This document shows positions 1 to 64,000 of a stretch of DNA of 64,000 nucleotides, piece after piece. Below the pieces are notes generated by a model. That model made no database searches, was not told the DNA's origin, and saw nothing but the letters and a program-made list of their open reading frames with translations. The stretch's first letter is position 1, and the number at the start of each line of letters is the position of its first letter. The position numbers and the translations under genes are program-made. Source of the stretch: Parahoeflea halophila (GTDB lineage: Bacteria; Pseudomonadota; Alphaproteobacteria; Rhizobiales; Rhizobiaceae); contig NZ_OCPC01000001.1 of NCBI RefSeq assembly GCF_900220985.1, positions 62,001 to 126,000 on the forward strand, given 5' to 3'.

Positions 1-476
1 TGCTTGGTGTCTGCGCCGCACCGGATGACAGCTACATGACCCTGCGCGGCCTGCGCACCATGGGGATCCGGCTTTCGAGGCACCGGGAAAGCGCTCTCGC
101 GATTGCGCGCGCGCTGGAAGGCATGGCGGGTGTCGCCCGAGTTCTCCACCCGGCTCTGGAGAGCTTTCCCGGCCACGCGCTGTGGAAACGCGACTTCTCC
201 GGCTCCTCGGGCATCTTCTCGATTGTTCTGGATGTGGCCGACACCGATCGCCATCAGGCCAAGGCGCACGCTTTCCTGGACGCACTGGAAATCTTCGGCC
301 TGGGCTATTCCTGGGGTGGCTACGAGAGCCTTGCCGTTCACGCCAACCTCTCCGACAGAACCGTCGCCATGCCTCCCAGGGAGGGCCCGGTCATCCGGCT
401 GCAAATCGGCCTGGAAGATGTTGACGACCTGATGACCGACATCGAGCGCGGTCTCGCTGCCGCAGCGGCGGCCTGA
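1..476 (+). CDS. metC: Cystathionine beta-lyase, C-terminal part (5' end outside window)
   Basis: The reading frame is open from base 3 and continues from outside the window, so only about 157 C-terminal residues are seen. The visible start reads LGVCAAPDDSYMTLRGLRTM, the PDDSY..LRGLRT block typical of Cys/Met-metabolism PLP enzymes of the cystathionine beta-lyase type. Further on, FSIVLD and GYSWGGYESLA match the substrate and PLP-pocket end of the family, and the protein closes with RLQIGLEDVDDL. The enzyme cleaves cystathionine to homocysteine, pyruvate and ammonia in the cytoplasm, in methionine synthesis. The catalytic lysine is outside the window. A cystathionine gamma-lyase or synthase is the main alternative; the SWGGYES motif favours beta-lyase. 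Confidence 0.85.
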   Translation, partial: LGVCAAPDDSYMTLRGLRTMGIRLSRHRESALAIARALEGMAGVARVLHPALESFPGHALWKRDFSGSSGIFSIVLDVADTDRHQAKAHAFLDALEIFGLGYSWGGYESLAVHANLSDRTVAMPPREGPVIRLQIGLEDVDDLMTDIERGLAAAAAA

Positions 477-529
477 TCCGGTCGCGCCCACTGCCGGTCA
501 GGGCGCGCAGTTGGACATGAGCCCGGACC

Positions 530-552
530 GGTGCCGGCAGTCAGCCGGCACC
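530..552 (-). terminator. Perfect inverted repeat at the 3' end of the histidine kinase gene
   Basis: A 9-bp perfect stem (GGTGCCGGC / GCCGGCACC) with a 5-nt loop; the kinase stop codon (TGA on the reverse strand, 541-543) lies in the loop. A second GC-rich stem (CGCGCCC / GGGCGCG, 483-507) follows the metC stop. Neither has a clear U-tract, so intrinsic termination between these convergent genes is only likely. Confidence 0.4.
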
Positions 553-2781
553 TTGTCTCGGCAGTGTAATGACGAACCGCGCACCATCCCGGTATGACGT
601 GTCAAGATGAATGCTGCCGTGGTGGCTTTCGGCAATCCGGCGGCACAGGGCAAGACCTATGCCGGTACCCGAATACAGCTTCTCGTCTGCGTGCAGACGC
701 TGAAAAACGCCGAAAATCCGCTCTGCCTGCTCGGGAGCAATACCGATACCATCATCCTCGACGGTGATCTTGTGACCCTCTCGGTCAGTTTGAGCCTCCA
801 CCCGGATCTCCACGGACGAATCTTGACGGCGGTACTTCAAGGAGTTGGCAAACAGGTTCTGGTACAAGTGGGTAAGGAGAGTGAAATCGCCATAAAGGTC
901 GATGTCCTTTTCAACGATCAGGCTTGCCTGTGCTTCCTCGACATTCACCGACAGATTGGTCCAGGCTTCGTTGAGGGCTTTGGACAACTGGAACTTTTCG
1001 GGATTGATTCGCTGATAGGCCAGCTGCGAATACTCCAACAGGCTGGACGTCATCGCCTCCATCGCTTCACTGCGCTGCGAAATATACCCTGAGAACGTTG
1101 CCAGATCTTCGGCTTTGCCCAGTTTGATGTCTTCGGCAATCATGTCCGCGAACAAGCGGATCTGGCGCAGCGGCGCCTTGAGGTCATGCGACACAACGGC
1201 GCTGAACTGTTCCAGGGCGTTGTTGCGCAATTCAAGTTCGCGCGATTGTCTTGCGATCCGGTTCTGTGCCTCGCGGACCTGGGTGATATCGCGCCCGACC
1301 GAAACCAGCTCCACCGGCTTTCCGTCTTCGAACACCATCAGGTTGGACCACAGACACCAGAGCGTCTCTCCGGTAAGTGAAGGCATCGCCTGTTCGCTGG
1401 TTCTCAACGGCTGTTCGGGAGACAGGCTGGCCAGATGCTCTATCAGCATCGCGCGGTTGGCCTCGGGTACAAAATCGAGGAATTTCCGGCCGATCATCTC
1501 ATCGGCAGGACGACCAACGTAGCGGGCGTAGTGTTCATTCACGTAAGTCAGCGTCGTGTCAGGCTTGGCACGCACGATGAAATCCGGAAGGTTGCGCGCA
1601 AGGGTTTCGAATTCATGCTCTTTCTGCTTGAGCGCACGTTCGATTTCCAATCTTTCCGTCATATCTTCCACGAAAGCCAGGGCAACGGGATCATCGGGAT
1701 CTTCCATGTGCTCGAGCCGCACCCGGCAGGGATAGGTGCTACCATCCTTGCGGCGGTGCATGGTGTCGAAAATCTGGATCTTGCTCTCTGCAGAACCTGT
1801 CGGCGCGATCAGTGCATTCATTTCGTCCTGCGCCGAGCCGGCGATGAAATCCGCGGCGGAAAGTTCGCGCAGTTCTTCCAGGCTGTATTGCAGATTGTCC
1901 CGCGCCGCCTTGTTCGCGCTGACGATTTTGTCCTTTGTCAGACTGAAGAGATAGACTTCCTGGGCGACATTCTCGATGATCTGGCCCAGTCGCTCCGCCT
2001 CATTCTTTGCCTGGCTGAGGATGCTTACATCGGTTCGCACCCCGACATTCAGCCCATCCTCTGCGATCCGCTCTTCGACCAGCAAAGAACGGTTCGTACT
2101 TAACCTTTGAATATAGGGCTTGCTGGGATTTCTGTGTCGCTCCATCCGCCAGGCGACCCAAGCTTCATGCTCTTCCTCGGTCTTGCCGCAATCCGCATAC
2201 TGTCCATGCGCGACACCGTAGCGGATGATTGATTCAAACGTTGCGCCGATCCGCATGGCCGGAGCCGATATCGCATAGATCTCAAAATAGGCGTCGTTGC
2301 ACAGGAGAAGCCGATCCTGCTTGTCAAAGATTATGAACCCCTCGGAAATCGAGGCCAATGCAGTGTTGAGGATCGATTCGGTGCGCCGGTGTTCTTCTCG
2401 CGCCGCTACAGTTTCACTAATGTCGCGCAGAATCGCGACCAGTGCGACAGCCTTGCCGTCCGCATCGAGGATCTTGTTCGCGGTCAATTCTGCGGTGACG
2501 ATGGAACCGTCTTTGCGCAGGAACTGGTATTGGCCGTGAAGTGTTTGGGTAGCCTTGTCCAGCGGAAAGAGGGCTCGCCCCACCTCCCTTGCATCTTCTA
2601 TCGATGCATAGAAATCTCGCGGCCCCAGGCCGAGAAACTCTTCTGCCGAATAACCAAACACCGCGGATGCAGCCGCATTGGAAGCAATCAACTTGCGATC
2701 TGCATCGATGATCATCACCGGGTCGGGCAGCGTTTCGTACAACGCATGCAACAGACTCTCGGGTGAGACCGGCAATCTCAT
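541..2781 (-). CDS. Four-PAS-domain sensor histidine kinase
   Basis: About 746 residues with no obvious signal peptide or membrane segment, so probably a cytoplasmic sensor. Four PAS folds follow one another (about residues 5-130, 135-265, 270-385 and 395-510); several end in the PAC-like signature (AILRDISE, AFVEDMTERL, VSVGRDITQ). A HisKA domain follows with H-box VVSHDLKAPLRQI (His about 530), then a HATPase_c domain with N-box NLFANSLKYR, G1 box DDGIGI, F box and G2 box GTGIGLALC. The H-box and kinase domain resemble the phytochrome-type HPK family. It lies 36 bp downstream of a stand-alone receiver gene and probably phosphorylates that protein. A GTG start 12 nt upstream (2793) is possible; neither start has a strong ribosome site. 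The signal is unknown and no ligand residues were recognised. Confidence 0.9.
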   Translation of the reverse strand: MRLPVSPESLLHALYETLPDPVMIIDADRKLIASNAAASAVFGYSAEEFLGLGPRDFYASIEDAREVGRALFPLDKATQTLHGQYQFLRKDGSIVTAELTANKILDADGKAVALVAILRDISETVAAREEHRRTESILNTALASISEGFIIFDKQDRLLLCNDAYFEIYAISAPAMRIGATFESIIRYGVAHGQYADCGKTEEEHEAWVAWRMERHRNPSKPYIQRLSTNRSLLVEERIAEDGLNVGVRTDVSILSQAKNEAERLGQIIENVAQEVYLFSLTKDKIVSANKAARDNLQYSLEELRELSAADFIAGSAQDEMNALIAPTGSAESKIQIFDTMHRRKDGSTYPCRVRLEHMEDPDDPVALAFVEDMTERLEIERALKQKEHEFETLARNLPDFIVRAKPDTTLTYVNEHYARYVGRPADEMIGRKFLDFVPEANRAMLIEHLASLSPEQPLRTSEQAMPSLTGETLWCLWSNLMVFEDGKPVELVSVGRDITQVREAQNRIARQSRELELRNNALEQFSAVVSHDLKAPLRQIRLFADMIAEDIKLGKAEDLATFSGYISQRSEAMEAMTSSLLEYSQLAYQRINPEKFQLSKALNEAWTNLSVNVEEAQASLIVEKDIDLYGDFTLLTHLYQNLFANSLKYRRQDSSVEIRVEAQTDREGHKITVEDDGIGIAPEQAERIFGVFQRLHADEKLYSGTGIGLALCRRIAESHHGSIHLDTSYRDGARFVITLPRQGAG

Positions 2782-2817
2782 GCTATTCCACACCCAAACT
2801 CAAAAACTTCCGGACCT

Positions 2818-3249
2818 TCACAGGAAATCTTCGGAGCAGGTCTCCGACAATTGGTCTAGTGTGTACTCTTTCAGAATGAAATTGATTACGGTCCCGTCGA
2901 TCTCGTCCTTGCCGATTTTGAAATCGACACCGAATTCCCTGAATTTTTCAAAGTAGCGGCCGCTGATGTCCGAAGATATGATGCCGATCGGCCCGATGAA
3001 GCCTGCACTGCGCAGCTGTGGCGCTGTTTCGCGGAAATCATTGTTGGGGACGAGGCGGTTGTCGAGAAACACCATGTCAACGCCGCCGGCCTTGACCCTC
3101 TCTACTGCGCCACCGATGTCACTGACATATTCCAGATCGATCGATGCATCCTCGGCCGTTTTCAGTTTGCGTTTCAACAGCACATGTTCGGCCGGATCAT
3201 CGTCAACCAGGAGGACCTTCAATAGTGTGCCGTCTTGCTGTGAGCTCAT
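2818..3249 (-). CDS. Single-domain response regulator (receiver only)
   Basis: 143 residues forming one CheY-like receiver and nothing else. The acidic pocket is DDD at 16-18, the predicted phosphoacceptor is Asp63 in VFLDNRL, the conserved Ser/Thr position is in ISSDIS (about 92-93), and Lys114 (or Lys111) in FKIGKDEI would be the conserved lysine. There is no output domain, so it must act by protein contact, as in phosphorelays or Rcp1-type regulators paired with phytochrome-like kinases. A good ribosome site (GGGAGG, 6 nt before ATG) supports the start. It sits between the LuxR gene (19 bp upstream) and the PAS kinase (downstream), all in one direction, so a three-gene operon is likely. 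The partner kinase is inferred from context only. Confidence 0.88.
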   Translation of the reverse strand: MSSQQDGTLLKVLLVDDDPAEHVLLKRKLKTAEDASIDLEYVSDIGGAVERVKAGGVDMVFLDNRLVPNNDFRETAPQLRSAGFIGPIGIISSDISGRYFEKFREFGVDFKIGKDEIDGTVINFILKEYTLDQLSETCSEDFL

Positions 3250-3268
3250 CGATGGCCTCCCGACCGAT

Positions 3269-3958
3269 CTAGGTTATCAAGCCGCTGCGTATGGCTGATG
3301 CCACCATTTGCGCCCGGTTGACAACATGCAGCTTACGCAAAACCGCTGCGATGTACGAATTGACGGTGTGCTCGGACAGACCGAGTATGATGGCGATTTC
3401 GGCGGATGTTTTGCCCTCCGATGTCCAGCGCACGATCTGTATTTCGCGGTCACTGAGTCCACTGATGGAATCAAGGGAGAGGATGACTTCAAAATAGCGC
3501 TGAAAGATCAGCGCAGCGTCGAGCGCAATCAGCGCCAGCGCCTGATGGTCCGGCTTGGCATCCCCCCCAACCAGGATCAGGCAATACCGTTTTCCGGTTG
3601 CCGCGTGCAGCGGCACGATCACCACCGTATCGGAACCGCTGCAGCCGAGGACCTCCGAAGGCGTCTGGCCGAGATCCATCACGCAGGGCGCGGACGACTG
3701 CTGCAGACGGACAAAAACCGGATCGCGTGCATCGATCACCTGAAGCTTGGGGTCTTCGAACCATGAGGCGGGCAGATTGTGCAGCGCATGGACATGCTGC
3801 AAATTGATTCCCTGCTCGTCACTCACCACCTCGGTTACACCGAAATAGGAAAATCCATGGCTTCCAGCCAGGGACTTGAACAACCGGAAAAAATCCATCC
3901 GGTTAACAGCGCGCTCAAGTTCAGGACCCAAATGTAAGACGGTTTCCGTCACCAGCAT
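3269..3958 (-). CDS. LuxR-family regulator with autoinducer-binding-type N domain
   Basis: 229 residues. The N-terminal part (about 15-150) looks like the Autoind_bind fold: FSYFGVTEV, then LPASWFEDPK and DARDPVFV, which resemble the W...DP spacing of AHL-pocket proteins. The C-terminal 65 residues are a GerE helix-turn-helix (LSDREIQIVRWTSEGKTSAEIA, SEHTVNSYI, VNRAQMVASAIRSGLI). Its function is to bind DNA and control transcription. No luxI-type synthase is in the window, so it is a LuxR 'solo' here. It is the first gene of the probable operon with the receiver and PAS kinase, suggesting that the three form one signalling circuit. Whether it binds an AHL is not shown; the pocket residues are only partly canonical. 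Confidence 0.85.
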   Translation of the reverse strand: MLVTETVLHLGPELERAVNRMDFFRLFKSLAGSHGFSYFGVTEVVSDEQGINLQHVHALHNLPASWFEDPKLQVIDARDPVFVRLQQSSAPCVMDLGQTPSEVLGCSGSDTVVIVPLHAATGKRYCLILVGGDAKPDHQALALIALDAALIFQRYFEVILSLDSISGLSDREIQIVRWTSEGKTSAEIAIILGLSEHTVNSYIAAVLRKLHVVNRAQMVASAIRSGLIT

Positions 3959-4385
3959 ATTGTCACTTTCGAATCAGATCCTGTAATAATGCCTAATATT
4001 CCACAGTGCCCCTGCTTTATACAGTTCTTCTTATAAGCTATTTCAGCAAAACTGAAAATGCCGCGAATGCCAGGTATTTCATGCTTTTGACCGCCCGGTT
4101 GCCACACCCATGCAGGCATCAGCTGCAAAATGTTTGGAGTGGGGGGTTCCAACGCGATTTTCAACGCGCCCTCTCACCATCACTTGTGGTGGGCCCACTT
4201 GCGAGTTGATGACCCGATAAGGCCGCCGCACTGCCGCGCCATGGCCGGTCTCGACACCAAAAGATCGCCCTCCACGCCCCCGCAAGCCAATGTCTGCCAA
4301 CAGACAGGATTCTGGAGGGATTTGCACCTGCTTGGAAAAGCCGGGATGTGCGCAAGAAATCAAACGAATACAATGCACAAGATAG
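3959..4385. other. Intergenic region upstream of the luxR operon
   Basis: No convincing gene. Bases 3959-4080 are clearly AT-richer than the surroundings and should hold the operon promoter. They include a loose CTGT...ACAG dyad (3981-4006) and a small TTTCAG/CTGAAA stem (about 4042-4058). Bases 4080-4385 hold only short ORFs that look random, and I see no structure there. Confidence 0.5.
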
Positions 4386-4462
4386 TGGCGACCCCTGCAG
4401 GATTCGAACCTGCGACCGTCGGCTTAGAAGGCCGGTGCTCTATCCAGCTGAGCTAAGGGGCC
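4386..4462 (-). tRNA. tRNA-Arg (anticodon TCT)
   Basis: Reverse-strand cloverleaf of 77 nt including an encoded CCA. The acceptor arm is GGCCCCT / AGGGGTC. The D-arm AGCTCAGCTGGATAGAGC, anticodon loop CTTCTAA and T-arm GGTTCGAATCC are all present. The outermost anticodon-stem pair looks like a C-A mismatch as read. It decodes AGA and possibly AGG arginine codons. Confidence 0.95.
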
Positions 4463-4499
4463 GTCGGCGGTTTGCTGCCTGGGCAAACCGTGGCAACGA

Positions 4500-4805
4500 C
4501 TAGTGGGTCCAGGGTTGACGGCGGTCAAAACGGAAATTGTCGGCGTACACCACCCGGCGGCGTTTGGCTTCCTGGGGCTCGATGACACGATAGGCGAGAC
4601 CGTTGCGCGTGGCATAGGCGACGGCCGCTTCGCGGGTTTCGAACCTCATCCGGATCTGGCTTTTCATGTCGGCGGAGGAAGTGTAGCCCATCATCGGGTC
4701 AATGCTGCGCGGCTTTTCCTGCTCGAAGTCAAGAACCCAGTCCAGGCTCTTGGCCTTGCCGGATTGCATGGCAGTCTTTGCGGGACGGTAGATTTTCGCA
4801 GTCAT
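4500..4805 (-). CDS. NDUFS4-type NADH dehydrogenase (complex I) accessory subunit
   Basis: 101 residues matching the ETC_C1_NDUFS4 family. Recognisable parts are the start KIYRPAKTAMQSGK, the block WVLDFE...RSIDPMMGYTSSADM, then RMRFETREAAVAYATRNGLAYRV, and the end YADNFRFDRRQPWTH. In mitochondria this is the 18-kDa AQDQ subunit at the N-module of complex I; alphaproteobacteria carry the same small protein as a peripheral subunit of the proton-pumping NADH:quinone oxidoreductase. It is cytoplasmic-face, with no signal or membrane helix. It stands alone between two tRNA genes, far from a nuo operon, as is usual for this subunit. Confidence 0.92.
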   Translation of the reverse strand: MTAKIYRPAKTAMQSGKAKSLDWVLDFEQEKPRSIDPMMGYTSSADMKSQIRMRFETREAAVAYATRNGLAYRVIEPQEAKRRRVVYADNFRFDRRQPWTH

Positions 4806-4895
4806 GTCCCAATCCTCTTCATGACGGCGCCCGCCCCGGAAGGCGGATTGCGGCGCCTTGCTGCAAGACGTCCGGAAACCGGACGCCGGAATGAA

Positions 4896-4972
<77 letters not shown>

Positions 4973-5054
4973 ACTGCCAAAGGCGTGACCCGGATACACC
5001 GGAACGCAGTGGCCCGCAACTCCAAATCGACGCTAAATTCACCTAACCGGAAAT

Positions 5055-5519
5055 TCAGTCGCCGATCGCTCGGTGGCGCACCAGGTCGCCAACCGATATT
5101 CCCCGCGGCGAGGCCGTTCCGCCATTCAATTCCAGCACATAGCGCACCGGGCTGACGGAGGGGATGATGGTCTCCGAATACGGTTCGGTCCGCTCGGCGA
5201 TTCGAACCACTGTGCCGCTTTCGTCGATAAACAGCATATCCAGCGGCAGCGGAGTGTTCTTCATCCACATCAGCACTTTCCGGGTCTGGTCGAACTTGAA
5301 CAGCATGCCGTGGTCAGCCGCCATGCTTGTCCGGTTCATCAACCCGCTGGCGCGGTCTGCAGGCGTCAGCGCCAGTTCCACTGAAAATTCGACGGGGCCG
5401 CTCCCGGTCTCGATCACCAGCGGTTCGGGATCTGTCGGCAGCACTTTCGCAATCGCCGGCGCGGCGAAAAACACCAGAAGAGAGAGAAAAATCAGCGCGA
5501 GGCGTTGTAAACTGCCCAT
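5055..5519 (-). CDS. DUF192 family exported protein
   Basis: About 154 residues. An N-terminal signal peptide (MGSLQRLALIFLSLLVFFAAPAIA) is followed by a DUF192 domain (about residues 40-150). Family hallmarks are VELALTPADRASGLMNRTSM, GMLFKFDQTRKVLMWMKNT, PLDMLFID and VRYVLELNGG. The protein is predicted to be periplasmic or membrane-attached; the biochemical role of the family is unknown. The chosen start lies 7 bp after the stop of the upstream cold-shock gene. An upstream in-frame start (5552) would overlap that gene and put a charged stretch before the signal peptide, so it was rejected. Probably co-transcribed with the cold-shock gene. Confidence 0.85.
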   Translation of the reverse strand: MGSLQRLALIFLSLLVFFAAPAIAKVLPTDPEPLVIETGSGPVEFSVELALTPADRASGLMNRTSMAADHGMLFKFDQTRKVLMWMKNTPLPLDMLFIDESGTVVRIAERTEPYSETIIPSVSPVRYVLELNGGTASPRGISVGDLVRHRAIGD

Positions 5520-5526
5520 TGCCCGC

Positions 5527-6102
5527 TCAGTGCGAATTTGGGATCGGCGCATCTATGTCGGGATGGATTTCCGCCGCCATCAGGCCCTTGTCGCCGTCGC
5601 CGAAGCGGACAAGCACGACCTGTCCCGGGCGCAGTTCGGCCAGGCCGTAGCGTCTCAACGTCTCCATGTGAATGAAGATGTCTTCGGTCCCCTCACCCCG
5701 GGTCAGAAAGCCGAATCCCTTGGTGCGGTTGAACCACTTGACGATCGCCCGCTCGAGGCCGCTCGACGGCTTGACCTGCACATGGGTCCGCACCGGCGGC
5801 AACTGCGAGGGGTGCACTGCGGTCGAAGTGTCCATCGAGAGAATGCGGAAGGTCTGATATCCACGTTCCCGCTTCTGGATCAGGCAAACGACGCGGGTGC
5901 CTTCAAGAACGGTCTGGTATCCGTCGCGGCGCAGGCATGTCACATGCAGGAGAACATCCTCCATGCCGTTGTCCGGTATGATGAAGCCGAACCCCTTGGC
6001 AACGTCGAACCACTTTATGACGCCGGTAATCTCGATGAGATCGACAGGATCACCTAGTGCTTCCGTACCAGCCTGGTCTTTTTCTGAGGACCTTTCCCCC
6101 AT
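5527..6102 (-). CDS. Double cold-shock-domain protein
   Basis: 191 residues with two cold-shock (OB-fold) domains. The first (about 25-90) contains [18 protein letters not shown] and DVLLH. The second (about 117-182) contains [18 protein letters not shown] and [11 protein letters not shown]. Both keep the RNP1-like KGFGF nucleic-acid-binding motif. Two-domain proteins of this type are common in alphaproteobacteria and bind RNA or single-stranded DNA as chaperones or stress regulators, unlike the 70-residue CspA of E. coli. The linker is acidic to neutral. It is first in a likely two-gene unit with the DUF192 gene, and an AT-rich upstream region (6103-6180) probably holds its promoter. Confidence 0.9.
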
Positions 6103-6292
6103 CCGGATGCCTCTCCAATACGCGCCACAAACAAATGAAGTGATTCTTGATTAAAACATTAACATTGTATTGCGAGGGCAGCGCAAGCCCCGCAGGAAAA
6201 CTTGTTCATTCGTCCCCTTTTATCAGATTGGCGTTGTCTCGAGCGCGATTCCGCCTATTTTCCAGCCATTCAAGAATCATGAGGTAAAGCCA

Positions 6293-6733
6293 ATGCGTTA
6301 TCTGCACACGATGGTCCGCGTCGCCGACGTCGAGGCCTCGCTGGATTTCTACTGCAACAAGATGGGACTTGTGGAAATTCGCCGTCACGAAAGCGAAGCC
6401 GGCCGGTTCACGCTGATTTTTCTCGCCGCGCCCGAGGACAAGGAGCGGGCGATGGCAGATCAGGCCCCCTTGCTCGAGCTCACCTACAACTGGGACCCGG
6501 AAGAATATGATGGCGGCCGCAACTTCGGCCACCTCGCCTATGTTGTCGACAATATCTACGATCTCTGCCAGTCGTTGCAGGACAAGGGCGTGACCATCAA
6601 TCGTCCGCCGCGGGACGGTCATATGGCCTTTGTCCGCTCGCCCGACGGCATTTCCATCGAGCTTCTGCAGAAGGGCGATCCGCTCGAGCCGGCAGAACCC
6701 TGGAAGTCGATGGAAAACACCGGCAGCTGGTAA
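6293..6733 (+). CDS. gloA: Lactoylglutathione lyase (glyoxalase I)
   Basis: 146 residues, the usual length for bacterial GloA. The metal ligands are in the expected places: His5 (RYLHTMVRV), Glu62 (LLELTYNW), His80 (FGHLAYVV) and Glu123 (ISIELLQ). This is the His/Glu/His/Glu pattern of the nickel/cobalt-type bacterial enzyme. It converts the hemithioacetal of methylglyoxal and glutathione to S-lactoylglutathione in the cytoplasm. The ATG at 6293 has a good ribosome site (GAGGTAAA), whereas the frame open further upstream (to 6170) encodes nothing like the family. It is monocistronic, with a GC-rich hairpin after the stop. Confidence 0.95.
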
Positions 6734-6744
6734 CGGCGCGAGCA

Positions 6745-6772
6745 GGCCCGGCTTCAACCTAGCCGGGCCTTC
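6745..6772 (+). terminator. Hairpin after gloA
   Basis: 9-bp perfect stem (GGCCCGGCT / AGCCGGGCC) with a 7-nt loop, 12 bp after the gloA stop. The trailing sequence (TTC) is only weakly U-rich. A further dyad, CTAGTC-TAGG-GACTAG, lies at 6803-6818. Confidence 0.5.
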
Positions 6773-6956
6773 AAGGCGCAAGGCTCACGCAACGAAGCCA
6801 GGCTAGTCTAGGGACTAGGGCCATGCTTTCGCCGCATTTGCGACGCATCGCATGCATTTGGCGCTGATGCCGAAGAGCCTTTTCAGGCAAACGGCTTTGT
6901 CCGTTTACAAGAACGTCGCAAATGAGTAGGCATTTTCAAGACCTTCGGGTCTGGCA

Positions 6957-8171
6957 ATGCAAGATCACATCCGGGGGCTCCAGAGTTTGCAGACAGGCGG
7001 ATACAAAGCAGCCATCAGGCGCAATACCACGCGGGCGTTGCTTCTGACCGGTGCAGCGATTGTTCTAAGCGGATGCGTGTCAACTGCTGATCCCGCCATG
7101 TTCACCACGCAGGGCTTTGCTCCCGGTTCTCCGGAGATGTTCGACGGCATCGTCAGCTCGGATGAGTCCGCAATCATGTATGCGGACGCCCAGGCAGCTG
7201 CCGAGACTGCTCCCGGTGTTCCTCTTCCCCTCCCCTCTCCCAACGCCTCTGACGCGTCGGCACGCATGCCAGATGCAGCTGCTGCGCAGATCGATCCCGC
7301 CCCCGGCCAGTCGGTCGTCATGGCGAACACCGCCGTCGACGCGCTCAACCGCGGCATCACCCAGAGCCAACCGGCCCAGTCGGTTGCCAATCTTTATGGC
7401 ACACCCTCCGCTCCGGCCCCCGCCAGCGTAGCACTGCAGGACAGCCAGCCTGCCCCGCCAGCGCAACCGATGCAAACAGAGACAGCATCAGCCGACACGG
7501 CTCCGGTTGACACCGATTCGGAAGTCGACACACCTGCGCCACAGGTCCAGGAACTGGCAGTGGTTGCGCCGCCGAAGAAAAAATCCATATTCGCGCGCAT
7601 GTTCGCCTCACCCAAGCCCTCGGCCAAGAATGCGCCGGCAGGAACTACAAAACGGGTGGTGACACGCGACAGCGCCCCGGTGACCGCCGCCTCCGCCGGG
7701 TCCGACGCACTGCCTGGCGTAAAGCTGGCATCAATGTTCGACAATGGGTCTTCTTCGTCCGCAAACGCCGAATACGGGCAGATCCAGCTGGCATCCGCCG
7801 CGGGTCTGGCTCGCCTTGCACCCAACGGGCTGCATCTGCAGACCGACAAGGTGCAGGTCGACTGCTTCAAGCCCCGGCTCGTGCGCACGCTCAAGGCCAT
7901 CGAGCGGCATTACGGTCGTCCCGTTGTGGTCACCTCCGGCTATCGCAGCCCGAAGCACAATCGCCGGATCGGCGGAGCTTCGGGATCGCGCCACACCTCC
8001 TGCGAGGCAGCCGACGTCCAGGTCGAAGGCGTTTCAAAGTGGCAGCTTGCCAAGTACCTGCGTTCCATGCCCGGCCGTGGTGGCGTGGGAACCTACTGCC
8101 ACACCGAATCCGTTCACATCGACATCGGAAACACCCGTGACTGGAACTGGCGCTGCCGTCGCCGCAAGTGA
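6957..8171 (+). CDS. Lipoprotein with C-terminal M15-type (DUF882/YcbK-like) peptidase domain
   Basis: 404 residues. The N-terminus has a basic stretch, a hydrophobic segment and the lipobox LSGC (Cys40), so the protein should be lipid-anchored in the envelope. Residues 45-280 are low-complexity, rich in Ala, Pro, Ser and Thr, and look like a disordered linker. The last 120 residues form a peptidase M15_3 domain: VVVTSGYRSPKHNRRIGGASGSRHTSCEAADV, then YCHTESVHIDIG, with the SxHxxxxAxD and HxD zinc motifs. The role is probably murein trimming (D,D- or L,D-carboxypeptidase-like). The signal peptide has an unusually long N-region, but no later Met fits. No operon partner. Confidence 0.82.
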   Translation: MQDHIRGLQSLQTGGYKAAIRRNTTRALLLTGAAIVLSGCVSTADPAMFTTQGFAPGSPEMFDGIVSSDESAIMYADAQAAAETAPGVPLPLPSPNASDASARMPDAAAAQIDPAPGQSVVMANTAVDALNRGITQSQPAQSVANLYGTPSAPAPASVALQDSQPAPPAQPMQTETASADTAPVDTDSEVDTPAPQVQELAVVAPPKKKSIFARMFASPKPSAKNAPAGTTKRVVTRDSAPVTAASAGSDALPGVKLASMFDNGSSSSANAEYGQIQLASAAGLARLAPNGLHLQTDKVQVDCFKPRLVRTLKAIERHYGRPVVVTSGYRSPKHNRRIGGASGSRHTSCEAADVQVEGVSKWQLAKYLRSMPGRGGVGTYCHTESVHIDIGNTRDWNWRCRRRK

Positions 8172-8326
8172 ATTGGTCACTGATTTCACCGCCTGAGGCG
8201 CTCTTCCCCTGGGGCAGTTTCACAGCAGAAAAAAAACTTCATCTGGATGTCATTTTTTTCGCTCAAAACGCAATTATGCGCTTGCGGTCCTAAAACGGTC
8301 TGACTATAAGACGCCCACAGTGTTAC

Positions 8327-8401
8327 GCGCCCTTCGTCTATCGGTTAGGACGCCAGATTTTCATTCTGGAAAGAGGGGTTCGACTCCCCTAGGGCGTACC
8401 A
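8327..8401 (+). tRNA. tRNA-Glu (anticodon TTC)
   Basis: 75-nt cloverleaf with encoded CCA. The acceptor GCGCCCT / AGGGCGT has a G-U first pair. The anticodon loop ATTTTCATT carries TTC, and the T-arm is GGGGTTCGACTCCCC. It decodes GAA and GAG and, as charged Glu-tRNA, also feeds tetrapyrrole synthesis in alphaproteobacteria that use the C5 route. The 264 bp that follow hold no gene I can support. Confidence 0.96.
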
Positions 8402-8665
8402 CTGCTTCCAAGCCTTCCGCTTGATTTCCCCTTTGAAAACCTAGACTTATCTGGCGCTGGGTCCTTTGCTCTCGGCATGTTGTCCGGTGCTCTCACGCGT
8501 CCGCAACGCTCATCGCACCACGCAGCTATTCAGGTCTTGCCGGGCGGTCGGTCCGGGATAAATTACGGCTGCTCTTCGGCGCACATACCTATGACAGCCG
8601 GGTCCAAACGGTGGCTTAGTCGGAACCCCGCAGCCGCTGCTCAAACATTCCGGAAATGTGGATTC

Positions 8666-10465
8666 CTATCGCGCCACAGCTGCGTCAATCACGCGAATCT
8701 GTACCCGCCTGACGCCCTGCCAGTAATCGGCCGACAGCGAGCCCGCGATGTGAAACGTCAGTCCACGTCCACCAAGCAGACTCGCGCCCATTTCCGTGTC
8801 CGCCGCCCTGAAGGCAATGCCGTTGAGCCTGCCGCCATCGGGGCCGGAAAACGACAGCTTGATGTGATTCTGGCCGACCACGCGCGCATCCTTCAGCACG
8901 TGCCCGGGCATGGCGAAGACCGGCTGCGGGTGCCCCGCGCCGTAGGGACCGGCGCGCTCAATCAGGTCGACCAGATCGAGCGTTGCTCCGGAAGCCGAAA
9001 TTGCGCCATCGATCTTGAGCTGGTGCGTCGTGGTGAGCCCGGCCACGGCCTCGGCGGCGTTGTCCTCAAAAAACGCCCTCAGGTCCCCGAGCCGGCCTTG
9101 TTGAACGGTCAACCCGGCTGCCATGGCGTGACCGCCGCCCTTGACCAGCAGACCTGATTCCACGGCCTTGCGCACCAGCCGGCCGATATCGACACCCGGT
9201 ATCGAGCGACCGGACCCGGTCCCCTTGCCATTGCCGTCAAAGGCGATGGCGAAAGCCGGGCGGCGATAGCGCTCCTTGAGCCGCGAGGCCAACAGGCCGA
9301 CAACGCCGGGATGCCAGCCCTTACGCTCCGTGACGATGACCGCCGGCCCGTCGCCACTTGCCATCTCCATGGCAGCCTCCGCGTCCGCTTCGGCCAGCAT
9401 CGCCGCCTCGATCGCCTGCCGCTCCCGGTTCAGATCCTCGAGCTGGTCTGCAATGGCTGCCGCTTCATCCTTGTCTTCGATTGTCAACAAGCGGCTACCC
9501 AGAGCCGCGTCACCGATTCGACCCCCGGCATTGATCCGTGGCCCGATCAGAAAACCGAGGTGATAGGGCGTGACAGGGCCGTTGACCCCTGCCCGCTGCG
9601 AGATAGCTGTCAGCCCGGTATTGCCCATGCCACGTGCAGCCAGCAGCCCCTTGACCACGAAGGCCCGGTTGAGCCCCTTGAGCGGCACCACGTCACACAC
9701 GGTCGCCAGCGCCACCAGATCGAGGTTAGCGAGCAGGTCGAACGTATGAGCGCGGGTGTCACCCTTCCGGCGCAACAGCCTCAACGTCCCCGCCAGCACC
9801 ATGAACACCACACCGCAGGCGCACAGGTGCCCGAGCCCGGAGAGATCATCCTCGCGATTGGGATTGACCAGTGCCTGTGCGACCGGCAGTTCGCTGGCCA
9901 CCTGATGGTGATCGATCACGACCACATCGATTCCACGCCGCGCGGCTTCTGCGAGCGACTCGTGGCTGGTTGAGCCGCAGTCCACCGTGATGATCAGCTT
10001 TGCACCGCGCTCAACCAGTTCTCCGATGGCCGTGGGGTTCGGGCCATAGCCTTCGAAGATCCGGTCCGGAATGTAAATTTCGCTGGCGAGCCCGAAATGG
10101 CGCAGGAAGCGCTGCATCAGCGCGGAAGAGGCCGCACCGTCGACGTCATAGTCGCCAAAAACCGCAACCCGTTCTCCACGTGAAATGGCGAGGGCAATTC
10201 GCTCGGCCGCCCGGTCGCAATCGGTCAGCTTTGAAGGATCCGGCATCAATGTCTTGATGGTTGGGTCAAGGAAGGCCTTGGCGTCGCCAATGCCAACCTC
10301 ACGTCCCGCAAGCACGCGGGAGATCACGTCGGGAAGTCCGGTCGTCTGCGCAATCGAGATGGCCTTGTTTTCACCGGTCGCATCCAGCCGCGCCACCCAT
10401 CTCTGCCCGGACAGCGACTGCTCGACTCCAAGAAACGCCCGCTCTGATGCGCTGTTGACTGTCAT
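8666..10465 (-). CDS. recJ: Single-stranded-DNA-specific 5'-3' exonuclease RecJ
   Basis: About 599 residues, normal for RecJ. The DHH phosphoesterase core shows motif I DYDVDGAASSALM, the aspartate motif TVDCGSTSH, and motif III VVVIDHHQ with NPNREDD. The DHHA1 domain includes GWHPGVVGLLASRLKERYRRP and GSGRSIPGVDIG, KGGGHAMAAG. The C-terminal OB-fold has FSGPDGGRLNGIAFR. The enzyme degrades single-stranded DNA 5' to 3' with Mn/Mg in recombination and mismatch or base-excision repair. I chose the ATG at 10465 (MTVNSASERAFLG), which has a GAGCAGG site upstream. An ATG at 10531 would add 22 residues. Confidence 0.95.
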   Translation of the reverse strand: MTVNSASERAFLGVEQSLSGQRWVARLDATGENKAISIAQTTGLPDVISRVLAGREVGIGDAKAFLDPTIKTLMPDPSKLTDCDRAAERIALAISRGERVAVFGDYDVDGAASSALMQRFLRHFGLASEIYIPDRIFEGYGPNPTAIGELVERGAKLIITVDCGSTSHESLAEAARRGIDVVVIDHHQVASELPVAQALVNPNREDDLSGLGHLCACGVVFMVLAGTLRLLRRKGDTRAHTFDLLANLDLVALATVCDVVPLKGLNRAFVVKGLLAARGMGNTGLTAISQRAGVNGPVTPYHLGFLIGPRINAGGRIGDAALGSRLLTIEDKDEAAAIADQLEDLNRERQAIEAAMLAEADAEAAMEMASGDGPAVIVTERKGWHPGVVGLLASRLKERYRRPAFAIAFDGNGKGTGSGRSIPGVDIGRLVRKAVESGLLVKGGGHAMAAGLTVQQGRLGDLRAFFEDNAAEAVAGLTTTHQLKIDGAISASGATLDLVDLIERAGPYGAGHPQPVFAMPGHVLKDARVVGQNHIKLSFSGPDGGRLNGIAFRAADTEMGASLLGGRGLTFHIAGSLSADYWQGVRRVQIRVIDAAVAR

Positions 10466-10691
10466 GCGAAAACCAACCTGCTCAAGGCGCCCTGCCTTGA
10501 TGGTTGCGCCCTGGAAAGGCTCATAACCCAAACCGCCGCCGGCAGCAAAGCGCGGCAGGCGTCATTGCAGCGCCACCCGTCCAAATGGATTAGCAAGAGT
10601 CGCTGTAACGCTCCGAATTGATGCATGGGCGTCGCGTTCAAATGCAATCATTGAACGCGACATGCGTCAGGCACGGCTCGCCTGCCAACGC

Positions 10692-10726
10692 AAAACCGCC
10701 CCGGGCTCGGTTGAGACCGGGGCGGT
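10692..10726 (-). terminator. Intrinsic terminator of glpX
   Basis: On the reverse strand a 10-bp stem (ACCGCCCCGG / CCGGGGCGGT) is followed by TTTT, 36 bp after the glpX stop. Confidence 0.75.
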
Positions 10727-10761
10727 GCTCTTGCCTGACAGAATCTGGCGCTTCCAGCAAA

Positions 10762-11748
10762 TCAGTCGAACTTGGCGAGGTCCTGGTGGCGTGCCTTGAT
10801 CTCGCGCACTGTCTTGGACGAGGAGCGCATCACGATGGTGTGGGTGATGATGGCATCACGAGTAAATCTCACGCCCTGCAGCATGTTGCCGTCGGTCACG
10901 CCGGTGGCGGCAAACAGCACATCGCCGCTGGCCATTTCTTCCATCGAGTAGATCTTGTTCGGATCGGAAATCCCCATCTTGGCAGCACGGGCCACCTTCT
11001 CTTCGGTGTTGAGCTGCAAACGTCCCTGCATCTGTCCGCCGATACAGCGCAGTGCAGCGGCTGCCAGCACCCCCTCCGGGGCTCCGCCGATGCCGAGATA
11101 GATGTCGATGCCGGTCTCGTCGGGATCGGTGGTGTGAATGACGCCGGCCACATCGCCGTCACCGATCAACCGGATAGCGGCGCCCGTGGCCCGCACTTCC
11201 TCGATCAACCGCGCATGGCGGGGCCGGTCCAGGATACAGGCGGTTACCTGCTCCACCGCCACGCCTTTTGCGCGGGCTACGGCATTGATGTTCTCGGTCG
11301 GGGTCGCCTCCAGCGAAACGGTGTTGGCCGGATAGCCGGGACCAATCGCGATCTTTTCCATGTAGACATCCGGCGCGTAGAGCAGGCTGCCCTTTTCAGC
11401 AAACGCAATCACCGCCAGCGAATTCGGCAGGTTCTTGGCGCAGATCGTGGTGCCTTCCAGCGGATCGAGCGCAATATCGACCTTGGCGCCGTCACGAGTC
11501 CCGACTTCCTCGCCGATATAGAGCATCGGCGCTTCATCGCGTTCCCCTTCTCCGATCACCACGGTGCCGTCGATCGGCAAGCGGTTGAGCTCCTGGCGCA
11601 TGGCGTCGACGGCCACCTGGTCGGCAGCCATCTCGTCGCCACGGCCGCGAAGCCTTGCAGCGGCAACGGCAGCGCGCTCGGTAACACGCGCGATCTCGAG
11701 TGTCAGAATCCGTTCCAGGCCACTGGCTTCGGTTGCTTTGGCTGACAT
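10762..11748 (-). CDS. glpX: Class II fructose-1,6-bisphosphatase
   Basis: 328 residues, full length for GlpX. Signature blocks are GRGDEMAADQVAVDAMR, GTVVIGEGERDEAPMLYIGE, the metal and phosphate motif DIALDPLEGTTICAK, GDGDVAGVI and YLGIGGAPEGVLAAAALRC. The Li-sensitive, Mn/Mg-dependent enzyme hydrolyses fructose-1,6-bisphosphate in gluconeogenesis, and in some relatives also sedoheptulose bisphosphate. The gene lies between hom (upstream on the same strand) and recJ, an order I associate with Rhizobiales chromosomes. A 194-bp gap to hom leaves room for its own promoter, and a clear terminator follows. Confidence 0.96.
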   Translation of the reverse strand: MSAKATEASGLERILTLEIARVTERAAVAAARLRGRGDEMAADQVAVDAMRQELNRLPIDGTVVIGEGERDEAPMLYIGEEVGTRDGAKVDIALDPLEGTTICAKNLPNSLAVIAFAEKGSLLYAPDVYMEKIAIGPGYPANTVSLEATPTENINAVARAKGVAVEQVTACILDRPRHARLIEEVRATGAAIRLIGDGDVAGVIHTTDPDETGIDIYLGIGGAPEGVLAAAALRCIGGQMQGRLQLNTEEKVARAAKMGISDPNKIYSMEEMASGDVLFAATGVTDGNMLQGVRFTRDAIITHTIVMRSSSKTVREIKARHQDLAKFD

Positions 11749-11942
11749 GGTCTACTATCCCCCACAGTGTCACGTTTCGCCGCTCATACAGCGATCAAAC
11801 CTCGCAAGGCAATGTGAAAACCACATTAAAAGCCGTGTTTATTCAAGATTTTGGCCTGATCCCGATCTAAATCGATTAGGCTGAGAGATGCAGTCCCGAA
11901 ACCCTGCTCACCCCGGACAGAAGCACAGTTGCGCTGCCCGGC

Positions 11943-13265
11943 TCAGTTGTCGCGCGTGCGTTCGATGCGGATCACCTGGGGATCACCGGCAAGATAGCCC
12001 TCACGCTTGATGGCATCGACCGCGGCCCGAACCTTCGATTCCGTCGTCGCATGGGTGACCAGAATGACCGTTTGCGGACCGGCATCCGCACCCGCCGGCC
12101 GTGCGCGCTGGACGATCGATTCAAGCGAAATCTCGTTGCTGGCCATCAAGGTCGCGATCGAGGCAAACACCCCTGTCCGGTCATCGACCTTGAGCGAGAT
12201 GAAATATCCGCCTTCGTGGCTCTGGATCTGTGCCTTGACATAGGGCTCGAGCTTGTCGGCGGGCCGTCCCAGCGCCGGTGCGTGCTGATGGCCAGGCCGG
12301 CTCTTTGCGATATCGGCAATGTCACCGAGCACCGCGGATGCAGTGGCGGCGCCACCTGCTCCCGGTCCCGACAGCATGAGTTCGCCCAGAATGTCGGCTT
12401 CGATCGTCACCGCATTGGTCACGCCTTCCACCTGCGCGATCATCGAGCCTTTCGGGACCATGGTCGGGTGAACGCGCTGTTCGATCCCTGTCGCAGTCCG
12501 TTGCGATACGCCGAGCAGTTTGATTCGGTAGCCGAGTTCGTCGGCGGCGTGAATATCATCGATCGAGATATTGGTGATGCCCTCGATATAGACCTCATCT
12601 GCCGCTATCTCGGTGCCAAAGGCCAGGCTGGTCAGGATTGACAGTTTGTGCGCCGTGTCGTTGCCGTCAATATCAAACGCCGGGTCGGCTTCGGCATAAC
12701 CGAGCCGCTGGGCTTCGGCGAGACACTCCGCAAAGCCCATGTTCTCGTGTTCCATCCGGGTCAGGATGTAATTGCAGGTGCCGTTCATGATGCCATAGAT
12801 GCGCGTCACAGCGTTCCCGGTCAGCGACTCGCGCATCGCCTTGATCACCGGAATGCCGCCCGCAACCGCAGCCTCGAAGTTCAGAAGCACGCCATGGGCC
12901 TCGGCAAGCTTCGCCAGTTGCACGCCGTGCTGGGCAAGCATCGCCTTGTTGGCGGTGACAAAGTGCCGGCCGGCCGTCAGCGCCGCCGTCGCGGATGCGA
13001 GCGCCGGATCGCCCTCGCCGCCGATCAGTTCTACGAAAACATCAATGTCGGCCTCGCGCGCCATGGCCACCGGATCGTCGAACCAGACGACGCCATCAAG
13101 ATTGAGACCGCGATCACGGCTGCGGTCGCGCGCGCAGACCGCGGTGATCACGATTTCCCGACCACAGATATCGGCCAGGAGATTGTGCCGGCTCTTGAGA
13201 ATCTGGAACAATGCCGCACCGACAGTGCCAAGGCCTGCAATGCCGATTTTCAGGGCATCAGTCAT
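11943..13265 (-). CDS. hom: Homoserine dehydrogenase
   Basis: About 440 residues. The Rossmann motif GIAGLGTVG lies near the N-terminus. FVTANKAMLAQHG and FEAAVAGGIPVIKAMRESL mark the dehydrogenase core, followed by NYILTRM and LGYAEADPAFDIDGNDTAHKL with catalytic Asp and Lys. A C-terminal ACT domain (about 350-435; YFISLKVDDRTGVFASIATLM) implies threonine feedback. It reduces aspartate-4-semialdehyde to homoserine for Thr and Met synthesis. The ATG at 13265 (MTDALKIGIAG) fits the family; an upstream start at 13298 adds an unlike leader. It follows the aminotransferase gene by 87 bp in the same direction, probably as one unit. Confidence 0.96.
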   Translation of the reverse strand: MTDALKIGIAGLGTVGAALFQILKSRHNLLADICGREIVITAVCARDRSRDRGLNLDGVVWFDDPVAMAREADIDVFVELIGGEGDPALASATAALTAGRHFVTANKAMLAQHGVQLAKLAEAHGVLLNFEAAVAGGIPVIKAMRESLTGNAVTRIYGIMNGTCNYILTRMEHENMGFAECLAEAQRLGYAEADPAFDIDGNDTAHKLSILTSLAFGTEIAADEVYIEGITNISIDDIHAADELGYRIKLLGVSQRTATGIEQRVHPTMVPKGSMIAQVEGVTNAVTIEADILGELMLSGPGAGGAATASAVLGDIADIAKSRPGHQHAPALGRPADKLEPYVKAQIQSHEGGYFISLKVDDRTGVFASIATLMASNEISLESIVQRARPAGADAGPQTVILVTHATTESKVRAAVDAIKREGYLAGDPQVIRIERTRDN

Positions 13266-13352
13266 GTCAAAAGTCCACCTGTATGGGATCGCCCGCATGA
13301 ATATGCGGGGCGTTGGAAGTCAAGGCGGGTTTAGCGGCGAGTGCCGCGGCGG

Positions 13353-14573
13353 TCAACGCCGGGCGGACAATGAAACCACATTGTCGCCGCCGCCATTGCC
13401 CGCGGCCGCAAAGAAGCGCTTGATGTTGCGGGCCGCCTGGCGGATGCGGTGTTCGTTCTCGACCAGCGCGATGCGGACATGTTCATCGCCGTGCTCGCCG
13501 AACCCGACGCCGGGAGCAACCGCCACGTCGGCCTTTTCGACCAGCAGCTTGGAAAATTCCAGCGACCCCAGATGCTTGAACTGCTCCGGAATTGGCGCCC
13601 AGGCAAACATCGTTGCAGCTGGTGGCGGCACGTCCCAGCCGGCCTTGCCGAAACTCTCGACCAGCACATCGCGCCGACGCTTATAGATCGAACGCACCTC
13701 GGCGATCTCGGAACCATCTCCGTTCAATGCAGCAGTGGCTGCCACCTGGATCGGCGTGAACGCGCCGTAGTCAAGATAGGACTTGACCCGCGTCAGCGCC
13801 GAGATCAACCGCTCGTTGCCGACGGCAAAGCCCATGCGCCAGCCCGGCATCGAAAAGGTCTTCGACATAGAGGTGAATTCGACACAGATGTCGATCGCGC
13901 CCGGCACCTCCAGCACCGACGGCGGCGGCGTGCCGTCGAAATAGATTTCGGAGTAGGCCAGATCCGACAGGATGAGGATGTGGTGTTTCTTAGCGAAAGC
14001 CACCACGTCCTTGTAGAAATCCAGCGTCGCCACATAACTTGTCGGGTTCGATGGATAATTCAGAATGAGCGCCAGCGGTTTCGGGATCGAATGCCGCACC
14101 GAGCGCTCCAGCGCTGAAAAGAAGCTGTTGTCCGGAACGACATCCAGCGACCGGATCACGCCGCCCGACATGATGAAGCCGAAAGCATGGATCGGATAGG
14201 TAGGATTGGGACACAGGATCACATCACCGGGTGCGGTGATGGCCTGGGCCATGTTGGCAAAGCCTTCCTTGGAGCCAAGCGTGGCCACGACCTGGGTCTC
14301 GGAATTGAGCTTCACGCCGAAACGCCGCTCGTAATAGGCAGCCTGCGCCCGCCGGAGGCCTGGAATGCCGCGCGAGGTGGAATAGCGATGTGTCCGCGGA
14401 TCTTTAACCGCCTCACACAGCTTTTCGACTATGGAGGCAGGTGTCGGCAGGTCGGGATTGCCCATACCCAGATCAATGATGTCGGCCCCCCCGGCCCGCG
14501 CCGACGCTTTGAGCCGGTTGACCTGCTCAAAAACGTAAGGCGGAAGTCGGCGGACTTTGTGAAATTCTTCCAT
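13353..14573 (-). CDS. PLP-dependent class I aminotransferase, AlaC-like
   Basis: 406 residues of fold-type I aminotransferase. Features include the substrate loop LGMGNPDLPTP, RYSTSRGIPGLRRA, the ring-stacking region GSKEGFANMAQ, NYPSNPTS, SDLAYSEIYFDG, the PLP lysine Lys238 in SMSKTFSMPGWRMGF, and the substrate arginine in HVRIALVENEHRIRQA. It resembles AlaC/YfdZ glutamate-pyruvate transaminases and the LL-diaminopimelate aminotransferase-like group. The adjacent hom gene suggests a role in aspartate- or alanine-family amino-acid metabolism. The exact substrate cannot be read from sequence, so no symbol is given. Confidence 0.88.
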   Translation of the reverse strand: MEEFHKVRRLPPYVFEQVNRLKASARAGGADIIDLGMGNPDLPTPASIVEKLCEAVKDPRTHRYSTSRGIPGLRRAQAAYYERRFGVKLNSETQVVATLGSKEGFANMAQAITAPGDVILCPNPTYPIHAFGFIMSGGVIRSLDVVPDNSFFSALERSVRHSIPKPLALILNYPSNPTSYVATLDFYKDVVAFAKKHHILILSDLAYSEIYFDGTPPPSVLEVPGAIDICVEFTSMSKTFSMPGWRMGFAVGNERLISALTRVKSYLDYGAFTPIQVAATAALNGDGSEIAEVRSIYKRRRDVLVESFGKAGWDVPPPAATMFAWAPIPEQFKHLGSLEFSKLLVEKADVAVAPGVGFGEHGDEHVRIALVENEHRIRQAARNIKRFFAAAGNGGGDNVVSLSARR

Positions 14574-14652
14574 GGAATTCCCCGGGGTTGTGGGCTGATT
14601 GGAGACGCTCTGATGTCATGGCTTTGCGTCCAAACCAAGTCAAACGCAAGGT

Positions 14653-15159
14653 CTAATTCTCGATTTCCCGTTGCGTGTCGCTTCCATGGCGGGCAGCCAG
14701 GGCCCGCAATTCCCTGAGCCGGGCCTCGTATTGCGCTCGCGCGTCCGGCGTCGATGCGCGGTTGCGAAGCAGCTCGGTCATCTCAGCTTCAGCTTCCAGC
14801 TTGTCCTGTTCGGAGAACTGGCTGTTGGCGGCCTTCGGTTGCTGGCCGAAAGTGGGGAACTCACCCGTCCGGCTGGCACCGGAATCAACAAACGCCTTGT
14901 TCTGGGCCGGTGCAGTCCTTTCAATCGGCACAACCGAAACAAATCCCGGATTGCGGGCGATGGTCCGGGACTGCTTCCCCGGTTCAATGTCATCCCCCGA
15001 AACTGCCGCCGAAGTGTCCGCAACCGGTTGCCCAGCGGTATCGCCGGCACCGGCCGCCGCCACAGTCTTCGGCGCCGCGTCTTCAAGCGACGCTGTCTGA
15101 CAGCCTGCAAGCAAGAGGCAGTACAGCACAACATATATCGGACGAACCATCAGTCTCAT
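14653..15159 (-). CDS. Small hypothetical lipoprotein
   Basis: 168 residues starting MRLMVRPIYVVLYCLLLAGCQ: a short basic n-region, a hydrophobic core and lipobox LAGC, so a lipid-anchored envelope protein. The middle is low-complexity (Ala, Gly, Thr). The last 45 residues are charged and probably helical (FSEQDKLEAEAEMTELLRNR, ARLRELRALAARHG), perhaps a coiled coil. The frame remains open upstream to 15384, but that part lacks a signal peptide and would bury the lipobox, so it was rejected. I do not recognise the family. The gene is divergent from phaC, with 169 bp between the starts. Confidence 0.7.
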   Translation of the reverse strand: MRLMVRPIYVVLYCLLLAGCQTASLEDAAPKTVAAAGAGDTAGQPVADTSAAVSGDDIEPGKQSRTIARNPGFVSVVPIERTAPAQNKAFVDSGASRTGEFPTFGQQPKAANSQFSEQDKLEAEAEMTELLRNRASTPDARAQYEARLRELRALAARHGSDTQREIEN

Positions 15160-15328
15160 GATCACAATTATTCCGGTCTTCGCCGAAGGGCGGTCATGAC
15201 ATGGACAAAAAAAGCCCGTATCAATGAAGGATAACGCCAGACTTGGCAGACAAGCAAAGCAAACAAGCCGATTTAAGGCAGAAAACGGGCCTGAAGCAAG
15301 CTCGGGAACATGATGAGGAGGCGCCATC

Positions 15329-17164
15329 ATGGCGGACAAGGGCAAAACGACGGCTGGAAACGACCAGGCTGAGCCGGGCACCACGTCCGCTGAGGCTTAT
15401 GTCGTCAAGGATCCCGAAGTTTTCGCCCGCAATCTTGCCCGCATGCTTGAAGAACTCGGCAAGGCCGCCTCGGCCTGGGTGGAACCGCGCGAAAAGGGCG
15501 AAGTCGTCGATACCGTCTCGGAGCCGATGGCGGATATGGTCAAGACCTTCTCCAAGGTCGGCGAGTACTGGCTGTCTGATCCCAAGCGTGCCCTTGATGC
15601 CCAGACATCGCTGCTGACGAGCTATTTCGGCATGTGGAGCGCATCCGTTGCCCGCATGTCGGGCGAGGACACCAGCCCCCGCCCGCCCAACAGGGACAAG
15701 CGCTTTGCCGATCCGGACTGGGAGAACAATCCATTCTTCGAGTTCCTGAAGAATGCCTATTTCATCACCTCGGACTGGGCCAACAAGCTCGTCGACGAGA
15801 GCGAAGGCCTCGACCCACACACGCGTCACAAGGCAGCCTTTTATGTGCGTCAGATCACAAGCGCGCTGTCGCCGGCCAATTTCATCGCCACCAATCCCGA
15901 ACTCTACAAGGAAATGGTCGCCTCCAACGGCGAAAATCTGGTCAAGGGCATGCACATGCTGGCCGAGGATATTGCCGCCGGCAAGGGCGAGTTGCGGCTG
16001 CGCCAGTCCGATGCCTCCAAGTTCAAGGTCGGCGGCAACATTGCTGTCTCGCCCGGCAAGGTCATTGCCCAGAACGAGGTCTGCCAGGTCATTCAGTATG
16101 ACCCGTCGACCGAGACCGTTCTCAAGCGCCCGCTGATGATCGTGCCCCCCTGGATCAACAAGTTCTACATTCTCGATCTGAACCCGAAAAAGTCCTTCAT
16201 CAAATGGGCCGTCGATCAGGGACATACGGTGTTCGTGATATCCTGGGTCAACCCGGACCAGCGCCACGCCGGCAAGGACTGGGAGTCCTATTCCCGCGAG
16301 GGCATTTCCTTCGCCCTCGACACCATCGAGAAGGCCACCGGCGAACGCGAGGTCAATGCCATTGGCTATTGCGTCGGCGGCACCCTGCTGGCCGCCACAC
16401 TGGCACTGCACGCCCAGGAGAAGGTTCAAAGAATAGCCACCGCCACCTTTTTCACCACCCAGACCGACTTCACCTATGCCGGGGATCTCAAGGTGTTCGT
16501 CGACGAGGCGCAGATCAGTGCGATCGAAAACGCCATGGAGAAGAACGGCTACCTCGATGGCTCGAAAATGGCGACGGCCTTCAACATGTTGCGCGCCTCG
16601 GACCTGATCTGGCCCTACGTGGTCAACAATTACCTCAAGGGCAAGGACCCGATGCCCTTCGACCTGCTCTACTGGAATTCGGACGCCACCCGCATGGCGG
16701 CGGCCAACCATTCCTACTACCTGCGCAACTGCTATCTCGAGAACAACCTGTCGCAAGGCAAGATGCAGCTTGCCGGCAAGACCCTCAATCTCGGCGACAT
16801 CAAGATCCCGGTCTACAATCTGGCCGCCAGGGAAGACCATATCGCCCCTGCCCGCTCCGCCTATATCGGCGGCAAGCTGTTCGGAGGGGACGTGACCTAT
16901 GTCATGTCCGGGTCGGGCCACATCGCCGGTGTCGTCAACCCGCCTTCATCGGGCAAATACCAGTTCTGGTCCGACGGCCCCGCGCATGCCGAATTCGAGG
17001 ACTGGGTTGCCGGCGCTGTCGAAACCCCGGGATCCTGGTGGCCACACTGGCACGCCTGGATTCGCGCCGCCTCCGATGAAGAAGTGCCCGCGCGCAAACC
17101 CGGCGGCAAGAAGCTCAAGCCGATCGAAGATGCTCCCGGATCCTATGTTCAGGTGCGGATCTGA
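15329..17164 (+). CDS. phaC: Class I poly(3-hydroxyalkanoate) synthase
   Basis: 611 residues. The alpha/beta-hydrolase core carries the lipase-like box GYCVGG with nucleophile Cys348. Asp503 (REDHIAP) and His531 (SGSGHIAGVVNPP) complete the triad, with the same spacing class as Cys319/Asp480/His508 of the Cupriavidus enzyme. The N-terminal PhaC_N domain (about 90-270) includes WENNPFFEFLKNAYF and NFIATNPELYKEM. It polymerises 3-hydroxyacyl-CoA into storage polyester on granules. The ATG has a strong site (GAGGAGG). No phaA, phaB or phaR is adjacent. A long antisense frame across this gene (15221-16921) is a codon-bias shadow. Confidence 0.96.
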   Translation: MADKGKTTAGNDQAEPGTTSAEAYVVKDPEVFARNLARMLEELGKAASAWVEPREKGEVVDTVSEPMADMVKTFSKVGEYWLSDPKRALDAQTSLLTSYFGMWSASVARMSGEDTSPRPPNRDKRFADPDWENNPFFEFLKNAYFITSDWANKLVDESEGLDPHTRHKAAFYVRQITSALSPANFIATNPELYKEMVASNGENLVKGMHMLAEDIAAGKGELRLRQSDASKFKVGGNIAVSPGKVIAQNEVCQVIQYDPSTETVLKRPLMIVPPWINKFYILDLNPKKSFIKWAVDQGHTVFVISWVNPDQRHAGKDWESYSREGISFALDTIEKATGEREVNAIGYCVGGTLLAATLALHAQEKVQRIATATFFTTQTDFTYAGDLKVFVDEAQISAIENAMEKNGYLDGSKMATAFNMLRASDLIWPYVVNNYLKGKDPMPFDLLYWNSDATRMAAANHSYYLRNCYLENNLSQGKMQLAGKTLNLGDIKIPVYNLAAREDHIAPARSAYIGGKLFGGDVTYVMSGSGHIAGVVNPPSSGKYQFWSDGPAHAEFEDWVAGAVETPGSWWPHWHAWIRAASDEEVPARKPGGKKLKPIEDAPGSYVQVRI

Positions 17165-17227
17165 CATCCGCCCACAAGCAGGGGCTAAATTTGCGGGCCA
17201 GGCCGATGACTGGTATGGGCGCAGACC

Positions 17228-17950
17228 ATGATTTTCGACCCGCCGCTCATTCCCGCGACCCTGATCCGCCGCTACAAGCGTTTCCTGTTTGATGCAAAAC
17301 TCGACACCGGTGAGTTGATTACCGGCTCCTGCCCCAACACCGGCTCGATGCGCGGGCTGACCGAGCCCGGTTCGAAGTGTTTTCTCACCTTGCATTCAAC
17401 AGCCACGCGAAAATACGCGTACGCGCTGGAACTGGTGGCGTCCGACAACACGCTTGTGGGCATCAACACCGGTCGGCCCAACCGGCTGGTCGAGGAGGCG
17501 ATCGACAAGGGGCTCATCGGCACCCTTGGAACCTACGCGATACGCCGACGCGAGCAGAAATACGGCAACAATTCGCGCATCGACATTCTTCTCGAGGACC
17601 CGGACAAGGGCCTAGCCTATGTCGAGGTCAAGAATGTGCATTTCCGTCGCAGCGAAGGCCTTGCGGAGTTTCCCGACAGCGTTACTACGCGTGGCGCCAA
17701 GCATCTCGACGAACTTGGCGACATGGCCGAGGCTGGACACCGCGCCATAATGGTCTATCTGATCCAGCGCGGTGATGTAGACCGCCTGAGCCTGTGCCGC
17801 GATCTCGACCCGGCCTACGCAGCGGCCTTTGATCGCGCCATGACCCGCGGGGTTGAAGCCTGCGCCATACGGTGCAACATCACACCGGAGCAAATCAGCG
17901 CTGAGACGATGGTACCCGTTGAGGAAACCCGCCTAAACAGCGTATTGTAA
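17228..17950 (+). CDS. sfsA: SfsA-family putative nuclease / sugar fermentation stimulation protein
   Basis: 240 residues, standard length. Typical features are the N-terminal [27 protein letters not shown] with an OB-like fold, [13 protein letters not shown], and the PD-(D/E)XK-like core SRIDILLED...AYVEVKNV with [16 protein letters not shown]. The family is named after an E. coli effect on maltose genes; its fold suggests a nuclease or DNA-binding role, but biochemistry is thin. It lies 63 bp after phaC and 45 bp before map, all forward, so read-through is plausible. Confidence 0.92.
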
Positions 17951-17995
17951 TATAAGACCGGTGCAACCGGCCTGAAAACGACAAAGCGAGCCACC

Positions 17996-18823
17996 ATGGT
18001 TACCTATATTGATGCCGCATCGGCCCCGATGAAGAACACAGGCCAGATCCGGCTCTACGGCGAGGAAGGCTTTGAAGGCATGCGCAAGGCAAGCCGGATA
18101 ACAGCCAGGTGCCTGGATGAACTGGCAACCCGCGCCGTGCCCGGCGTCACCACCAACGAGATTGACCGTTTTGTCTATGAATTCGGCATGGACCACGGCG
18201 CCCTGCCCGCGACGCTGAACTACCGTGGCTACACCAAGTCCTGCTGCACCTCGATCAATCACGTGGTCTGCCACGGTATCCCCAATGACAAGCCGCTGCG
18301 CGAAGGCGAGATCGTCAATATCGACGTCACCTATGTGCTCGACGGCTGGCATGGCGATTCAAGCCGGATGTATCCGATCGGTGAAATCAAGCGCGCCGCC
18401 GAACGGCTTCTCGAGATCACCCACCAATCGCTGATGCTCGGCATCGAGGCGGTCAAGCCCGGCGCACGCACTGGCGCAATCGGTGAAGCCATTCAGAAAT
18501 ATGCCGAATCCGAGCGCTGCTCGGTGGTGCGCGATTTCTGCGGCCATGGCGTCGGCAAGCTGTTTCACGATGCACCGAACATCCTGCATTACGGCCGCGC
18601 AGGGGAAGGGCCGGAGATGCGCCCCGGCATGATCTTCACCATCGAGCCGATGATCAATCTCGGGCGGCCGCATGTAAAGGTGCTCTCCGACGGCTGGACT
18701 GCGGTGACACGCGACCGGTCGCTGACCGCGCAATACGAGCATACCATCGGCGTGACCGAGACCGGTTGCGAGATTTTCACCCTTTCCCCAGCCGGTCTCG
18801 ACCGTCCCGGACTGCCTGCATGA
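17996..18823 (+). CDS. map: Type I methionine aminopeptidase
   Basis: 275 residues with the pita-bread fold. Motifs are [45 protein letters not shown] (the two metal Asp), [19 protein letters not shown] (metal His), [12 protein letters not shown] (metal Glu) and [12 protein letters not shown] (metal Glu). It removes the initiator Met from nascent proteins in the cytoplasm, after peptide deformylase. Its stop overlaps the radC start as ATGA, so the two genes are translationally coupled. The N-terminus is about 10-15 residues longer than E. coli MAP, as is common in alphaproteobacteria. Confidence 0.96.
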
Positions 18824-19719
18824 CAGCACCCCGTCGACCCGGTCTGAATGTGAAGGGCCTGAATGACGGGGGCATGGATGACGAATGCCTTGAAGGCAAA
18901 GGCTTGGATCTCGAGGGCATACAATCTTCAGGCGATAGCGGCGACCAGTCCCAGGAGGACGAACGCAACTACTTCGCTGAAAGCCGCCAGGGCAAGACCA
19001 GGGGCCGTGCACTCCAGACGGCCCCGCGCGACGCTGCAATCAATCCTGACGAACATTTTCACGGCCACCGCGACCGGCTCCGTCAGCGCTTCCGGGAAGG
19101 CGGGGACCGCGCCCTGGCCGATTACGAATTGCTGGAACTTTTGCTTTTCCGATTGATCCCGCGCCGCGACACCAAGCCGATCGCCAAGGCGCTTCTGGCA
19201 AGGTTCGGCTCGCTATCGGAAGTGCTCGGCGCCCCCGCTAAACTGCTTACCGAAGTCAAAGGCGTCGGCGACAGTGTGGCCACCGATCTGAAGCTGGTCG
19301 CCTCGATTGCCCACCGCATGCTCAAGGGCGAGCTCAGCGGCCGGCAGGTTCTCGCCTCATGGTCCTCGGTGATCGAATACTGCCGGGCAGCCATGGCGTT
19401 CGAACCCCGCGAACAGTTCCGTGTCCTGTTTCTCGACAAAAAGAACGCACTGATTGCCGACGAGGTTCAGCAGACAGGCACCGTCGACCACACCCCGGTC
19501 TATCCGCGCGAGGTGGTCAAGCGGGCGCTGGAGCTCTCGGCCACCGCCATCATACTGGTCCACAACCACCCTTCGGGCGACCCGACACCGTCACGCGCCG
19601 ATATCGAGATGACCAAGCTGATCATCGACACCGCCCGGCCGCTCGGCATCACCGTGCATGACCACATCATCATCGGAAAGGATGGTCACGCCAGTCTCAA
19701 GGGGCTGAAGCTGGTCTAG
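18820..19719 (+). CDS. radC: RadC/JAMM-domain DNA repair family protein with repetitive N-terminus
   Basis: 299 residues. About residues 65-150 hold the HhH-type region ([45 protein letters not shown]). Residues 170-299 are the JAMM domain with [23 protein letters not shown] and the zinc motif [14 protein letters not shown]. The cellular role is uncertain; the name is historical. The ATG overlaps the map stop. Residues 8-37 are six pentapeptide-like units (see the repeat entry), followed by an acidic linker absent from ordinary RadC. The stop codon shares CTAG with the stop of the convergent photolyase gene. Confidence 0.92.
18841..18930 (+). repeat. Six degenerate 15-bp units in the radC N-terminus
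   Basis: Read in frame, the units are [25 protein letters not shown] and GIQSS. Each has a small residue, then a hydrophobic residue, then Asn/Asp/Glu/Gln and two variable residues. At DNA level most begin GGC-(C/T)TG or GGC-AT. The pattern suggests local 15-bp duplication followed by divergence. Confidence 0.65.
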
Positions 19720-21293
19720 CCGGCTGCTTGATCCTGCCATCCCTGCATTTCGTCACTGTCGAAGAAGCGCAAGGAATCGGTCCGGATCTCATCAAGCCGG
19801 CCGGGCTTCATCTTGCCAAGCGATCCCATAATCAGACCCATGCGGTGGTTATTCCTGAGACTTTCCTCGTTCTCAGAGAGGAAGTTCCAGTAGAGATAGT
19901 TGAAGGGACAGGCGTTCTCGCCTGCCTTCTGCTTGACGTCGTAGCGGCAGGAGCTGCAGTAATCGCTCATCTTGTTGATGTAGGACCCGGACGCCGCATA
20001 GGGTTTTGAAGCAACGAACCCGCCGTCGGCAAATAGGGCCATCCCTACCACATTCGGCATTTCCACCCATTCATAGGCATCCGCATAGACAACCAGGAAC
20101 CATTCCTGAACCTGTCGCGGGTCTATTCCAGCCAGCAGGCAGAAATTGCCGATCACCATCAGCCGCTGGATATGGTGGGCGTAGGCGTTAGCCTTGGTCT
20201 CCGCAATCGCCTGGCCGAGGCAGTTCATGACAGTTTCACCCGACCAGAAGAATTCCGGCAGCGGGCGCCGCGCATCCAGTGCATTGGCGCTCGCATAGTC
20301 CGGCATTTTGAGCCAGTAGACGCCGCGAACAAACTCGCGCCAGCCGATGATCTGGCGGATGAACCCTTCCACGGCGTTGAGCGGCGCGGCCCCATCGCGG
20401 TAGGCTTTCTCTCCCCTCTCGCAACACTCCCTCGGATCGAGCAACCCGCAATTGATCAGCGAAGAAAGATGGCTGTGAAACAACAGCGGCTCGCCCTGTT
20501 TCATAGCGTCCTGCCAGTCGCCGAAACCGGCGAGCGCCTCCCCCACGAACCAGTCGAGATAGGCCTCGGCATCCTTGCGCGTAACCGGGTAGTCGAACGG
20601 CTCCAGGTCTCCGAAATGCGTCTCGAAGCGGTCTGCCACCAGATCCATGACATCGCGGGTTATCTGGTCAGGCTCGAACTTCGGACGCACAGGTACCGTG
20701 ATCGAATCGGGCAGCGATTTGCGGTTGTCGGCATCGAAATTCCACTGACCGCCCTCCGGTTCACCATCGGTCATCAGGTATCCGGTGCGGCGCCGCATCT
20801 CGCGGTAGAAATATTCCATCCGCAGCGATTTGGGCTGCTCGCCGCTGTCAGTCGTAGCCCAGCTGACAAACTCCTCGTGACTTGCCAGAAACCTGTGGTC
20901 GGTGAGAATATCAAATTCCACCGCGAGCTCCTCGCGCCAGTTTTCCGCCGCCTCAAGCACGCGAAGTTCGGACGGTTCCGTCATCACCACCCGGTCTGGC
21001 TTGTGCCGGTCGACAGCCTGCGCCAGGGCGCCGCCGAAATCACCCGGATTGTCCTCGTCATCAAGCCTTAGATAATCAACGGTGAAACCCTCGCCGCGCA
21101 GGTCCTCGGCAAAGTGCCGCATGGCGGAAAACAGGAATGCGATCTTCTTCTTGTGATGTTTGACGGACGTGGCCTCTGCACTCACCTCCGCCATGAAGAT
21201 CACGTCGCGGTCACGTGCAGCGCCGTCGAGGCTTGAAAGGCCACGCGACAATTGATCGCCCAGCAAAAAACGCAGAACTTTTTCCTTCGCCAT
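19716..21293 (-). CDS. phrB: Iron-sulfur (6-4) photolyase / bacterial cryptochrome (PhrB/CryB type)
   Basis: 525 residues of the deoxyribodipyrimidine photolyase-related (FeS-BCP) family. The start [16 protein letters not shown] matches. Four cysteines expected to bind a [4Fe-4S] cluster are present: Cys358 (MNCLGQ), Cys446 and Cys449 (YCSSC) and Cys462 ([11 protein letters not shown]). Their spacing (88, 3, 13) equals that of Agrobacterium PhrB. The active-site His pair (YAHHIQRL, 373-374) and [10 protein letters not shown] are also conserved. It repairs (6-4) photoproducts with FAD and a lumazine-type antenna, or acts as a photoreceptor as CryB does in Rhodobacter. ATG 21293 has a GAGGG site; a GTG lies 6 nt upstream. 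It is convergent with radC, with overlapping stops. Confidence 0.93.
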
Positions 21294-21431
21294 CAGCACC
21301 CTCGGTTCACATCAGCCCCCTGAAACAGCCCCATCCCTGTACCATACGCTCTTCAACACAAGATGGATTGGCAGATTCTCGGCATCAGCCGGAATGGGCA
21401 TTGCACCAATGCGGCTTCGGCCCGTGAACGC

Positions 21432-21457
21432 AAAAACGCCGGAGCAGAGCCCCGGCG
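21432..21457 (-). terminator. Intrinsic terminator of tig
   Basis: On the reverse strand CGCCGG / CCGGCG form the stem around a 9-nt loop, followed by TTTTT, 28 bp after the tig stop. Confidence 0.8.
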
Positions 21458-21485
21458 CTTTCAAACAGTTTGGAAGTGCTGTGGC

Positions 21486-22907
21486 TTATTCGGCCGCAGT
21501 GTCGTCCTTCTTGGCAGCCTTTTTCTTGGCCGGCGCCTTTTTCTTCGGCGCGGGCTTTTCAGAAGCCTCGGCCTCGTCTTCGGCCATCAACTCGTCCTTC
21601 GTCACCGTCTTGTCGGTCACGTCAATGACGGTCATCAGATGGTCAATGGTCTTTTCTTCGAAGATCGGGGCCCGCAGCGAGGCAACAGCACCTGGAGTCT
21701 TCTGGAAGTATTCGTAGATTTCCTTCTCCTGGCCCGGGAACTTGCGGACCTGCTCGAACAGCGAGCGCTGCAGCTCATCGTCGCTGACCTGCACACCGGC
21801 CTCTTCACCGATCTTGGAGAGGACCAGTCCGAGACGGACGCGGCGTTCGGCCAGTGTGCGATACTCTTCGCGCGCGGCTTCTTCCGTGGTGTCCTCATCG
21901 GCAAATGTCTTGCCGTTGTCAGACAGTTCCTGGTTGATCTGGCGCCAGATGCTTTCGAATTCGGCGTCAACCAGCTTGGATGGCGTGTCGAACTTGTGCG
22001 TTTCGTCGAGCTGGTCGAGGATCTGCCGCTTCAGCTTCTGACGCGTCACCTGGCCATACTGATCTTCGATCTGCGAACGGACGATCTCACGCAGCTTGTC
22101 TGCGGACTCAAGACCAAGGGTCTTGGCCAGTTCGTCGTTGATTTCCAGTTCGCCCGGTGCGGCAACCGCCTTCACCTTGATGTCGAACGTGGCTTCCTTG
22201 CCAGCAAGATGGGCTGCCTGGTACTCCGCCGGGAATGTGACCGTGATCACCTTCTCGTCGCCTTCCTTGAGGCCGATGAGCTGCTCTTCGAAACCCGGGA
22301 TGAACCGGTTCGAGCCGATTACCAGCTCCGCATCCTGGTCAGCGCCACCTTCAAAAGCTTCGCCATCGACCTTGCCAAGGTAATCGATCGTCACCTTGTC
22401 GCCGTCTGCGGCCTTGCCGGACTTGGGCTCGAACGTGCGGCTGTTCTCGGCCACGCGAAGCACCTGTTCCTCGACTTCCTCGGCCGGAACCTCGACGACT
22501 TCGCGGACGACCTTGAACTTCGACATGTCGGCAAGATCGAATGCCGGGATGATTTCATAGGCGATGGTGAACTCGAAATCGGCTTCGCCCTTGAGGATGG
22601 CGTCAGCTTCCTTCTCGTCTTCCGTCATCTTGATTTCCGGCTGGGTGGCGGACCGTTCGCCGCGCTCGGCCAGGATAGAGGTCGGCTTTTCCTGGATCAT
22701 TTCATTGACCAGCTGCGCCATGATCGACTTGCCGTACATCTTTTTCAGGTGCGAAATCGGCACCTTGCCGGGGCGGAAGCCCTTGATCTGCATCTTGCCC
22801 TTGGCTTCGGCAAGCTTTTCGTTCATCTGCGATGTCATGTCCGCAGCGGGAACGACAACCTTCAATTCGCGCTTCAGCCCTTCGGCAAGCGTTTCGGTAA
22901 CCTGCAT
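21486..22907 (-). CDS. tig: Trigger factor (ribosome-associated chaperone and prolyl isomerase)
   Basis: 473 residues. The N-terminal ribosome-binding domain contains the signature [17 protein letters not shown]. The FKBP-type PPIase domain (about 160-245) has [25 protein letters not shown] and [22 protein letters not shown]. The C-terminal chaperone arms end in an Ala/Lys/Glu-rich tail ([20 protein letters not shown]), common in alphaproteobacteria. It meets nascent chains at the ribosome exit. ATG 22907 ([10 protein letters not shown]) fits the family start and has an AAGG site. The frame extends upstream to 22997, but that leader is not family-like. Confidence 0.96.
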
Positions 22908-23086
22908 GTTCAAACCTTCATTTCCTCGCGACTGCGACCGTTCGGGTTGGCCCCGCGACTGGGCCGGTGTTCCGGCGTCGCTTGTGGCTTTCTTCATTCT
23001 AAGCCCCAGACCGGATCAACCGACTGAACGCCTTCGTGCATGCCCTGCCATCCAGCGCCATCTGACGCACGGACCGGACTGTAATT

Positions 23087-23171
<85 letters not shown>

Positions 23172-23321
23172 CTTTAGGGCCGCAAAACCACGCTCGCGCG
23201 AGGCGACCCTGAACGCGGTCGCTCTATATCACCCGATTGGCGGCGATCAAAGGAAAAATCACCCGATCCGGCACGGTTTGTACGATTGCGCACCGGTCCC
23301 GGTGAATTCAAGGCCGGCTTT

Positions 23322-23930
23322 TCAATAGAGCGGCTCTTCATAAAGGGCTTTTCCGTCGATCATGATGCGGGCAATCTGCGCATCGCCATCATCGGAGATG
23401 CGCACGGCCACCGTCGTCCGCTGCTGGTTGCGGGCCGCTTCGATCTCGAGCCCCTCACCTTCCGGCACATAGTAACGCTCGATCCCGAAACTGAGTAACA
23501 GCTCGCCAGCCACGCTTTCGGAGGAGGCGGAACGGCTCAATCGGAGCGGCTCGCTCCTGAGGAAGACCTCTCCGGGTTCGCGGTCGACCGGCTTGTTCAG
23601 GCTGACAGCCTTGACCACACCCAGACCGTCCTCCCCGGTGCGCAGCGTCAACCAGAGCTTCGCCGGCCTGTCACGCGGCGGCAATTCGCCTTCGAACAGG
23701 GAGCCGTCGACACCGGAAATCTCTTCATAGCGCAACTGCACATAATCCCCGCGCATGAAATCCCTGGGGTCGACGGGCGCCGTCTTGAGCACGATCTCGG
23801 CGCCATTCCGCAAGATCGCCGCACGATCGAGAATCATCCATCCGGGCAGTCCGACCAGCACGGCGCTGGCAATCAGCAGTGCCACGATAGGGTGGAGCTC
23901 ACGCCGCAACAGGTGCAAGAATGCCTTCAT
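23322..23930 (-). CDS. GDYXXLXY-domain membrane protein
   Basis: 202 residues. One N-terminal transmembrane segment (about 14-34, IVALLIASAVLVGLPGWMIL) is followed by an extracytoplasmic domain with the family motif MRGDYVQLRYEE. A second conserved stretch near the end reads LSFGIERYYVPEGEG. The function of the family (GDYXXLXY) is unknown. The gene overlaps the DUF2157 gene by 4 bp, and these two families commonly occur side by side, so they probably form a membrane complex. It is the last gene of the pair. Confidence 0.88.
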   Translation of the reverse strand: MKAFLHLLRRELHPIVALLIASAVLVGLPGWMILDRAAILRNGAEIVLKTAPVDPRDFMRGDYVQLRYEEISGVDGSLFEGELPPRDRPAKLWLTLRTGEDGLGVVKAVSLNKPVDREPGEVFLRSEPLRLSRSASSESVAGELLLSFGIERYYVPEGEGLEIEAARNQQRTTVAVRISDDGDAQIARIMIDGKALYEEPLY

Positions 23931-25042
23931 GGCTGCATCCCTTCTTTCTTGAACCGCTTTTCAAGACGCATCATGGCATAGGCCAATGCGCCCAGAACCA
24001 GTCCGCCGAAGAATAAGAAGCCCGCGCTTCCAAGCAGGGAACCCAGCGTTTCCCCGACGATGTAAATCGTCTCGCAACAGAAGGCGAAATAGGCGAACCG
24101 GCGAATCATCCTGTTCTCCCCGCCGGCCACCACCAGCACACAGACGCTGGTCCCGAGCACCAGCGCCGCAAACGCCATGGATCCCGGAAGACTGGCAATA
24201 TCTGAATCCGCCTGCACCAGACCCAGGCCGCCAAGCAGCAGCACGGCTCCGTAGGCTGACAAGGTCCCATGCCTTTCAACCGGAGCATCTGGCGGCAGCG
24301 GCAACAGCGATCCGGTGGCAAAGACGAGTGCCCCGATCGCTGCCAGAAGGTAACCCGGATTGAGGTCCGTTGCCTCCTCGAAGATCCAGACCATCAGGCA
24401 CAGCAGCATGACTGCCCCGAGGTGCCCGGCCATGGTGGAGCGGGACCGCCACGCGGCTATCCCGACTGCAACCGTGAGACTGAGAGCCAAACCATATCCC
24501 GTCAGGTCCGGGCCGGACCAGGAACTGAACATCCCCAGACCGTCGGACACCGAAAACAGGTAGCCAAGACCCAGAAAGCCTGCGCTGATCGCAGCCAGGG
24601 GCGAGGAAAACGAGAGCGATACGACAAGGGCGCCGAAGGTCCAGCTCAGAAGAAAATCTGCCTCGTCGCCGCTCAGGTGATACATCTGCCCTACAAGCGC
24701 GATCCCCGCACCGAAACAAAGCAGGGTGAAAACCAGCATTGCTTCGGCAATCCAGTGAGCGTTCCTGAGCGCGGCAAGGGCAGCCCCCGAGAGCCCCCCT
24801 ATTATAAAGAGAAAGATCAACGCCACCCGCAACGGACGCGCGATGGCCTCCCAGTTGGCCGCCACGAGTGCAATCACGGCAGCACCGAACAGCACCGCCG
24901 CCAGAACCGCGAGCACGCTGGAAAGGCTCAATCCGGTGTGCCGGCGGTCATGGTCCTCAAGCAGCGCCTTGGCTTGGGTCGCTTCAAGCAAGCCGTGTTC
25001 GACCCACTGGTCGATCTCCCGCGCCAAATATCTTCGCAGCAT
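23927..25042 (-). CDS. DUF2157 polytopic membrane protein
   Basis: 371 residues. A cytoplasmic N-terminal helix region (REIDQWVEHGLLEATQAKALLEDHDRR) precedes about 10-12 hydrophobic segments; ALIALVAANWEAIARPLR is the conserved DUF2157 start. GQMYHLSGDEADFLLSWT is another family-like stretch. The protein is in the inner membrane and its activity is unknown. Its end overlaps the start of the GDYXXLXY gene (ATGA type), indicating translational coupling. No enzyme motif was seen. The upstream 270 bp hold the divergent DUF1127 promoter. Confidence 0.88.
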   Translation of the reverse strand: MLRRYLAREIDQWVEHGLLEATQAKALLEDHDRRHTGLSLSSVLAVLAAVLFGAAVIALVAANWEAIARPLRVALIFLFIIGGLSGAALAALRNAHWIAEAMLVFTLLCFGAGIALVGQMYHLSGDEADFLLSWTFGALVVSLSFSSPLAAISAGFLGLGYLFSVSDGLGMFSSWSGPDLTGYGLALSLTVAVGIAAWRSRSTMAGHLGAVMLLCLMVWIFEEATDLNPGYLLAAIGALVFATGSLLPLPPDAPVERHGTLSAYGAVLLLGGLGLVQADSDIASLPGSMAFAALVLGTSVCVLVVAGGENRMIRRFAYFAFCCETIYIVGETLGSLLGSAGFLFFGGLVLGALAYAMMRLEKRFKKEGMQP

Positions 25043-25224
25043 AATTTGATTCTTCTCTTGAACTGGCCCGGCTGCAGATTACATCAGCGTCCGATGCGGG
25101 CCAATGATGGCATTACAGGCACTTTGCATCGCAGTATCATGGATTTGCACAGCTATGCGGCAAGCCCAGCTGATTCCCTGAGCAGCCATGCAAACTTGGA
25201 ATAGCTTCCATGAAATTATTGCAC

Positions 25225-25253
25225 TGCACAAATCGATTGAATGCCCCTATATT
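25225..25253 (+). promoter_or_regulatory. DUF1127 promoter, copy 1
   Basis: TGCACA (25225-25230), 17 nt, TATATT (25248-25253). It sits in a larger block shared with copies 2 and 3: CTGCACAAA, exactly 13 nt, CCTATAT. The start codon lies 59 bp after the -10 box. Confidence 0.75.
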
Positions 25254-25312
25254 CAAGTCATCGGAACGCCACGGTGGTGGGCCGAACAACAGCAGGACAG
25301 AGGATGACATCG

Positions 25313-25453
25313 ATGAAACTGATCAAATCCTTCGCCAGCTGGCGGAAATACCGCGAAACATGCGTCGAGCTGAACAGGCTTTCCGAACGCGAGTTGAGCG
25401 ACATAGGCATGTCACGAAGCGATATTCCATTCGCTGCACGGCGCGCCCTGTAA
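25313..25453 (+). CDS. DUF1127 mini-protein A
   Basis: 46 residues, basic and Arg-rich: a first amphipathic helix (MKLIKSFASWRKYRETCVEL) and the DUF1127 core LSERELSDIGMSRSDIPFAAR. The ATG at 25313 has an AGAGGATG site; in-frame Met codons at 25304 and 25241 are less likely starts. DUF1127 proteins are small, helical and abundant in alphaproteobacteria. In Rhodobacter one member (CcaF1) is an RNA-binding protein made from the same transcript as the CcsR sRNAs. In Brucella several are activated by the LysR-type regulator VtlR. Three CCTCC-loop hairpins follow immediately, as at the Rhodobacter locus. Confidence 0.92.
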   Translation: MKLIKSFASWRKYRETCVELNRLSERELSDIGMSRSDIPFAARRAL

Positions 25454-25468
25454 GAAATTCAAGAATTC

Positions 25469-25505
25469 GGAGCGGCTTCCTCCTCCTCCTCCCAAAAGCC
25501 GCTTC
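25469..25505 (+). ncRNA. CcsR/cuckoo-type hairpin 1
   Basis: A 10-bp stem (25469-25478 with 25496-25505, one G-U pair) encloses a 17-nt loop reading CCTCCTCCTCCTCCCAA. The loop is complementary to Shine-Dalgarno sequences. It starts 15 bp after the DUF1127 A stop. Confidence 0.8.
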
Positions 25506-25510
25506 GATGT

Positions 25511-25543
25511 GACTGGTGTTCATCCTCCTCCCGAACATCAGTC
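25511..25543 (+). ncRNA. CcsR/cuckoo-type hairpin 2
   Basis: An 11-bp stem (GACTGGTGTTC / GAACATCAGTC, one G-U pair) encloses an 11-nt loop ATCCTCCTCCC. It is separated from hairpin 1 by 5 nt, so it is probably processed from the same transcript. Confidence 0.8.
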
Positions 25544-25553
25544 TTTACAAATG

Positions 25554-25596
25554 ACGCTCACCGGATCCTCCTCCCCCGGTGAGCGTTATTTTTTTG
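25554..25596 (+). ncRNA. CcsR/cuckoo-type hairpin 3 with terminator U-tract
   Basis: An 11-bp stem (ACGCTCACCGG / CCGGTGAGCGT) encloses the same 11-nt loop as hairpin 2 (ATCCTCCTCCC). It is followed by TATTTTTTTG, so this hairpin also ends the DUF1127 A transcript. Confidence 0.82.
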
Positions 25597-25735
25597 TCCA
25601 GCGTCGAGCCTGGTTCCGGAGCAGCAGCCGCCATATCAGCGCCGGTCAGGCCCTATGCCATCAGATCAACCTGCCGGGGATGTTTCTTTAGGCGCGCGAC
25701 CCGCGGCCTACATGATCGCACCCCATGCGATAAAA

Positions 25736-25761
25736 CGTTAACTCGCAAGGGTTTGTTAACG
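25736..25761. repeat. GTTAAC inverted repeat upstream of DUF1127 B
   Basis: CGTTAAC, 12 nt, GTTAACG: a perfect 7-bp inverted repeat centred about 56 bp before the -35 box of promoter copy 2. A regulator site is possible; no equivalent was seen before copies 1 and 3. Confidence 0.45.
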
Positions 25762-25803
25762 CGCATTGCAGATTTCGCATGGCTCCTTTGCGATATTCCG
25801 CAC

Positions 25804-25832
25804 TGCACAAATCGACTGTCTATTCCTATATC
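25804..25832 (+). promoter_or_regulatory. DUF1127 promoter, copy 2
   Basis: TGCACA (25804-25809), 17 nt, TATATC (25827-25832), within CTGCACAAA, 13 nt, CCTATAT. The 60-bp leader before the start codon is similar in length to copy 1. Confidence 0.75.
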
Positions 25833-25891
25833 AGGATCAACGAAACACGGCGTACTGAACACCATCAGCGCCACATTGAAAGGCAATGACC

Positions 25892-26035
25892 ATGAACTTC
25901 CGTAAGGCTTACAAAGACTGGCGCGACTACCGCAACACCGTCAATGAACTGTCCCGCATGTCCGAGCGCGAACTCAACGACCTCGGCATCTCCCGCGGTG
26001 ACATCCCGTTCGTTGCTCGCCGTCCCGCCCGGTAA
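25892..26035 (+). CDS. DUF1127 mini-protein B
   Basis: 47 residues: MNFRKAYKDWRDYRNTVNEL, then SRMSERELNDLGISRGDIPF and VARRPAR. It is closely related to protein A (same W-R-Y-R spacing, SERELxDxGxSRxDIPFxARR) and is probably a paralogue. It is short enough to be missed by default gene callers but has its own promoter, a start codon in the right place and a terminator 47 bp after the stop. Predicted to be a basic, two-helix cytoplasmic protein. The DUF1127 role is described under protein A; the function of this copy is not known. Confidence 0.9.
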   Translation: MNFRKAYKDWRDYRNTVNELSRMSERELNDLGISRGDIPFVARRPAR

Positions 26036-26081
26036 GAACTGAAGACCTCTGCCCGGTTCCAACAACCGGTCATTCAAAACG

Positions 26082-26112
26082 GCGTCCTGGCAACAGGGCG
26101 CTGTTTCTGTTT
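26082..26112 (+). terminator. Intrinsic terminator of DUF1127 B
   Basis: An 8-bp stem (GCGTCCTG / CAGGGCGC, one G-T pair) with GCAA tetraloop, followed by TGTTTCTGTTT. The loop lacks a CCTCC motif, unlike the hairpins after gene A. Confidence 0.7.
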
Positions 26113-26309
26113 CGGATCTGGTCAATCCGGATGGACGAGCCACGGTAATCGCGCCCAGCACATTTGGGGCCAATGAGGCAACAAATCCAGCACAGGATTA
26201 TCGGAAGGATACGATGCAACAGATGCCACTTTTCAAGGCATCTTCAAAGCTTGACGAAGCTCTAGTGGAGCCATTCCGGTTGCGCATATCTGGACTGCAA
26301 ATATTGCGC

Positions 26310-26338
26310 TGCACAAACGGGTGGCAAACGCCTATATT
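26310..26338 (+). promoter_or_regulatory. DUF1127 promoter, copy 3
   Basis: TGCACA (26310-26315), 17 nt, TATATT (26333-26338), within CTGCACAAA, 13 nt, CCTATAT. The spacer sequence differs from copies 1 and 2, so the retained elements stand out. Confidence 0.75.
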
Positions 26339-26401
26339 GTAGGCATCAGAGTGAACAATTCGACATCAACGCCCGCACCGGGCGCATCCAAGGAGACTGC
26401 C

Positions 26402-26548
26402 ATGAAAATTTTCAGCAGAGCCCGCAGCTGGATGAAGTCTCGCCAGACCGCACAGCAGCTTGCAAATCTGTCCAACGAAACCCTGGCCGACATCGGCCTG
26501 ACCCGTTTCGACATCGACAATGTGGCCCGCGGCCTTCGTACCCGCTAA
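26402..26548 (+). CDS. DUF1127 mini-protein C
   Basis: 48 residues, more distant from A and B: MKIFSRARSWMKSRQTAQQL, then ANLSNETLADIGLTRFDIDNVARGLRTR. It keeps the L-D-I-G-x-x-R-x-D-I core of DUF1127. A strong ribosome site (AAGGAG) precedes the ATG at 26402; an upstream in-frame ATG (26321) lies inside the promoter and is rejected. A terminator follows at once, so it is monocistronic under its own promoter. Likely basic and cytoplasmic; specific function unknown. Confidence 0.92.
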   Translation: MKIFSRARSWMKSRQTAQQLANLSNETLADIGLTRFDIDNVARGLRTR

Positions 26549-26572
26549 TCGCATCTGTCATGACCGTTCGTT

Positions 26573-26602
26573 ACGGCGTCCCTCGGGGCGCCGTTTTCGT
26601 TT
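26573..26602 (+). terminator. Intrinsic terminator of DUF1127 C
   Basis: Stem ACGGCGTCC / GGGCGCCGT (one T-G pair) with a 4-nt loop, followed by TTTTCGTTT. Confidence 0.75.
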
Positions 26603-26656
26603 GCGGCCGGACAAAACATCTTTGAGACGGGATCGCGCCCGTGGTAAACGGACGTC

Positions 26657-28093
26657 ATGACCAAGACCACTTCTCTTCACACTCCCATCCACGTCATCGG
26701 CGGCGGCCTTGCCGGGTCGGAAGCAGCTTGGCAGATCGCCCGGAGCGGCGTCCCCGTGTTGCTGCACGAGATGCGTCCGGTCCGCGGCACCGAAGCCCAC
26801 AAGACCGACAGCCTCGCAGAACTGGTCTGCTCCAACTCGTTCCGCTCCGATGATGCGGAAAACAATGCCGTTGGCGTCATTCATGCGGAAATGCGCATGG
26901 CAGGCTCACTGATCATGTCCTGCGCCGACAAGAACCAGGTGCCCGCAGGCGGCGCACTGGCCGTCGACCGCGAAGGATTTGCCCAGGCCGTCACCGAGGC
27001 CATTGCCTCCGAACCGCTGATCACCGTTGTCCGCGAGGAAGTCACCGGACTCCCGCCGGCCGAGTGGGACCAAACCATCATTGCCACCGGCCCCTTGACC
27101 GCGCCGGGCCTGGCCAAAGCCATCAGTACCGAAACAGGCCAAGACGCGCTGGCCTTCTTCGATGCGATCGCGCCGATCATTCACACCGATTCGATCGACA
27201 TGTCGATCTGCTGGTTCCAGTCGCGCTACGACAAGGTCGGTCCCGGCGGTACCGGTCGCGACTACATCAACTGCCCGATGAACAAGGAACAGTATGATGC
27301 CTTCATCGATGCCCTGATTGCCGGCGACACCACCGGGTTCAAGGAATGGGAAGGCACGCCCTATTTCGACGGCTGCCTGCCGATCGAGATCATGGCCGAG
27401 CGCGGCCGCGAGACCCTGCGTCACGGGCCGATGAAGCCGATGGGCCTGACCAATGCGCACAAGCCCGATGAAAAAGCCTATGCGGTGGTGCAGTTGCGCC
27501 AGGACAACGCGCTGGGCACGCTTTACAACATGGTCGGATTCCAGACCAAGCTGAAATATGGCGCTCAGGCCGAGATCATCCGCATGATTCCCGGGCTTCA
27601 GAACGCCGAGTTCGCCCGGCTGGGTGGCCTGCACCGCAACACCTATCTCAATTCGCCACTGCTTCTCGATGGCAAGCTGCAGCTCAGGAGCCGTCCGGGC
27701 CTGCGGTTCGCAGGACAGATCACCGGCTGCGAGGGCTATGTCGAAAGCGCAGCCATGGGGCTGCTCGCTGGCCGGTTCGCCGCAGCCGAACGGCTTGGCA
27801 AAGACCTGGCCCCGCCGCCGCCGACTTCCGCCTTCGGTGCGCTGCTCAACCACATCACTGGCGGCCATCTGGTCAGCCATGACGAGCCCGGCAAGCGCTC
27901 GTTCCAGCCGATGAATGTCAATTTCGGCCTGTTCCCGCCGCTTGAGCCCGGCGCCATCGTCAAGCCCGAGGGCGGAGGCCGTTTCCGCGGCAAGGACAAG
28001 GCCAAGGCAAAGAAACAGGCGATGGCCCGGCGGGCTCTGGCGGATTTCGCGGACTGGCTTGGCGGATCGAGCGCCCAGCAGGCCGCCGAATAG
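26657..28093 (+). CDS. trmFO: Folate-dependent tRNA U54 methyltransferase TrmFO
   Basis: 478 residues. It has the FAD motif [14 protein letters not shown], then LHEMRP and THKT-like [20 protein letters not shown] with the first functional Cys, and [14 protein letters not shown] with the second. [12 protein letters not shown] and [16 protein letters not shown] are further family blocks. It makes 5-methyluridine at position 54 of tRNA using methylenetetrahydrofolate and FADH2, the route used instead of SAM-dependent TrmA in many alphaproteobacteria and Gram-positives. It begins 108 bp after DUF1127 C, beyond a terminator, so it should have its own promoter. Confidence 0.97.
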
Positions 28094-28237
28094 CGCCAAA
28101 ACGACATTTCCCCGGCATTTGACCGGACGGTTTAGAAATCTGCTAACCGCCATACGTTATCTTCTCGCCGCTGCATGAAGCGACGACCGTTGCAGCGTGG
28201 CCCGACCAGATTGCACCGGCCCATGGGAAGATTTGTC

Positions 28238-29593
28238 ATGCTGAGAACCTTCGCCACCAACCGCTCAGGAAACTTCGGCATGATTGCCGCCCTGCTGAGC
28301 ATTCCGCTGTTCGGCGCAGCTGCGCTAGCGGTTGATTACATCAACGCCTCAGGTCACCGCAGCAACATCCAGAATGCGGTCGATGCCGCCGTTCTGGCAG
28401 CTGCTTCGTCCGGAAAATCGACCGAAGGCGATTTGCGCGCGGTCGCCGAGAAGGTGCTGCTGGCCAATGTCGATTCCGATCTGCGCGAAGGACTCGACAT
28501 CACCGGCTTTGCCGTCAATGCCGATGGCAAGGTAACGATGTCCGTCAGCGGCAAGCTGTCAGGCACCTTCGCCCGAATTTTCAAGGTCAACGTGCTGGAA
28601 GTGGCGGTCCGCGCCCAGGCCCAGCGCCCCGGCGGCCAGAGCGTCGAGATCGCGCTGGTCCTCGACAACACCTACTCCATGGTCGGCCAGAAGCTGAGCG
28701 ACCTCAAAAACGCGACCAATGCGCTGATCAAGACCTTCGAAACCGAGCAGGATCTCGACGTCAAGATCGCCGTGGTACCGTTTTCGCGCTATGTCAATGT
28801 CGGCACCCAGTATCGAAACGCAAGCTGGCTTGATGTCGATCCGGACAGCTCCAACACCAGGAATGTCTGCTACAAGCGCAAACCAGTTACCGGCAAGTCC
28901 GGCTGCAGGACCGAAACCACCACCGGCATGAACGACGGCGTTCCGACCACCGGCACCCGGGAGGTTTGCACGAGCTACGCCTATGGCCCTGAGGAAACAG
29001 TCTGCGAGGACCGCACAACCCACACACGCTGGTACGGCTGTGTGGGCTCCCGCAATGCGCCGCTCGACATTAGCGACACACGTCCGGACCGCCGCATTCC
29101 CGGCCTGATGAACCAACGCTGTAGCGCACCTTTGCTGACGCTGACTGACAATTTCACCGCGATCCGCAAGGCGGTCAGCGAGATGAAGGCCCAGTACGAC
29201 ACCTATATCCCAGCCGGCATCATGTGGGGTTGGCGCGTCCTGTCACCGCAGGCACCGTTTTCAGAAGGCAAGACCTACTCCAAGGGCGTGCGCAAGTTCA
29301 TGATTGTCATGACCGACGGGGCAAATACCCTGTCACCAAGCTACCCTCACCACAACGGCAAGGACGGCACCTATGCCGACCGCTTGATGACCAGGGCGTG
29401 TGAAAATGCAAAGGCAGAAGGCATCGAGATCTTCACGGTCGGCGTCGATGTCCCCAACGCCAGTACCCGTGAGGGGCTGGTGGCCTGTGCCAGTCAGGCG
29501 AAGAACGCCATCGCTATCTCGGATTCGACCAGGCTTGGCGAGGTTTTCCAGAACATCGCCGGTGAGATCCTGTCTGTGCGCCTGACCATGTAA
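28238..29593 (+). CDS. TadG-like pilus-assembly / vWA domain protein
   Basis: About 451 residues. The N-terminus is a Tad-type segment: RSGNFGMIAALLSIPLFGAAALAVDYINA, one transmembrane helix beginning right after a short basic leader, followed by NIQNAVDAAVLAAA as in TadE/TadG proteins. The rest is a vWA-like domain with a degenerate MIDAS (EIALVLDNTYSM, DxTxS type) and IVMTDGANT. An inserted Cys-rich segment (CYKRKP...SGCRTE...VCTSY...VCEDR) is likely extracellular and disulfide-bonded. Start chosen at ATG 28238 (GGAAGA site); the frame extends to 28175. No tad or flp genes are adjacent, so it is an orphan of that family. Confidence 0.8.
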   Translation: MLRTFATNRSGNFGMIAALLSIPLFGAAALAVDYINASGHRSNIQNAVDAAVLAAASSGKSTEGDLRAVAEKVLLANVDSDLREGLDITGFAVNADGKVTMSVSGKLSGTFARIFKVNVLEVAVRAQAQRPGGQSVEIALVLDNTYSMVGQKLSDLKNATNALIKTFETEQDLDVKIAVVPFSRYVNVGTQYRNASWLDVDPDSSNTRNVCYKRKPVTGKSGCRTETTTGMNDGVPTTGTREVCTSYAYGPEETVCEDRTTHTRWYGCVGSRNAPLDISDTRPDRRIPGLMNQRCSAPLLTLTDNFTAIRKAVSEMKAQYDTYIPAGIMWGWRVLSPQAPFSEGKTYSKGVRKFMIVMTDGANTLSPSYPHHNGKDGTYADRLMTRACENAKAEGIEIFTVGVDVPNASTREGLVACASQAKNAIAISDSTRLGEVFQNIAGEILSVRLTM

Positions 29594-29665
29594 CCCGGGT
29601 CACGCGCCAGTAAACCGGTGCTGACATGGCTCGGGGCATCTCTATCGGCCGGTGGCGCCTCAGAG

Positions 29666-30632
<967 letters not shown>

Positions 30633-30640
<8 letters not shown>

Positions 30641-31094
30641 TCGTCCCCCCTTCCGGCGCGTCGAGATCCGAGCTGGCGAGGGCAAAACTGCCGCACAGCC
30701 ACAGCGACACTTCCGCCGCATCCTCCGCCGAGGCGAAGATGTAGTCGCCTCCCTTGAGCGTTGATTCGTGAAATTCGATGTGCAGGCCGGGCTGATCGTC
30801 GACCGGCCGCACGCTCACATCACCCGGCAGGATCAGCCGCGCCACCTGATGCCGGCCCATTGTTTGTATGAAGCCGGTCTTGCCGTCGGCCAGCCGAAGA
30901 AAACTGGCATTGCCGTCCCTGGTCATTGTCACCGAGCGGATCGCTTCGCCCGGATAGGCGCGGGCAAACTCCAGAATGACCTCACCATGGTCCCGGTCCT
31001 TTTCGGTCCGAGAACCTCCGGTGTAGTGGACCACGCCGATCAGCAGTGTAACCGCAAAGGCCACCACGACTATCAAGGCACCAAGACTCATCAA
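30633..31094 (-). CDS. Hypothetical membrane-anchored protein
   Basis: 153 residues. One N-terminal transmembrane segment (SLGALIVVVAFAVTLLIGVV) is followed by a soluble domain with FLRLADGKTGFIQTMGRHQVARLI. The C-terminal part contains EFHESTLKGGDYIFASAEDAAEVSLWL. I do not recognise a named family. It precedes and overlaps the sterol-desaturase-family gene, so the two products may act together at the membrane. Confidence 0.75.
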
Positions 31095-31234
31095 TTTCCT
31101 CCGCTTGACGTAGCTCCCGTCCGCGTCAACTCGTTGTGACTATGCCGCGCAAGCCGGCCACGCGCAAGGCGGCCCGCACAGACACCGGCCAGCCTCATCA
31201 AGACCGCGAAAGCTTGCTCCAGCCTGTGTCGGGT

Positions 31235-32083
31235 TCAGAAGTCGCCCCTGCGTGCGGCGCGCCACAATTGCCACTGCCTGCGCCATTGCGGCGGGCGAAC
31301 GGTCTGCGACAGGTAATCGGCAGGCATTTTTTCGGCGCGGTTGAACACCGATTCGACCAGAGCCACCGGCAGATAGGCCGGCCTGATGGTGTCAGGAGTT
31401 CCGGCAAACGCCGCCCGCGCCTTGCCCAGATGTTCGCGGCCAAACCCGGCAAAGCCACGAATAACATTGGCCGCGCGTTCAACTTCCGCTGCGGCCAGAA
31501 AACTGTCTCTCGAAAGCCCCGTCGCCGACAGCAGATCGCCAGGGATGAAGACCTGGCCCCTCGCCTGGGTTATCGGCAACATCATCAGATGACCGGCAAC
31601 CGCCTGGGCGACACCCGCATGTCCGCTCGCCGTGCTGGTGCTGGCAGCCGCCGTCGGATCGAGCACGAATGCCGACATCTGCAACAGTGCAGACGCCGTT
31701 TCGCCGGCATAGCCCTCATAGCTGGTCCTGTCAGGCATGGGATCGTCATAGACATCGAAAATGCGCGCGTCGCACATCGCGGTCAGAGGTTCGACGGGAA
31801 GATCGCGTCGCTTGATGACATCGAGCAGAGCCGACGCCAGCGGATGCGATTGCGCCTCCTCCTGCCGATTGCCCGACACCATGTCCCGCCACCATTGCAA
31901 CCGGATTTCTCCCGGAAGGGCCTCCCGTATCCTGTCGCGGACGGCCGCGATTTCGGCGTTGAAGAGAAACAGCACGAGCAGATCATCGCGAACGGCGGCT
32001 GGCATCAGCAACAGCGCCAGATAACGATCGATATCGGCAGCCCGCAGGCTGGCGAGGAACTCAGACCGGCTTTGATCTGACAT
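31235..32083 (-). CDS. Squalene/phytoene synthase-family protein, NDUFAF6-like
   Basis: About 282 residues of the trans-isoprenyl diphosphate synthase fold. Recognisable parts are DRYLALLLMPAAVRDDLLVLFLFNAEIAAVRD, EIRLQWWRDMV and LMMLPITQARGQVFIPGDLL. The Asp-rich catalytic motifs are degenerate (DARIFDVYDD; the second motif is AQAVAGHLM), so an active prenyl synthase is unlikely. This is the group that includes the mitochondrial complex I assembly factor NDUFAF6. The neighbour is an NDUFAF3-like gene, which supports a complex I assembly role. ATG 32083 was chosen; a GTG at 32107 would overlap the upstream stop as GTGA. Confidence 0.82.
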   Translation of the reverse strand: MSDQSRSEFLASLRAADIDRYLALLLMPAAVRDDLLVLFLFNAEIAAVRDRIREALPGEIRLQWWRDMVSGNRQEEAQSHPLASALLDVIKRRDLPVEPLTAMCDARIFDVYDDPMPDRTSYEGYAGETASALLQMSAFVLDPTAAASTSTASGHAGVAQAVAGHLMMLPITQARGQVFIPGDLLSATGLSRDSFLAAAEVERAANVIRGFAGFGREHLGKARAAFAGTPDTIRPAYLPVALVESVFNRAEKMPADYLSQTVRPPQWRRQWQLWRAARRGDF

Positions 32084-32103
32084 TACCGCGCCGGTCAACG
32101 CCC

Positions 32104-32496
32104 TCACCCTTCGACAGCGATGAGGGCGGCGGCTACGGCACGGGATTCGGACAGCATCACGTTGTAGGTCCGCACAGCGGCTCCCGTATTCATCGGATCG
32201 GACGAGATATTGGCCGCCCTCAGGGCTTGCTTCAGCTCCGCAGGCAGCGCACGGATGGAGGGCCCGGTCCCGAGCAACAGGAACTCAATGTCCTTGGCCT
32301 CAGCGAGAACCCGCGAAAACTGCTCAACATCGAACGGTTGCGCTTCGGTCATCTCCCATCCGTAGACACCCGAGGGTAGACACAGGATAGAGCCGCGATG
32401 CGACATGTCGGCAAAACGGAAGCCGCCGTTTCCATAGGCGTCAATCGGCGGGCGCCCGGGAAAATGCGCGGCACGGATTTCAATCCCCGACGCCAT
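32104..32496 (-). CDS. Mth938/NDUFAF3-like protein
   Basis: 130 residues of the Mth938-like (DUF498) fold: a start with IDAYGNGGFRFADMSHRGSILCLPSGVYGWE, then EFLLLGTGPSIRALP, and MNTGAAVRTYNVMLSESRAVAAALI. Human NDUFAF3 is the mitochondrial relative and assists complex I assembly. In alphaproteobacteria this gene is known to lie next to the secDF export genes, as here (2 bp after the secDF stop), and it precedes the NDUFAF6-like gene. Function in bacteria is inferred. Confidence 0.88.
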   Translation of the reverse strand: MASGIEIRAAHFPGRPPIDAYGNGGFRFADMSHRGSILCLPSGVYGWEMTEAQPFDVEQFSRVLAEAKDIEFLLLGTGPSIRALPAELKQALRAANISSDPMNTGAAVRTYNVMLSESRAVAAALIAVEG

Positions 32497-32498
32497 GC

Positions 32499-35069
32499 TC
32501 AGATCCTGCTTTGATCCGCACCCTCAGGCACTGGTTCCGCTTCGGTTTCCGCGTCCATGCCAACGCGGAAACTGTCCGCTCTCAGCTTGAAAAGGATCAG
32601 CACCGGCGCCGCGATGAAGATCGACGAGTAGGTACCCACAACGACACCGAAGATCATTGCGAATGTAAACGACCGGATCACTTCACCACCGAAGATGAAC
32701 AACGCCAGAAGTGCAAGCAGCGTTGTTACGGAAGTCAGGATCGTCCGAGGCAACATCTGGTTGATCGAAAGATCGAGCAGAGCGGTCAGCGGTAACTTCT
32801 TGTATCGCCTCAGATTCTCGCGCACACGGTCATAGACGACAACCGTGTCATTGAGCGAGTAACCGACAATCGTCAGTACCGCCGCGATACTCGACAGGTT
32901 GAACTCGATCCCTGACACTACGAAGATTCCGATGGTCAAAACGACATCGTGCACGGTGGCGATGATCGCCCCGAGCGCGAACTGCCACTCGAAACGGAAC
33001 CAGATGTAGATCAGGATCGCCAGCAGCGCTGCGATCACGGCGATCGTGCCGGCCTGTGCCAACTCGCCCGACACGGTCGGTCCGACAACTTCGACACGGC
33101 GGATGTTGTAATCGCCTTCGAGTTCGCCGCGGACCAGTGTGATAACGGTCTGCTCCGCGTTCTCCCCGCCGCCCTGTGCCTGAACCCGGATCAGGACTTC
33201 ACGCGGTGAGCCGAATTCCTGCACCTGCACATCGCCGAGATTGAGCTCGGACATCCGCGCGCGAATGTCGCCAACATCGGCATTGCCGTCCCTGGCCTGA
33301 ACCTCGATCATCGATCCACCCTTGAAATCGATGCCGTAATTCATGTTGATCGTGGCAAAAAGCACCATCGCCGCCAGCGACAGCACGGCCGAGAGCACAA
33401 AGGTAAATTTGCGAATGCGCATGAAACGGAAGCTGAAATCACGAATGACCGCATCAAGCGCACCCCTTGGCATCTTCTTGGGGCGCTTGCGGCGTACCCA
33501 TTCCGCGACCATCCAGCGAGTGAAGGTAAAGGCTGTGAACACAGTCGTGACGATCCCCACCGCCAGCGTAACGGCGAAGCCGCGAACAGGGCCGGTGCCA
33601 AGGTAGAACAGGATCACGGCCGCGATCAGGGTGGTGACGTTGGCGTCAAGGATTGTTCCGAATGCCTTTGAAAAGCCCGCATCGATTGCCTGGATCAGCG
33701 ATCGCCCTGCCCGGTGCTCTTCACGTATGCGCTCGTAAATCAGCACGTTGGAATCAACCGCCATGCCGACGGTCAGCACGATACCGGCGATTCCCGGCAG
33801 GGTCAGCGTCGCGCCCAGCATCGTCAGGATCGCAATGATCATGAAGACATTGGCGATCAGCGCCAGATTGGCAATGAAGCCAAGCATGCCGTAAGCGACG
33901 AACATGAAGGCCAGCACGAGAACGGCACCGATGATGCCGGCGGTTTCACCGGCAGCCACCGAGTCGGCGCCGAGGCCGGGGCCAACAGTCCGCTCTTCGA
34001 TCACCGTCAGCGTCGCAGGCAGCGCGCCGGCCCGTAGCAGGATTGCCAGGTCATTGGCGCTCTGGACGTCGAAATTGCCGGAGATCTGCCCCGTGCCGCC
34101 CAGGATCGGCTCACGGATCACCGGCGCAGAGATGACCTGATCATCAAGCACGATGGCAAATGGCAGGCCGACGAATTGTGTAGTTGCCTGGCCGAAGCGC
34201 TGACCGCCCTTGGAATCGAAGCGGAAGCTCACGATTGGTTCATTGGTCCGCTGGTCGTAACCGGCCTGCGCGTCGACGAGGTTTTCGCCAGATACCAGAA
34301 TCGTGCGCTGAATGAGATAGGGGATCGGAGGGTCGTCCGTGGTGTAGAGGACTTCCGAATTGGCCGGCGGGCGGCCCTGGATGGCTTCCTGTACCGGCAT
34401 CGAGGGATCGACCATCCGGAACGCCAGCTTTGCCGTCTGGTTTAGCAGGTTCTTCAACCGCTCGGGATCATCAAGTCCGGGCACCTGTACCAGGATCCGG
34501 TCCACACCCTGGCGCTGGATCACCGGCTCGGTGGTTCCCAATTCGTCGATACGCTTGCGCACCACCTCGATCGACTGCGCCACAGCCGAGGAAACGCGGT
34601 AGGTGATGCCGTCATCGGTCAGAAGAATGCGCAGCTGGCCCGGCTGCATTTCCTCGACGGTCGCTTCGGTCACGGTGCCGCCACCGAACAGTCCCGCACT
34701 TACCGGTTCGGAAAGCTCGGCAAGAATTTCCTTGGCTTCCTCGACCCGCGCATCATCCCGGATACGCACCTGCACCATCTGACCGGTGCCCGACAGGCCG
34801 GTGTAGCCAATGCCGGCTTCGCGCAACAGCCTGCGGACATCATCGACAGTCGTCGTCAGCCTGTCCTTGATGATGTCTTCGCGCTCCACCTGCAGCAGCA
34901 TGTAGGAACCGCCTTGCAGGTCGAGACCGAGGGTAAGCTGCTTCGAGGGCACCCAGTCCGGCAAGCTTTCCGTCTGCTGTTGGCTGAGAAGGTTCGGGAA
35001 CGCGAACACCACACCGGCAAGCACAGCCAGCCATATCAGAGTGGTTTTCCAACGGGAGAAGTAAAGCAT
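32499..35069 (-). CDS. secDF: Fused protein-export membrane protein SecDF
   Basis: 856 residues, a single-chain fusion of SecD and SecF. N-terminal half: first transmembrane helix, LGLDLQGGSYMLLQVE (the D1 motif), the large P1 periplasmic domain, and the SecD helices with GMAVDSNVLIYERIREE. C-terminal half: NYGIDFKGGSMIEVQ, then the SecF helices with IVGYSLNDTVVVYDRVREN. The fusion is common in Rhizobiales. It uses the proton gradient to help complete Sec translocation and works with YajC and SecYEG. yajC lies upstream in the same direction, 94 bp away, with a strong hairpin between them. Confidence 0.97.
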   Translation of the reverse strand: MLYFSRWKTTLIWLAVLAGVVFAFPNLLSQQQTESLPDWVPSKQLTLGLDLQGGSYMLLQVEREDIIKDRLTTTVDDVRRLLREAGIGYTGLSGTGQMVQVRIRDDARVEEAKEILAELSEPVSAGLFGGGTVTEATVEEMQPGQLRILLTDDGITYRVSSAVAQSIEVVRKRIDELGTTEPVIQRQGVDRILVQVPGLDDPERLKNLLNQTAKLAFRMVDPSMPVQEAIQGRPPANSEVLYTTDDPPIPYLIQRTILVSGENLVDAQAGYDQRTNEPIVSFRFDSKGGQRFGQATTQFVGLPFAIVLDDQVISAPVIREPILGGTGQISGNFDVQSANDLAILLRAGALPATLTVIEERTVGPGLGADSVAAGETAGIIGAVLVLAFMFVAYGMLGFIANLALIANVFMIIAILTMLGATLTLPGIAGIVLTVGMAVDSNVLIYERIREEHRAGRSLIQAIDAGFSKAFGTILDANVTTLIAAVILFYLGTGPVRGFAVTLAVGIVTTVFTAFTFTRWMVAEWVRRKRPKKMPRGALDAVIRDFSFRFMRIRKFTFVLSAVLSLAAMVLFATINMNYGIDFKGGSMIEVQARDGNADVGDIRARMSELNLGDVQVQEFGSPREVLIRVQAQGGGENAEQTVITLVRGELEGDYNIRRVEVVGPTVSGELAQAGTIAVIAALLAILIYIWFRFEWQFALGAIIATVHDVVLTIGIFVVSGIEFNLSSIAAVLTIVGYSLNDTVVVYDRVRENLRRYKKLPLTALLDLSINQMLPRTILTSVTTLLALLALFIFGGEVIRSFTFAMIFGVVVGTYSSIFIAAPVLILFKLRADSFRVGMDAETEAEPVPEGADQSRI

Positions 35070-35129
35070 GGGGCTCTCGGTTCATCCTTGGGGACGAAAT
35101 GGGGTAAAAAGATGCAGGACGCCGAATGA

Positions 35130-35153
35130 CGGACAGAAGCAGGCTTCTGTCCG
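35130..35153. repeat. Perfect inverted repeat between yajC and secDF
   Basis: CGGACAGAAGC, 2 nt, GCTTCTGTCCG (11-bp arms). Transcribed leftwards it forms a strong hairpin 10 bp after the yajC stop without a U-tract. It may act as a processing or partial-termination signal that sets the yajC:secDF ratio. Confidence 0.6.
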
Positions 35154-35163
35154 GTGTTTGCGG

Positions 35164-35487
35164 TTATTCCTTGGCCGGCTCGCCCTTGACGCGCACATCG
35201 GCAATCAGGCTGCGGACCAGACGGACTTTGACGCCATCGGAAATCTCGACTTCGAGCTCCGCATCATCAATCACCTTGGTCACCTTGGCAACCACGCCGC
35301 CGCCGGTCACCACCTGGTCGCCGCGGCGAACATTTGCGAGCATTTCCGCACGCTTTTTCATCTGGGTCCGCTGCGGGCGGATGATGAGAAAGTACATGAT
35401 CACGAAGATCAGCACAAACGGCAGGATCGACATCAGGATCTCGCCGCCGCCGCCAGCGGTCTGGGCATAGGCCGGGGTTACAAACAT
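35164..35487 (-). CDS. yajC: Preprotein translocase accessory subunit YajC
   Basis: 107 residues. N-terminal MFVTPAYAQTAGGGG is typical of alphaproteobacterial YajC, followed by one transmembrane segment (LPFVLIFVIMYFLIIRPQ) and the RPQRTQMKKRAEMLANVRRGDQVVTGGGVVAKV block. It associates with SecDF in the inner membrane. The ATG at 35487 has an AAGGAG site; the frame open to 35613 is not family-like. First gene of the yajC-secDF-NDUFAF3-NDUFAF6 run. Confidence 0.95.
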   Translation of the reverse strand: MFVTPAYAQTAGGGGEILMSILPFVLIFVIMYFLIIRPQRTQMKKRAEMLANVRRGDQVVTGGGVVAKVTKVIDDAELEVEISDGVKVRLVRSLIADVRVKGEPAKE

Positions 35488-35791
35488 GAAAAACTCCTTG
35501 AAGATTAGGCATGCAGCGCCGGAAACGGGCCACCAATAGTCGAGCGGAATATAGTGGCAAGATAGGCGATTGCAACGCAAACATGGTCTCTGCACAGCTG
35601 ATTTGCGGCTCAAAACCGCTTTTCGGCATTACCGCGCCATGCTACCCGCATGCAAACACCTCCGCGCCGGCGGCATTTGCCTCCCCACCGGCAAAACGGC
35701 TAGCCGCGCTGAGGTGTTCAACAGGCTTACTCGCCTCGCAACGGCCACTCACCGGACGCAGCGGTACATCAGACAGTCACGGGACCAACAC

Positions 35792-36661
35792 ATGCAAGAT
35801 CAGACCGCCCAGCAAATCCTCGCAGAGCTCGCCCGGCTTTCCCGAGCGGTGGAATCGCTTGCACCAACCCCTCGCCCCGCCATCGACTTCGATGCTGCCG
35901 ACTGCTTCGTCTGGAATGCCGACTCCCACCACCTCGCGCCCGTAGGCACGCCCAACCGGATCGCTATCGGCCTGATCAAGGGCGTGGACCATGTCCGCGA
36001 TATCCTGATTGACAATACAAGGCGCTTTGCCCGCGGGCTGCCTGCCAACAACGTCCTGTTGTGGGGTGCACGCGGCATGGGGAAGTCCTCACTGGTCAAG
36101 TCCGCCCACGCCGAACTTGCCGCTGAAGCCGAGACCATCGCCCCACTGAAACTGATCGAAATTCACCGCGAGGACATCAATTCCCTGCCCGAACTGATGG
36201 CCATCCTCAGGCCGTCGGAAAACCGTTTCATCCTGTTCTGCGATGATCTGTCGTTCGACCACGACGACACCGCCTACAAGTCGCTCAAGGCCGCACTTGA
36301 TGGCGGCATCGAGGGGCGGCCGGAAAATGTCGTGCTCTACGCCACCTCCAACCGCAGGCACCTGCTGCCGCGCGACATGATCGAAAACGAACGTTCCACC
36401 GCCATCAATCCCAGCGAAACCGTCGAGGAAAAGGTCTCTCTTTCCGACCGGTTCGGGCTATGGCTGGGATTCCACAAATGCAGCCAGGAGGAATATCTCG
36501 AAATGGTCACGGGCTACGCCGAGCATTTCGATCTCGAAATCACACCCGAGGATCTTCGGGCGCAGGCGCTCGAATGGTCGACCACCCGTGGCGCCCGTTC
36601 AGGCCGGGTTGCCTGGCAATTCATTCAGGATCTGGCAGGACGCCAGAGCCGCAAGCTCTAA
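35792..36661 (+). CDS. DUF815 AAA-type ATP-binding protein
   Basis: 289 residues. Walker A is LLWGARGMGKSSLVKSA and Walker B is FILFCDDLSF; NVVLYATSNRRHLLPRDM is the sensor region, followed by EEKVSLSDRFGLWLGFHKCSQEEYL. This matches the DUF815 family of AAA ATPases, widespread and uncharacterised. Start chosen at ATG 35792 (MQDQTAQQ); the frame is open to 35570 but the upstream part is not family-like. It stands alone, divergent from yajC and convergent with the nlpD-like gene, with a bidirectional terminator after it. Confidence 0.9.
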   Translation: MQDQTAQQILAELARLSRAVESLAPTPRPAIDFDAADCFVWNADSHHLAPVGTPNRIAIGLIKGVDHVRDILIDNTRRFARGLPANNVLLWGARGMGKSSLVKSAHAELAAEAETIAPLKLIEIHREDINSLPELMAILRPSENRFILFCDDLSFDHDDTAYKSLKAALDGGIEGRPENVVLYATSNRRHLLPRDMIENERSTAINPSETVEEKVSLSDRFGLWLGFHKCSQEEYLEMVTGYAEHFDLEITPEDLRAQALEWSTTRGARSGRVAWQFIQDLAGRQSRKL

Positions 36662-36684
36662 TCTGGTCCGGTCAGTGCCGACGC

Positions 36685-36719
36685 AAAAAGGCCAGCACCT
36701 TTAAGTGCCGGCCTTTTTC
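36685..36719. terminator. Bidirectional intrinsic terminator
   Basis: AAAAAGGCC-A-GCAC / GTGC-C-GGCCTTTTT with a 6-nt loop. It has a U-tract in both directions and serves the DUF815 gene (+) and the convergent nlpD-like gene (-). Confidence 0.85.
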
Positions 36720-36738
36720 ACCTTCGCCTGGAGGGGCG

Positions 36739-38505
36739 CTATTCGAGATAACTCGTTGGATCCACAGGCGACGCATTCTTGCGCACCTCGAAGTGGAGAC
36801 GCGGCGTCTTGGCGACACCGGACATGCCCGAATTGGCGATCACCTGCCCACGGGCCACCTTGTCGCCGCGGCTCACATTGAGCTTGTCGGCGTGCGCATA
36901 GACCGTCACCAGCCCGTCATCGTGGCGAATCAGCACCGTCTTGCCATATTCCTTCAGCCCGTCGCCGGAATAGATCACGACACCATTTTCGGCAGCCTTG
37001 ACCGGTGTTCCCGTTGGCATTGAGATGTCGATACCGTCATTGCGCTTGCCGTTTTCGCTCTGGCCGAAACCGGTGATGACCTGCCCCCGGGCCGGCCAGC
37101 GGAACTTGTCGATCCCGGTTGCCGCCGGCGCCACCGATGCGGTGTCGATCTTGGTCTTGGCGGCAACGCTGTCATCGCTCGCCTTGACCGGCGGGGTGTA
37201 GACCTTGGGCGCCTGCGTTTCCGGCACCGATGCGGTCGTCGCCGGATTGACGGTTGACCCGCTGCTGCCGGGAATCATCAGCGACTGACCGATCCGGATG
37301 TTGGTTCCGCTCAACTTGTTGGCGGATTTCAGCGCATCGACGCTGACGCCATGGCCACGGGCGATCTTGCTCAGTGTGTCGCCGGACTTGACAACGTAAA
37401 CACCACCGCCCGCCTCGCCGGTATTGGCGACGGATCCGCTCACGCTTGCGCTTGTGACCTCTTCCTTGTCGGAGCTGCGCAGCGAAGGCACGCTCGGCAA
37501 CACGGCCACATCGCGATCCGGCGAAGGCGCAGGAACCGGCAGCCGGTCATGCTTGACCTCGCCGCGCATTCCGGACCCCGAGCTGGAGGCGCGTGTCTTC
37601 GGATTGCTGTCCGGCGCGGAGACCGGGGCCTGACGCGAATAGACATAGACCGGGATGAGCAATTGCTGCCCGCTCGGCACGCGCGAGGCATCCGCAATAC
37701 CATTGGCCTTCATGATCTCGGATGCCGGCACACCGTAGCGCTTGGACAGGTTGTAGATGGTTTCGCCTTCGCCCAGCGTGATGCGCGTAGCACCGGCCGT
37801 GGTCCAGCCCACAGTTTGTGGGGCAGAGCCGGTAACGATTGGATCAGGCGCCAGCACCGGGGCCGCATTCTGATAGCGCGGGTTGACCGGCACGGCCGAC
37901 GAGACTTCCCGCGGCCGGTCCGGGAACGACTGCGCCTGAGGAGCGGCAGCCTGAGCCATCGGCTCGAGCACAGGGGCTGCGCCTGGAGCGGAAGCTGTCT
38001 GCACCGGTTGCGGCGACGGGTTGCTCGACGGCAAGGCGTTGCGCGCGATCGACTTCACCCGCTGCACCCCGTTGGTGATCAGACTGGAAGACGAGGAGGC
38101 CACCCGGGCGACCGAGCCGGGAATGGAGCCGGTCGAGGTTGGGTCATAGCCTTGCTGCGACGGCGACCGATAGTCTCCGGGGAACGCCTGCGAGACCGCT
38201 GCCGGCGCCTGCGGAAACGCCTGCTGGTTAGAAGCCGGCGCCGTCGGATAGCTGTTGTTTTGCGGGTACGAGGCAGCCTGGGGATATCCACCAGCCACTG
38301 CACCCTGATTGCCGCCGATGCTGCCCATCGGTGCGAGCGTGTCGGATGACGGCTGCGGCACCGACGCCGTAATCAACTGATCCGTGTTGCGGTAGGAAAA
38401 GCGGCTTGCATCCGAGCTGCATGCAGCGGCCGTGCTCGCCAGAAGCGCAACACCGAGCAAACGGGTAACCGGTGTTCCGGAAACGACAGTCTGTTTGAGA
38501 CGCAT
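36739..38505 (-). CDS. nlpD: NlpD-like lipoprotein: LysM domains and degenerate M23 peptidase
   Basis: 588 residues. Signal peptide with lipobox-like AAAC (STAAACSSD), then a long Pro/Ser/Gln-rich disordered part. LysM 1 is near residue 240 (YNLSKRYGVPASEIMKANGI) and LysM 2 near 375 (YVVKSGDTLSKIARGHGVSV). The C-terminal LytM/M23 domain (about 475-588) lacks two catalytic His: NDGIDIS replaces HxGxD, and RLHFEVR replaces HLHFE, exactly as in E. coli NlpD. It is therefore probably an amidase activator for septal murein splitting rather than an endopeptidase. The order surE-pcm-nlpD also matches the enteric arrangement. ATG 38505 chosen over a TTG at 38517. Confidence 0.88.
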   Translation of the reverse strand: MRLKQTVVSGTPVTRLLGVALLASTAAACSSDASRFSYRNTDQLITASVPQPSSDTLAPMGSIGGNQGAVAGGYPQAASYPQNNSYPTAPASNQQAFPQAPAAVSQAFPGDYRSPSQQGYDPTSTGSIPGSVARVASSSSSLITNGVQRVKSIARNALPSSNPSPQPVQTASAPGAAPVLEPMAQAAAPQAQSFPDRPREVSSAVPVNPRYQNAAPVLAPDPIVTGSAPQTVGWTTAGATRITLGEGETIYNLSKRYGVPASEIMKANGIADASRVPSGQQLLIPVYVYSRQAPVSAPDSNPKTRASSSGSGMRGEVKHDRLPVPAPSPDRDVAVLPSVPSLRSSDKEEVTSASVSGSVANTGEAGGGVYVVKSGDTLSKIARGHGVSVDALKSANKLSGTNIRIGQSLMIPGSSGSTVNPATTASVPETQAPKVYTPPVKASDDSVAAKTKIDTASVAPAATGIDKFRWPARGQVITGFGQSENGKRNDGIDISMPTGTPVKAAENGVVIYSGDGLKEYGKTVLIRHDDGLVTVYAHADKLNVSRGDKVARGQVIANSGMSGVAKTPRLHFEVRKNASPVDPTSYLE

Positions 38506-38610
38506 AACACTACCCAATCAACGCAAAACCAATTGTGATGATTAAAGCGCGTTAGTGTTACTCATCGGTTAAGCCCGACGAATTCCGTTCATTTTCTGGC
38601 ATTTTGCGGC

Positions 38611-39264
38611 CTACGACGCGGCTGCAACACCCGGAATGAAGGCCCGGTAGGGAACGTCGAAAAGGTCTTCGCGCTCGAACCGGCTGCCGATCTTGGTCAG
38701 CCGCATCATCACTGCCGTGCCGTTTTCCTGGAGCATCGGCGCCAGCATGATGCCGCCGGTGGCCAGCTGGTCGACAAACTGGCGCGGCATGGTTTCGAAA
38801 GCGCAGGTTGCAATGATCCGGTCGAAACTGCCTTCCCCGGTCACGCCCTGAAGCCCGTCGGCCTGGCGCGAGACGATGTTGCCCAGCCCCAGATGGGCAA
38901 AACGCTGCTGTGCCAGCTGCACGAGTGTCTTGTAGCGATCAACGGTCACCACACGCTCGCACATCCGCGCCGCCACTGCGGCGAGGAAACCGCTGCCGGT
39001 GCCCAGATCAAGTAGCCGCTGCCCCGGCTCGATCGACAGCACCGAGATCAGCCTTGCGACAAGATCTGCGCTTTCGGCGAAGGCACCGCAGTCGATCGGC
39101 ACCAGCCGGTCCTGATAGGCAGCGTCGGTGTAGGCAGCTGACAGAAAAAGGGTGCGGGGCGTCTGCTCGAGCGCCGTCAGCAGCGCCTTCTCGGCCAGCC
39201 CTTCCGCCCTCAGGCGCAGGAAAAGCCCGGCAAAACCCTCTTTTTCTGCCAGCCGAGCATTCAC
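38611..39264 (-). CDS. pcm: Protein-L-isoaspartate O-methyltransferase
   Basis: 217 residues. It has the SAM-binding Rossmann motif LLDLGTGSGFLAAV, the family motif DRIIATCAFETMPRQFVDQLATGG, and an N-terminal VPIDCGAFAESADLV loop for the isoaspartyl peptide. The canonical N-terminal start of the core (ALxxxPRxxFL) is present as ALEQTPRTLFLS. It methylates L-isoaspartyl residues so that they can revert to Asp. Its start is 3 bp after the surE stop, so it is translationally linked. Confidence 0.93.
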   Translation of the reverse strand: MNARLAEKEGFAGLFLRLRAEGLAEKALLTALEQTPRTLFLSAAYTDAAYQDRLVPIDCGAFAESADLVARLISVLSIEPGQRLLDLGTGSGFLAAVAARMCERVVTVDRYKTLVQLAQQRFAHLGLGNIVSRQADGLQGVTGEGSFDRIIATCAFETMPRQFVDQLATGGIMLAPMLQENGTAVMMRLTKIGSRFEREDLFDVPYRAFIPGVAAAS

Positions 39265-39267
39265 GGC

Positions 39268-40020
39268 TCAGTCGTCCAGAGCCTTGGCGATCTGATCCTG
39301 AACCGCATGATTGGTCAAATCCAGCTTCAACGGCGTAACCGAGACATAGCCGTTTGAAATCGCCTTGATGTCGCTGTTGGCCTCAGGCGAGAAGTCCCGA
39401 CGCCCGAATTTCAGCCAGAAATAGGGAAAGCCGCGCCCGTCGTGGCGCTCCTCGATGGAAAGCCCGTGCGTCATCTGGCCCTGGTCGGTGACGACCACAC
39501 CCTTGACCTCGGCCGCCTTGCAATTGGGGAAGTTGACATTAAGCAACGTACCCGACGGCAGACTGATATTGATCAGCTTCCTGAGCAGATCCGGCGCCAG
39601 CGATTCCACCACGTCCCAGGGCATGATCCGGCCATGGTTGTAGGCCTGGCTGATCGCGATCGAGCGAACCCCGAGGAGCGTGCCTTCGATCGCACCGGCG
39701 ACGGTGCCGGAATAGGTCACGTCATCGGCGACATTCTGGCCTGCATTGACGCCCGACAGCACCAGGTCAGGCTTCTCGTCCATCAGGCTCTTGATCGCCA
39801 TGATCACGCAGTCGGTCGGCGTGCCACGCAGCGCATAGGTCTTCTCGCGCACCTTGCGCAGCCGCAGCGGCTCGGAAAGCGTCAGTGAATGCGCCAGGCC
39901 GCTCTGGTCCGTTTCTGGCGCCACGACCCAGACATCGTCTGAAAGCGTCCGTGCGATGCGCTCCAGCACCTCCAGCCCCTCGGCATGAATACCGTCGTCA
40001 TTGGTGATGAGAATCCGCAT
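39268..40020 (-). CDS. surE: 5'/3'-nucleotidase SurE
   Basis: 250 residues. The start [16 protein letters not shown] contains the metal-binding [55 protein letters not shown] and LNVNFPN are the remaining SurE signatures. It dephosphorylates nucleoside monophosphates and exopolyphosphate with divalent metal. The ATG at 40020 is preferred over one 9 nt upstream. It lies 25 bp after serS and directly before pcm. Confidence 0.95.
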
Positions 40021-40045
40021 CGTCTGCACTCCTGAAATGATAGAA

Positions 40046-41329
40046 CTACGCCGCCTTTTCGATCCTTGTGATCCCGCCCATATAGGGCTGGAGCACGTCC
40101 GGCACGGTAATCGTCCCGTCGGCGTTCTGGTAATTTTCGATGACCGCGATCAGAGCCCGGCCGACGGCCACACCCGATCCGTTCAGGGTGTGAACAAAAC
40201 GCGTAGCCTTGTCGCCGGCCTTGCGGCAGCGCGCATTCATGCGGCGCGCCTGGAAATCGCCGCACACCGAGCAGGACGAAATCTCGCGATAGGCCTTTTG
40301 ACCCGGCAGCCAGACCTCGATGTCGTAGGTCTTGCGCGCGCCGAATCCCATGTCGCCGGTGCACAGCACGATGGTGCGGTAATGCAGCCCAAGCCCCTTG
40401 AGCACGGCTTCGGCGCTCGCTGTCATCCGTTCGTGTTCTTCCAGCGAGGTTTCCGGGGTCGTCACCGATACCAGCTCTACCTTGGTGAACTGGTGCTGGC
40501 GCAACATTCCCCGCGTGTCGCGGCCGGCCGAGCCTGCTTCCGAGCGGAAACAGGAGGTCTGGGCCACATAGCGTTTGGGAAGCTCATCCTCGTCAATGAT
40601 TTCACCTGCTGCCATGTAGGTCAGCGGCACTTCGGCAGTCGGAATCAGCCAGCGGCCGTCGGTGGTCTTGAAAAGGTCGTCACCGAATTTCGGCAGCTTG
40701 TCCGTGCCATAGGCGGCAGCGTCATTGACCATCAGAGGCGGGTTGACTTCGGTGTAGCCGTGCTCACCGGCATGCAGATCGAGCATGTACTGGCCCAGTG
40801 CCCGCTCGAGCCGCGCCAGTCCTCCCGAGAGGATGGTAAAGCGCGCGCCCGACATCTTTGCTGCGCGCTCGAAGTCCATCATCCCGAGCGCCTCGCCGAG
40901 CTCGAAATGCTCCTTCGGCTCGAACCCGAGATCCGGCTTCTCGCCGGAGGCGCGAACCTCGACATTGTCGCTTTCGTCCTTGCCCACCGGCACGTCGTCA
41001 AGCGGGACGTTTGGCAGTACCGACAAGGCATGCTTGAGCGCTTCGTCGAGCTCGCGCTCCTTTGCCTCCCCGGCCTGCAACTCGTCCTTGATGCTGGCGA
41101 CTTCCGCCTTCAGGCTGTCGGCCCTGGCCTGGTCCTTGGACGCCATTGCCTTGCCGATTTCCTTGGACGCCGCATTGCGGCGTTCCTGCAGCGCCTGCAG
41201 CTGGCCGACATGGCTGCGGCGAGCTTCATCGAGCGCGATCAGCTGCTGCGCCTGCGCCTCGGCGCCGCGCTTTGCCAGCGCCGCGTCAAGAGCTTCGGGG
41301 TTCTCACGTATCCATTTGATGTCAAGCAT
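40046..41329 (-). CDS. serS: Seryl-tRNA synthetase
   Basis: 427 residues. The N-terminal coiled-coil arm (about 1-105) has [22 protein letters not shown]. The class II core has motif 2 ([27 protein letters not shown]) and motif 3 ([18 protein letters not shown]); PTAEVPLT and [17 protein letters not shown] are serine-pocket markers. It charges tRNA-Ser, and also tRNA-Sec where present. It follows tatC by 81 bp and precedes surE by 25 bp, all leftwards, a conserved rhizobial run. Confidence 0.96.
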
Positions 41330-41410
41330 GGCAGGTTCCGGTACTCGATTGGCAGCGCCAGACCCGCAACCGTGCCGTCAGACGGCACGGCGCAAAATCA
41401 AGACCGGAGC

Positions 41411-42247
41411 TCAGGCGTCCCCTTCGGGATCGGAGGCTGCCGCCGAAGCATCTTCGGCTTCCCCCACGGCCGCTCTCGCAGCGCGCTGGCGCTCCACGAG
41501 TCGGGCGCAATAGATGGCAATCTCGTAAAGAATGATGGTAGGCAGCGCAAGCCCGATCTGGGAGACCGGATCCGGCGGCGTCAGGATGGCAGCAGCGACA
41601 AACGCAGCGACGATGGCGTATTTGCGCTTGTCGGCCAGCCCCTGGCTGGTCACCAGCCCGACCCGCGCCAGAAGCGTGGTCACAACCGGCAACTGGAACA
41701 CCAGACCGAAGGCAAAGATCAGTGTCATGATCAGCCCGAGATACTCCGACACCTTCGGCAACAGCATGATCGAGGCTTCACCCGTGCCACCGACCTGCTC
41801 CATCGACAGGAAGAACCACATCACCATCGGCGTGAAGAAGAAATAGACCAGCGCGCCGCCAAGCAGGAACAGCAATGGCGAGGCAACAAGAAACGGCAGG
41901 AAGGCCCCGCGCTCGTTCTTGTAGAGCCCCGGCGCCACGAACTTGTAGACCTGAGATGCAATCATCGGAAACGCCAGCACCAGACCGCCGAACATGCCGA
42001 TCTTGATCTGGGTAAAGAAGAACTCCTGCGGCGCAGTGTAAATCAACTCGATTTCCCGGTCCGACATCCCGGCCCAGTCCACCGCCCAGGTGAAGGGCAG
42101 AACCAACATGTTGAACAGCGGCTTCGCGAATGCGAAGCAAAGAACGAAAGCGATGAAGAACGCACCAACTGCCCACATCAGGCGGTTGCGCAGCTCCATC
42201 AGATGCATCATGAGCGGCTGCGGCTTGTCGTCGATATCGTCGGTCAC
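41411..42247 (-). CDS. tatC: Twin-arginine translocase subunit TatC
   Basis: 278 residues with six transmembrane segments. The TatC signature at the start is PLMMHLMELRNRLMWA, then FTWAVDW, and YTAPQEFFFTQIKIGMFGGLVLAFPMIASQVYKFVAPGLYKNER with the conserved Glu and Phe-x-x-Gly region. LPTIILYEIAIYCARLVERQ ends the core, followed by an acidic tail. It binds the RR signal peptide. The start codon is GTG and overlaps the tatB stop (GTGA), indicating tight coupling. Confidence 0.96.
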   Translation of the reverse strand: MTDDIDDKPQPLMMHLMELRNRLMWAVGAFFIAFVLCFAFAKPLFNMLVLPFTWAVDWAGMSDREIELIYTAPQEFFFTQIKIGMFGGLVLAFPMIASQVYKFVAPGLYKNERGAFLPFLVASPLLFLLGGALVYFFFTPMVMWFFLSMEQVGGTGEASIMLLPKVSEYLGLIMTLIFAFGLVFQLPVVTTLLARVGLVTSQGLADKRKYAIVAAFVAAAILTPPDPVSQIGLALPTIILYEIAIYCARLVERQRAARAAVGEAEDASAAASDPEGDA

Positions 42248-42990
42248 GCCTGGCCCTCGCCTTTAGGTTTCTTGGCGCGAGGCGCACTTTTGGCCGCTGC
42301 CGGCTTGGCAGACGCCTTTGTTTTGGATGCTGGCGTTGCGGCTTTTGCAGCCGCTTTCGGAGCCGGGGACTTGGCGGCGGCGGTTTTCGCCGCGGCTGCT
42401 GTCTTGGTCGTCGCAGGCTTGGCTTTCGCAGAAGCCGAAGCCTTGCTGCTCTTGGCCGCGGCAGGCTTTGCCTTGGCAGCTGACGAAGCCTTGGCTGTTT
42501 TTGCCGCGCCAGTTTTGGCAGCCGACGTAGTTTCAGTGGCAGGCGCGTTCGGATCGGGTTTCGCCGCTGCCTCGGCGGGCTTGGTTGCGGGCCAGCTCTC
42601 CGTGAACTCCGGCGGGCCATCATCGAGCTTCATTGTCGGCTCGGGAGCAGCCATCTTCGCCGGCGCTTCAGCCGTCGAAGATGGAGTTTTGACCGATTTT
42701 TCCAGGTCCGCCTTGATATCCTTTGCCGTATCCTTGAGCGGATTCACGGCATCACGAAGGTTCTGCATTGGGTTGAGCTTGCGCGCATCGTCAAACGTCT
42801 TCTTGACATCGTCAAGCTCCGCTTCCCGCAGCGCATCGTCGAACTGCCCGCGAAACTCGGAGGCCATGGCTCTGAGTTTCTTGGTCGTCCGCCCGAAGGC
42901 GCGCAGCATGGGCGGCAGGTCTTTTGGACCAACCACGATGATCAGCACAATGGCTACGACCAGAAGTTCCGGCCAACCGATGTCGAACAT
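42244..42990 (-). CDS. tatB: Twin-arginine translocase subunit TatB
   Basis: 248 residues. The first 25 form the TatB helix (MFDIGWPELLVVAIVLIIVV) followed by GPKDLPPMLRAFGR and an amphipathic helix. From about residue 110 the protein is a long Ala/Lys/Pro-rich repetitive tail, far longer than the E. coli tail and probably disordered. It is the middle gene of tatABC, 41 bp after tatA. Confidence 0.95.
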   Translation of the reverse strand: MFDIGWPELLVVAIVLIIVVGPKDLPPMLRAFGRTTKKLRAMASEFRGQFDDALREAELDDVKKTFDDARKLNPMQNLRDAVNPLKDTAKDIKADLEKSVKTPSSTAEAPAKMAAPEPTMKLDDGPPEFTESWPATKPAEAAAKPDPNAPATETTSAAKTGAAKTAKASSAAKAKPAAAKSSKASASAKAKPATTKTAAAAKTAAAKSPAPKAAAKAATPASKTKASAKPAAAKSAPRAKKPKGEGQA

Positions 42991-43031
42991 TCAGATGTCT
43001 CCTCACCCGTCAGGGCAACGGGATTGGGATA

Positions 43032-43232
43032 TCAGCTGCGGTCCTTGGCTTCTTCGGACTTGTTTTCAACAGTCTTGGTTTCAGGCGCGGCTTCGTCGTC
43101 GCCCATGCCCTTCTTGAAGCTCTTGATGCCCTTGGCGACGTCACCCATCAGTTCGGGAATCTTGCCGCGACCGAAAAGAAGCAACACGACGACCAGAACG
43201 ATCAGCCAGTGCCAGATGCTAAATGAACCCAT
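43032..43232 (-). CDS. tatA: Twin-arginine translocase subunit TatA
   Basis: 66 residues. [43 protein letters not shown] is the textbook TatA helix plus hinge plus amphipathic helix, with a short charged tail. The ATG at 43232 has an AGGAGAG site; an in-frame start 24 nt upstream is rejected. It oligomerises to form the translocation pore and is first in tatABC. Confidence 0.96.
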
Positions 43233-43271
43233 GATACTCTCCTGTAAGCATTCCACCCTGATTTAGGATGT

Positions 43272-44396
43272 TTAACCGTTTCTTTCAAACACCAATATGT
43301 CACGGGCGTTAACGGTGACCGAAACATCGCGGACGCCACTCCTTAGTTGACCCGCGCGTATCCGCGCGTCAATCGGATTGTCGCCACCTGCAACCGCCAA
43401 TGTCACCAACTCCTCGACACCGAGAAATCTCCGCGCCACGATGCGTGCCGAAACACCACAAGGCGTTTCGGTAACTTCAACACCCGGAAGCCGGATTGCA
43501 ATCGAGACGTTAGAACCATGCGCAAAGTCTTTGGCCGCTACCGGGCCGAGAGGCGTTTGCGCAACACCGTCTGAAACCACGCTCTCGAACACGTTGATTT
43601 CCGAAAAAAAGCCCGCTGCAAAAAGATTGGCCGGCCGGTGGTAAAGATCCTCCGCCGTTCCAACCTGTTCGAGCGCGCCGTCCCTGAGCAGGGCAATACG
43701 GTCACCCATGCGCATCGCCTCCTCGGCATCATGGGTCACCACGATGGCCGTGGCCCGCGCTTCGCGCAGGATCGCCAGGGTTTCAGCGCGAACGCTGTCC
43801 TTGAGCCGGGAATCGAGGCCCGAGAACGGTTCATCCATCAGCAGCACCGCCGGACGCGGCGCCAGCGCCCGCGCCAGCGCCACCCGCTGCTGCTCACCGC
43901 CGGACAGCGCATGCGGGTAATTGTCGGCGTAATGGACCATGCCGACCCGGTCGAGCGCGGCCAGGGCTTCGCGCCTGGCGTCGACCGGCGACAGGGCCGT
44001 CAGGCCGAACTTGACATTGTCGAGGATCGTCAGATGCGGAAACAGCGCGAAATCCTGGAACATCAGGCCGATGCCGCGGCGTTCCGGCGGAAGATGGGTC
44101 TGCGGCCCGGCGATTTCGCGATCGTTGAGTAGCAATCGCCCCCGTTCCAGCGGCTCGATCCCCGCAGCAAGCCGCAGCAGCGTCGTCTTGCCGGACCCCG
44201 AGGGCCCGAGCAGGCAGAGAACCTCGCCCGGTTCGGCCGCCAAAGTCACGCCACGCAGCGTCGGCAGATCACCATAGGTATGGTGAACATCCTCGAACGC
44301 CAGCCGCGCTGCGAAGGTAACGCCAGCCGTCCTGCGCGCGTTCGCCGCTCTTGTCTGCTGTGTAGCGATGATCGGAACCCTTGTAATCAGCAACAC
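43272..44396 (-). CDS. ABC transporter ATP-binding protein, FbpC/PotA-like
   Basis: 374 residues. Walker A is LLGPSGSGKTTLLRLAAG, the Q-loop is LMFQDFALFPH, the signature is LSGGEQQRVALARAL, Walker B is AVLLMDEPFSGLD, and the H-loop is VVTHDAEEAMRMGD. The C-terminal third is TOBE-like (residues about 275-374), as in iron(III), spermidine/putrescine and molybdate ATPases. No permease or binding-protein gene is adjacent; the gene lies between scpB and tatA. The first 30 residues lie outside the ABC domain and the true start may be further downstream. Substrate unknown. Confidence 0.88.
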   Translation of the reverse strand: MLLITRVPIIATQQTRAANARRTAGVTFAARLAFEDVHHTYGDLPTLRGVTLAAEPGEVLCLLGPSGSGKTTLLRLAAGIEPLERGRLLLNDREIAGPQTHLPPERRGIGLMFQDFALFPHLTILDNVKFGLTALSPVDARREALAALDRVGMVHYADNYPHALSGGEQQRVALARALAPRPAVLLMDEPFSGLDSRLKDSVRAETLAILREARATAIVVTHDAEEAMRMGDRIALLRDGALEQVGTAEDLYHRPANLFAAGFFSEINVFESVVSDGVAQTPLGPVAAKDFAHGSNVSIAIRLPGVEVTETPCGVSARIVARRFLGVEELVTLAVAGGDNPIDARIRAGQLRSGVRDVSVTVNARDILVFERNG

Positions 44397-44425
44397 CTGT
44401 ACCGGAGCAACCCGGCGCCGGATGC

Positions 44426-45181
44426 TTAGTCCTCCGCTTCACCCATCGGTGTCAAGAGACCAAGCTCCTCCAGATCCAATTGGGTGATCGGATCCTCATT
44501 GTCCGCAAGATCGTCGCCGGACGGAATCGGGGGTTGGAAATTCGATGGAACCCGCCCCGAAAGCAGGCCCGCGCCCTTGAGTTCATCCATGCCGGGCAGA
44601 TCGCGCAGATCCTCCAGGCCGAAATGGTCGAGAAAAGCCATCGTCGTTCCATAGGTCACCGGGCGCCCCGGCGACCGGCGGCGGCCGCGCATGCGCACCC
44701 AGCCCGTCTCCAGAAGCACGTCGAGCGTACCCTTGGATGTCGCCACACCACGTACCTCTTCGATCTCGGCCCGTGTCACCGGCTGGTGATAGGCAATCGT
44801 CGACAGCACTTCGAGACCAGCACGCGACAGTTTCCTCGCCTCGGTCTCGTCACGCCTGATCAGGAAACCCAAATCCGCCGCGGTGCGAAACGCCCAGGCA
44901 TCGCCGACGCGGACAAGGTTGACGCCACGCGCGGCATAGCGCCCCGAAAGCCGCTCCATCACCTCGCGCACGGGCGTGCCCTCGGGAAGCCTGTCGGCAA
45001 TTAGTTTTTCCGCCACCGGCTCGCTGGAGGCAAACACCAGCGCCTCGGCGATGCGCTCAGCCTCATGCAGCGCGCGCTCCCTGAGTGACTCCAGAGCATC
45101 CTGCTCCATACCAGCCTCTTGTGCATCATCTGCAGCCGCCTCAAAGGCAAAAGCGGCGCCCTGCCCCGGATCCATGGTCAT
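44426..45181 (-). CDS. scpB: Segregation and condensation protein ScpB
   Basis: 251 residues with two winged-helix domains: AERIAEALVFASSEPVAEKLIADRLPEG, then AGLEVLSTIAYHQPVTRAEIEEVRGVATSKGTLDVLLETGWV and YGTTMAFLDHFGLEDLRDLPG. It bridges the Smc-ScpA ring for chromosome compaction. The start overlaps the scpA stop (ATGA). The frame is open to 45433 but the extra residues overlap scpA entirely and are rejected. The C-terminal acidic tail is ordinary for the group. Confidence 0.95.
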   Translation of the reverse strand: MTMDPGQGAAFAFEAAADDAQEAGMEQDALESLRERALHEAERIAEALVFASSEPVAEKLIADRLPEGTPVREVMERLSGRYAARGVNLVRVGDAWAFRTAADLGFLIRRDETEARKLSRAGLEVLSTIAYHQPVTRAEIEEVRGVATSKGTLDVLLETGWVRMRGRRRSPGRPVTYGTTMAFLDHFGLEDLRDLPGMDELKGAGLLSGRVPSNFQPPIPSGDDLADNEDPITQLDLEELGLLTPMGEAED

Positions 45182-46041
45182 GGCTTGCTCCCTGCGCTGA
45201 CCGCCGCTGTTTGCGGCAGTCGCATGAAGATTGGTTGAAACGCGCCGTCCTGACGGATTTCGAGTCTTCCTTCCCGTACCATTTCCAGACTGGCGGCAAA
45301 GGAACTGGCGATTGCGGTCGTTCGCTCGGCGGGGTCGGAGAGGTAGCGGTGCAGGTAATGATCCAGCGCTGTCCAGTCCTTGAGCTCTCCGATCAACCGG
45401 AAAAGAATAACCCGGGCATCGCTGAGCGACCACACACGCCTGCGCGAAATTGTCACTTCGGTGACGGTCTGACGCTGTTTCTGCGCCGCATAGGCCGTCA
45501 GCAGGTCGTAGAGCGTCGCGTCGAAATCAAGCGTCTTGTCGATGACCATCGGCTCCGGCGCCCCGCGGGCAAAGACATCGCGGCCAAGGCGATTGCGGTT
45601 GACCAGCTTTGTGGCGGCTTCGCGCATGGCTTCCAGCCGCTTGAGCCGGAAGGCCAGTTGGGCAGCCATTTCCTCGCCGCTGGGCTCATCGCCCTTTGGC
45701 CCCTGCGGGATCAACAGTCTCGACTTGAGGTAAGCCAGCCAGGCCGCCATCACCAGATAGTCCGCGGCGAGTTCCAGCCGCAAGGCCCGCGCTTTCTCCA
45801 CAAACAGCAGATACTGCTCGGCCAGCGCCAGCACCGAAATCCGCGCCAGATCTACGCGCTGGGTACGCGCCAGGTGCAACAGCAGATCGAGCGGCCCCTC
45901 GAAGCCAGCAACATCGATCACCAGCGAGGGATCGCCCGTGGCCCGGTCAGCCTTGGCGTCATCCCACATCAGGTCCATGGGCGTCCTGCCACGGGCCGTC
46001 TTGCCGGAAGTGCCACCGCTGTGCCGGTTAACGTTGCTCAC
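45178..46041 (-). CDS. scpA: Segregation and condensation protein ScpA
   Basis: 287 residues. The kleisin start is VIDVAGFEGPLDLLLHLARTQRVDLARISVLALAEQYL, followed by ADYLVMAAWLAYLKSRLLIP; the C-terminal winged helix includes VTISRRRVWSLSDARVILFRLIG. It closes the Smc ring. The start codon is GTG at 46041; an ATG at 45978 is the alternative and would remove a 21-residue polar leader. It follows nagZ by 24 bp and is translationally coupled to scpB. Confidence 0.94.
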   Translation of the reverse strand: MSNVNRHSGGTSGKTARGRTPMDLMWDDAKADRATGDPSLVIDVAGFEGPLDLLLHLARTQRVDLARISVLALAEQYLLFVEKARALRLELAADYLVMAAWLAYLKSRLLIPQGPKGDEPSGEEMAAQLAFRLKRLEAMREAATKLVNRNRLGRDVFARGAPEPMVIDKTLDFDATLYDLLTAYAAQKQRQTVTEVTISRRRVWSLSDARVILFRLIGELKDWTALDHYLHRYLSDPAERTTAIASSFAASLEMVREGRLEIRQDGAFQPIFMRLPQTAAVSAGSKP

Positions 46042-46065
46042 GCTTGCCGCCTTTCAGATCCTTGC

Positions 46066-47082
46066 TCAGGAGACTGCCATCAGCCCCTCGAATTCTTCGC
46101 GCAATGCAGCCTCGTCACTGTCGTCGGGAGGGCCAAAGGCTGTCATGACGTTGTTTGCACGGCGCAATGCTTCGTCCGATAGAACCGGTGTTGCCGACGC
46201 CACCGCTTCCATTTCGGCCCTATTGCCATTGCAGTGCAATGTGACATCGCATCCTGCGGCTAGAATTGCACGGGTCCTTGTTGCGAAATCCCCAGAAAGC
46301 GCATTCATTGACACGTCATCGGACATCAACAAGCCGTCAAACCCGATTTCAGACCGGATTACCTGCTCAACCACCCGGGCCGAGGTTGTGGCCGGGTCCG
46401 CCGCATCCAGTGCCGTGAACACCACGTGGGCCGACATTGCCATGGCTTCCCCGGCAAGCGCCTTGAACGGCAGGAAATCATGCGCAGACAGCTCTGCATG
46501 CGACGCGTCGACATGCGGCAGTTCGAAATGCGTATCCGCTCCGGCCCGTCCATGCCCGGGAATGTGCTTGATCACCGGCAGCATGCCGCCGGCCTTGAGC
46601 CCGTCGCACGCCGCCTGCCCCAGCGCCGAGACGATATCCGGTGTGATACCGTAGGCCCGGTTGCCGATCACCTCGTGCCCGCCCGGGGACGGCACATCCA
46701 GCACCGGCAAACAGTCAACGCTTATCCCGAGTGGAAACAGATCGAATGCATGCAGCCGGGACATGATCCAAGTCGCCCGGAGCCCGGATTCCGGATTGGC
46801 CAGATACAGAGCGCCAAGATCGGCGCCGGAAGGATATTGCGGCACCAGCGGCGGCTTGAACCGCTGCACGCGCCCTCCCTCCTGATCAATCAGCACCGGC
46901 GCATCCGGTCGGCCGACGCTCTCCCGCAATCGGGCGGTCAGTTCCGCAACCTGGCTCATGCTGACGATATTGCGGCCGAAAAGGATAAATCCCCATGGCC
47001 GCGTATCCGCAAAGAACGCCGCCTCATCGCGGCTCAATTGGGGCCCGGAACATCCGAAGATGACTGCTTTTGATTCGCTCAT
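46066..47082 (-). CDS. nagZ: Beta-N-acetylhexosaminidase NagZ (glycoside hydrolase family 3)
   Basis: 338 residues. Family blocks are VLIDQEGGRVQR, SVDCLPVLDVP, the catalytic His/Asp loop IKHIPGHGRAGADTHFELP, and FDGLLMSDDVSMNAL with the nucleophile Asp. It removes GlcNAc from muropeptides during wall recycling in the cytoplasm; its product can feed AmpC induction. It lies between the SPOR gene and scpA, close enough (24 bp to scpA) for co-transcription. Confidence 0.95.
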   Translation of the reverse strand: MSESKAVIFGCSGPQLSRDEAAFFADTRPWGFILFGRNIVSMSQVAELTARLRESVGRPDAPVLIDQEGGRVQRFKPPLVPQYPSGADLGALYLANPESGLRATWIMSRLHAFDLFPLGISVDCLPVLDVPSPGGHEVIGNRAYGITPDIVSALGQAACDGLKAGGMLPVIKHIPGHGRAGADTHFELPHVDASHAELSAHDFLPFKALAGEAMAMSAHVVFTALDAADPATTSARVVEQVIRSEIGFDGLLMSDDVSMNALSGDFATRTRAILAAGCDVTLHCNGNRAEMEAVASATPVLSDEALRRANNVMTAFGPPDDSDEAALREEFEGLMAVS

Positions 47083-47144
47083 GCCGCGATGGTAGACGAA
47101 CCGCCATCATTTGGCAGCAAGCCGCACCCGGAACTGCACATGTG

Positions 47145-47169
47145 AAAAAGGCCGCACAGTATGCGGCCT
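47145..47169 (-). terminator. Intrinsic terminator of the SPOR gene
   Basis: On the reverse strand AGGCCGCA / TGCGGCCT stems with a 5-nt loop, followed by TTTTC, 28 bp after the stop. Confidence 0.75.
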
Positions 47170-47197
47170 CTCCTTGTACTTTTCCACCAGTCCCGGC

Positions 47198-50100
47198 TCA
47201 GCGTGACACGAAGCAACTCCCGCCGGCAGCCTTGTAGCGGCTGCAAAGCGCATTCGCCTGGTCCCTGTTGCCTGCGGGCACCCGAACCCGGTGGAAAACA
47301 CCTTTGCCGGGGATGTCGGCACGCTGGATGTCGACCGACTGACCGCCAAGCACCGAGCTGTAACGGTTGGACAGCGTCTGCCAGGAGGACCGGGCACCTT
47401 CCACGGTCGGCTGCGAGGCTATCTGCACATAGTAGCCGCCCGGATTGGCCACCGGTGCAGCTGCCGGAGCAGCGGCGGCTGGCGCCGATGCGACTTCCAC
47501 CGGCTGCGGGGTCGCAGTCACGGCAGGTGCAGCGTTGACCGTCCCGCCCTGCGTCACAGTGCCCACCACATTGACCGGCTGGTCAGCGGGCCTGCCTTGC
47601 GGCACCGGTGCATTGGCCACGGGGCGGATCTGCTGGGTGGTGACGACCCGAACCGGGGCAACAGTGCCTTCGGAGGCCGCAGCTTCCGTATTGGCCGGCT
47701 CGTCTTCGACCGGCGGCGCAACCTCAGCCGCGTCCACCTGTTCGACAGGTGCAGGGCTCAGCAAAGGTTGAGCCTGCCCCTCGGGCGGGGACTGAGCCAC
47801 ATCCGGCGTCTCCGCCGGTGCCGCCGAAGCATCCGTCTCCGGTTCGCTGACTTCACGGGCCACGATCGAACCATCCGGCTTGACAATCATCGTGCGCACC
47901 TTGCGCGGAGAAACGACCGGTCCGGCCGCGGCTTCCGGCGGCGCCTCATCCGACGTCGCATCCGCAGTGAGACGCTCCTCCGATTTCTCGGAAAATTCCG
48001 AACGGCCTTCCAGCGGCAGAATTTCGGGATCCAGAGTTCTCTGCACCACATCTACCGGCTCTTCGGCCGAATTCACCAGCGCCGGCTGTCCGGAAGATTT
48101 ACCGGCCCCACCGGCAACACGGTCATAGACCGCCTTGTCCTGGTTGGGGACCGTCATGCCTCCCGGGTTTTCGGGAAGGATCTTGACCGGCTCCTTGTCC
48201 GCCCGGATGATTCGTGGACCACCATCGGCTGTCGTGTCGTCGTCTGACAGCATGCTCCAGGCGAATGCGCCAACCCCGGCAAACAGCGCGACCCCCAGCA
48301 CCGCGAAGGCCAGCACGGGACCGCGACTCCGGCTGTTTTCGGCACTGGGAGCGACGGGAATAGTCTCATCGAAGTCATAACCGGCGGCCGGATAGGACGC
48401 ATCGGCACCTTCGACCACGGATGGACGGCCCCTCTCGTCCGAAATCACACCGAGCTCCCGCTCAAGTGCGATATATTCGTCCGAGACTTCATCGGCATGA
48501 GGCACGGCGCCGGCCCGGTTCCAGCCGTCCGTAGCAGCAAAAGCAGCGCCAGCGCCCAAGACCGCGGCCTCTTCCTGATGAGATTCCGGCCGCTCGACTA
48601 TGTCGGCAAATTCGCGTTCGATCTCGGTCTCATACTCAGGGTCGATCGGCTGCGGCTCGTCGTGCTGCAGTTCAGGAACCTCGATATCGGAAACGAGCTC
48701 AACCGTTTCGTCCGCCTCGGAAATCAATCCGGCATCGAAATAATACTCGGAATCATCGGAGTCCGCGCCGCCAGGCTCGAGCCCCTGCTCTGACGTCTCG
48801 AATCCTTCGAGCCAGTCAGTCTGCTCCGGCTCGCCTGGCGCCCGGTCGGGCACCGATTTAGCCTCCGGTCCAACGCTTTTTTCCGGGGCCAGATCGAGGA
48901 AAGCCTCTGAAATCTCGTCGCGATGACTGGTTTCCTCGGGCTCGGGTCTTATTGACAGCCAGTCGTCGGCCTGCACCGGTTTTCCGGTCTGGAGCCTGGT
49001 CTCGACCGTCTCGACCTGTTCTGTCGGTTGAGCGGCCTCATCTGCAAAACTCTCGGCGAGCACCTGCTCCAGATCGAAGTCCAGCTCGTCAGACACATCG
49101 GCCGTTTCATCCGATGCCGTGACAACCCGGTCGGGCAGACCGAACATGTCACCGAGTTCCTCGTCGAGCTCCTCGGTGGTTGCCTCTTCGATGCTGTCGA
49201 GTGACCAGGGATCTTCCGCCTCTGTCGATGCGGAGGCCTCCGGTTCGCGCTGAGCCTCGGATTCACCGTCATTGACATTGGTGTCGCCGTCCTCGTTGAT
49301 TGCCGCCAACAACTCCTCGGCGGCTTCGTCAAACACCGCTACGTCATCATCCAGTGTGCTGTCATTCAGGGCATCCAGCGCCGTCTCGACATCCAGCTGC
49401 GCCTCGATGTCATCAGCATCCTGCTCGTGGGTCACGGGACTTTCCCCGGGCTGCCCGATCGCAATCTCGTGACCGAAAACATCAAGCTCCGTGGAAAGGT
49501 ATTCCTCGAAATCCATCGGTGATGCATCAGCTTCGACGCTTTCAGCCGGCTCGGTTCGGGCACTAACCGGCGCCGCCGACTGGTCGTCGCCCGGTAACGC
49601 TCCCGAAGTCCGGTCCCGCTGTGCTGCCGACGGCAGTTCGAAGCGCGCCATGTCGTTGAACACGTCGTCATCGACAGGATCATCCGTCACGCTGGTCTCG
49701 GCGACAGCGGCCACCGGCGCTTGTGCAGCGTCCTTAGAACCCGCATCTGGCTGTTGACTGTCCGCTTCTCCGGTCTCGGGTCCGTCCGTTTCAGACATCG
49801 GTGCGTCATCATCCGCATCCAGCGTCCTCATCCAGTCGTCATCGATCCCGGTCTCGTCAGCCGGATGGCCGGCATGTCGATCATATCGGGATTCGTTTTC
49901 AATCGCCGCCAGCAGCGCCTCGGACGAGCGCCCATCGCCGGATTCAAACCGGGCGTCTTGGGAGCTGGCCGCATCGTCATTGGCGGATGCTGAAACCGGC
50001 TCGTCAGAGACCTCCTGCTCGCGTTGATACTCGTCTTCAGCCGATGAACCGGTGGGTTTCTGTTCCGAAAACGCCTGTGTCAGCTCCTCGTCAAGCTCGT

Positions 50101-50377
50101 GCCTGTCGTCGAAATCGGACTCCGCCAGCATCGCATCGACAGCCTCGTCGGCTTCGACGCTATCAAGCTCGTCATCGGAAGGGGCGAGAGGCACGTCGAG
50201 CTCGCGCATCAGCTCCGCCTCGAGATCAAACTCGGCCGGCACCTGAGCGGTCTCGCCTGCAGGAGCTACCTCGGATGGCCGCTCGTAGCCGATGATCCGG
50301 GCAAGCTCAGCCAGGGGGTCGTCAATTTCGGACTCCGGCTGCGGGGACCGCGTATTGCTATCGAATTGATCAGCCAT
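47198..50377 (-). CDS. Giant acidic SPOR-domain membrane protein
   Basis: 1059 residues. Residues 1-640 are extremely acidic and low-complexity (many D/E with A, S and T; patterns like DDDxxxE) and presumably cytoplasmic. One transmembrane segment follows (about 686-709, GPVLAFAVLGVALFAGVGAFAWSML). A Pro/Ala-rich periplasmic stalk leads to a C-terminal SPOR domain (about 975-1059: GYYVQIASQPTVEGARSSWQTLSNRY, GKGVFHRVRVPAGNRDQANALCSRYKAAGGSCFVSR). SPOR binds denuded septal murein, so a division-site role is likely. The N-terminal length is far above FtsN-type proteins. Upstream argS and downstream nagZ keep the rhizobial order. Confidence 0.9.
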   Translation of the reverse strand: MADQFDSNTRSPQPESEIDDPLAELARIIGYERPSEVAPAGETAQVPAEFDLEAELMRELDVPLAPSDDELDSVEADEAVDAMLAESDFDDRHELDEELTQAFSEQKPTGSSAEDEYQREQEVSDEPVSASANDDAASSQDARFESGDGRSSEALLAAIENESRYDRHAGHPADETGIDDDWMRTLDADDDAPMSETDGPETGEADSQQPDAGSKDAAQAPVAAVAETSVTDDPVDDDVFNDMARFELPSAAQRDRTSGALPGDDQSAAPVSARTEPAESVEADASPMDFEEYLSTELDVFGHEIAIGQPGESPVTHEQDADDIEAQLDVETALDALNDSTLDDDVAVFDEAAEELLAAINEDGDTNVNDGESEAQREPEASASTEAEDPWSLDSIEEATTEELDEELGDMFGLPDRVVTASDETADVSDELDFDLEQVLAESFADEAAQPTEQVETVETRLQTGKPVQADDWLSIRPEPEETSHRDEISEAFLDLAPEKSVGPEAKSVPDRAPGEPEQTDWLEGFETSEQGLEPGGADSDDSEYYFDAGLISEADETVELVSDIEVPELQHDEPQPIDPEYETEIEREFADIVERPESHQEEAAVLGAGAAFAATDGWNRAGAVPHADEVSDEYIALERELGVISDERGRPSVVEGADASYPAAGYDFDETIPVAPSAENSRSRGPVLAFAVLGVALFAGVGAFAWSMLSDDDTTADGGPRIIRADKEPVKILPENPGGMTVPNQDKAVYDRVAGGAGKSSGQPALVNSAEEPVDVVQRTLDPEILPLEGRSEFSEKSEERLTADATSDEAPPEAAAGPVVSPRKVRTMIVKPDGSIVAREVSEPETDASAAPAETPDVAQSPPEGQAQPLLSPAPVEQVDAAEVAPPVEDEPANTEAAASEGTVAPVRVVTTQQIRPVANAPVPQGRPADQPVNVVGTVTQGGTVNAAPAVTATPQPVEVASAPAAAAPAAAPVANPGGYYVQIASQPTVEGARSSWQTLSNRYSSVLGGQSVDIQRADIPGKGVFHRVRVPAGNRDQANALCSRYKAAGGSCFVSR

Positions 50378-50436
50378 GAATCACTCACATACTCTCGCAC
50401 ACTCTACTGCCAGAGCAATGTGGGGAAAAGGTGACT

Positions 50437-52197
50437 TTAGCGCATTTCTTCCGGAGCATCAGTCCCAGTAATCCGAAGACCTGACCTCAAAACCGAAGCG
50501 ACTGCGTACACCAATCCCAACCTGGCAATTGTCGAGTGTCTGTTTTTATCGTTAACAAACCGCAAACCCGGCTCGTCGCGTCCCTTGTTCCAGTGCGCGT
50601 GCAGCAAACTAGCCAGCTCATAGAGGTAAAACGCCACCCTGTGCGGCTCCTGACCGGAGGCCGCGGACTCGATCATGCGCGGATACTCGCCGAGCTTTGC
50701 AATCAGCGCCAGTTCACTCTCGTGTGACAGGTGCGACAGGTCGGCCGCAGCCAGAACCTCCGGCGACAAATCGAGATCCGGGAATGTCTCGACTGCCTGA
50801 CGCATCACCGATGCGCAGCGGGCATGGGCGTACTGGACGTAGAAGACCGGGTTGTCCTTGGACTGTTCGGTCACCTTGGCAAAGTCGAAATCAAGCGATT
50901 CCGAACTTTTTCTGTAGAGCATCATGAAGCGGACCGAATCCACTCCGACTTCATCAACAACATCGCGAAGCGTGATGAAATCGCCCGACCGCTTGGACAT
51001 CCGCACCGGCTCGCCGTTGCGATAGATCTTGACCAGCTGGCACAAGAGAACCGTGAGCTTTGCCTCACCCGCCGAGACCGCCTTGGCAACGGCCTCAAGC
51101 CGCTTGATGTAGCCGCCGTGGTCAGCACCGAGCACGTAGATCATCTCGGAGAAACCACGTTCGAACTTGTCACGGAAATAGGCGACATCGGCGGCAAAAT
51201 AGGTGTAGCTGCCATCCGACTTGATCAGGGGACGGTCGATATCGTCACCAACATCGGTGGACCGGAACAGGGTCTGCTCGCGGTCTTCCCAGTCTTCGGG
51301 CAACTGGCCTTTCGGTGGCGGCAATTTGCCCTTGTAGACATGGCCCTTGAAGGTCAGGTCGTTGATGGCCTGCCGGATGGCGCCTGCGCCGTTAGCATGC
51401 AGGCTGCGTTCCGAAAAGAACACGTCATGCACGACATTCAGCGCTTCCAGATCGGCACGGATCATCGCCATCATCGCATCAATGGCGACGTCCTTGATAA
51501 GGGCCAACCGGTCAGATTCCGGCATCGTCCGCAGCGAAGTTCCATACTCGTCTTTCAATGCCTGCCCGACCGGAACCAGGTAATCACCCGGATACAGGCC
51601 GGCAGGAATTTCGCCGATGTCCTCTCCCAGCGCTTCGCGGTATCTCAGATAGACCGAGTTCGCCAGCACATCGATCTGCGAACCGGCGTCATTGATGTAA
51701 TATTCCTTGGTCACTTGGTAGCCGGCAAAGCTCAGCAGATTTGCCAGCGCATCACCGACCACCGCGCCACGGCAGTGACCAACATGCATCGGCCCGGTCG
51801 GGTTGGCGGAAACATACTCGACATTGACCTTGCGATTTCCGCCCATGACCGAACGGCCGAATTCGGCCCCTTCGCTCACTATGGTCGCAACCAGCCGCTG
51901 CCAAAAGCTTGCAGTCAGCCTGAAATTTAGGAAACCGGGGCCGGCCACGCTTGTCTCCGTGACGTCCGTGTCACCGGCAAACTGCGCCGCGATCAGCTCA
52001 GCCAGCGCGCGCGGATTCATCCCCAGTGGTTTTGCCAGAACCATCGCCGCATTGGTCGAAATGTCGCCATGGGCCGGGTCGCGGGGCGGCTCCACGGTCA
52101 GTCGCTCAAGATTGACTTCACCGTTCTTTTCCTTAACGGCATCAAGCGCTTGTACGGCAAGCTTGATTCTGTTTTCGAAGTCCTTGAACACATTCAT
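50437..52197 (-). CDS. argS: Arginyl-tRNA synthetase
   Basis: 586 residues. The N-terminal Add-1 domain starts [15 protein letters not shown]. The class I core has [18 protein letters not shown] (HIGH-like) and [14 protein letters not shown] (KMSKS-like). [36 protein letters not shown] and the DALR anticodon domain at the end ([16 protein letters not shown]) complete the enzyme. ATG 52197 fits the family; the frame is open to 52314 without support. Confidence 0.95.
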
Positions 52198-52261
52198 GGC
52201 TAAAGTCCGGATATGGCGGGGATAGGGGAGCGAAACGGGTGTTTGCGCAGGTGAGCGCTGC

Positions 52262-53467
52262 CTATCGCAAATCCGGCGTATGGTCAAACAGACGCCGGTG
52301 CGCCGCCACGGCATAGGTATCCGTCATTCCCGCAAGATAGTCCCTCACCTTGCGCGCGCGCAGCTCGACCGGCAGGTCTTCGATACCCTTGTGGCGATGT
52401 TTGTCCCCCATGGCTGATGGATCACTCATGAAGGCCGCAAACAGGTCTCGCACAATCCGTGTGGCGGACGCCCTCACCCGCATGACGTTCGGGTGCCGGT
52501 AGAGATGCCGGTAAAGAAATTTCTTGATGGCGCGATCGGCTGTGACGAATTCGTCGGAGAAATGCGCCATGGTCCGGCCAGCATGCCGGATATCGTCAGC
52601 CGATTGCGGCTTCAGTGCCTTGATATGAGCCTGAGACACGCTGATGACGTCCTCGACCATGCTGGTTATCTGGCGCCGCATGACCTCATGGATCAGCCGC
52701 GGCTCTTCAAGGCCGGGATAGCGGCACCGGACCTCCGCCAACAGCCGCGATATCAGCGGCAGTTCTTCCAGCATCTCCAACGTGATCAGGCCGGAGCGTA
52801 AACCGTCATCGATGTCGTGGGTGTTGTAGGCAATGTCGTCCGCAATCGCCGCGACCTGGGATTCGAGGCTCGAGTGAGTCGCAAGCCACAGATCGTGCTC
52901 GGCATTGTAAAGCGCGATGGGTTCGGGCAGCGGCTTGCCGCCCTCCACAATCAGCGGACCGTTGTGCTTGACCAGCCCCTCCAGCGTTTCCCAGCTCAGA
53001 TTGAGACCGTCGAAATCGGCATAGCGCTGCTCGAGCTTGGTGACGATGCGAAGTGACTGAGCATTGTGGTCGAACCCGCCGGCGTCCGCCATCAGTTCGG
53101 CCAGCGCTTCTTCGCCGGTATGTCCGAACGGGGTATGTCCGAAATCGTGCACCAGAGCGACGCCCTCGGCCAGATCCTCGTCAAGCTTCAGTGCGCGCGC
53201 CAGGGCACGGGCGATTTGCGCCACTTCAATGGTGTGGGTGAGCCGGGTGCGATAATGATCGCCCTCATGTGCCACAAAGACCTGTGTCTTGTGCTTGAGA
53301 CGCCGGAAGGCAGTGGTATGGACGATCCTGTCGCGGTCACGTTGGAACTCGGACCGGGTCGGACTGACCGGTTCCGCCACCAGCCGCCCGCGGCTCGCCC
53401 AGGGATCGACCGCCCATGGCGCCCGCGCGCAGGTTCCAAACCCCAATTGCTTTGTGTCGATTTCCAT
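52262..53467 (-). CDS. dgt: Deoxyguanosinetriphosphate triphosphohydrolase-like protein
   Basis: 401 residues of the HD superfamily. [49 protein letters not shown] and [19 protein letters not shown] carry the metal-binding H...HD...D residues. It hydrolyses dNTPs to nucleoside and triphosphate, probably with broad specificity as in other short alphaproteobacterial Dgt proteins. ATG 53467 is preferred over 53491. Leftwards, divergent from erpA; argS follows 64 bp downstream. Confidence 0.93.
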
Positions 53468-53606
53468 GCCTATCCCGTCAACAGGCGTCAAACATTGCCC
53501 GACTCACTCCGTCCAAGCATTGACGCCGGGCAAGCGCCTTCATACCTATAGAGCGAGTGATTTGAAACATGTCTCTTCCGGACCTTGACCCCGGCAAGGA
53601 GGTACA

Positions 53607-53942
53607 ATGACTGAACCCGCATCTGTAACACTTTCCGATTCCGCCGCTCGCAGGATCAGGGAAATCGTCTCCGCCGAAACCGGCAAGTCCGCACTTCGGG
53701 TGTCCGTCGAAGGCGGCGGCTGTTCCGGCTTTTCCTACAAATTCGATCTCGCAGATGCGCCCGATGCGGATGATATCGTGTTGGAAAAAGATGATGCGCG
53801 AGTGCTGATCGACCAGGTCTCGCTCGTCTACATGGCCGGATCCGAGATCGATTTTGTCGACAACCTCATGGGCCAGGCCTTTCAGATCAAGAACCCCAAC
53901 GCGGTCGCATCCTGCGGCTGCGGCACCAGCTTTTCCGTCTGA
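53607..53942 (+). CDS. erpA: HesB/IscA-type iron-sulfur cluster carrier (ErpA-like)
   Basis: 111 residues. The three cluster cysteines are Cys39 (VEGGGCSGFSY), Cys103 and Cys105 (SCGCGTSFSV). It accepts clusters from the SUF/ISC machinery and passes them to targets such as isoprenoid enzymes and respiratory complexes. A very strong ribosome site (AAGGAGGT) precedes the ATG. It lies between divergent dgt and co-directional xth, an order common in Rhizobiales. Confidence 0.93.
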   Translation: MTEPASVTLSDSAARRIREIVSAETGKSALRVSVEGGGCSGFSYKFDLADAPDADDIVLEKDDARVLIDQVSLVYMAGSEIDFVDNLMGQAFQIKNPNAVASCGCGTSFSV

Positions 53943-53993
53943 CCTGCCCCTCTGTCCGCCCCTGGGCGGATTGATTGCCGAAGGATATGCGCC

Positions 53994-54776
53994 TTGAAAA
54001 TCGCCACCTGGAACATCAACGGCGTCAAGGCGCGGATCGACAATCTGCAGGCTTGGCTCAAGGAAAGCGACCCGGATATCGCCTGCCTGCAGGAGATCAA
54101 GTCGGTCGACGAAGGTTTTCCGCGCCTCGAGATCGAAGCGTTGGGCTACCATGTTGAAACACATGGCCAGAAGGGCTTCAACGGTGTCGCGATCCTTTCC
54201 AAGCAGAGCCCCGATGAAGTCAATCGCGGGCTTCCCGGGGACGACAGCGACGAGCAGGCCCGTTTTATAGAAGGCGTGTTTTCGACAGAGCGTGGCGTGC
54301 TGAGAGTCGTGTCGCTGTATCTGCCCAACGGCAACCCTGTGGAAACCCCGAAATTTCCCTACAAGCTGTCCTGGATGGAACGGCTGCAAGCCTTTGCCGC
54401 CGATCGCCTATCTTTAGAGGAACCGCTGATTCTGGCGGGCGATTACAATGTCATACCCGAGCCGGTCGATTGCCACGACCCGAAGGTCTGGGAGGGTGAC
54501 GCGCTGTTCCGCCCCGAATCCCGCAGCACTTTCCGAAGGCTCGAAAACCTCGGCTTCACCGATGCCTTGCGTTCAGTCAATGACCAGCCTGAAACCTATA
54601 CTTTCTGGGATTATCAGGCCGGCGCCTGGCCGAAAAACAACGGCATCCGCATCGACCATCTGATGCTCTCGCCGGAAGCGGCCAACCTGCTGCGGTCTGC
54701 CACCGTGGAGAAGCATGTGCGTGGATGGGAAAAACCGTCCGATCACGTTCCGGTGGCAATTTCACTGGCAGTCTGA
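53994..54776 (+). CDS. xth: Exodeoxyribonuclease III / AP endonuclease
   Basis: 260 residues of the endonuclease/exonuclease/phosphatase fold. It has MKIATWNINGVKARIDNL, CLQEIKS (metal Glu), GFNGVAILSK, the catalytic core AGDYNVIPEPVDCHDP, the DALR loop FTDALRS, YTFWDYQ and RIDHLMLSPE, and ends with SDHVPVAISL. It incises DNA at abasic sites and degrades 3' ends. The start codon is TTG, preceded by AAGGA; no ATG is in frame nearby. Probably co-transcribed with erpA (51 bp gap). Confidence 0.95.
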   Translation: MKIATWNINGVKARIDNLQAWLKESDPDIACLQEIKSVDEGFPRLEIEALGYHVETHGQKGFNGVAILSKQSPDEVNRGLPGDDSDEQARFIEGVFSTERGVLRVVSLYLPNGNPVETPKFPYKLSWMERLQAFAADRLSLEEPLILAGDYNVIPEPVDCHDPKVWEGDALFRPESRSTFRRLENLGFTDALRSVNDQPETYTFWDYQAGAWPKNNGIRIDHLMLSPEAANLLRSATVEKHVRGWEKPSDHVPVAISLAV

Positions 54777-54848
54777 GCCGCAGCTGCCCGCGCTTCCGGG
54801 CACCCCGCAAGTCTTGCCAAACCACCGCAACAGGCGCATCATTGGGCC

Positions 54849-55136
54849 ATGAAACAGGCTCTTGCACGTCGGATTGTCTTGAGCACCGGTTTGATGGCCG
54901 TTGCCTGCTTGGCCGCGCCTTCGGCGTTTGCCGGTCAAGACTGTGAGTGTGTCGGCAACGGAAAACGGGTCAAGGAAGGTAGCGTGGTCTGCTTGCAGAT
55001 CGGCTCATCCCAGCGTTATCTCGCGCGTTGCGAGCGCAATCTGAACAATACAAGCTGGAAAAAGATTACCGATGGCTGCCCGATGTCGCAGATCTTGCCC
55101 CGGACAACAACGGTTTCAGCCCTGAAACCGGGCTGA
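54849..55136 (+). CDS. Small cysteine-rich secreted protein
   Basis: 95 residues with a Sec signal peptide (LSTGLMAVACLAAPSAFA, cleavage after about residue 28). The mature 67 residues have five Cys (32, 34, 48, 61, 77): QDCECVGNGKRVKEGSVVC and LARCERNLNNTSWKKITDGC. It is likely periplasmic and disulfide-bonded. Small proteins of this look occur in Rhizobiales, but I cannot name a family or function. It follows xth by 72 bp. Confidence 0.7.
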   Translation: MKQALARRIVLSTGLMAVACLAAPSAFAGQDCECVGNGKRVKEGSVVCLQIGSSQRYLARCERNLNNTSWKKITDGCPMSQILPRTTTVSALKPG

Positions 55137-55209
55137 CAATATCAGCGCATTCATCATCTGGGATTGCCCACATCGCGATGCAGGCCACTGTGGCAGCGAC
55201 AGCGTCCGG

Positions 55210-56007
55210 TCAGTTGAGGCCCTTTGCCAGCATGTCCTGGGCCAGTGCAATCGCCGTGCGCCGGTCGGCTTCACCGGCCAGCGAAAAGGCGCGTTCCTGC
55301 ATCGCTTGGATCCAGGCCTTGTCGGCCGCCGGTGAGCGCTCGAGCGCCGTTGTCATGAAGGCAAGCCCGCGCACTGTCTGGCCTTCTTCGAACACGACAT
55401 TGCCCAACACCGCGGCTGCGGCGGGATGACCGCTGACACGGGCCCGGTTGAGCCACTTTTTGGCCTGCTGGATATCGTTGGCGCCACCCTCGCCTTCAAG
55501 GATCATGCGCCCGAGGCGGTATTGCGCTTCGGGCACTCCAAAGGCCGAAGCTGCCTGAAAATACAGCTGGCGTGCGGCACCCAGATTGGCCTGAACCGGG
55601 CTTCCGGGAATGCCTTTCTGGTAGTAGTTCGCCAGCGACAGCAGCGCGTTGACGAAATAGCCGGTGTCCTGTGACCCGGGCTCCACGCCCTGACGGGCGA
55701 TATCGTCATAGATCTTGAAGGCTTCGTAGTCATTCTCGACCACGCCGTCGCCATAGGCATACATGTTGGCAAGCGCCCAGCGGGCACCGGGATGGCCTTT
55801 TTCCGCAGCGTAGCGGTAGGCTTCGACGGCCTCGTCCTTGCGGCCCTTCTTGTAGGCCGAAAAGCCGAACCGGAACAGGTCGAACGGGCCCGATTCGCGC
55901 GTCACGCCCGCATTCGGGTCCAGCGCCAATGCCGGTGCGCCGAAGCCCATGGCCACAGCAAGGATAACACCACAAAGACCCGCCCGGGTATGCCTAGATG
56001 TCTGCAT
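55210..56007 (-). CDS. exoR: ExoR, periplasmic Sel1-repeat regulator of exopolysaccharide/acid response
   Basis: 265 residues, like the 268-residue ExoR of Sinorhizobium. Signal peptide ([18 protein letters not shown]), then [61 protein letters not shown] and several further Sel1 repeats (about residues 60-230), ending in [11 protein letters not shown]. In rhizobia and Agrobacterium it binds and restrains the ExoS/ChvG sensor, and its proteolysis at low pH releases the ExoS-ChvI response for exopolysaccharide, motility and virulence or symbiosis genes. ATG 56007 overlaps the ilvD 3' end by 14 bp; the frame to 56169 is rejected. ExoS/ChvI are not in the window. Confidence 0.9.
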
Positions 56008-57718
56008 AGCAGTGCTTTTCTTTCGCTCCGCCCGGGTGGGTAACCGCGCCATAGCGCGCCGGCCCCACCGTCTGGGCGTATTTCCACAGCGCGCCCGATG
56101 CATAATCGGTTTCCCGCGCCACCCATTTTTCCCTGCGTGCAGCCAGTTCCTCATCGGACAACTGCACATTCAATGTACCGGCGACGGCATCGATATCGAT
56201 AATGTCGCCATCCTCGAGCAGGCCGATCGGCCCGCCTTCCGCCGCTTCAGGCCCGACATGGCCGATGCAGAAACCGCGTGTCGCGCCGGAGAACCGGCCG
56301 TCGGTGATCAGCGCAACCTTGTCGCCCATTCCCTGGCCGTAAAGCGCAGCGGTTGTCGACAACATCTCGCGCATGCCGGGGCCACCCTTGGGTCCCTCGT
56401 AGCGGATCACCAGAACCTCGCCTTCCTTGTACTCCCGATTTGTGACCGCATTGAAGCAAGCCTCTTCGGAATCGAAACACCGGGCCGGGCCGCTGAATTT
56501 CAGCTTCGCCATTCCCGCCACCTTCACGATGGCGCCGTCCTCGGCCAGGTTGCCCTTGAGCCCGACAACACCGCCGGTCGCTGTGATCGGCTTGTTGGCC
56601 GGCATCACCACGTCCTGCTCGTCGTTCCAGCGCACATGCTCCATGTTTTCCGCCAGCGTCCGGCCGGTCACCGTCATGCAGTCGCCGTGAAGGTAACCAT
56701 GCTCGAGCATGGTCTTCATCAGCACCGGAATGCCGCCGGCCTCAAACATGTCCTTGGCGACATATTTGCCGCCTGGCTTCAGGTTGGCGATGTAGGGCGT
56801 GCGCTCGAAAATCTTCGCCACATCGAACAGATCGAACTCAATGCCGCATTCATGCGCCAGCGCCGGCAGGTGCAGCGCCGCATTGGTCGATCCGCCGGTT
56901 GCCGAGACCACCGCCGCGGCGTTTTCAAGCGACTTGCGGGTGACGATGTCCCGCGGGCGAATCTGCTTGGCGATCAGTTCCATCACCTTCTCGCCGGCCG
57001 CATAGCAGAACTTGTCGCGGATCTCGTAAGCTGCGGGCGCGCCGCAGGAATAAGGCAGCGCCAGACCAATGGCCTCGGCCACGGTGGCCATCGTGTTGGC
57101 GGTGAACTGCGCACCACAGGAACCCGCCGACGGGCAAGCCGCCTGCTCGATCTCGGCCAGGTCCTCATCCGACATGTCGCCGACCGAATGCTGGCCCACG
57201 GCTTCGAACACGTCCTGAATGGTGATCTGGCGGCCGCGGAAAGAGCCCGGAAGAATCGACCCGCCATAAATGAAGATTGAGGGCACATTGAGCCGTACCA
57301 TCGACATCATCATGCCTGGCAAGGACTTGTCGCAGCCGGCGAGTCCGACAATCGCGTCGTAGCAGTGACCGCGCATCGTCAGCTCGACCGAATCCGCGAT
57401 CAGGTCACGGCTGGCAAGCGACGCTTTCATACCCTGGTGTCCCATGGCAATACCGTCGGTCACGGTAATGGTGCAGAACTCGCGCGGCGTGCCCTTGGCT
57501 GATGCAACGCCCTTCTTTACCACTTGGGCCTGCCGCATCAGCGAGATGTTGCAGGGAGCCGCCTCGTTCCAGCAAGAGGCGACGCCGACCAGAGGCTGGG
57601 CAATCTCTTCACTCGACAAACCCATGGCGTACAGGAACGACCGGTGTGGCGCACGCGTCGGACCTACCGTTGTGTAACGGCTCGGAAGCTTGGATTTGTC
57701 GAATGGTGTGGCGCTCAT
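55994..57718 (-). CDS. ilvD: Dihydroxy-acid dehydratase
   Basis: 574 residues, complete. Cluster and metal ligands are visible in [24 protein letters not shown] and [14 protein letters not shown]. Also typical are [22 protein letters not shown] and [20 protein letters not shown] at the start. It dehydrates dihydroxy acids in Val/Ile/Leu and pantothenate synthesis, using an Fe-S cluster. ATG 57718 has a TGAGGA site; an upstream start (57751) is rejected. exoR starts within its last codons, so the two are probably one transcript. Confidence 0.96.
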
Positions 57719-58051
57719 GAAATCCTCAGACGCGTCGGGCCTGCCAACCAAGCTGCGGGACTGGATTGATGCTCTGCCCTGCGCCCCGTTTGTGGCGGGA
57801 AATAGGCACCCCCTGTGCCCGTAAAACTCATAGCAGATGCTTTGGCAAAAAGTGTTGCGGAATCGTCACAATGCGTGATGTCAAAGCTGCATTCGACAAA
57901 TTTTCATCAATTTTTCAAAGACCAAGGCGGCAACACGGCGGCACTTGGAGAAAATCAGACAGACTGACATGCGCCGTGGACCTGCCGCCCCCTGCATACA
58001 AAAACCCCGCCACAAGGGCGGGGTCTCAGAGACGCGGCTCAAACAACCGGA
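57719..58051. other. Intergenic region between fadL-like gene and ilvD
   Basis: Contains the ilvD upstream region and, near 58000-58024, the terminator of the fadL-like gene. No other gene or structure is supported. Confidence 0.6.
58000..58024 (-). terminator. Intrinsic terminator of the fadL-like gene
   Basis: On the reverse strand ACCCCGCC / GGCGGGGT with a 5-nt loop, followed by TTTTT, 28 bp after the stop. Confidence 0.85.
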
Positions 58052-59308
58052 TCAGAATTTGATCTTGGCACCGAGCGAGATCGCAGCGACGAGGTCGTTG
58101 CCAAAGGAGTAGCTCACTTCGTTACCGAACGTGCCCTGCGAATTGGTCACGGTGCCGGAGCTGCCAGACGTCAGGACGCCGAGCGCGCCGCCGAAGCGGA
58201 TCTGAACATTTTCGTTGGGAGTGTACGCTGCACCTGCGCCGAATGTCCAAGTATCGGTTTGCGTACCGATCCCGGTGCTGGTACCGCGATCCCAGGTGAT
58301 TGCAGCCGAACCGGAGAGCATGTCGTTGAACTTGTGAGCAACACCACCGGTGACCGTCCACCCATCGCGGTAAAGCAGATCAAGCGATGTAGCCTGATTG
58401 GCGGCACCGAAACGACAACCAAGCGCACGAGTGCTGGTCGGGCAGAATGCAATAGTCTGCAACTGGCTCCAGTCGACCCACTTGACCGATCCGAAGACCA
58501 GCCAGCCGGGCGCAACACCCGACTGCAGCTTCAATTCCAATGAATCAGGCATTGCCGTTGCACCGAACACTGGTGTCGCGCGCCCCGCAAGCGGATTTCC
58601 GCCCAAACCGGCAGTCAGCTGCGTCAGATCCAACGTACCGGTGATATTGTCGAGCTGGACTTCGGAATAATACATCAGGCTTGCACGCAGAGCGATGTCC
58701 GGAACTTCGTATGCGACACCCGCACGCCAGCCAATTCCAGACCCGCTCAGATCGAGACGGCCAACACCCGCACCAGGGATCGGAGCAACAAGCCGGGTCT
58801 TGAAACCGCTGACTTCGAGATGAGAAACTCCACCGATGACGCGAAACTGTCCTTTCCCGGCGTCAACCTTGTAGGAACATGTCGCGGCGAAGCTGTCGCT
58901 GGTGATCTTGGTTTCGATGTTGCTGTTGGCACCCACCCAGTTCGCGCCGGGTGCGGAGTGTGCGCCATAGGGCTGCGAGTAGTCACCCAGGCAATCGATC
59001 GCGTTTCCGACAGCGGCCTTGAACCCGATCCGTGGAACCCAGTAGGCTTCAGTGTCATTGGCAGTGGTTGTCCCCCCACCAATACCATTGCTACCCAAAC
59101 CGTTGGTCGCGTTTGTGTCTACGGCATTTTTCAACTTACGCTGTGGCGATACATATGCAGCGGTCGCATCCGTGGTAAAACGGGATGTGTCGAACAACTG
59201 ATCGATATTGTGGCCACCCCGCTCAAGTCCTCCTGCATGCGCTGCGGATGCAAGCGTCACGGTTGCGGCCATGGCAACCATTACTGAATTCAAAGTCCCG
59301 CGTTTCAT
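58052..59308 (-). CDS. FadL/OmpP1-family outer-membrane porin
   Basis: 418 residues. Signal peptide (MVAMAATVTLASAAHA) and then GGLERGGHNIDQLFD, the plug-domain start of OmpP1/FadL/TodX transporters, followed by beta-strand-rich sequence (alternating hydrophobic and polar, many Gly/Asn/Thr turns). The C-terminal strand ends IKF, typical for BAM recognition. Likely imports long-chain fatty acids or other hydrophobic compounds. Strong GGGAGGG ribosome site and a TATAAT-like -10 upstream; its own terminator makes it monocistronic. Confidence 0.88.
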   Translation of the reverse strand: MKRGTLNSVMVAMAATVTLASAAHAGGLERGGHNIDQLFDTSRFTTDATAAYVSPQRKLKNAVDTNATNGLGSNGIGGGTTTANDTEAYWVPRIGFKAAVGNAIDCLGDYSQPYGAHSAPGANWVGANSNIETKITSDSFAATCSYKVDAGKGQFRVIGGVSHLEVSGFKTRLVAPIPGAGVGRLDLSGSGIGWRAGVAYEVPDIALRASLMYYSEVQLDNITGTLDLTQLTAGLGGNPLAGRATPVFGATAMPDSLELKLQSGVAPGWLVFGSVKWVDWSQLQTIAFCPTSTRALGCRFGAANQATSLDLLYRDGWTVTGGVAHKFNDMLSGSAAITWDRGTSTGIGTQTDTWTFGAGAAYTPNENVQIRFGGALGVLTSGSSGTVTNSQGTFGNEVSYSFGNDLVAAISLGAKIKF

Positions 59309-59340
59309 ATAATCCCTCCCGGACGCAAAAGCTTACGAAG

Positions 59341-59346
59341 ATTATA
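59341..59346 (-). promoter_or_regulatory. -10 box of the fadL-like gene
   Basis: Perfect TATAAT on the reverse strand, 33 bp before the start codon; the -35 element is weak (ACAAAC-like at about 17-19 nt), suggesting activator dependence. Confidence 0.45.
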
Positions 59347-59601
59347 TTAGGTAAGGTATCGGCGTGTTTGTAAACCGTCACAAATTTGGCCCCAGCGCAG
59401 CCGCGCCGGCGTTGGATGCAAGAACTCGCTGAATTTCCCGTTTTGCGGCTGGCAACATCCCAAAATCACGTTGCAGTGAGCACGAGACGGCCAAAAATGG
59501 GGAGTTATTGCCTCTATGCCGCAAAATTGTTGCAATTCAGCCACAATTGCTTTGTTTTCGACCAGACGGCTCGAGAAGCCGAGCCTTGCGCCTTTAAACA
59601 G

Positions 59602-59628
59602 AAAGGGCGGCCCGTCTCCGGACCGCCC
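59602..59628 (-). terminator. Intrinsic terminator of valS
   Basis: On the reverse strand GGGCGGTCCG / CGGGCCGCCC (one G-T pair) with a short loop, followed by TTTCTGTTT, 28 bp after the valS stop. Confidence 0.75.
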
Positions 59629-59655
59629 AGCCAGCATATTCAGACCGGGATTAAA

Positions 59656-62469
59656 TCACCCGGCCTGGACCAGCCTGTCGATCGCAGCGGTGAGCTTGTC
59701 CTTCTGTCCCGACAGGTCGACCAGCTTTTCACGTTCGGCTTCGACAATCTCCGGCTTGGCATTGGCCACGAATTTCTCGTTCGCAAGTTTCCGTTCGATC
59801 TTGTCGAGATCATCGGCAACCTTCGCCCTTGCCTTCTCCAGACGGGCCTTTTCCGCAGCCAGGTCAATAAGGTCGCCCAGCGGCAGGCAGGCTGTCGCCT
59901 CACCGACAACAATCTGCGCCGATCCGGCCGGCACGGCGCTTTCCCGCACGATTTCGGTGACCCTTGCCAGCCGCTTGATTGCAGAATCGTGGCGGACCAG
60001 TCTTTCCTCGGTTGTGGCGTTCGTGCCCACCATCACCAGCGCCGCCTTTGCCGAAGGCGGTACATTCATTTCCGCCCGTACGGAACGCAGCCCCGAAACC
60101 AGGTCGATCAGCCAGTTGATTTCGGCCGCGGCTGCCTCGTCATCAAGCACCGGCTGTGGCCACGCTGCATGGCAGGCAAGCCCCGCCCCGGCTCCCGCCA
60201 GGTGTTCCCACAGTTCTTCCGTCATGAACGGCATGAACGGATGCAGCAGCTTGACCGCTTCGCTGAGCACGTGAGCAGCACAGGCGCGGGCCTCCACCTT
60301 GGCGGCTTCATCCTCGCCGTTGAACACCGGCTTGAGCAGTTCCAGATACCAGTCGCAGACCTGGTTCCAGACAAATCGGTAAAGCGCACTCGACGCCTCG
60401 TTGAACTTGTAGGCCTCAATCGCGGACTTTACCTCGTTGGCGGTGCGGGTGAGCTCGGTGAGGATCCAGCGGTTGATCGTCAGCTTGGCCGTCGACGGGT
60501 CGAATGCCGGGTCCAGCACCGCACCGTTCATGTCGGCAAATCGCGCCGCGTTCCAAAGCTTGGTACCGAAATTGCGGTAACCGGCGATCCGCGCCGGATC
60601 GAGTTTCACATCGCGGCCCTGGGCCGCCATGATCGCCAGCGTGAACCGCAGCGCATCGGCGCCGTACTCGTCGATAAGCTCCAGTGGATCGATGACATTG
60701 CCCTTGGACTTGGACATCTTGGCGCCGTCCTTGTCGCGCACCAGCGCGTGGACATAGACAGTGTGGAACGGCTCCTCATCCATGAAGTGCAGCCCCATCA
60801 TCATCATCCGGGCCACCCAGAAGAAGATAATGTCGAAGCCGGTTACCAGCACATCGGTCTGGTAGTAGCGGGCAAGTTCGGGTGTCTTGTCAGGCCAGCC
60901 GAGCGTGGAGAACGGCCAGAGCGCTGACGAGAACCAGGTGTCGAGCACATCCTCGTCGCGGGTCAGGATCTCGCCCGGCTTGAAGTTCTCCAGCTTTTCC
61001 TCGACCCAGGCTTTCCACGGACCTTCATGGGCGATGTAATGCTGGATCGCCGCATCGAGCGCCGTCTCCTCGTCCTTTTCTACAAATACCTGCCCGTCCG
61101 GGCCATACCAGGCCGGGATCTGGTGCCCCCACCACAATTGCCGTGAGATGCACCAGGGCTGGATGTTTTCCATCCATTCGAAATAGGTCTTTTCCCAGTT
61201 CTTCGGCACGAAATTGGTGCGGCCCTCGCGCACGCTTTCGATCGCCGGCTTGGCCATCTCGGCGGCATTGACATACCACTGGTCGGTCAGGAACGGCTCG
61301 ATCGGCACGCCGCCGCGGTCGCCATGCGGCACCATGTGGGTGTGCGGCTCGATGTGGTCGAGAAGCCCCAGTTCGTCCATCTTGGCGACCACCTCCTTGC
61401 GTGCTGCAAAGCGGTCCATGCCATCAAGCTCTTCGATCACCTCGATCAGCTTGCCCTTGACGGTCAGGCCTTCGAGGAAATCCTCGTTGTCCTTGAGCTC
61501 GATACGGCCATCGACGGTCAGGATGTTGATGGCCTTGAGGTGGTGGCGCTTGCCAACCTCGAAATCGTTGAAGTCATGCGCGGGCGTGATCTTCACCGCG
61601 CCCGATCCGGCGGTCTCGTCGGCGTAATCATCGCCGACAATCTTGATCCGCCGCCCGACCAGCGGCAGCACGACGGATTTGCCGATCAGGTCCCGGTAGC
61701 GGGCATCCTCGGGATTGACGGCAACCCCCGTATCCCCGAGCATCGTCTCCGGCCGTGTGGTGGCGACGATGATGTAATCCCGTGTCTCATAGGTGTGGCT
61801 GCCGGTTTCCTCGTCATAGGAGACCGGGTGCTCATAGGTGACGCCATCGGCCAACGGATAGCGGAAGTGCCACAAATTGCCCTGCACTTCGACCTGCTCG
61901 ACCTCGAGATCGGAAATCGCCGTCAGCAGTTTCGGGTCCCAGTTAACCAGACGCTTGTCCTTGTAGATCAACCCCTCCTTGTAGAGGCTGACAAAGACTT
62001 CCAGCACCGCGCGCGACAGCCCCTCGTCCATGGTGAAGCGTTCACGCGACCAGTCGCAGGAAGCACCAAGCCGCTTGAGCTGGTTGAATATCATGCCGCC
62101 GGATTCGTCTTTCCACTCCCAGATCTTGTCGACGAATGCCTCGCGACCGATCTCCCGGCGATGGATCTGGCGTTCGGCAAGCTGCCGCTCGACCACCATC
62201 TGGGTGGCAATGCCGGCATGGTCCATGCCCGGCTGCCACAGAACGTTCTGCCCGAGCATCCGGTGATAGCGCACCAGAATATCCTGCAATGTGTTGTTGA
62301 GCGCGTGGCCCATATGCAGCGAACCGGTGACGTTCGGCGGTGGGATCACGATGCAGAACGCGTCCTGTTCCGGCTGTGCGCCAGCACCGGCGGCAAAGGC
62401 ATTCGCCTCGGCCCAGCGTGTCACGATTTTGGGCTCTACAGCCACTGCGTCATAGGTTTTTTCGAGCAT
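59656..62469 (-). CDS. valS: Valyl-tRNA synthetase
   Basis: 937 residues. It has the class I motif PPPNVTGSLHMGHALN, the WQPGMDHAGIATQ region, editing domain parts (TTRPETMLGDTGVAVNP), WCISRQLWWGHQIPAWY and GAKMSKSKGNVIDPLELIDEYGADALRFTL (KMSKS). A C-terminal coiled coil (LAAEKARLEKARAKVADDLDKIERKL) binds tRNA. It charges tRNA-Val. It lies next to popZ as in other Rhizobiales. Confidence 0.97.
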   Translation of the reverse strand: MLEKTYDAVAVEPKIVTRWAEANAFAAGAGAQPEQDAFCIVIPPPNVTGSLHMGHALNNTLQDILVRYHRMLGQNVLWQPGMDHAGIATQMVVERQLAERQIHRREIGREAFVDKIWEWKDESGGMIFNQLKRLGASCDWSRERFTMDEGLSRAVLEVFVSLYKEGLIYKDKRLVNWDPKLLTAISDLEVEQVEVQGNLWHFRYPLADGVTYEHPVSYDEETGSHTYETRDYIIVATTRPETMLGDTGVAVNPEDARYRDLIGKSVVLPLVGRRIKIVGDDYADETAGSGAVKITPAHDFNDFEVGKRHHLKAINILTVDGRIELKDNEDFLEGLTVKGKLIEVIEELDGMDRFAARKEVVAKMDELGLLDHIEPHTHMVPHGDRGGVPIEPFLTDQWYVNAAEMAKPAIESVREGRTNFVPKNWEKTYFEWMENIQPWCISRQLWWGHQIPAWYGPDGQVFVEKDEETALDAAIQHYIAHEGPWKAWVEEKLENFKPGEILTRDEDVLDTWFSSALWPFSTLGWPDKTPELARYYQTDVLVTGFDIIFFWVARMMMMGLHFMDEEPFHTVYVHALVRDKDGAKMSKSKGNVIDPLELIDEYGADALRFTLAIMAAQGRDVKLDPARIAGYRNFGTKLWNAARFADMNGAVLDPAFDPSTAKLTINRWILTELTRTANEVKSAIEAYKFNEASSALYRFVWNQVCDWYLELLKPVFNGEDEAAKVEARACAAHVLSEAVKLLHPFMPFMTEELWEHLAGAGAGLACHAAWPQPVLDDEAAAAEINWLIDLVSGLRSVRAEMNVPPSAKAALVMVGTNATTEERLVRHDSAIKRLARVTEIVRESAVPAGSAQIVVGEATACLPLGDLIDLAAEKARLEKARAKVADDLDKIERKLANEKFVANAKPEIVEAEREKLVDLSGQKDKLTAAIDRLVQAG

Positions 62470-62795
62470 GATCGGGGGACCGTTTGCATCTGATGTGATG
62501 GGACTGTGATAAACCGGAAGCAGTTGCTGGAGTCAACACAAGCTGCGGCGAACCGGCCGCAGCCGGTGGACATGCCGCAGCTAGCCGCAAAACATGGCAT
62601 CTTCCCACATCATGTGGCACCGGCGGACAGACCCTGGCGCATTTTTGACCGCGCAGGCGTCAAGCAACGGGATGAGCCCCGCGCCCGCCCCGCGGGCGGC
62701 TCAGGGTCACGGTGACATCAATCTACAAAACACAGGTCCGGGCAGTCATGCGGTGAGGCCGAGCTTTAGTGCCCGGTCCGCTATCCCGGCGCAGA
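62470..62795. other. Intergenic region between valS and popZ
   Basis: 326 bp without a convincing gene. Short frames on the + strand are GC-bias shadows; I saw no tRNA, sRNA-like hairpin pair or repeat. Confidence 0.5.
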
Positions 62796-63659
62796 CTAGC
62801 GGCGGTTTCCGCGAGATACGCGCTCGATTTCCTCACGCACAAGCCGTTCGACCAGCGTCGGCAGATTGTCATCCAGCCATTGGGTCAACATCGGCCGCAA
62901 CATCTCCTCGGCGATCTCGTCGAAGGAGCGTCGCTGACCCGCAGCAATGGCCGCATCGAGCTCTCCGAAGGCGGCGGCGACTTTCTCGCCGGTCTGCAGG
63001 GAGACCAGCTGCCCGCCGGCATTGCGATCAGCTTCCGGGGCCTGTTCGGGTTCAGGCTGCTGATTTTGCTCGGGCTGCACGGGCTGCCCCGAGCCTGACG
63101 CATGCGTATCAGCGGCAACTGCAGGTTTTTCTTCGGCTGGCGCTGCCTTCGCAGGCTGCGCTTCCACAGATTGCACGTCCTGCGGCGCTTCAGCCACCAC
63201 ACGCGGCGCCGCTGCCTGCACCGGCTCTTCCGATGTCAGCGCCTCACGCAGCCTTTCCGCAGCCGCGTCGATGAAGTCAGGTTCCGGATCGGCCGACTGT
63301 GTTGCTGCATCATTCTGGCTCTGGACGGAAGCCCGGGAATGGCTGACCGGCTGGGGTGACATATCATGCTGCGTATGCGTATGCGCATCCGGCATCGCCC
63401 GTGCGCGCGCCGCAACATCTGCGAGCGAAACGGGCTGCGCAACCGGAGCGTCATTGGCTGCGGATCGTTGGTTTTCCGTGTCCTGGTCGGCATATCCCTC
63501 GTCAAGGGATTCGTCGCCGGCGTCCTGCCGGGAAAATGCTTCGGCACTGCCCGCGACCGGATGCGCGTCAGCCCCAGGTTCGTTGTTTTCAATGATCCTG
63601 CGGATGGAAGCCAGAATTTCTTCCATTGACGGTTCGCGCTGCGCGCCGGCCTGTCCCAT
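62796..63659 (-). CDS. popZ: PopZ-type polar organizing protein (DUF2497)
   Basis: 287 residues. It opens with EPSMEEILASIRRIIENNEPG, the conserved N-terminal helix that binds partner proteins. An acidic, Pro/Gln/Ala-rich disordered middle follows (about 35-200). The C-terminal helices are RSFDEIAEEMLRPMLTQWLDDNLPTLVERLVREEIERVSR. PopZ forms a polymer at the growing pole, tethering ParB-parS and client kinases in Caulobacter and marking the growth pole in Agrobacterium. It lies between valS and a tolC-type gene, as in other rhizobia. Confidence 0.92.
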   Translation of the reverse strand: MGQAGAQREPSMEEILASIRRIIENNEPGADAHPVAGSAEAFSRQDAGDESLDEGYADQDTENQRSAANDAPVAQPVSLADVAARARAMPDAHTHTQHDMSPQPVSHSRASVQSQNDAATQSADPEPDFIDAAAERLREALTSEEPVQAAAPRVVAEAPQDVQSVEAQPAKAAPAEEKPAVAADTHASGSGQPVQPEQNQQPEPEQAPEADRNAGGQLVSLQTGEKVAAAFGELDAAIAAGQRRSFDEIAEEMLRPMLTQWLDDNLPTLVERLVREEIERVSRGNRR

Positions 63660-63828
63660 GATTACGCTCCGTTACTCTCGTCGCCAAGCTGATGCCAACC
63701 GGCGAATCACCTGCCCAGTCTAGGGTATCGGTTTGAATTTGAGAATCAGGCGTTTGCACGCTTCTCCAGTCATGCACAGGAATTCGCGACAGGGCAGAAC
63801 ACCGCCCTTGCGAAGCCGTACCCAGGTT

Positions 63829-64000
63829 TCAGCGGCCGTCGACGGTGCGCAGGCCGAACCAGCGGTCCTTGGTCGCCTCGTAGTGCACTTCCGGCCGGTA
63901 GTTGGCGACATGCAGGCCGAGACGATCGACGGTCAGCTTGCCGGTGGATGCAAGGACCGAAAAGCTTGCAACGATCGCGTTACGCTCCGACTGCGAAATG
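63829..64000 (-). CDS. tolC: TolC-family outer-membrane efflux protein, C-terminal end (rest outside window)
   Basis: Only the last 56 codons are visible: SQSERNAIVASFSVLASTGK, LTVDRLGLHVANYRPEVHYE and ATKDRWFGLRTVDGR before TGA. This ending (LTVDRLGL...YxPxxHYxxxKDxWFGLRT) is typical of alphaproteobacterial TolC/BepC. TolC trimers form the outer-membrane channel for type I secretion and RND pumps. The start is beyond the right edge. The stop is 169 bp before the popZ start. Confidence 0.85.
   Translation of the reverse strand, partial: ISQSERNAIVASFSVLASTGKLTVDRLGLHVANYRPEVHYEATKDRWFGLRTVDGR

Follow-up and report, generated by a model that had tools for sequence, protein, structure and literature searches.

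In Sinorhizobium meliloti, the loops of NfeR1, an RNA of the ar14 family, pair with mRNA ribosome-binding sites and thereby silence specific mRNAs (as reported in PMC7143759 and PMC8844928), and the NfeR1 promoter is activated by LsrB via a TGCA-N6-GCAT box at −72 to −60 (as described in PMC10746234). According to the review PMC7143759, ar14 is represented in most symbionts and pathogens of the Rhizobiaceae, Brucellaceae, and Phyllobacteriaceae. In Rhodobacter sphaeroides, the CcsR1–4 RNAs are released from the ccaF1 3′ UTR, which involves RNase E and CcaF1 (according to PMC8625941). A 2011 study placed the Rhizobiales forms with three and four hairpins in a single family and noted their likeness to an R. 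sphaeroides RNA of two hairpins (as reported in PMC3927594); for the association of a CcsR-like RNA with a DUF1127 gene, a 2015 paper introduced the name “CIN1 locus,” according to the quotation in PMC10253847. DUF1127 proteins were reported to act through protein contact in Agrobacterium, while no RNA binding was found for Salmonella YjiS (per PMC12501420); CcaF1, in contrast with YjiS, binds RNA. Brucella VtlR, the same regulator as LsrB, activates three DUF1127 genes, the motif being CAATGCAGCCATGCA (as given in PMC12595884), and in Agrobacterium tumefaciens VtlR binds and activates the promoter of a small-protein gene orthologous to the Brucella VtlR targets (as described in PMC7486931). 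LsrB was described as restricted to Rhizobiales (in PMC11975290).

We analyzed a three-hairpin locus in a 64-kb window (the whole stretch of DNA under study) and computed the RNA family, its structure and conservation, its place behind a gene, the composition of the promoter, and the presence of a close LsrB homolog in the genome. The features are listed in Table 1.

Table 1. Features of the DUF1127–ar14 locus and of the two following DUF1127 genes (positions in the window).
Feature	Position	Strand	Basis or detail
LsrB/VtlR-like box TGCA-N6-GAAT	25189..25202	+	7 of 8 fixed bases of TGCA-N6-GCAT
Promoter block GCACTGCACAAA, −35 region	25221..25232	+	conserved
−10 hexamer TATATT	25248..25253	+	promoter scan
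DUF1127 gene 1, 46 aa	25313..25453	+	conserved ATG at 25313, stop 25451–25453
A/T-rich linker, DUF1127 stop to hairpin 1	25454..25466	+	13 nt; candidate processing site
ar14 small RNA	25462..25591	+	covariance model RF02344
Hairpin 1	25467..25507	+	12 bp, 17-nt loop with CCTCCTCCTCCTCCC; anti-SD motif 25485–25493
Hairpin 2	25511..25543	+	11 bp, loop ATCCTCCTCCC; anti-SD motif 25524–25532
Hairpin 3	25549..25591	+	16 bp in fold, loop ATCCTCCTCCC; anti-SD motif 25567–25575
T-tract, seven T	25589..25595	+	sequence
Promoter-like stretch, DUF1127 gene 2	25767..25832	+	sequence, motif search
DUF1127 gene 2, 47 aa	25892..26035	+	ATG 25892; PF06568 63.6 bits
Promoter-like stretch, DUF1127 gene 3	26306..26338	+	GCGCTGCACAAA ... 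TATATT; promoter scan, motif search
DUF1127 gene 3, 48 aa	26402..26548	+	ATG 26402; PF06568 43.9 bits

The ar14 match (RF02344, Rfam cmscan) scored 98.8 bits with a cut-off of 58.8 and an E value of 5.6e-17; it spanned the whole model (1–123) and was not truncated. In a laxer covariance search, CcsR1 (RF02791) stayed below threshold (35.6 bits at 25509–25592, cut-off 65.3), and the Rfam family “6C” appeared at an E value of 0.19. The first-pass annotation, which had called the locus CcsR/cuckoo-type, was right as to the kind of RNA, with its anti-Shine-Dalgarno (anti-SD) hairpins, but ar14 is the nearer family. It had also read the locus as a cluster of three small RNAs; the ar14 model covers one three-hairpin RNA and, judged by this model, the three hairpins are a single ar14 RNA.

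The fold of the hairpin segment had an energy of −60.4 kcal/mol, versus −28.55 ± 3.35 for shuffles (z −9.51; 0 of 200 shuffles as low). The three consecutive hairpins seen at first reading are real; their stems, given there as 10–11 bp, proved to be of 12, 11, and 16 bp, and the spacers are of 3 and 5 nt in the fold, not 5 and 10 nt. The last two loops are indeed identical, and the last hairpin is followed by a U-tract, as had been stated. The anti-SD motif is unpaired in each of the three loops, whereas the stems are variable, which is a trait of ar14. A–U pairs lie at the foot of hairpin 3, and this hairpin together with the T-tract is likely the intrinsic terminator of the transcript; it was missed by the terminator scan because the loop limit of the scan is 8 and the loop of hairpin 3 is 11.

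The motif CCTCCTCCC was found three times in the window, every copy in these hairpins. The raw count was rejected as weak evidence since shuffled windows contained on average 0.67 copies (100 shuffles) and 5 of the 100 reached three; it is the clustering of CCTCCTCCC in the loops that counts. A search of the whole genome for the double motif with a gap of 15–45 nt gave three matches, two at this locus and one on another contig, versus none for the reversed-pattern control.

The ar14 search covered 61 genomes (that of the window and 60 relatives) and found the RNA in 45 of them, above the cut-off in 36. In total, 91 loci were analyzed, three weak matches (<32 bits) being left out; 17 of the 91, in which no two exact copies of CCTCCTCCC lie within 75 nt of each other, were excluded from later counts. 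Locus L063 (G023:C2:250697-250814), from a relative with a 1.1-Mb genome, also has no such pair and scored 61.7 bits, above the ar14 cut-off. The conservation in relatives on which the first-pass annotation had staked its proposal was borne out: 17 of the 18 genomes of the genus keep the RNA behind a DUF1127 gene, with 26–31 nt from the stop codon to the first loop motif, the exception being a genome (G007) that is 77% complete.

In the alignment of the 17 same-genus copies, 99.7% of cells pair, and 7 of 37 pairs are changed on both sides, including 4 of 11 in hairpin 2 and 2 of 16 in hairpin 3. Shuffles, which ignore the relatedness of the copies, gave 1.7 such pairs (0 of 500 reached 7), and slid-structure controls gave 0 or 1. 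One of the five covariation measures, further pair types, showed no excess over shuffles (229 of 500); in helix 1, two pairs were broken, each in one copy. CCTCCTCCC is kept in every one of the three loops in 17 of 17 copies, while the stems carry compensatory changes and the loop of hairpin 1 varies in length; the earlier observation that the loops are kept while the stems differ thus holds across the genus. GAATTCG in the linker between the stop codon and hairpin 1 is invariant in the same copies. A second copy with two hairpins (L002, G000:C11:124433-124577; ar14 39.2 bits) lies outside the window in the same genome, with no DUF1127 gene found in its 3.1-kb locus; two-hairpin second copies are listed in 16 of the 18 genus genomes, and the composite promoter defined below was found in 0 of these 16 orphan copies.

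The gene in front of the RNA belongs to the DUF1127 family, as had been annotated (PF06568, 51.3 bits with a cut-off of 23.3; Pfam, longer frame 25241–25450), and its ATG is conserved as the start in the alignment of same-genus loci. The first loop motif lies 31 nt past its stop codon on the same strand, as in the CIN1 and ccaF1–CcsR loci. Three DUF1127 genes stand in a row at 25241–26548 and share one promoter block, with anti-SD hairpins behind the first only; the motif search of the window revealed no CCTCCTCCC behind genes 2 and 3. These findings bear on the possibility that the hairpins serve as a 3′-end stabilizer or terminator of the DUF1127 mRNA, or as an anti-SD sponge lowering translation in cis or globally. 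The resemblance of hairpin 3 and its T-tract to a transcript terminator and the capacity of the loops to pair with any strong SD sequence fit such a role; however, a single hairpin would suffice to terminate, genes 2 and 3 have no such hairpins, the motif is preserved in all three loops of the 17 copies while the stems vary, and NfeR1 of the same family silences specific mRNAs through its loops (PMC7143759, PMC8844928, as cited above). We consider a stabilizer or sponge quite improbable.

The LsrB/VtlR-like box sits 59 nt before the −10 hexamer, in a region aligned across the genus; the exact consensus TGCA-N6-GCAT comes from S. meliloti. Overlapping it, positions 25178–25192 carry 12 of the 15 bases of the Brucella VtlR motif, with GCAGCCATGCA at 25182. 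In the −10 region of the 17 same-genus loci, CTAT is invariant and TATATT occurs with variants, and transcription is predicted to start near 25260. The stretch before DUF1127 gene 2 contains an exact TGCA-N6-GCAT (25767–25780), GCACTGCACAAA at 25800, and the −10-like hexamer TATATC (25827–25832). Three copies of GCNCTGCACAAA occur in the window, one upstream of each DUF1127 gene, and the pattern GCNCTGCACAAA-N9..18-CTATAT has three matches in the 4.19-Mb genome, again one per DUF1127 gene (reversed control 0). In the genus, 14 of 18 genomes contain the same pattern, with 35 occurrences in total (none in the control), and comparison of positions placed all 35 matches at most 0.8 kb from an ar14 locus. 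On its own, the box lacks specificity, since the window also has two further exact TGCA-N6-GCAT on the plus strand and one on the minus strand.

A promoter placed directly upstream of the RNA, as in NfeR1, was not found here: the promoter precedes the DUF1127 gene, and the promoter scan listed no sigma70-like promoter on the plus strand between 25260 and 25467. This speaks against transcription of the RNA alone from a promoter inside the DUF1127 coding sequence, in which case a stand-alone sRNA would lie behind the gene by chance, a reading that draws on the own sigma70 promoter of NfeR1 (reported in PMC7143759). The short distance between stop codon and first loop motif conserved in the genus is a second argument against it. 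Since hairpin 1 begins 13 nt past the stop codon, which leaves no room for a promoter, and none is listed inside the gene, the ar14 RNA is most likely derived from the 3′ UTR of the DUF1127 transcript, with processing in the linker as its likeliest origin.

The genome encodes a close homolog of LsrB, whose match to 9hh1, the LsrB of A. tumefaciens (according to PMC11975290), extends over 298 aa and scores 542.8 bits; none of the best 25 of the 55 NCBIfam models matched by this protein passes its cut-off. The gene closely precedes two ar15/AbcR RNAs in tandem (95.3 and 95.0 bits), and lsrB beside tandem AbcR RNAs is the arrangement described for Agrobacterium and Sinorhizobium in PMC7486931.

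The wider distribution of such loci was analyzed by a scan of named genomes for three exact motifs, which gave at least 120 loci and is a sample rather than a census, with taxon groups taken from record titles. Loci were classed by a hairpin test and a DUF1127 profile HMM, those with a DUF1127 stop codon at most 60 nt upstream being termed embedded. Among the matches listed, the 20 Rhodobacterales loci comprised 16 embedded, one at 61–400 nt behind the gene, one without it, and two dropped by the hairpin rule; 2 of 2 Stappiaceae and 4 of 4 unplaced alphaproteobacterial loci were embedded, and 0 of 4 in Devosia. The 82 other Hyphomicrobiales loci among the matches listed were divided into 15 embedded, 7 at 61–400 nt, and 60 without a DUF1127 gene within 400 nt; for some loci of the last kind, the 8-kb stretch ends close to the RNA. 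Eight non-alphaproteobacterial loci were rejected because they fail the stem test and look like low-complexity matches. The same test (median score below 6 dropped) also removes the two Rhodobacterales loci, among them L151, a probably genuine locus in which two well-formed hairpins follow a DUF1127 gene at 20 nt. Hairpin arrays with 10 to 12 CCTCCTCCC per cluster stand behind one DUF1127 gene in five Rhodobacterales loci (L193, L177, L156, L199, and L145). Six Mesorhizobium loci (L120, L135, L148, L163, L195, and L211) have two tandem ar14-like units behind one DUF1127 gene, the first motif lying 19–24 nt past the stop codon and again at 196–241 nt.

The ar14 model matched 8 of 8 tested loci (six from Rhodobacterales, one from Roseibium, and one from Phyllobacterium) with E values up to 0.01 and reached its cut-off in four of them (Paracoccus, Rubellimicrobium, Roseibium, and Phyllobacterium). 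CcsR1 matched 6 of the 8 (five Rhodobacterales loci and the Roseibium one), in none of them at its cut-off (best 58.7). Judging from these scores, the Rfam families ar14 and CcsR1 grade into each other. That both models match 6 of the 8 loci, and that the parts follow in the same order as in ccaF1–CcsR1–4, could point to a genuine CcsR locus controlled by heat-shock sigma factors, in which the DUF1127 protein acts as an RNA-binding maturation factor. CcsR1 is, however, below its cut-off both here (35.6 vs. 65.3) and in all eight related loci, one three-hairpin unit stands here in place of four CcsR RNAs, and the promoter found is LsrB/sigma70-like; we regard a true CcsR locus as very unlikely.

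To compare promoters, a composite rule was applied: a box with 7 of the 8 fixed bases of TGCA-N6-GCAT and, 57–61 nt on, a hexamer with 5 of 6 matches to TATATT. It was set with the promoters of the window and PnfeR1 (PMC10746234) in view, so the own genus is not an independent test. The comparison included 223 hairpin clusters minus that of the window, 10 dropped by the stem rule, and one exact duplicate; expected values were obtained from windows drawn at random in the same loci, and relatives cannot be counted as independent cases. Among the matches listed, the composite was found upstream of the DUF1127 gene in 31 of 45 embedded Hyphomicrobiales loci (2.9 expected), namely 14 of 18 in the own genus and 17 of 27 in others, while 14 of the 45 fail the rule. 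The distance from the −10 hexamer to the first loop motif was 215–253 nt in 26 of these 31 loci and 410–417 nt in 5. Among the matches listed, copies 61–400 nt behind a DUF1127 gene had the composite in 2 of 22 cases (0.2 expected).

Stand-alone copies carried the composite directly before the RNA in 24 of 94 cases among the matches listed (0.53 expected), 70 failing the rule, and those cut by a contig or stretch edge in 0 of 4 among the matches listed. In 20 of 25 stand-alone copies with the composite, a count that includes one duplicate, the −10 hexamer precedes the first loop motif by 25–34 nt, which would place the transcription start at the foot of hairpin 1. Such genes, together with the 60 of 82 Hyphomicrobiales loci among the matches listed (outside Devosia and Stappiaceae) that have no DUF1127 gene within 400 nt, are what an internal promoter at our locus has in its favor. 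Against it, none of the 45 embedded Hyphomicrobiales loci among the matches listed has the composite in the 160 nt that precede the first loop motif, and we hold separate transcription of the RNA here to be unlikely.

Beyond Hyphomicrobiales, the composite was found in 4 of 15 embedded Rhodobacterales loci among the matches listed (0 expected) and, among the matches listed in this order, in 0 of 1 embedded but cut, 0 of 7 with a gap, and 0 of 1 stand-alone; unplaced loci had it in 3 of 5 embedded and 0 of 1 gap cases among the matches listed. The four Rhodobacterales loci (L146, L174, L190, and L209) have a TGCA-N6-GCAT-type box and a −10-like hexamer at LsrB spacing, and another LysR-type regulator may act there.

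The operon and the stand-alone gene thus seem to have promoter type and RNA in common, the difference being a stretch of about 205 nt that comprises the leader and the DUF1127 gene. It is conceivable, at somewhat less than even confidence, that stand-alone NfeR1-type genes and DUF1127–ar14 operons are two states of one unit with an LsrB-type promoter. NfeR1 would then be a DUF1127 messenger minus its coding sequence, or the operon would be an sRNA gene that gained one. If the two states are real, LsrB/VtlR would control the protein and the RNA together in the operon state, and the Rhodobacterales version of the box, present in 4 of 15 embedded loci among the matches listed, would make LysR-type control older than the stated restriction of LsrB to Rhizobiales. 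Given its occurrence in Rhodobacterales, Stappiaceae, and several Hyphomicrobiales, the embedded form may be the older state. Counting against the view of two states are the 14 of 45 embedded and 70 of 94 stand-alone loci among the matches listed that fail the composite rule, the choice of that rule with the window and PnfeR1 in view, and the relatedness of the genomes.

We consider it probable that the locus encodes an ar14 (NfeR1/cuckoo-type) sRNA located in the 3′ UTR of a DUF1127 gene under an LsrB/VtlR-type promoter, freed by processing and silencing mRNAs. By analogy with NfeR1 and CcaF1/CcsR, we infer its expression, processing, base pairing, and control by LsrB, as well as whatever part the DUF1127 protein may have in maturation. 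Transcription from a single LsrB/VtlR-type promoter, with its box near 25189 and its −10 hexamer at 25248, would yield an RNA of about 335 nt, consisting of the coding sequence of the 46-residue DUF1127 protein and the three anti-SD hairpins and ending at hairpin 3 and its T-tract. Cut by an RNase E-type activity in the A/U-rich linker that follows the stop codon, it would release a stable three-hairpin RNA, the CCUCCUCCC loops of which would pair with G-rich SD sites and silence a set of mRNAs, probably including solute-uptake genes. The titration of a ribosome or an RNA-binding regulator, which the first-pass annotation had offered as a possibility, drew neither direct support nor a direct objection from these results; NfeR1 is published as pairing with mRNA ribosome-binding sites.

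Full complements of the 9-nt loop motif before an ATG were found three times in the genome (reversed control 1): one opens a GMC oxidoreductase frame of at least 501 aa, and the other two frames are of 8 and 23 aa. The rarity of these complements, and the fact that a GMC oxidoreductase is not an uptake gene, count against the proposed scheme. So do the inexact box (7 of 8 bases), the 14 of 45 embedded Hyphomicrobiales loci among the matches listed that fail the composite rule, the sub-threshold NCBIfam scores of the LsrB homolog, and, for a maturation role of the protein, the reports on Agrobacterium and Salmonella in PMC12501420. The 8-nt version gave 25 matches at 22 distinct sites (control 2), which mostly reflect that any strong SD sequence fits and are leads only. 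The GMC oxidoreductase gene (L220, L237; G000:C6:415854-415870), whose ribosome-binding site GGGAGGAGG is a full complement of the loop motif, is a possible target. Another possible target, from among the 8-nt matches, is a gene for a DctP-type solute-binding protein (L232, G000:C2:1551355-1551369; 98.7 bits); its ribosome-binding site, GGAGGAGGAT, is complementary over ten bases to the loops of both hairpin 2 and hairpin 3.

Compared with the described systems, the locus shares with ar14/NfeR1 (Smr14C2) of S. meliloti three hairpins with CCUCCUCCC loops, variable stems, a length of about 120 nt, and a promoter with a −10 hexamer and a putative LsrB-type box, which here has 7 of 8 bases. NfeR1, however, has its own promoter at the start of the RNA (according to PMC7143759 and PMC10746234), whereas here the promoter precedes the DUF1127 gene, and the distance from the first base of its −10 to the first loop motif is 237 nt. 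With ccaF1–CcsR1–4 of R. sphaeroides (CcsR1, RF02791) it has in common a DUF1127 gene followed by anti-SD hairpins in one unit and a terminal terminator structure; that operon differs in its four CcsR RNAs and its RpoHI/RpoHII promoter (described in PMC10253847), in contrast with three hairpins and an LsrB-type promoter here, and the RpoHI/RpoHII promoter of so comparable an operon counts against our preferred interpretation. The locus also fits the description of the CIN1 locus/cuckoo RNA family (Reinkensmeier and Giegerich 2015) as quoted in PMC10253847. The VtlR/LsrB-activated genes of Brucella and Agrobacterium are likewise small DUF1127 genes under a LysR regulator, but no anti-SD RNA is described behind them in the parts of PMC12595884 and PMC7486931 consulted.

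The literature already covers the RNA family, the way it acts, and its association with DUF1127 genes; the rhizobial counterpart to CcsR announced by the first-pass annotation is accordingly not a first, ar14 being in Rfam and present in most Rhizobiaceae symbionts and pathogens (per PMC7143759). In the literature searched, which included few subscription papers and to which the 2015 cuckoo paper does not belong, no publication joins DUF1127, an ar14/NfeR1 RNA, and LsrB in one locus. Where a DUF1127 protein and the RNA share a promoter, phenotypes ascribed to one (phosphate and carbon metabolism, stress) may in part be due to the other. The comparison puts the symbiosis sRNA NfeR1 and the stress RNAs CcsR on one footing and suggests a shared promoter logic. 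What appears to be new, as found by computation, is the LsrB/VtlR-like promoter box of the DUF1127–ar14 loci, common to some of the stand-alone copies.
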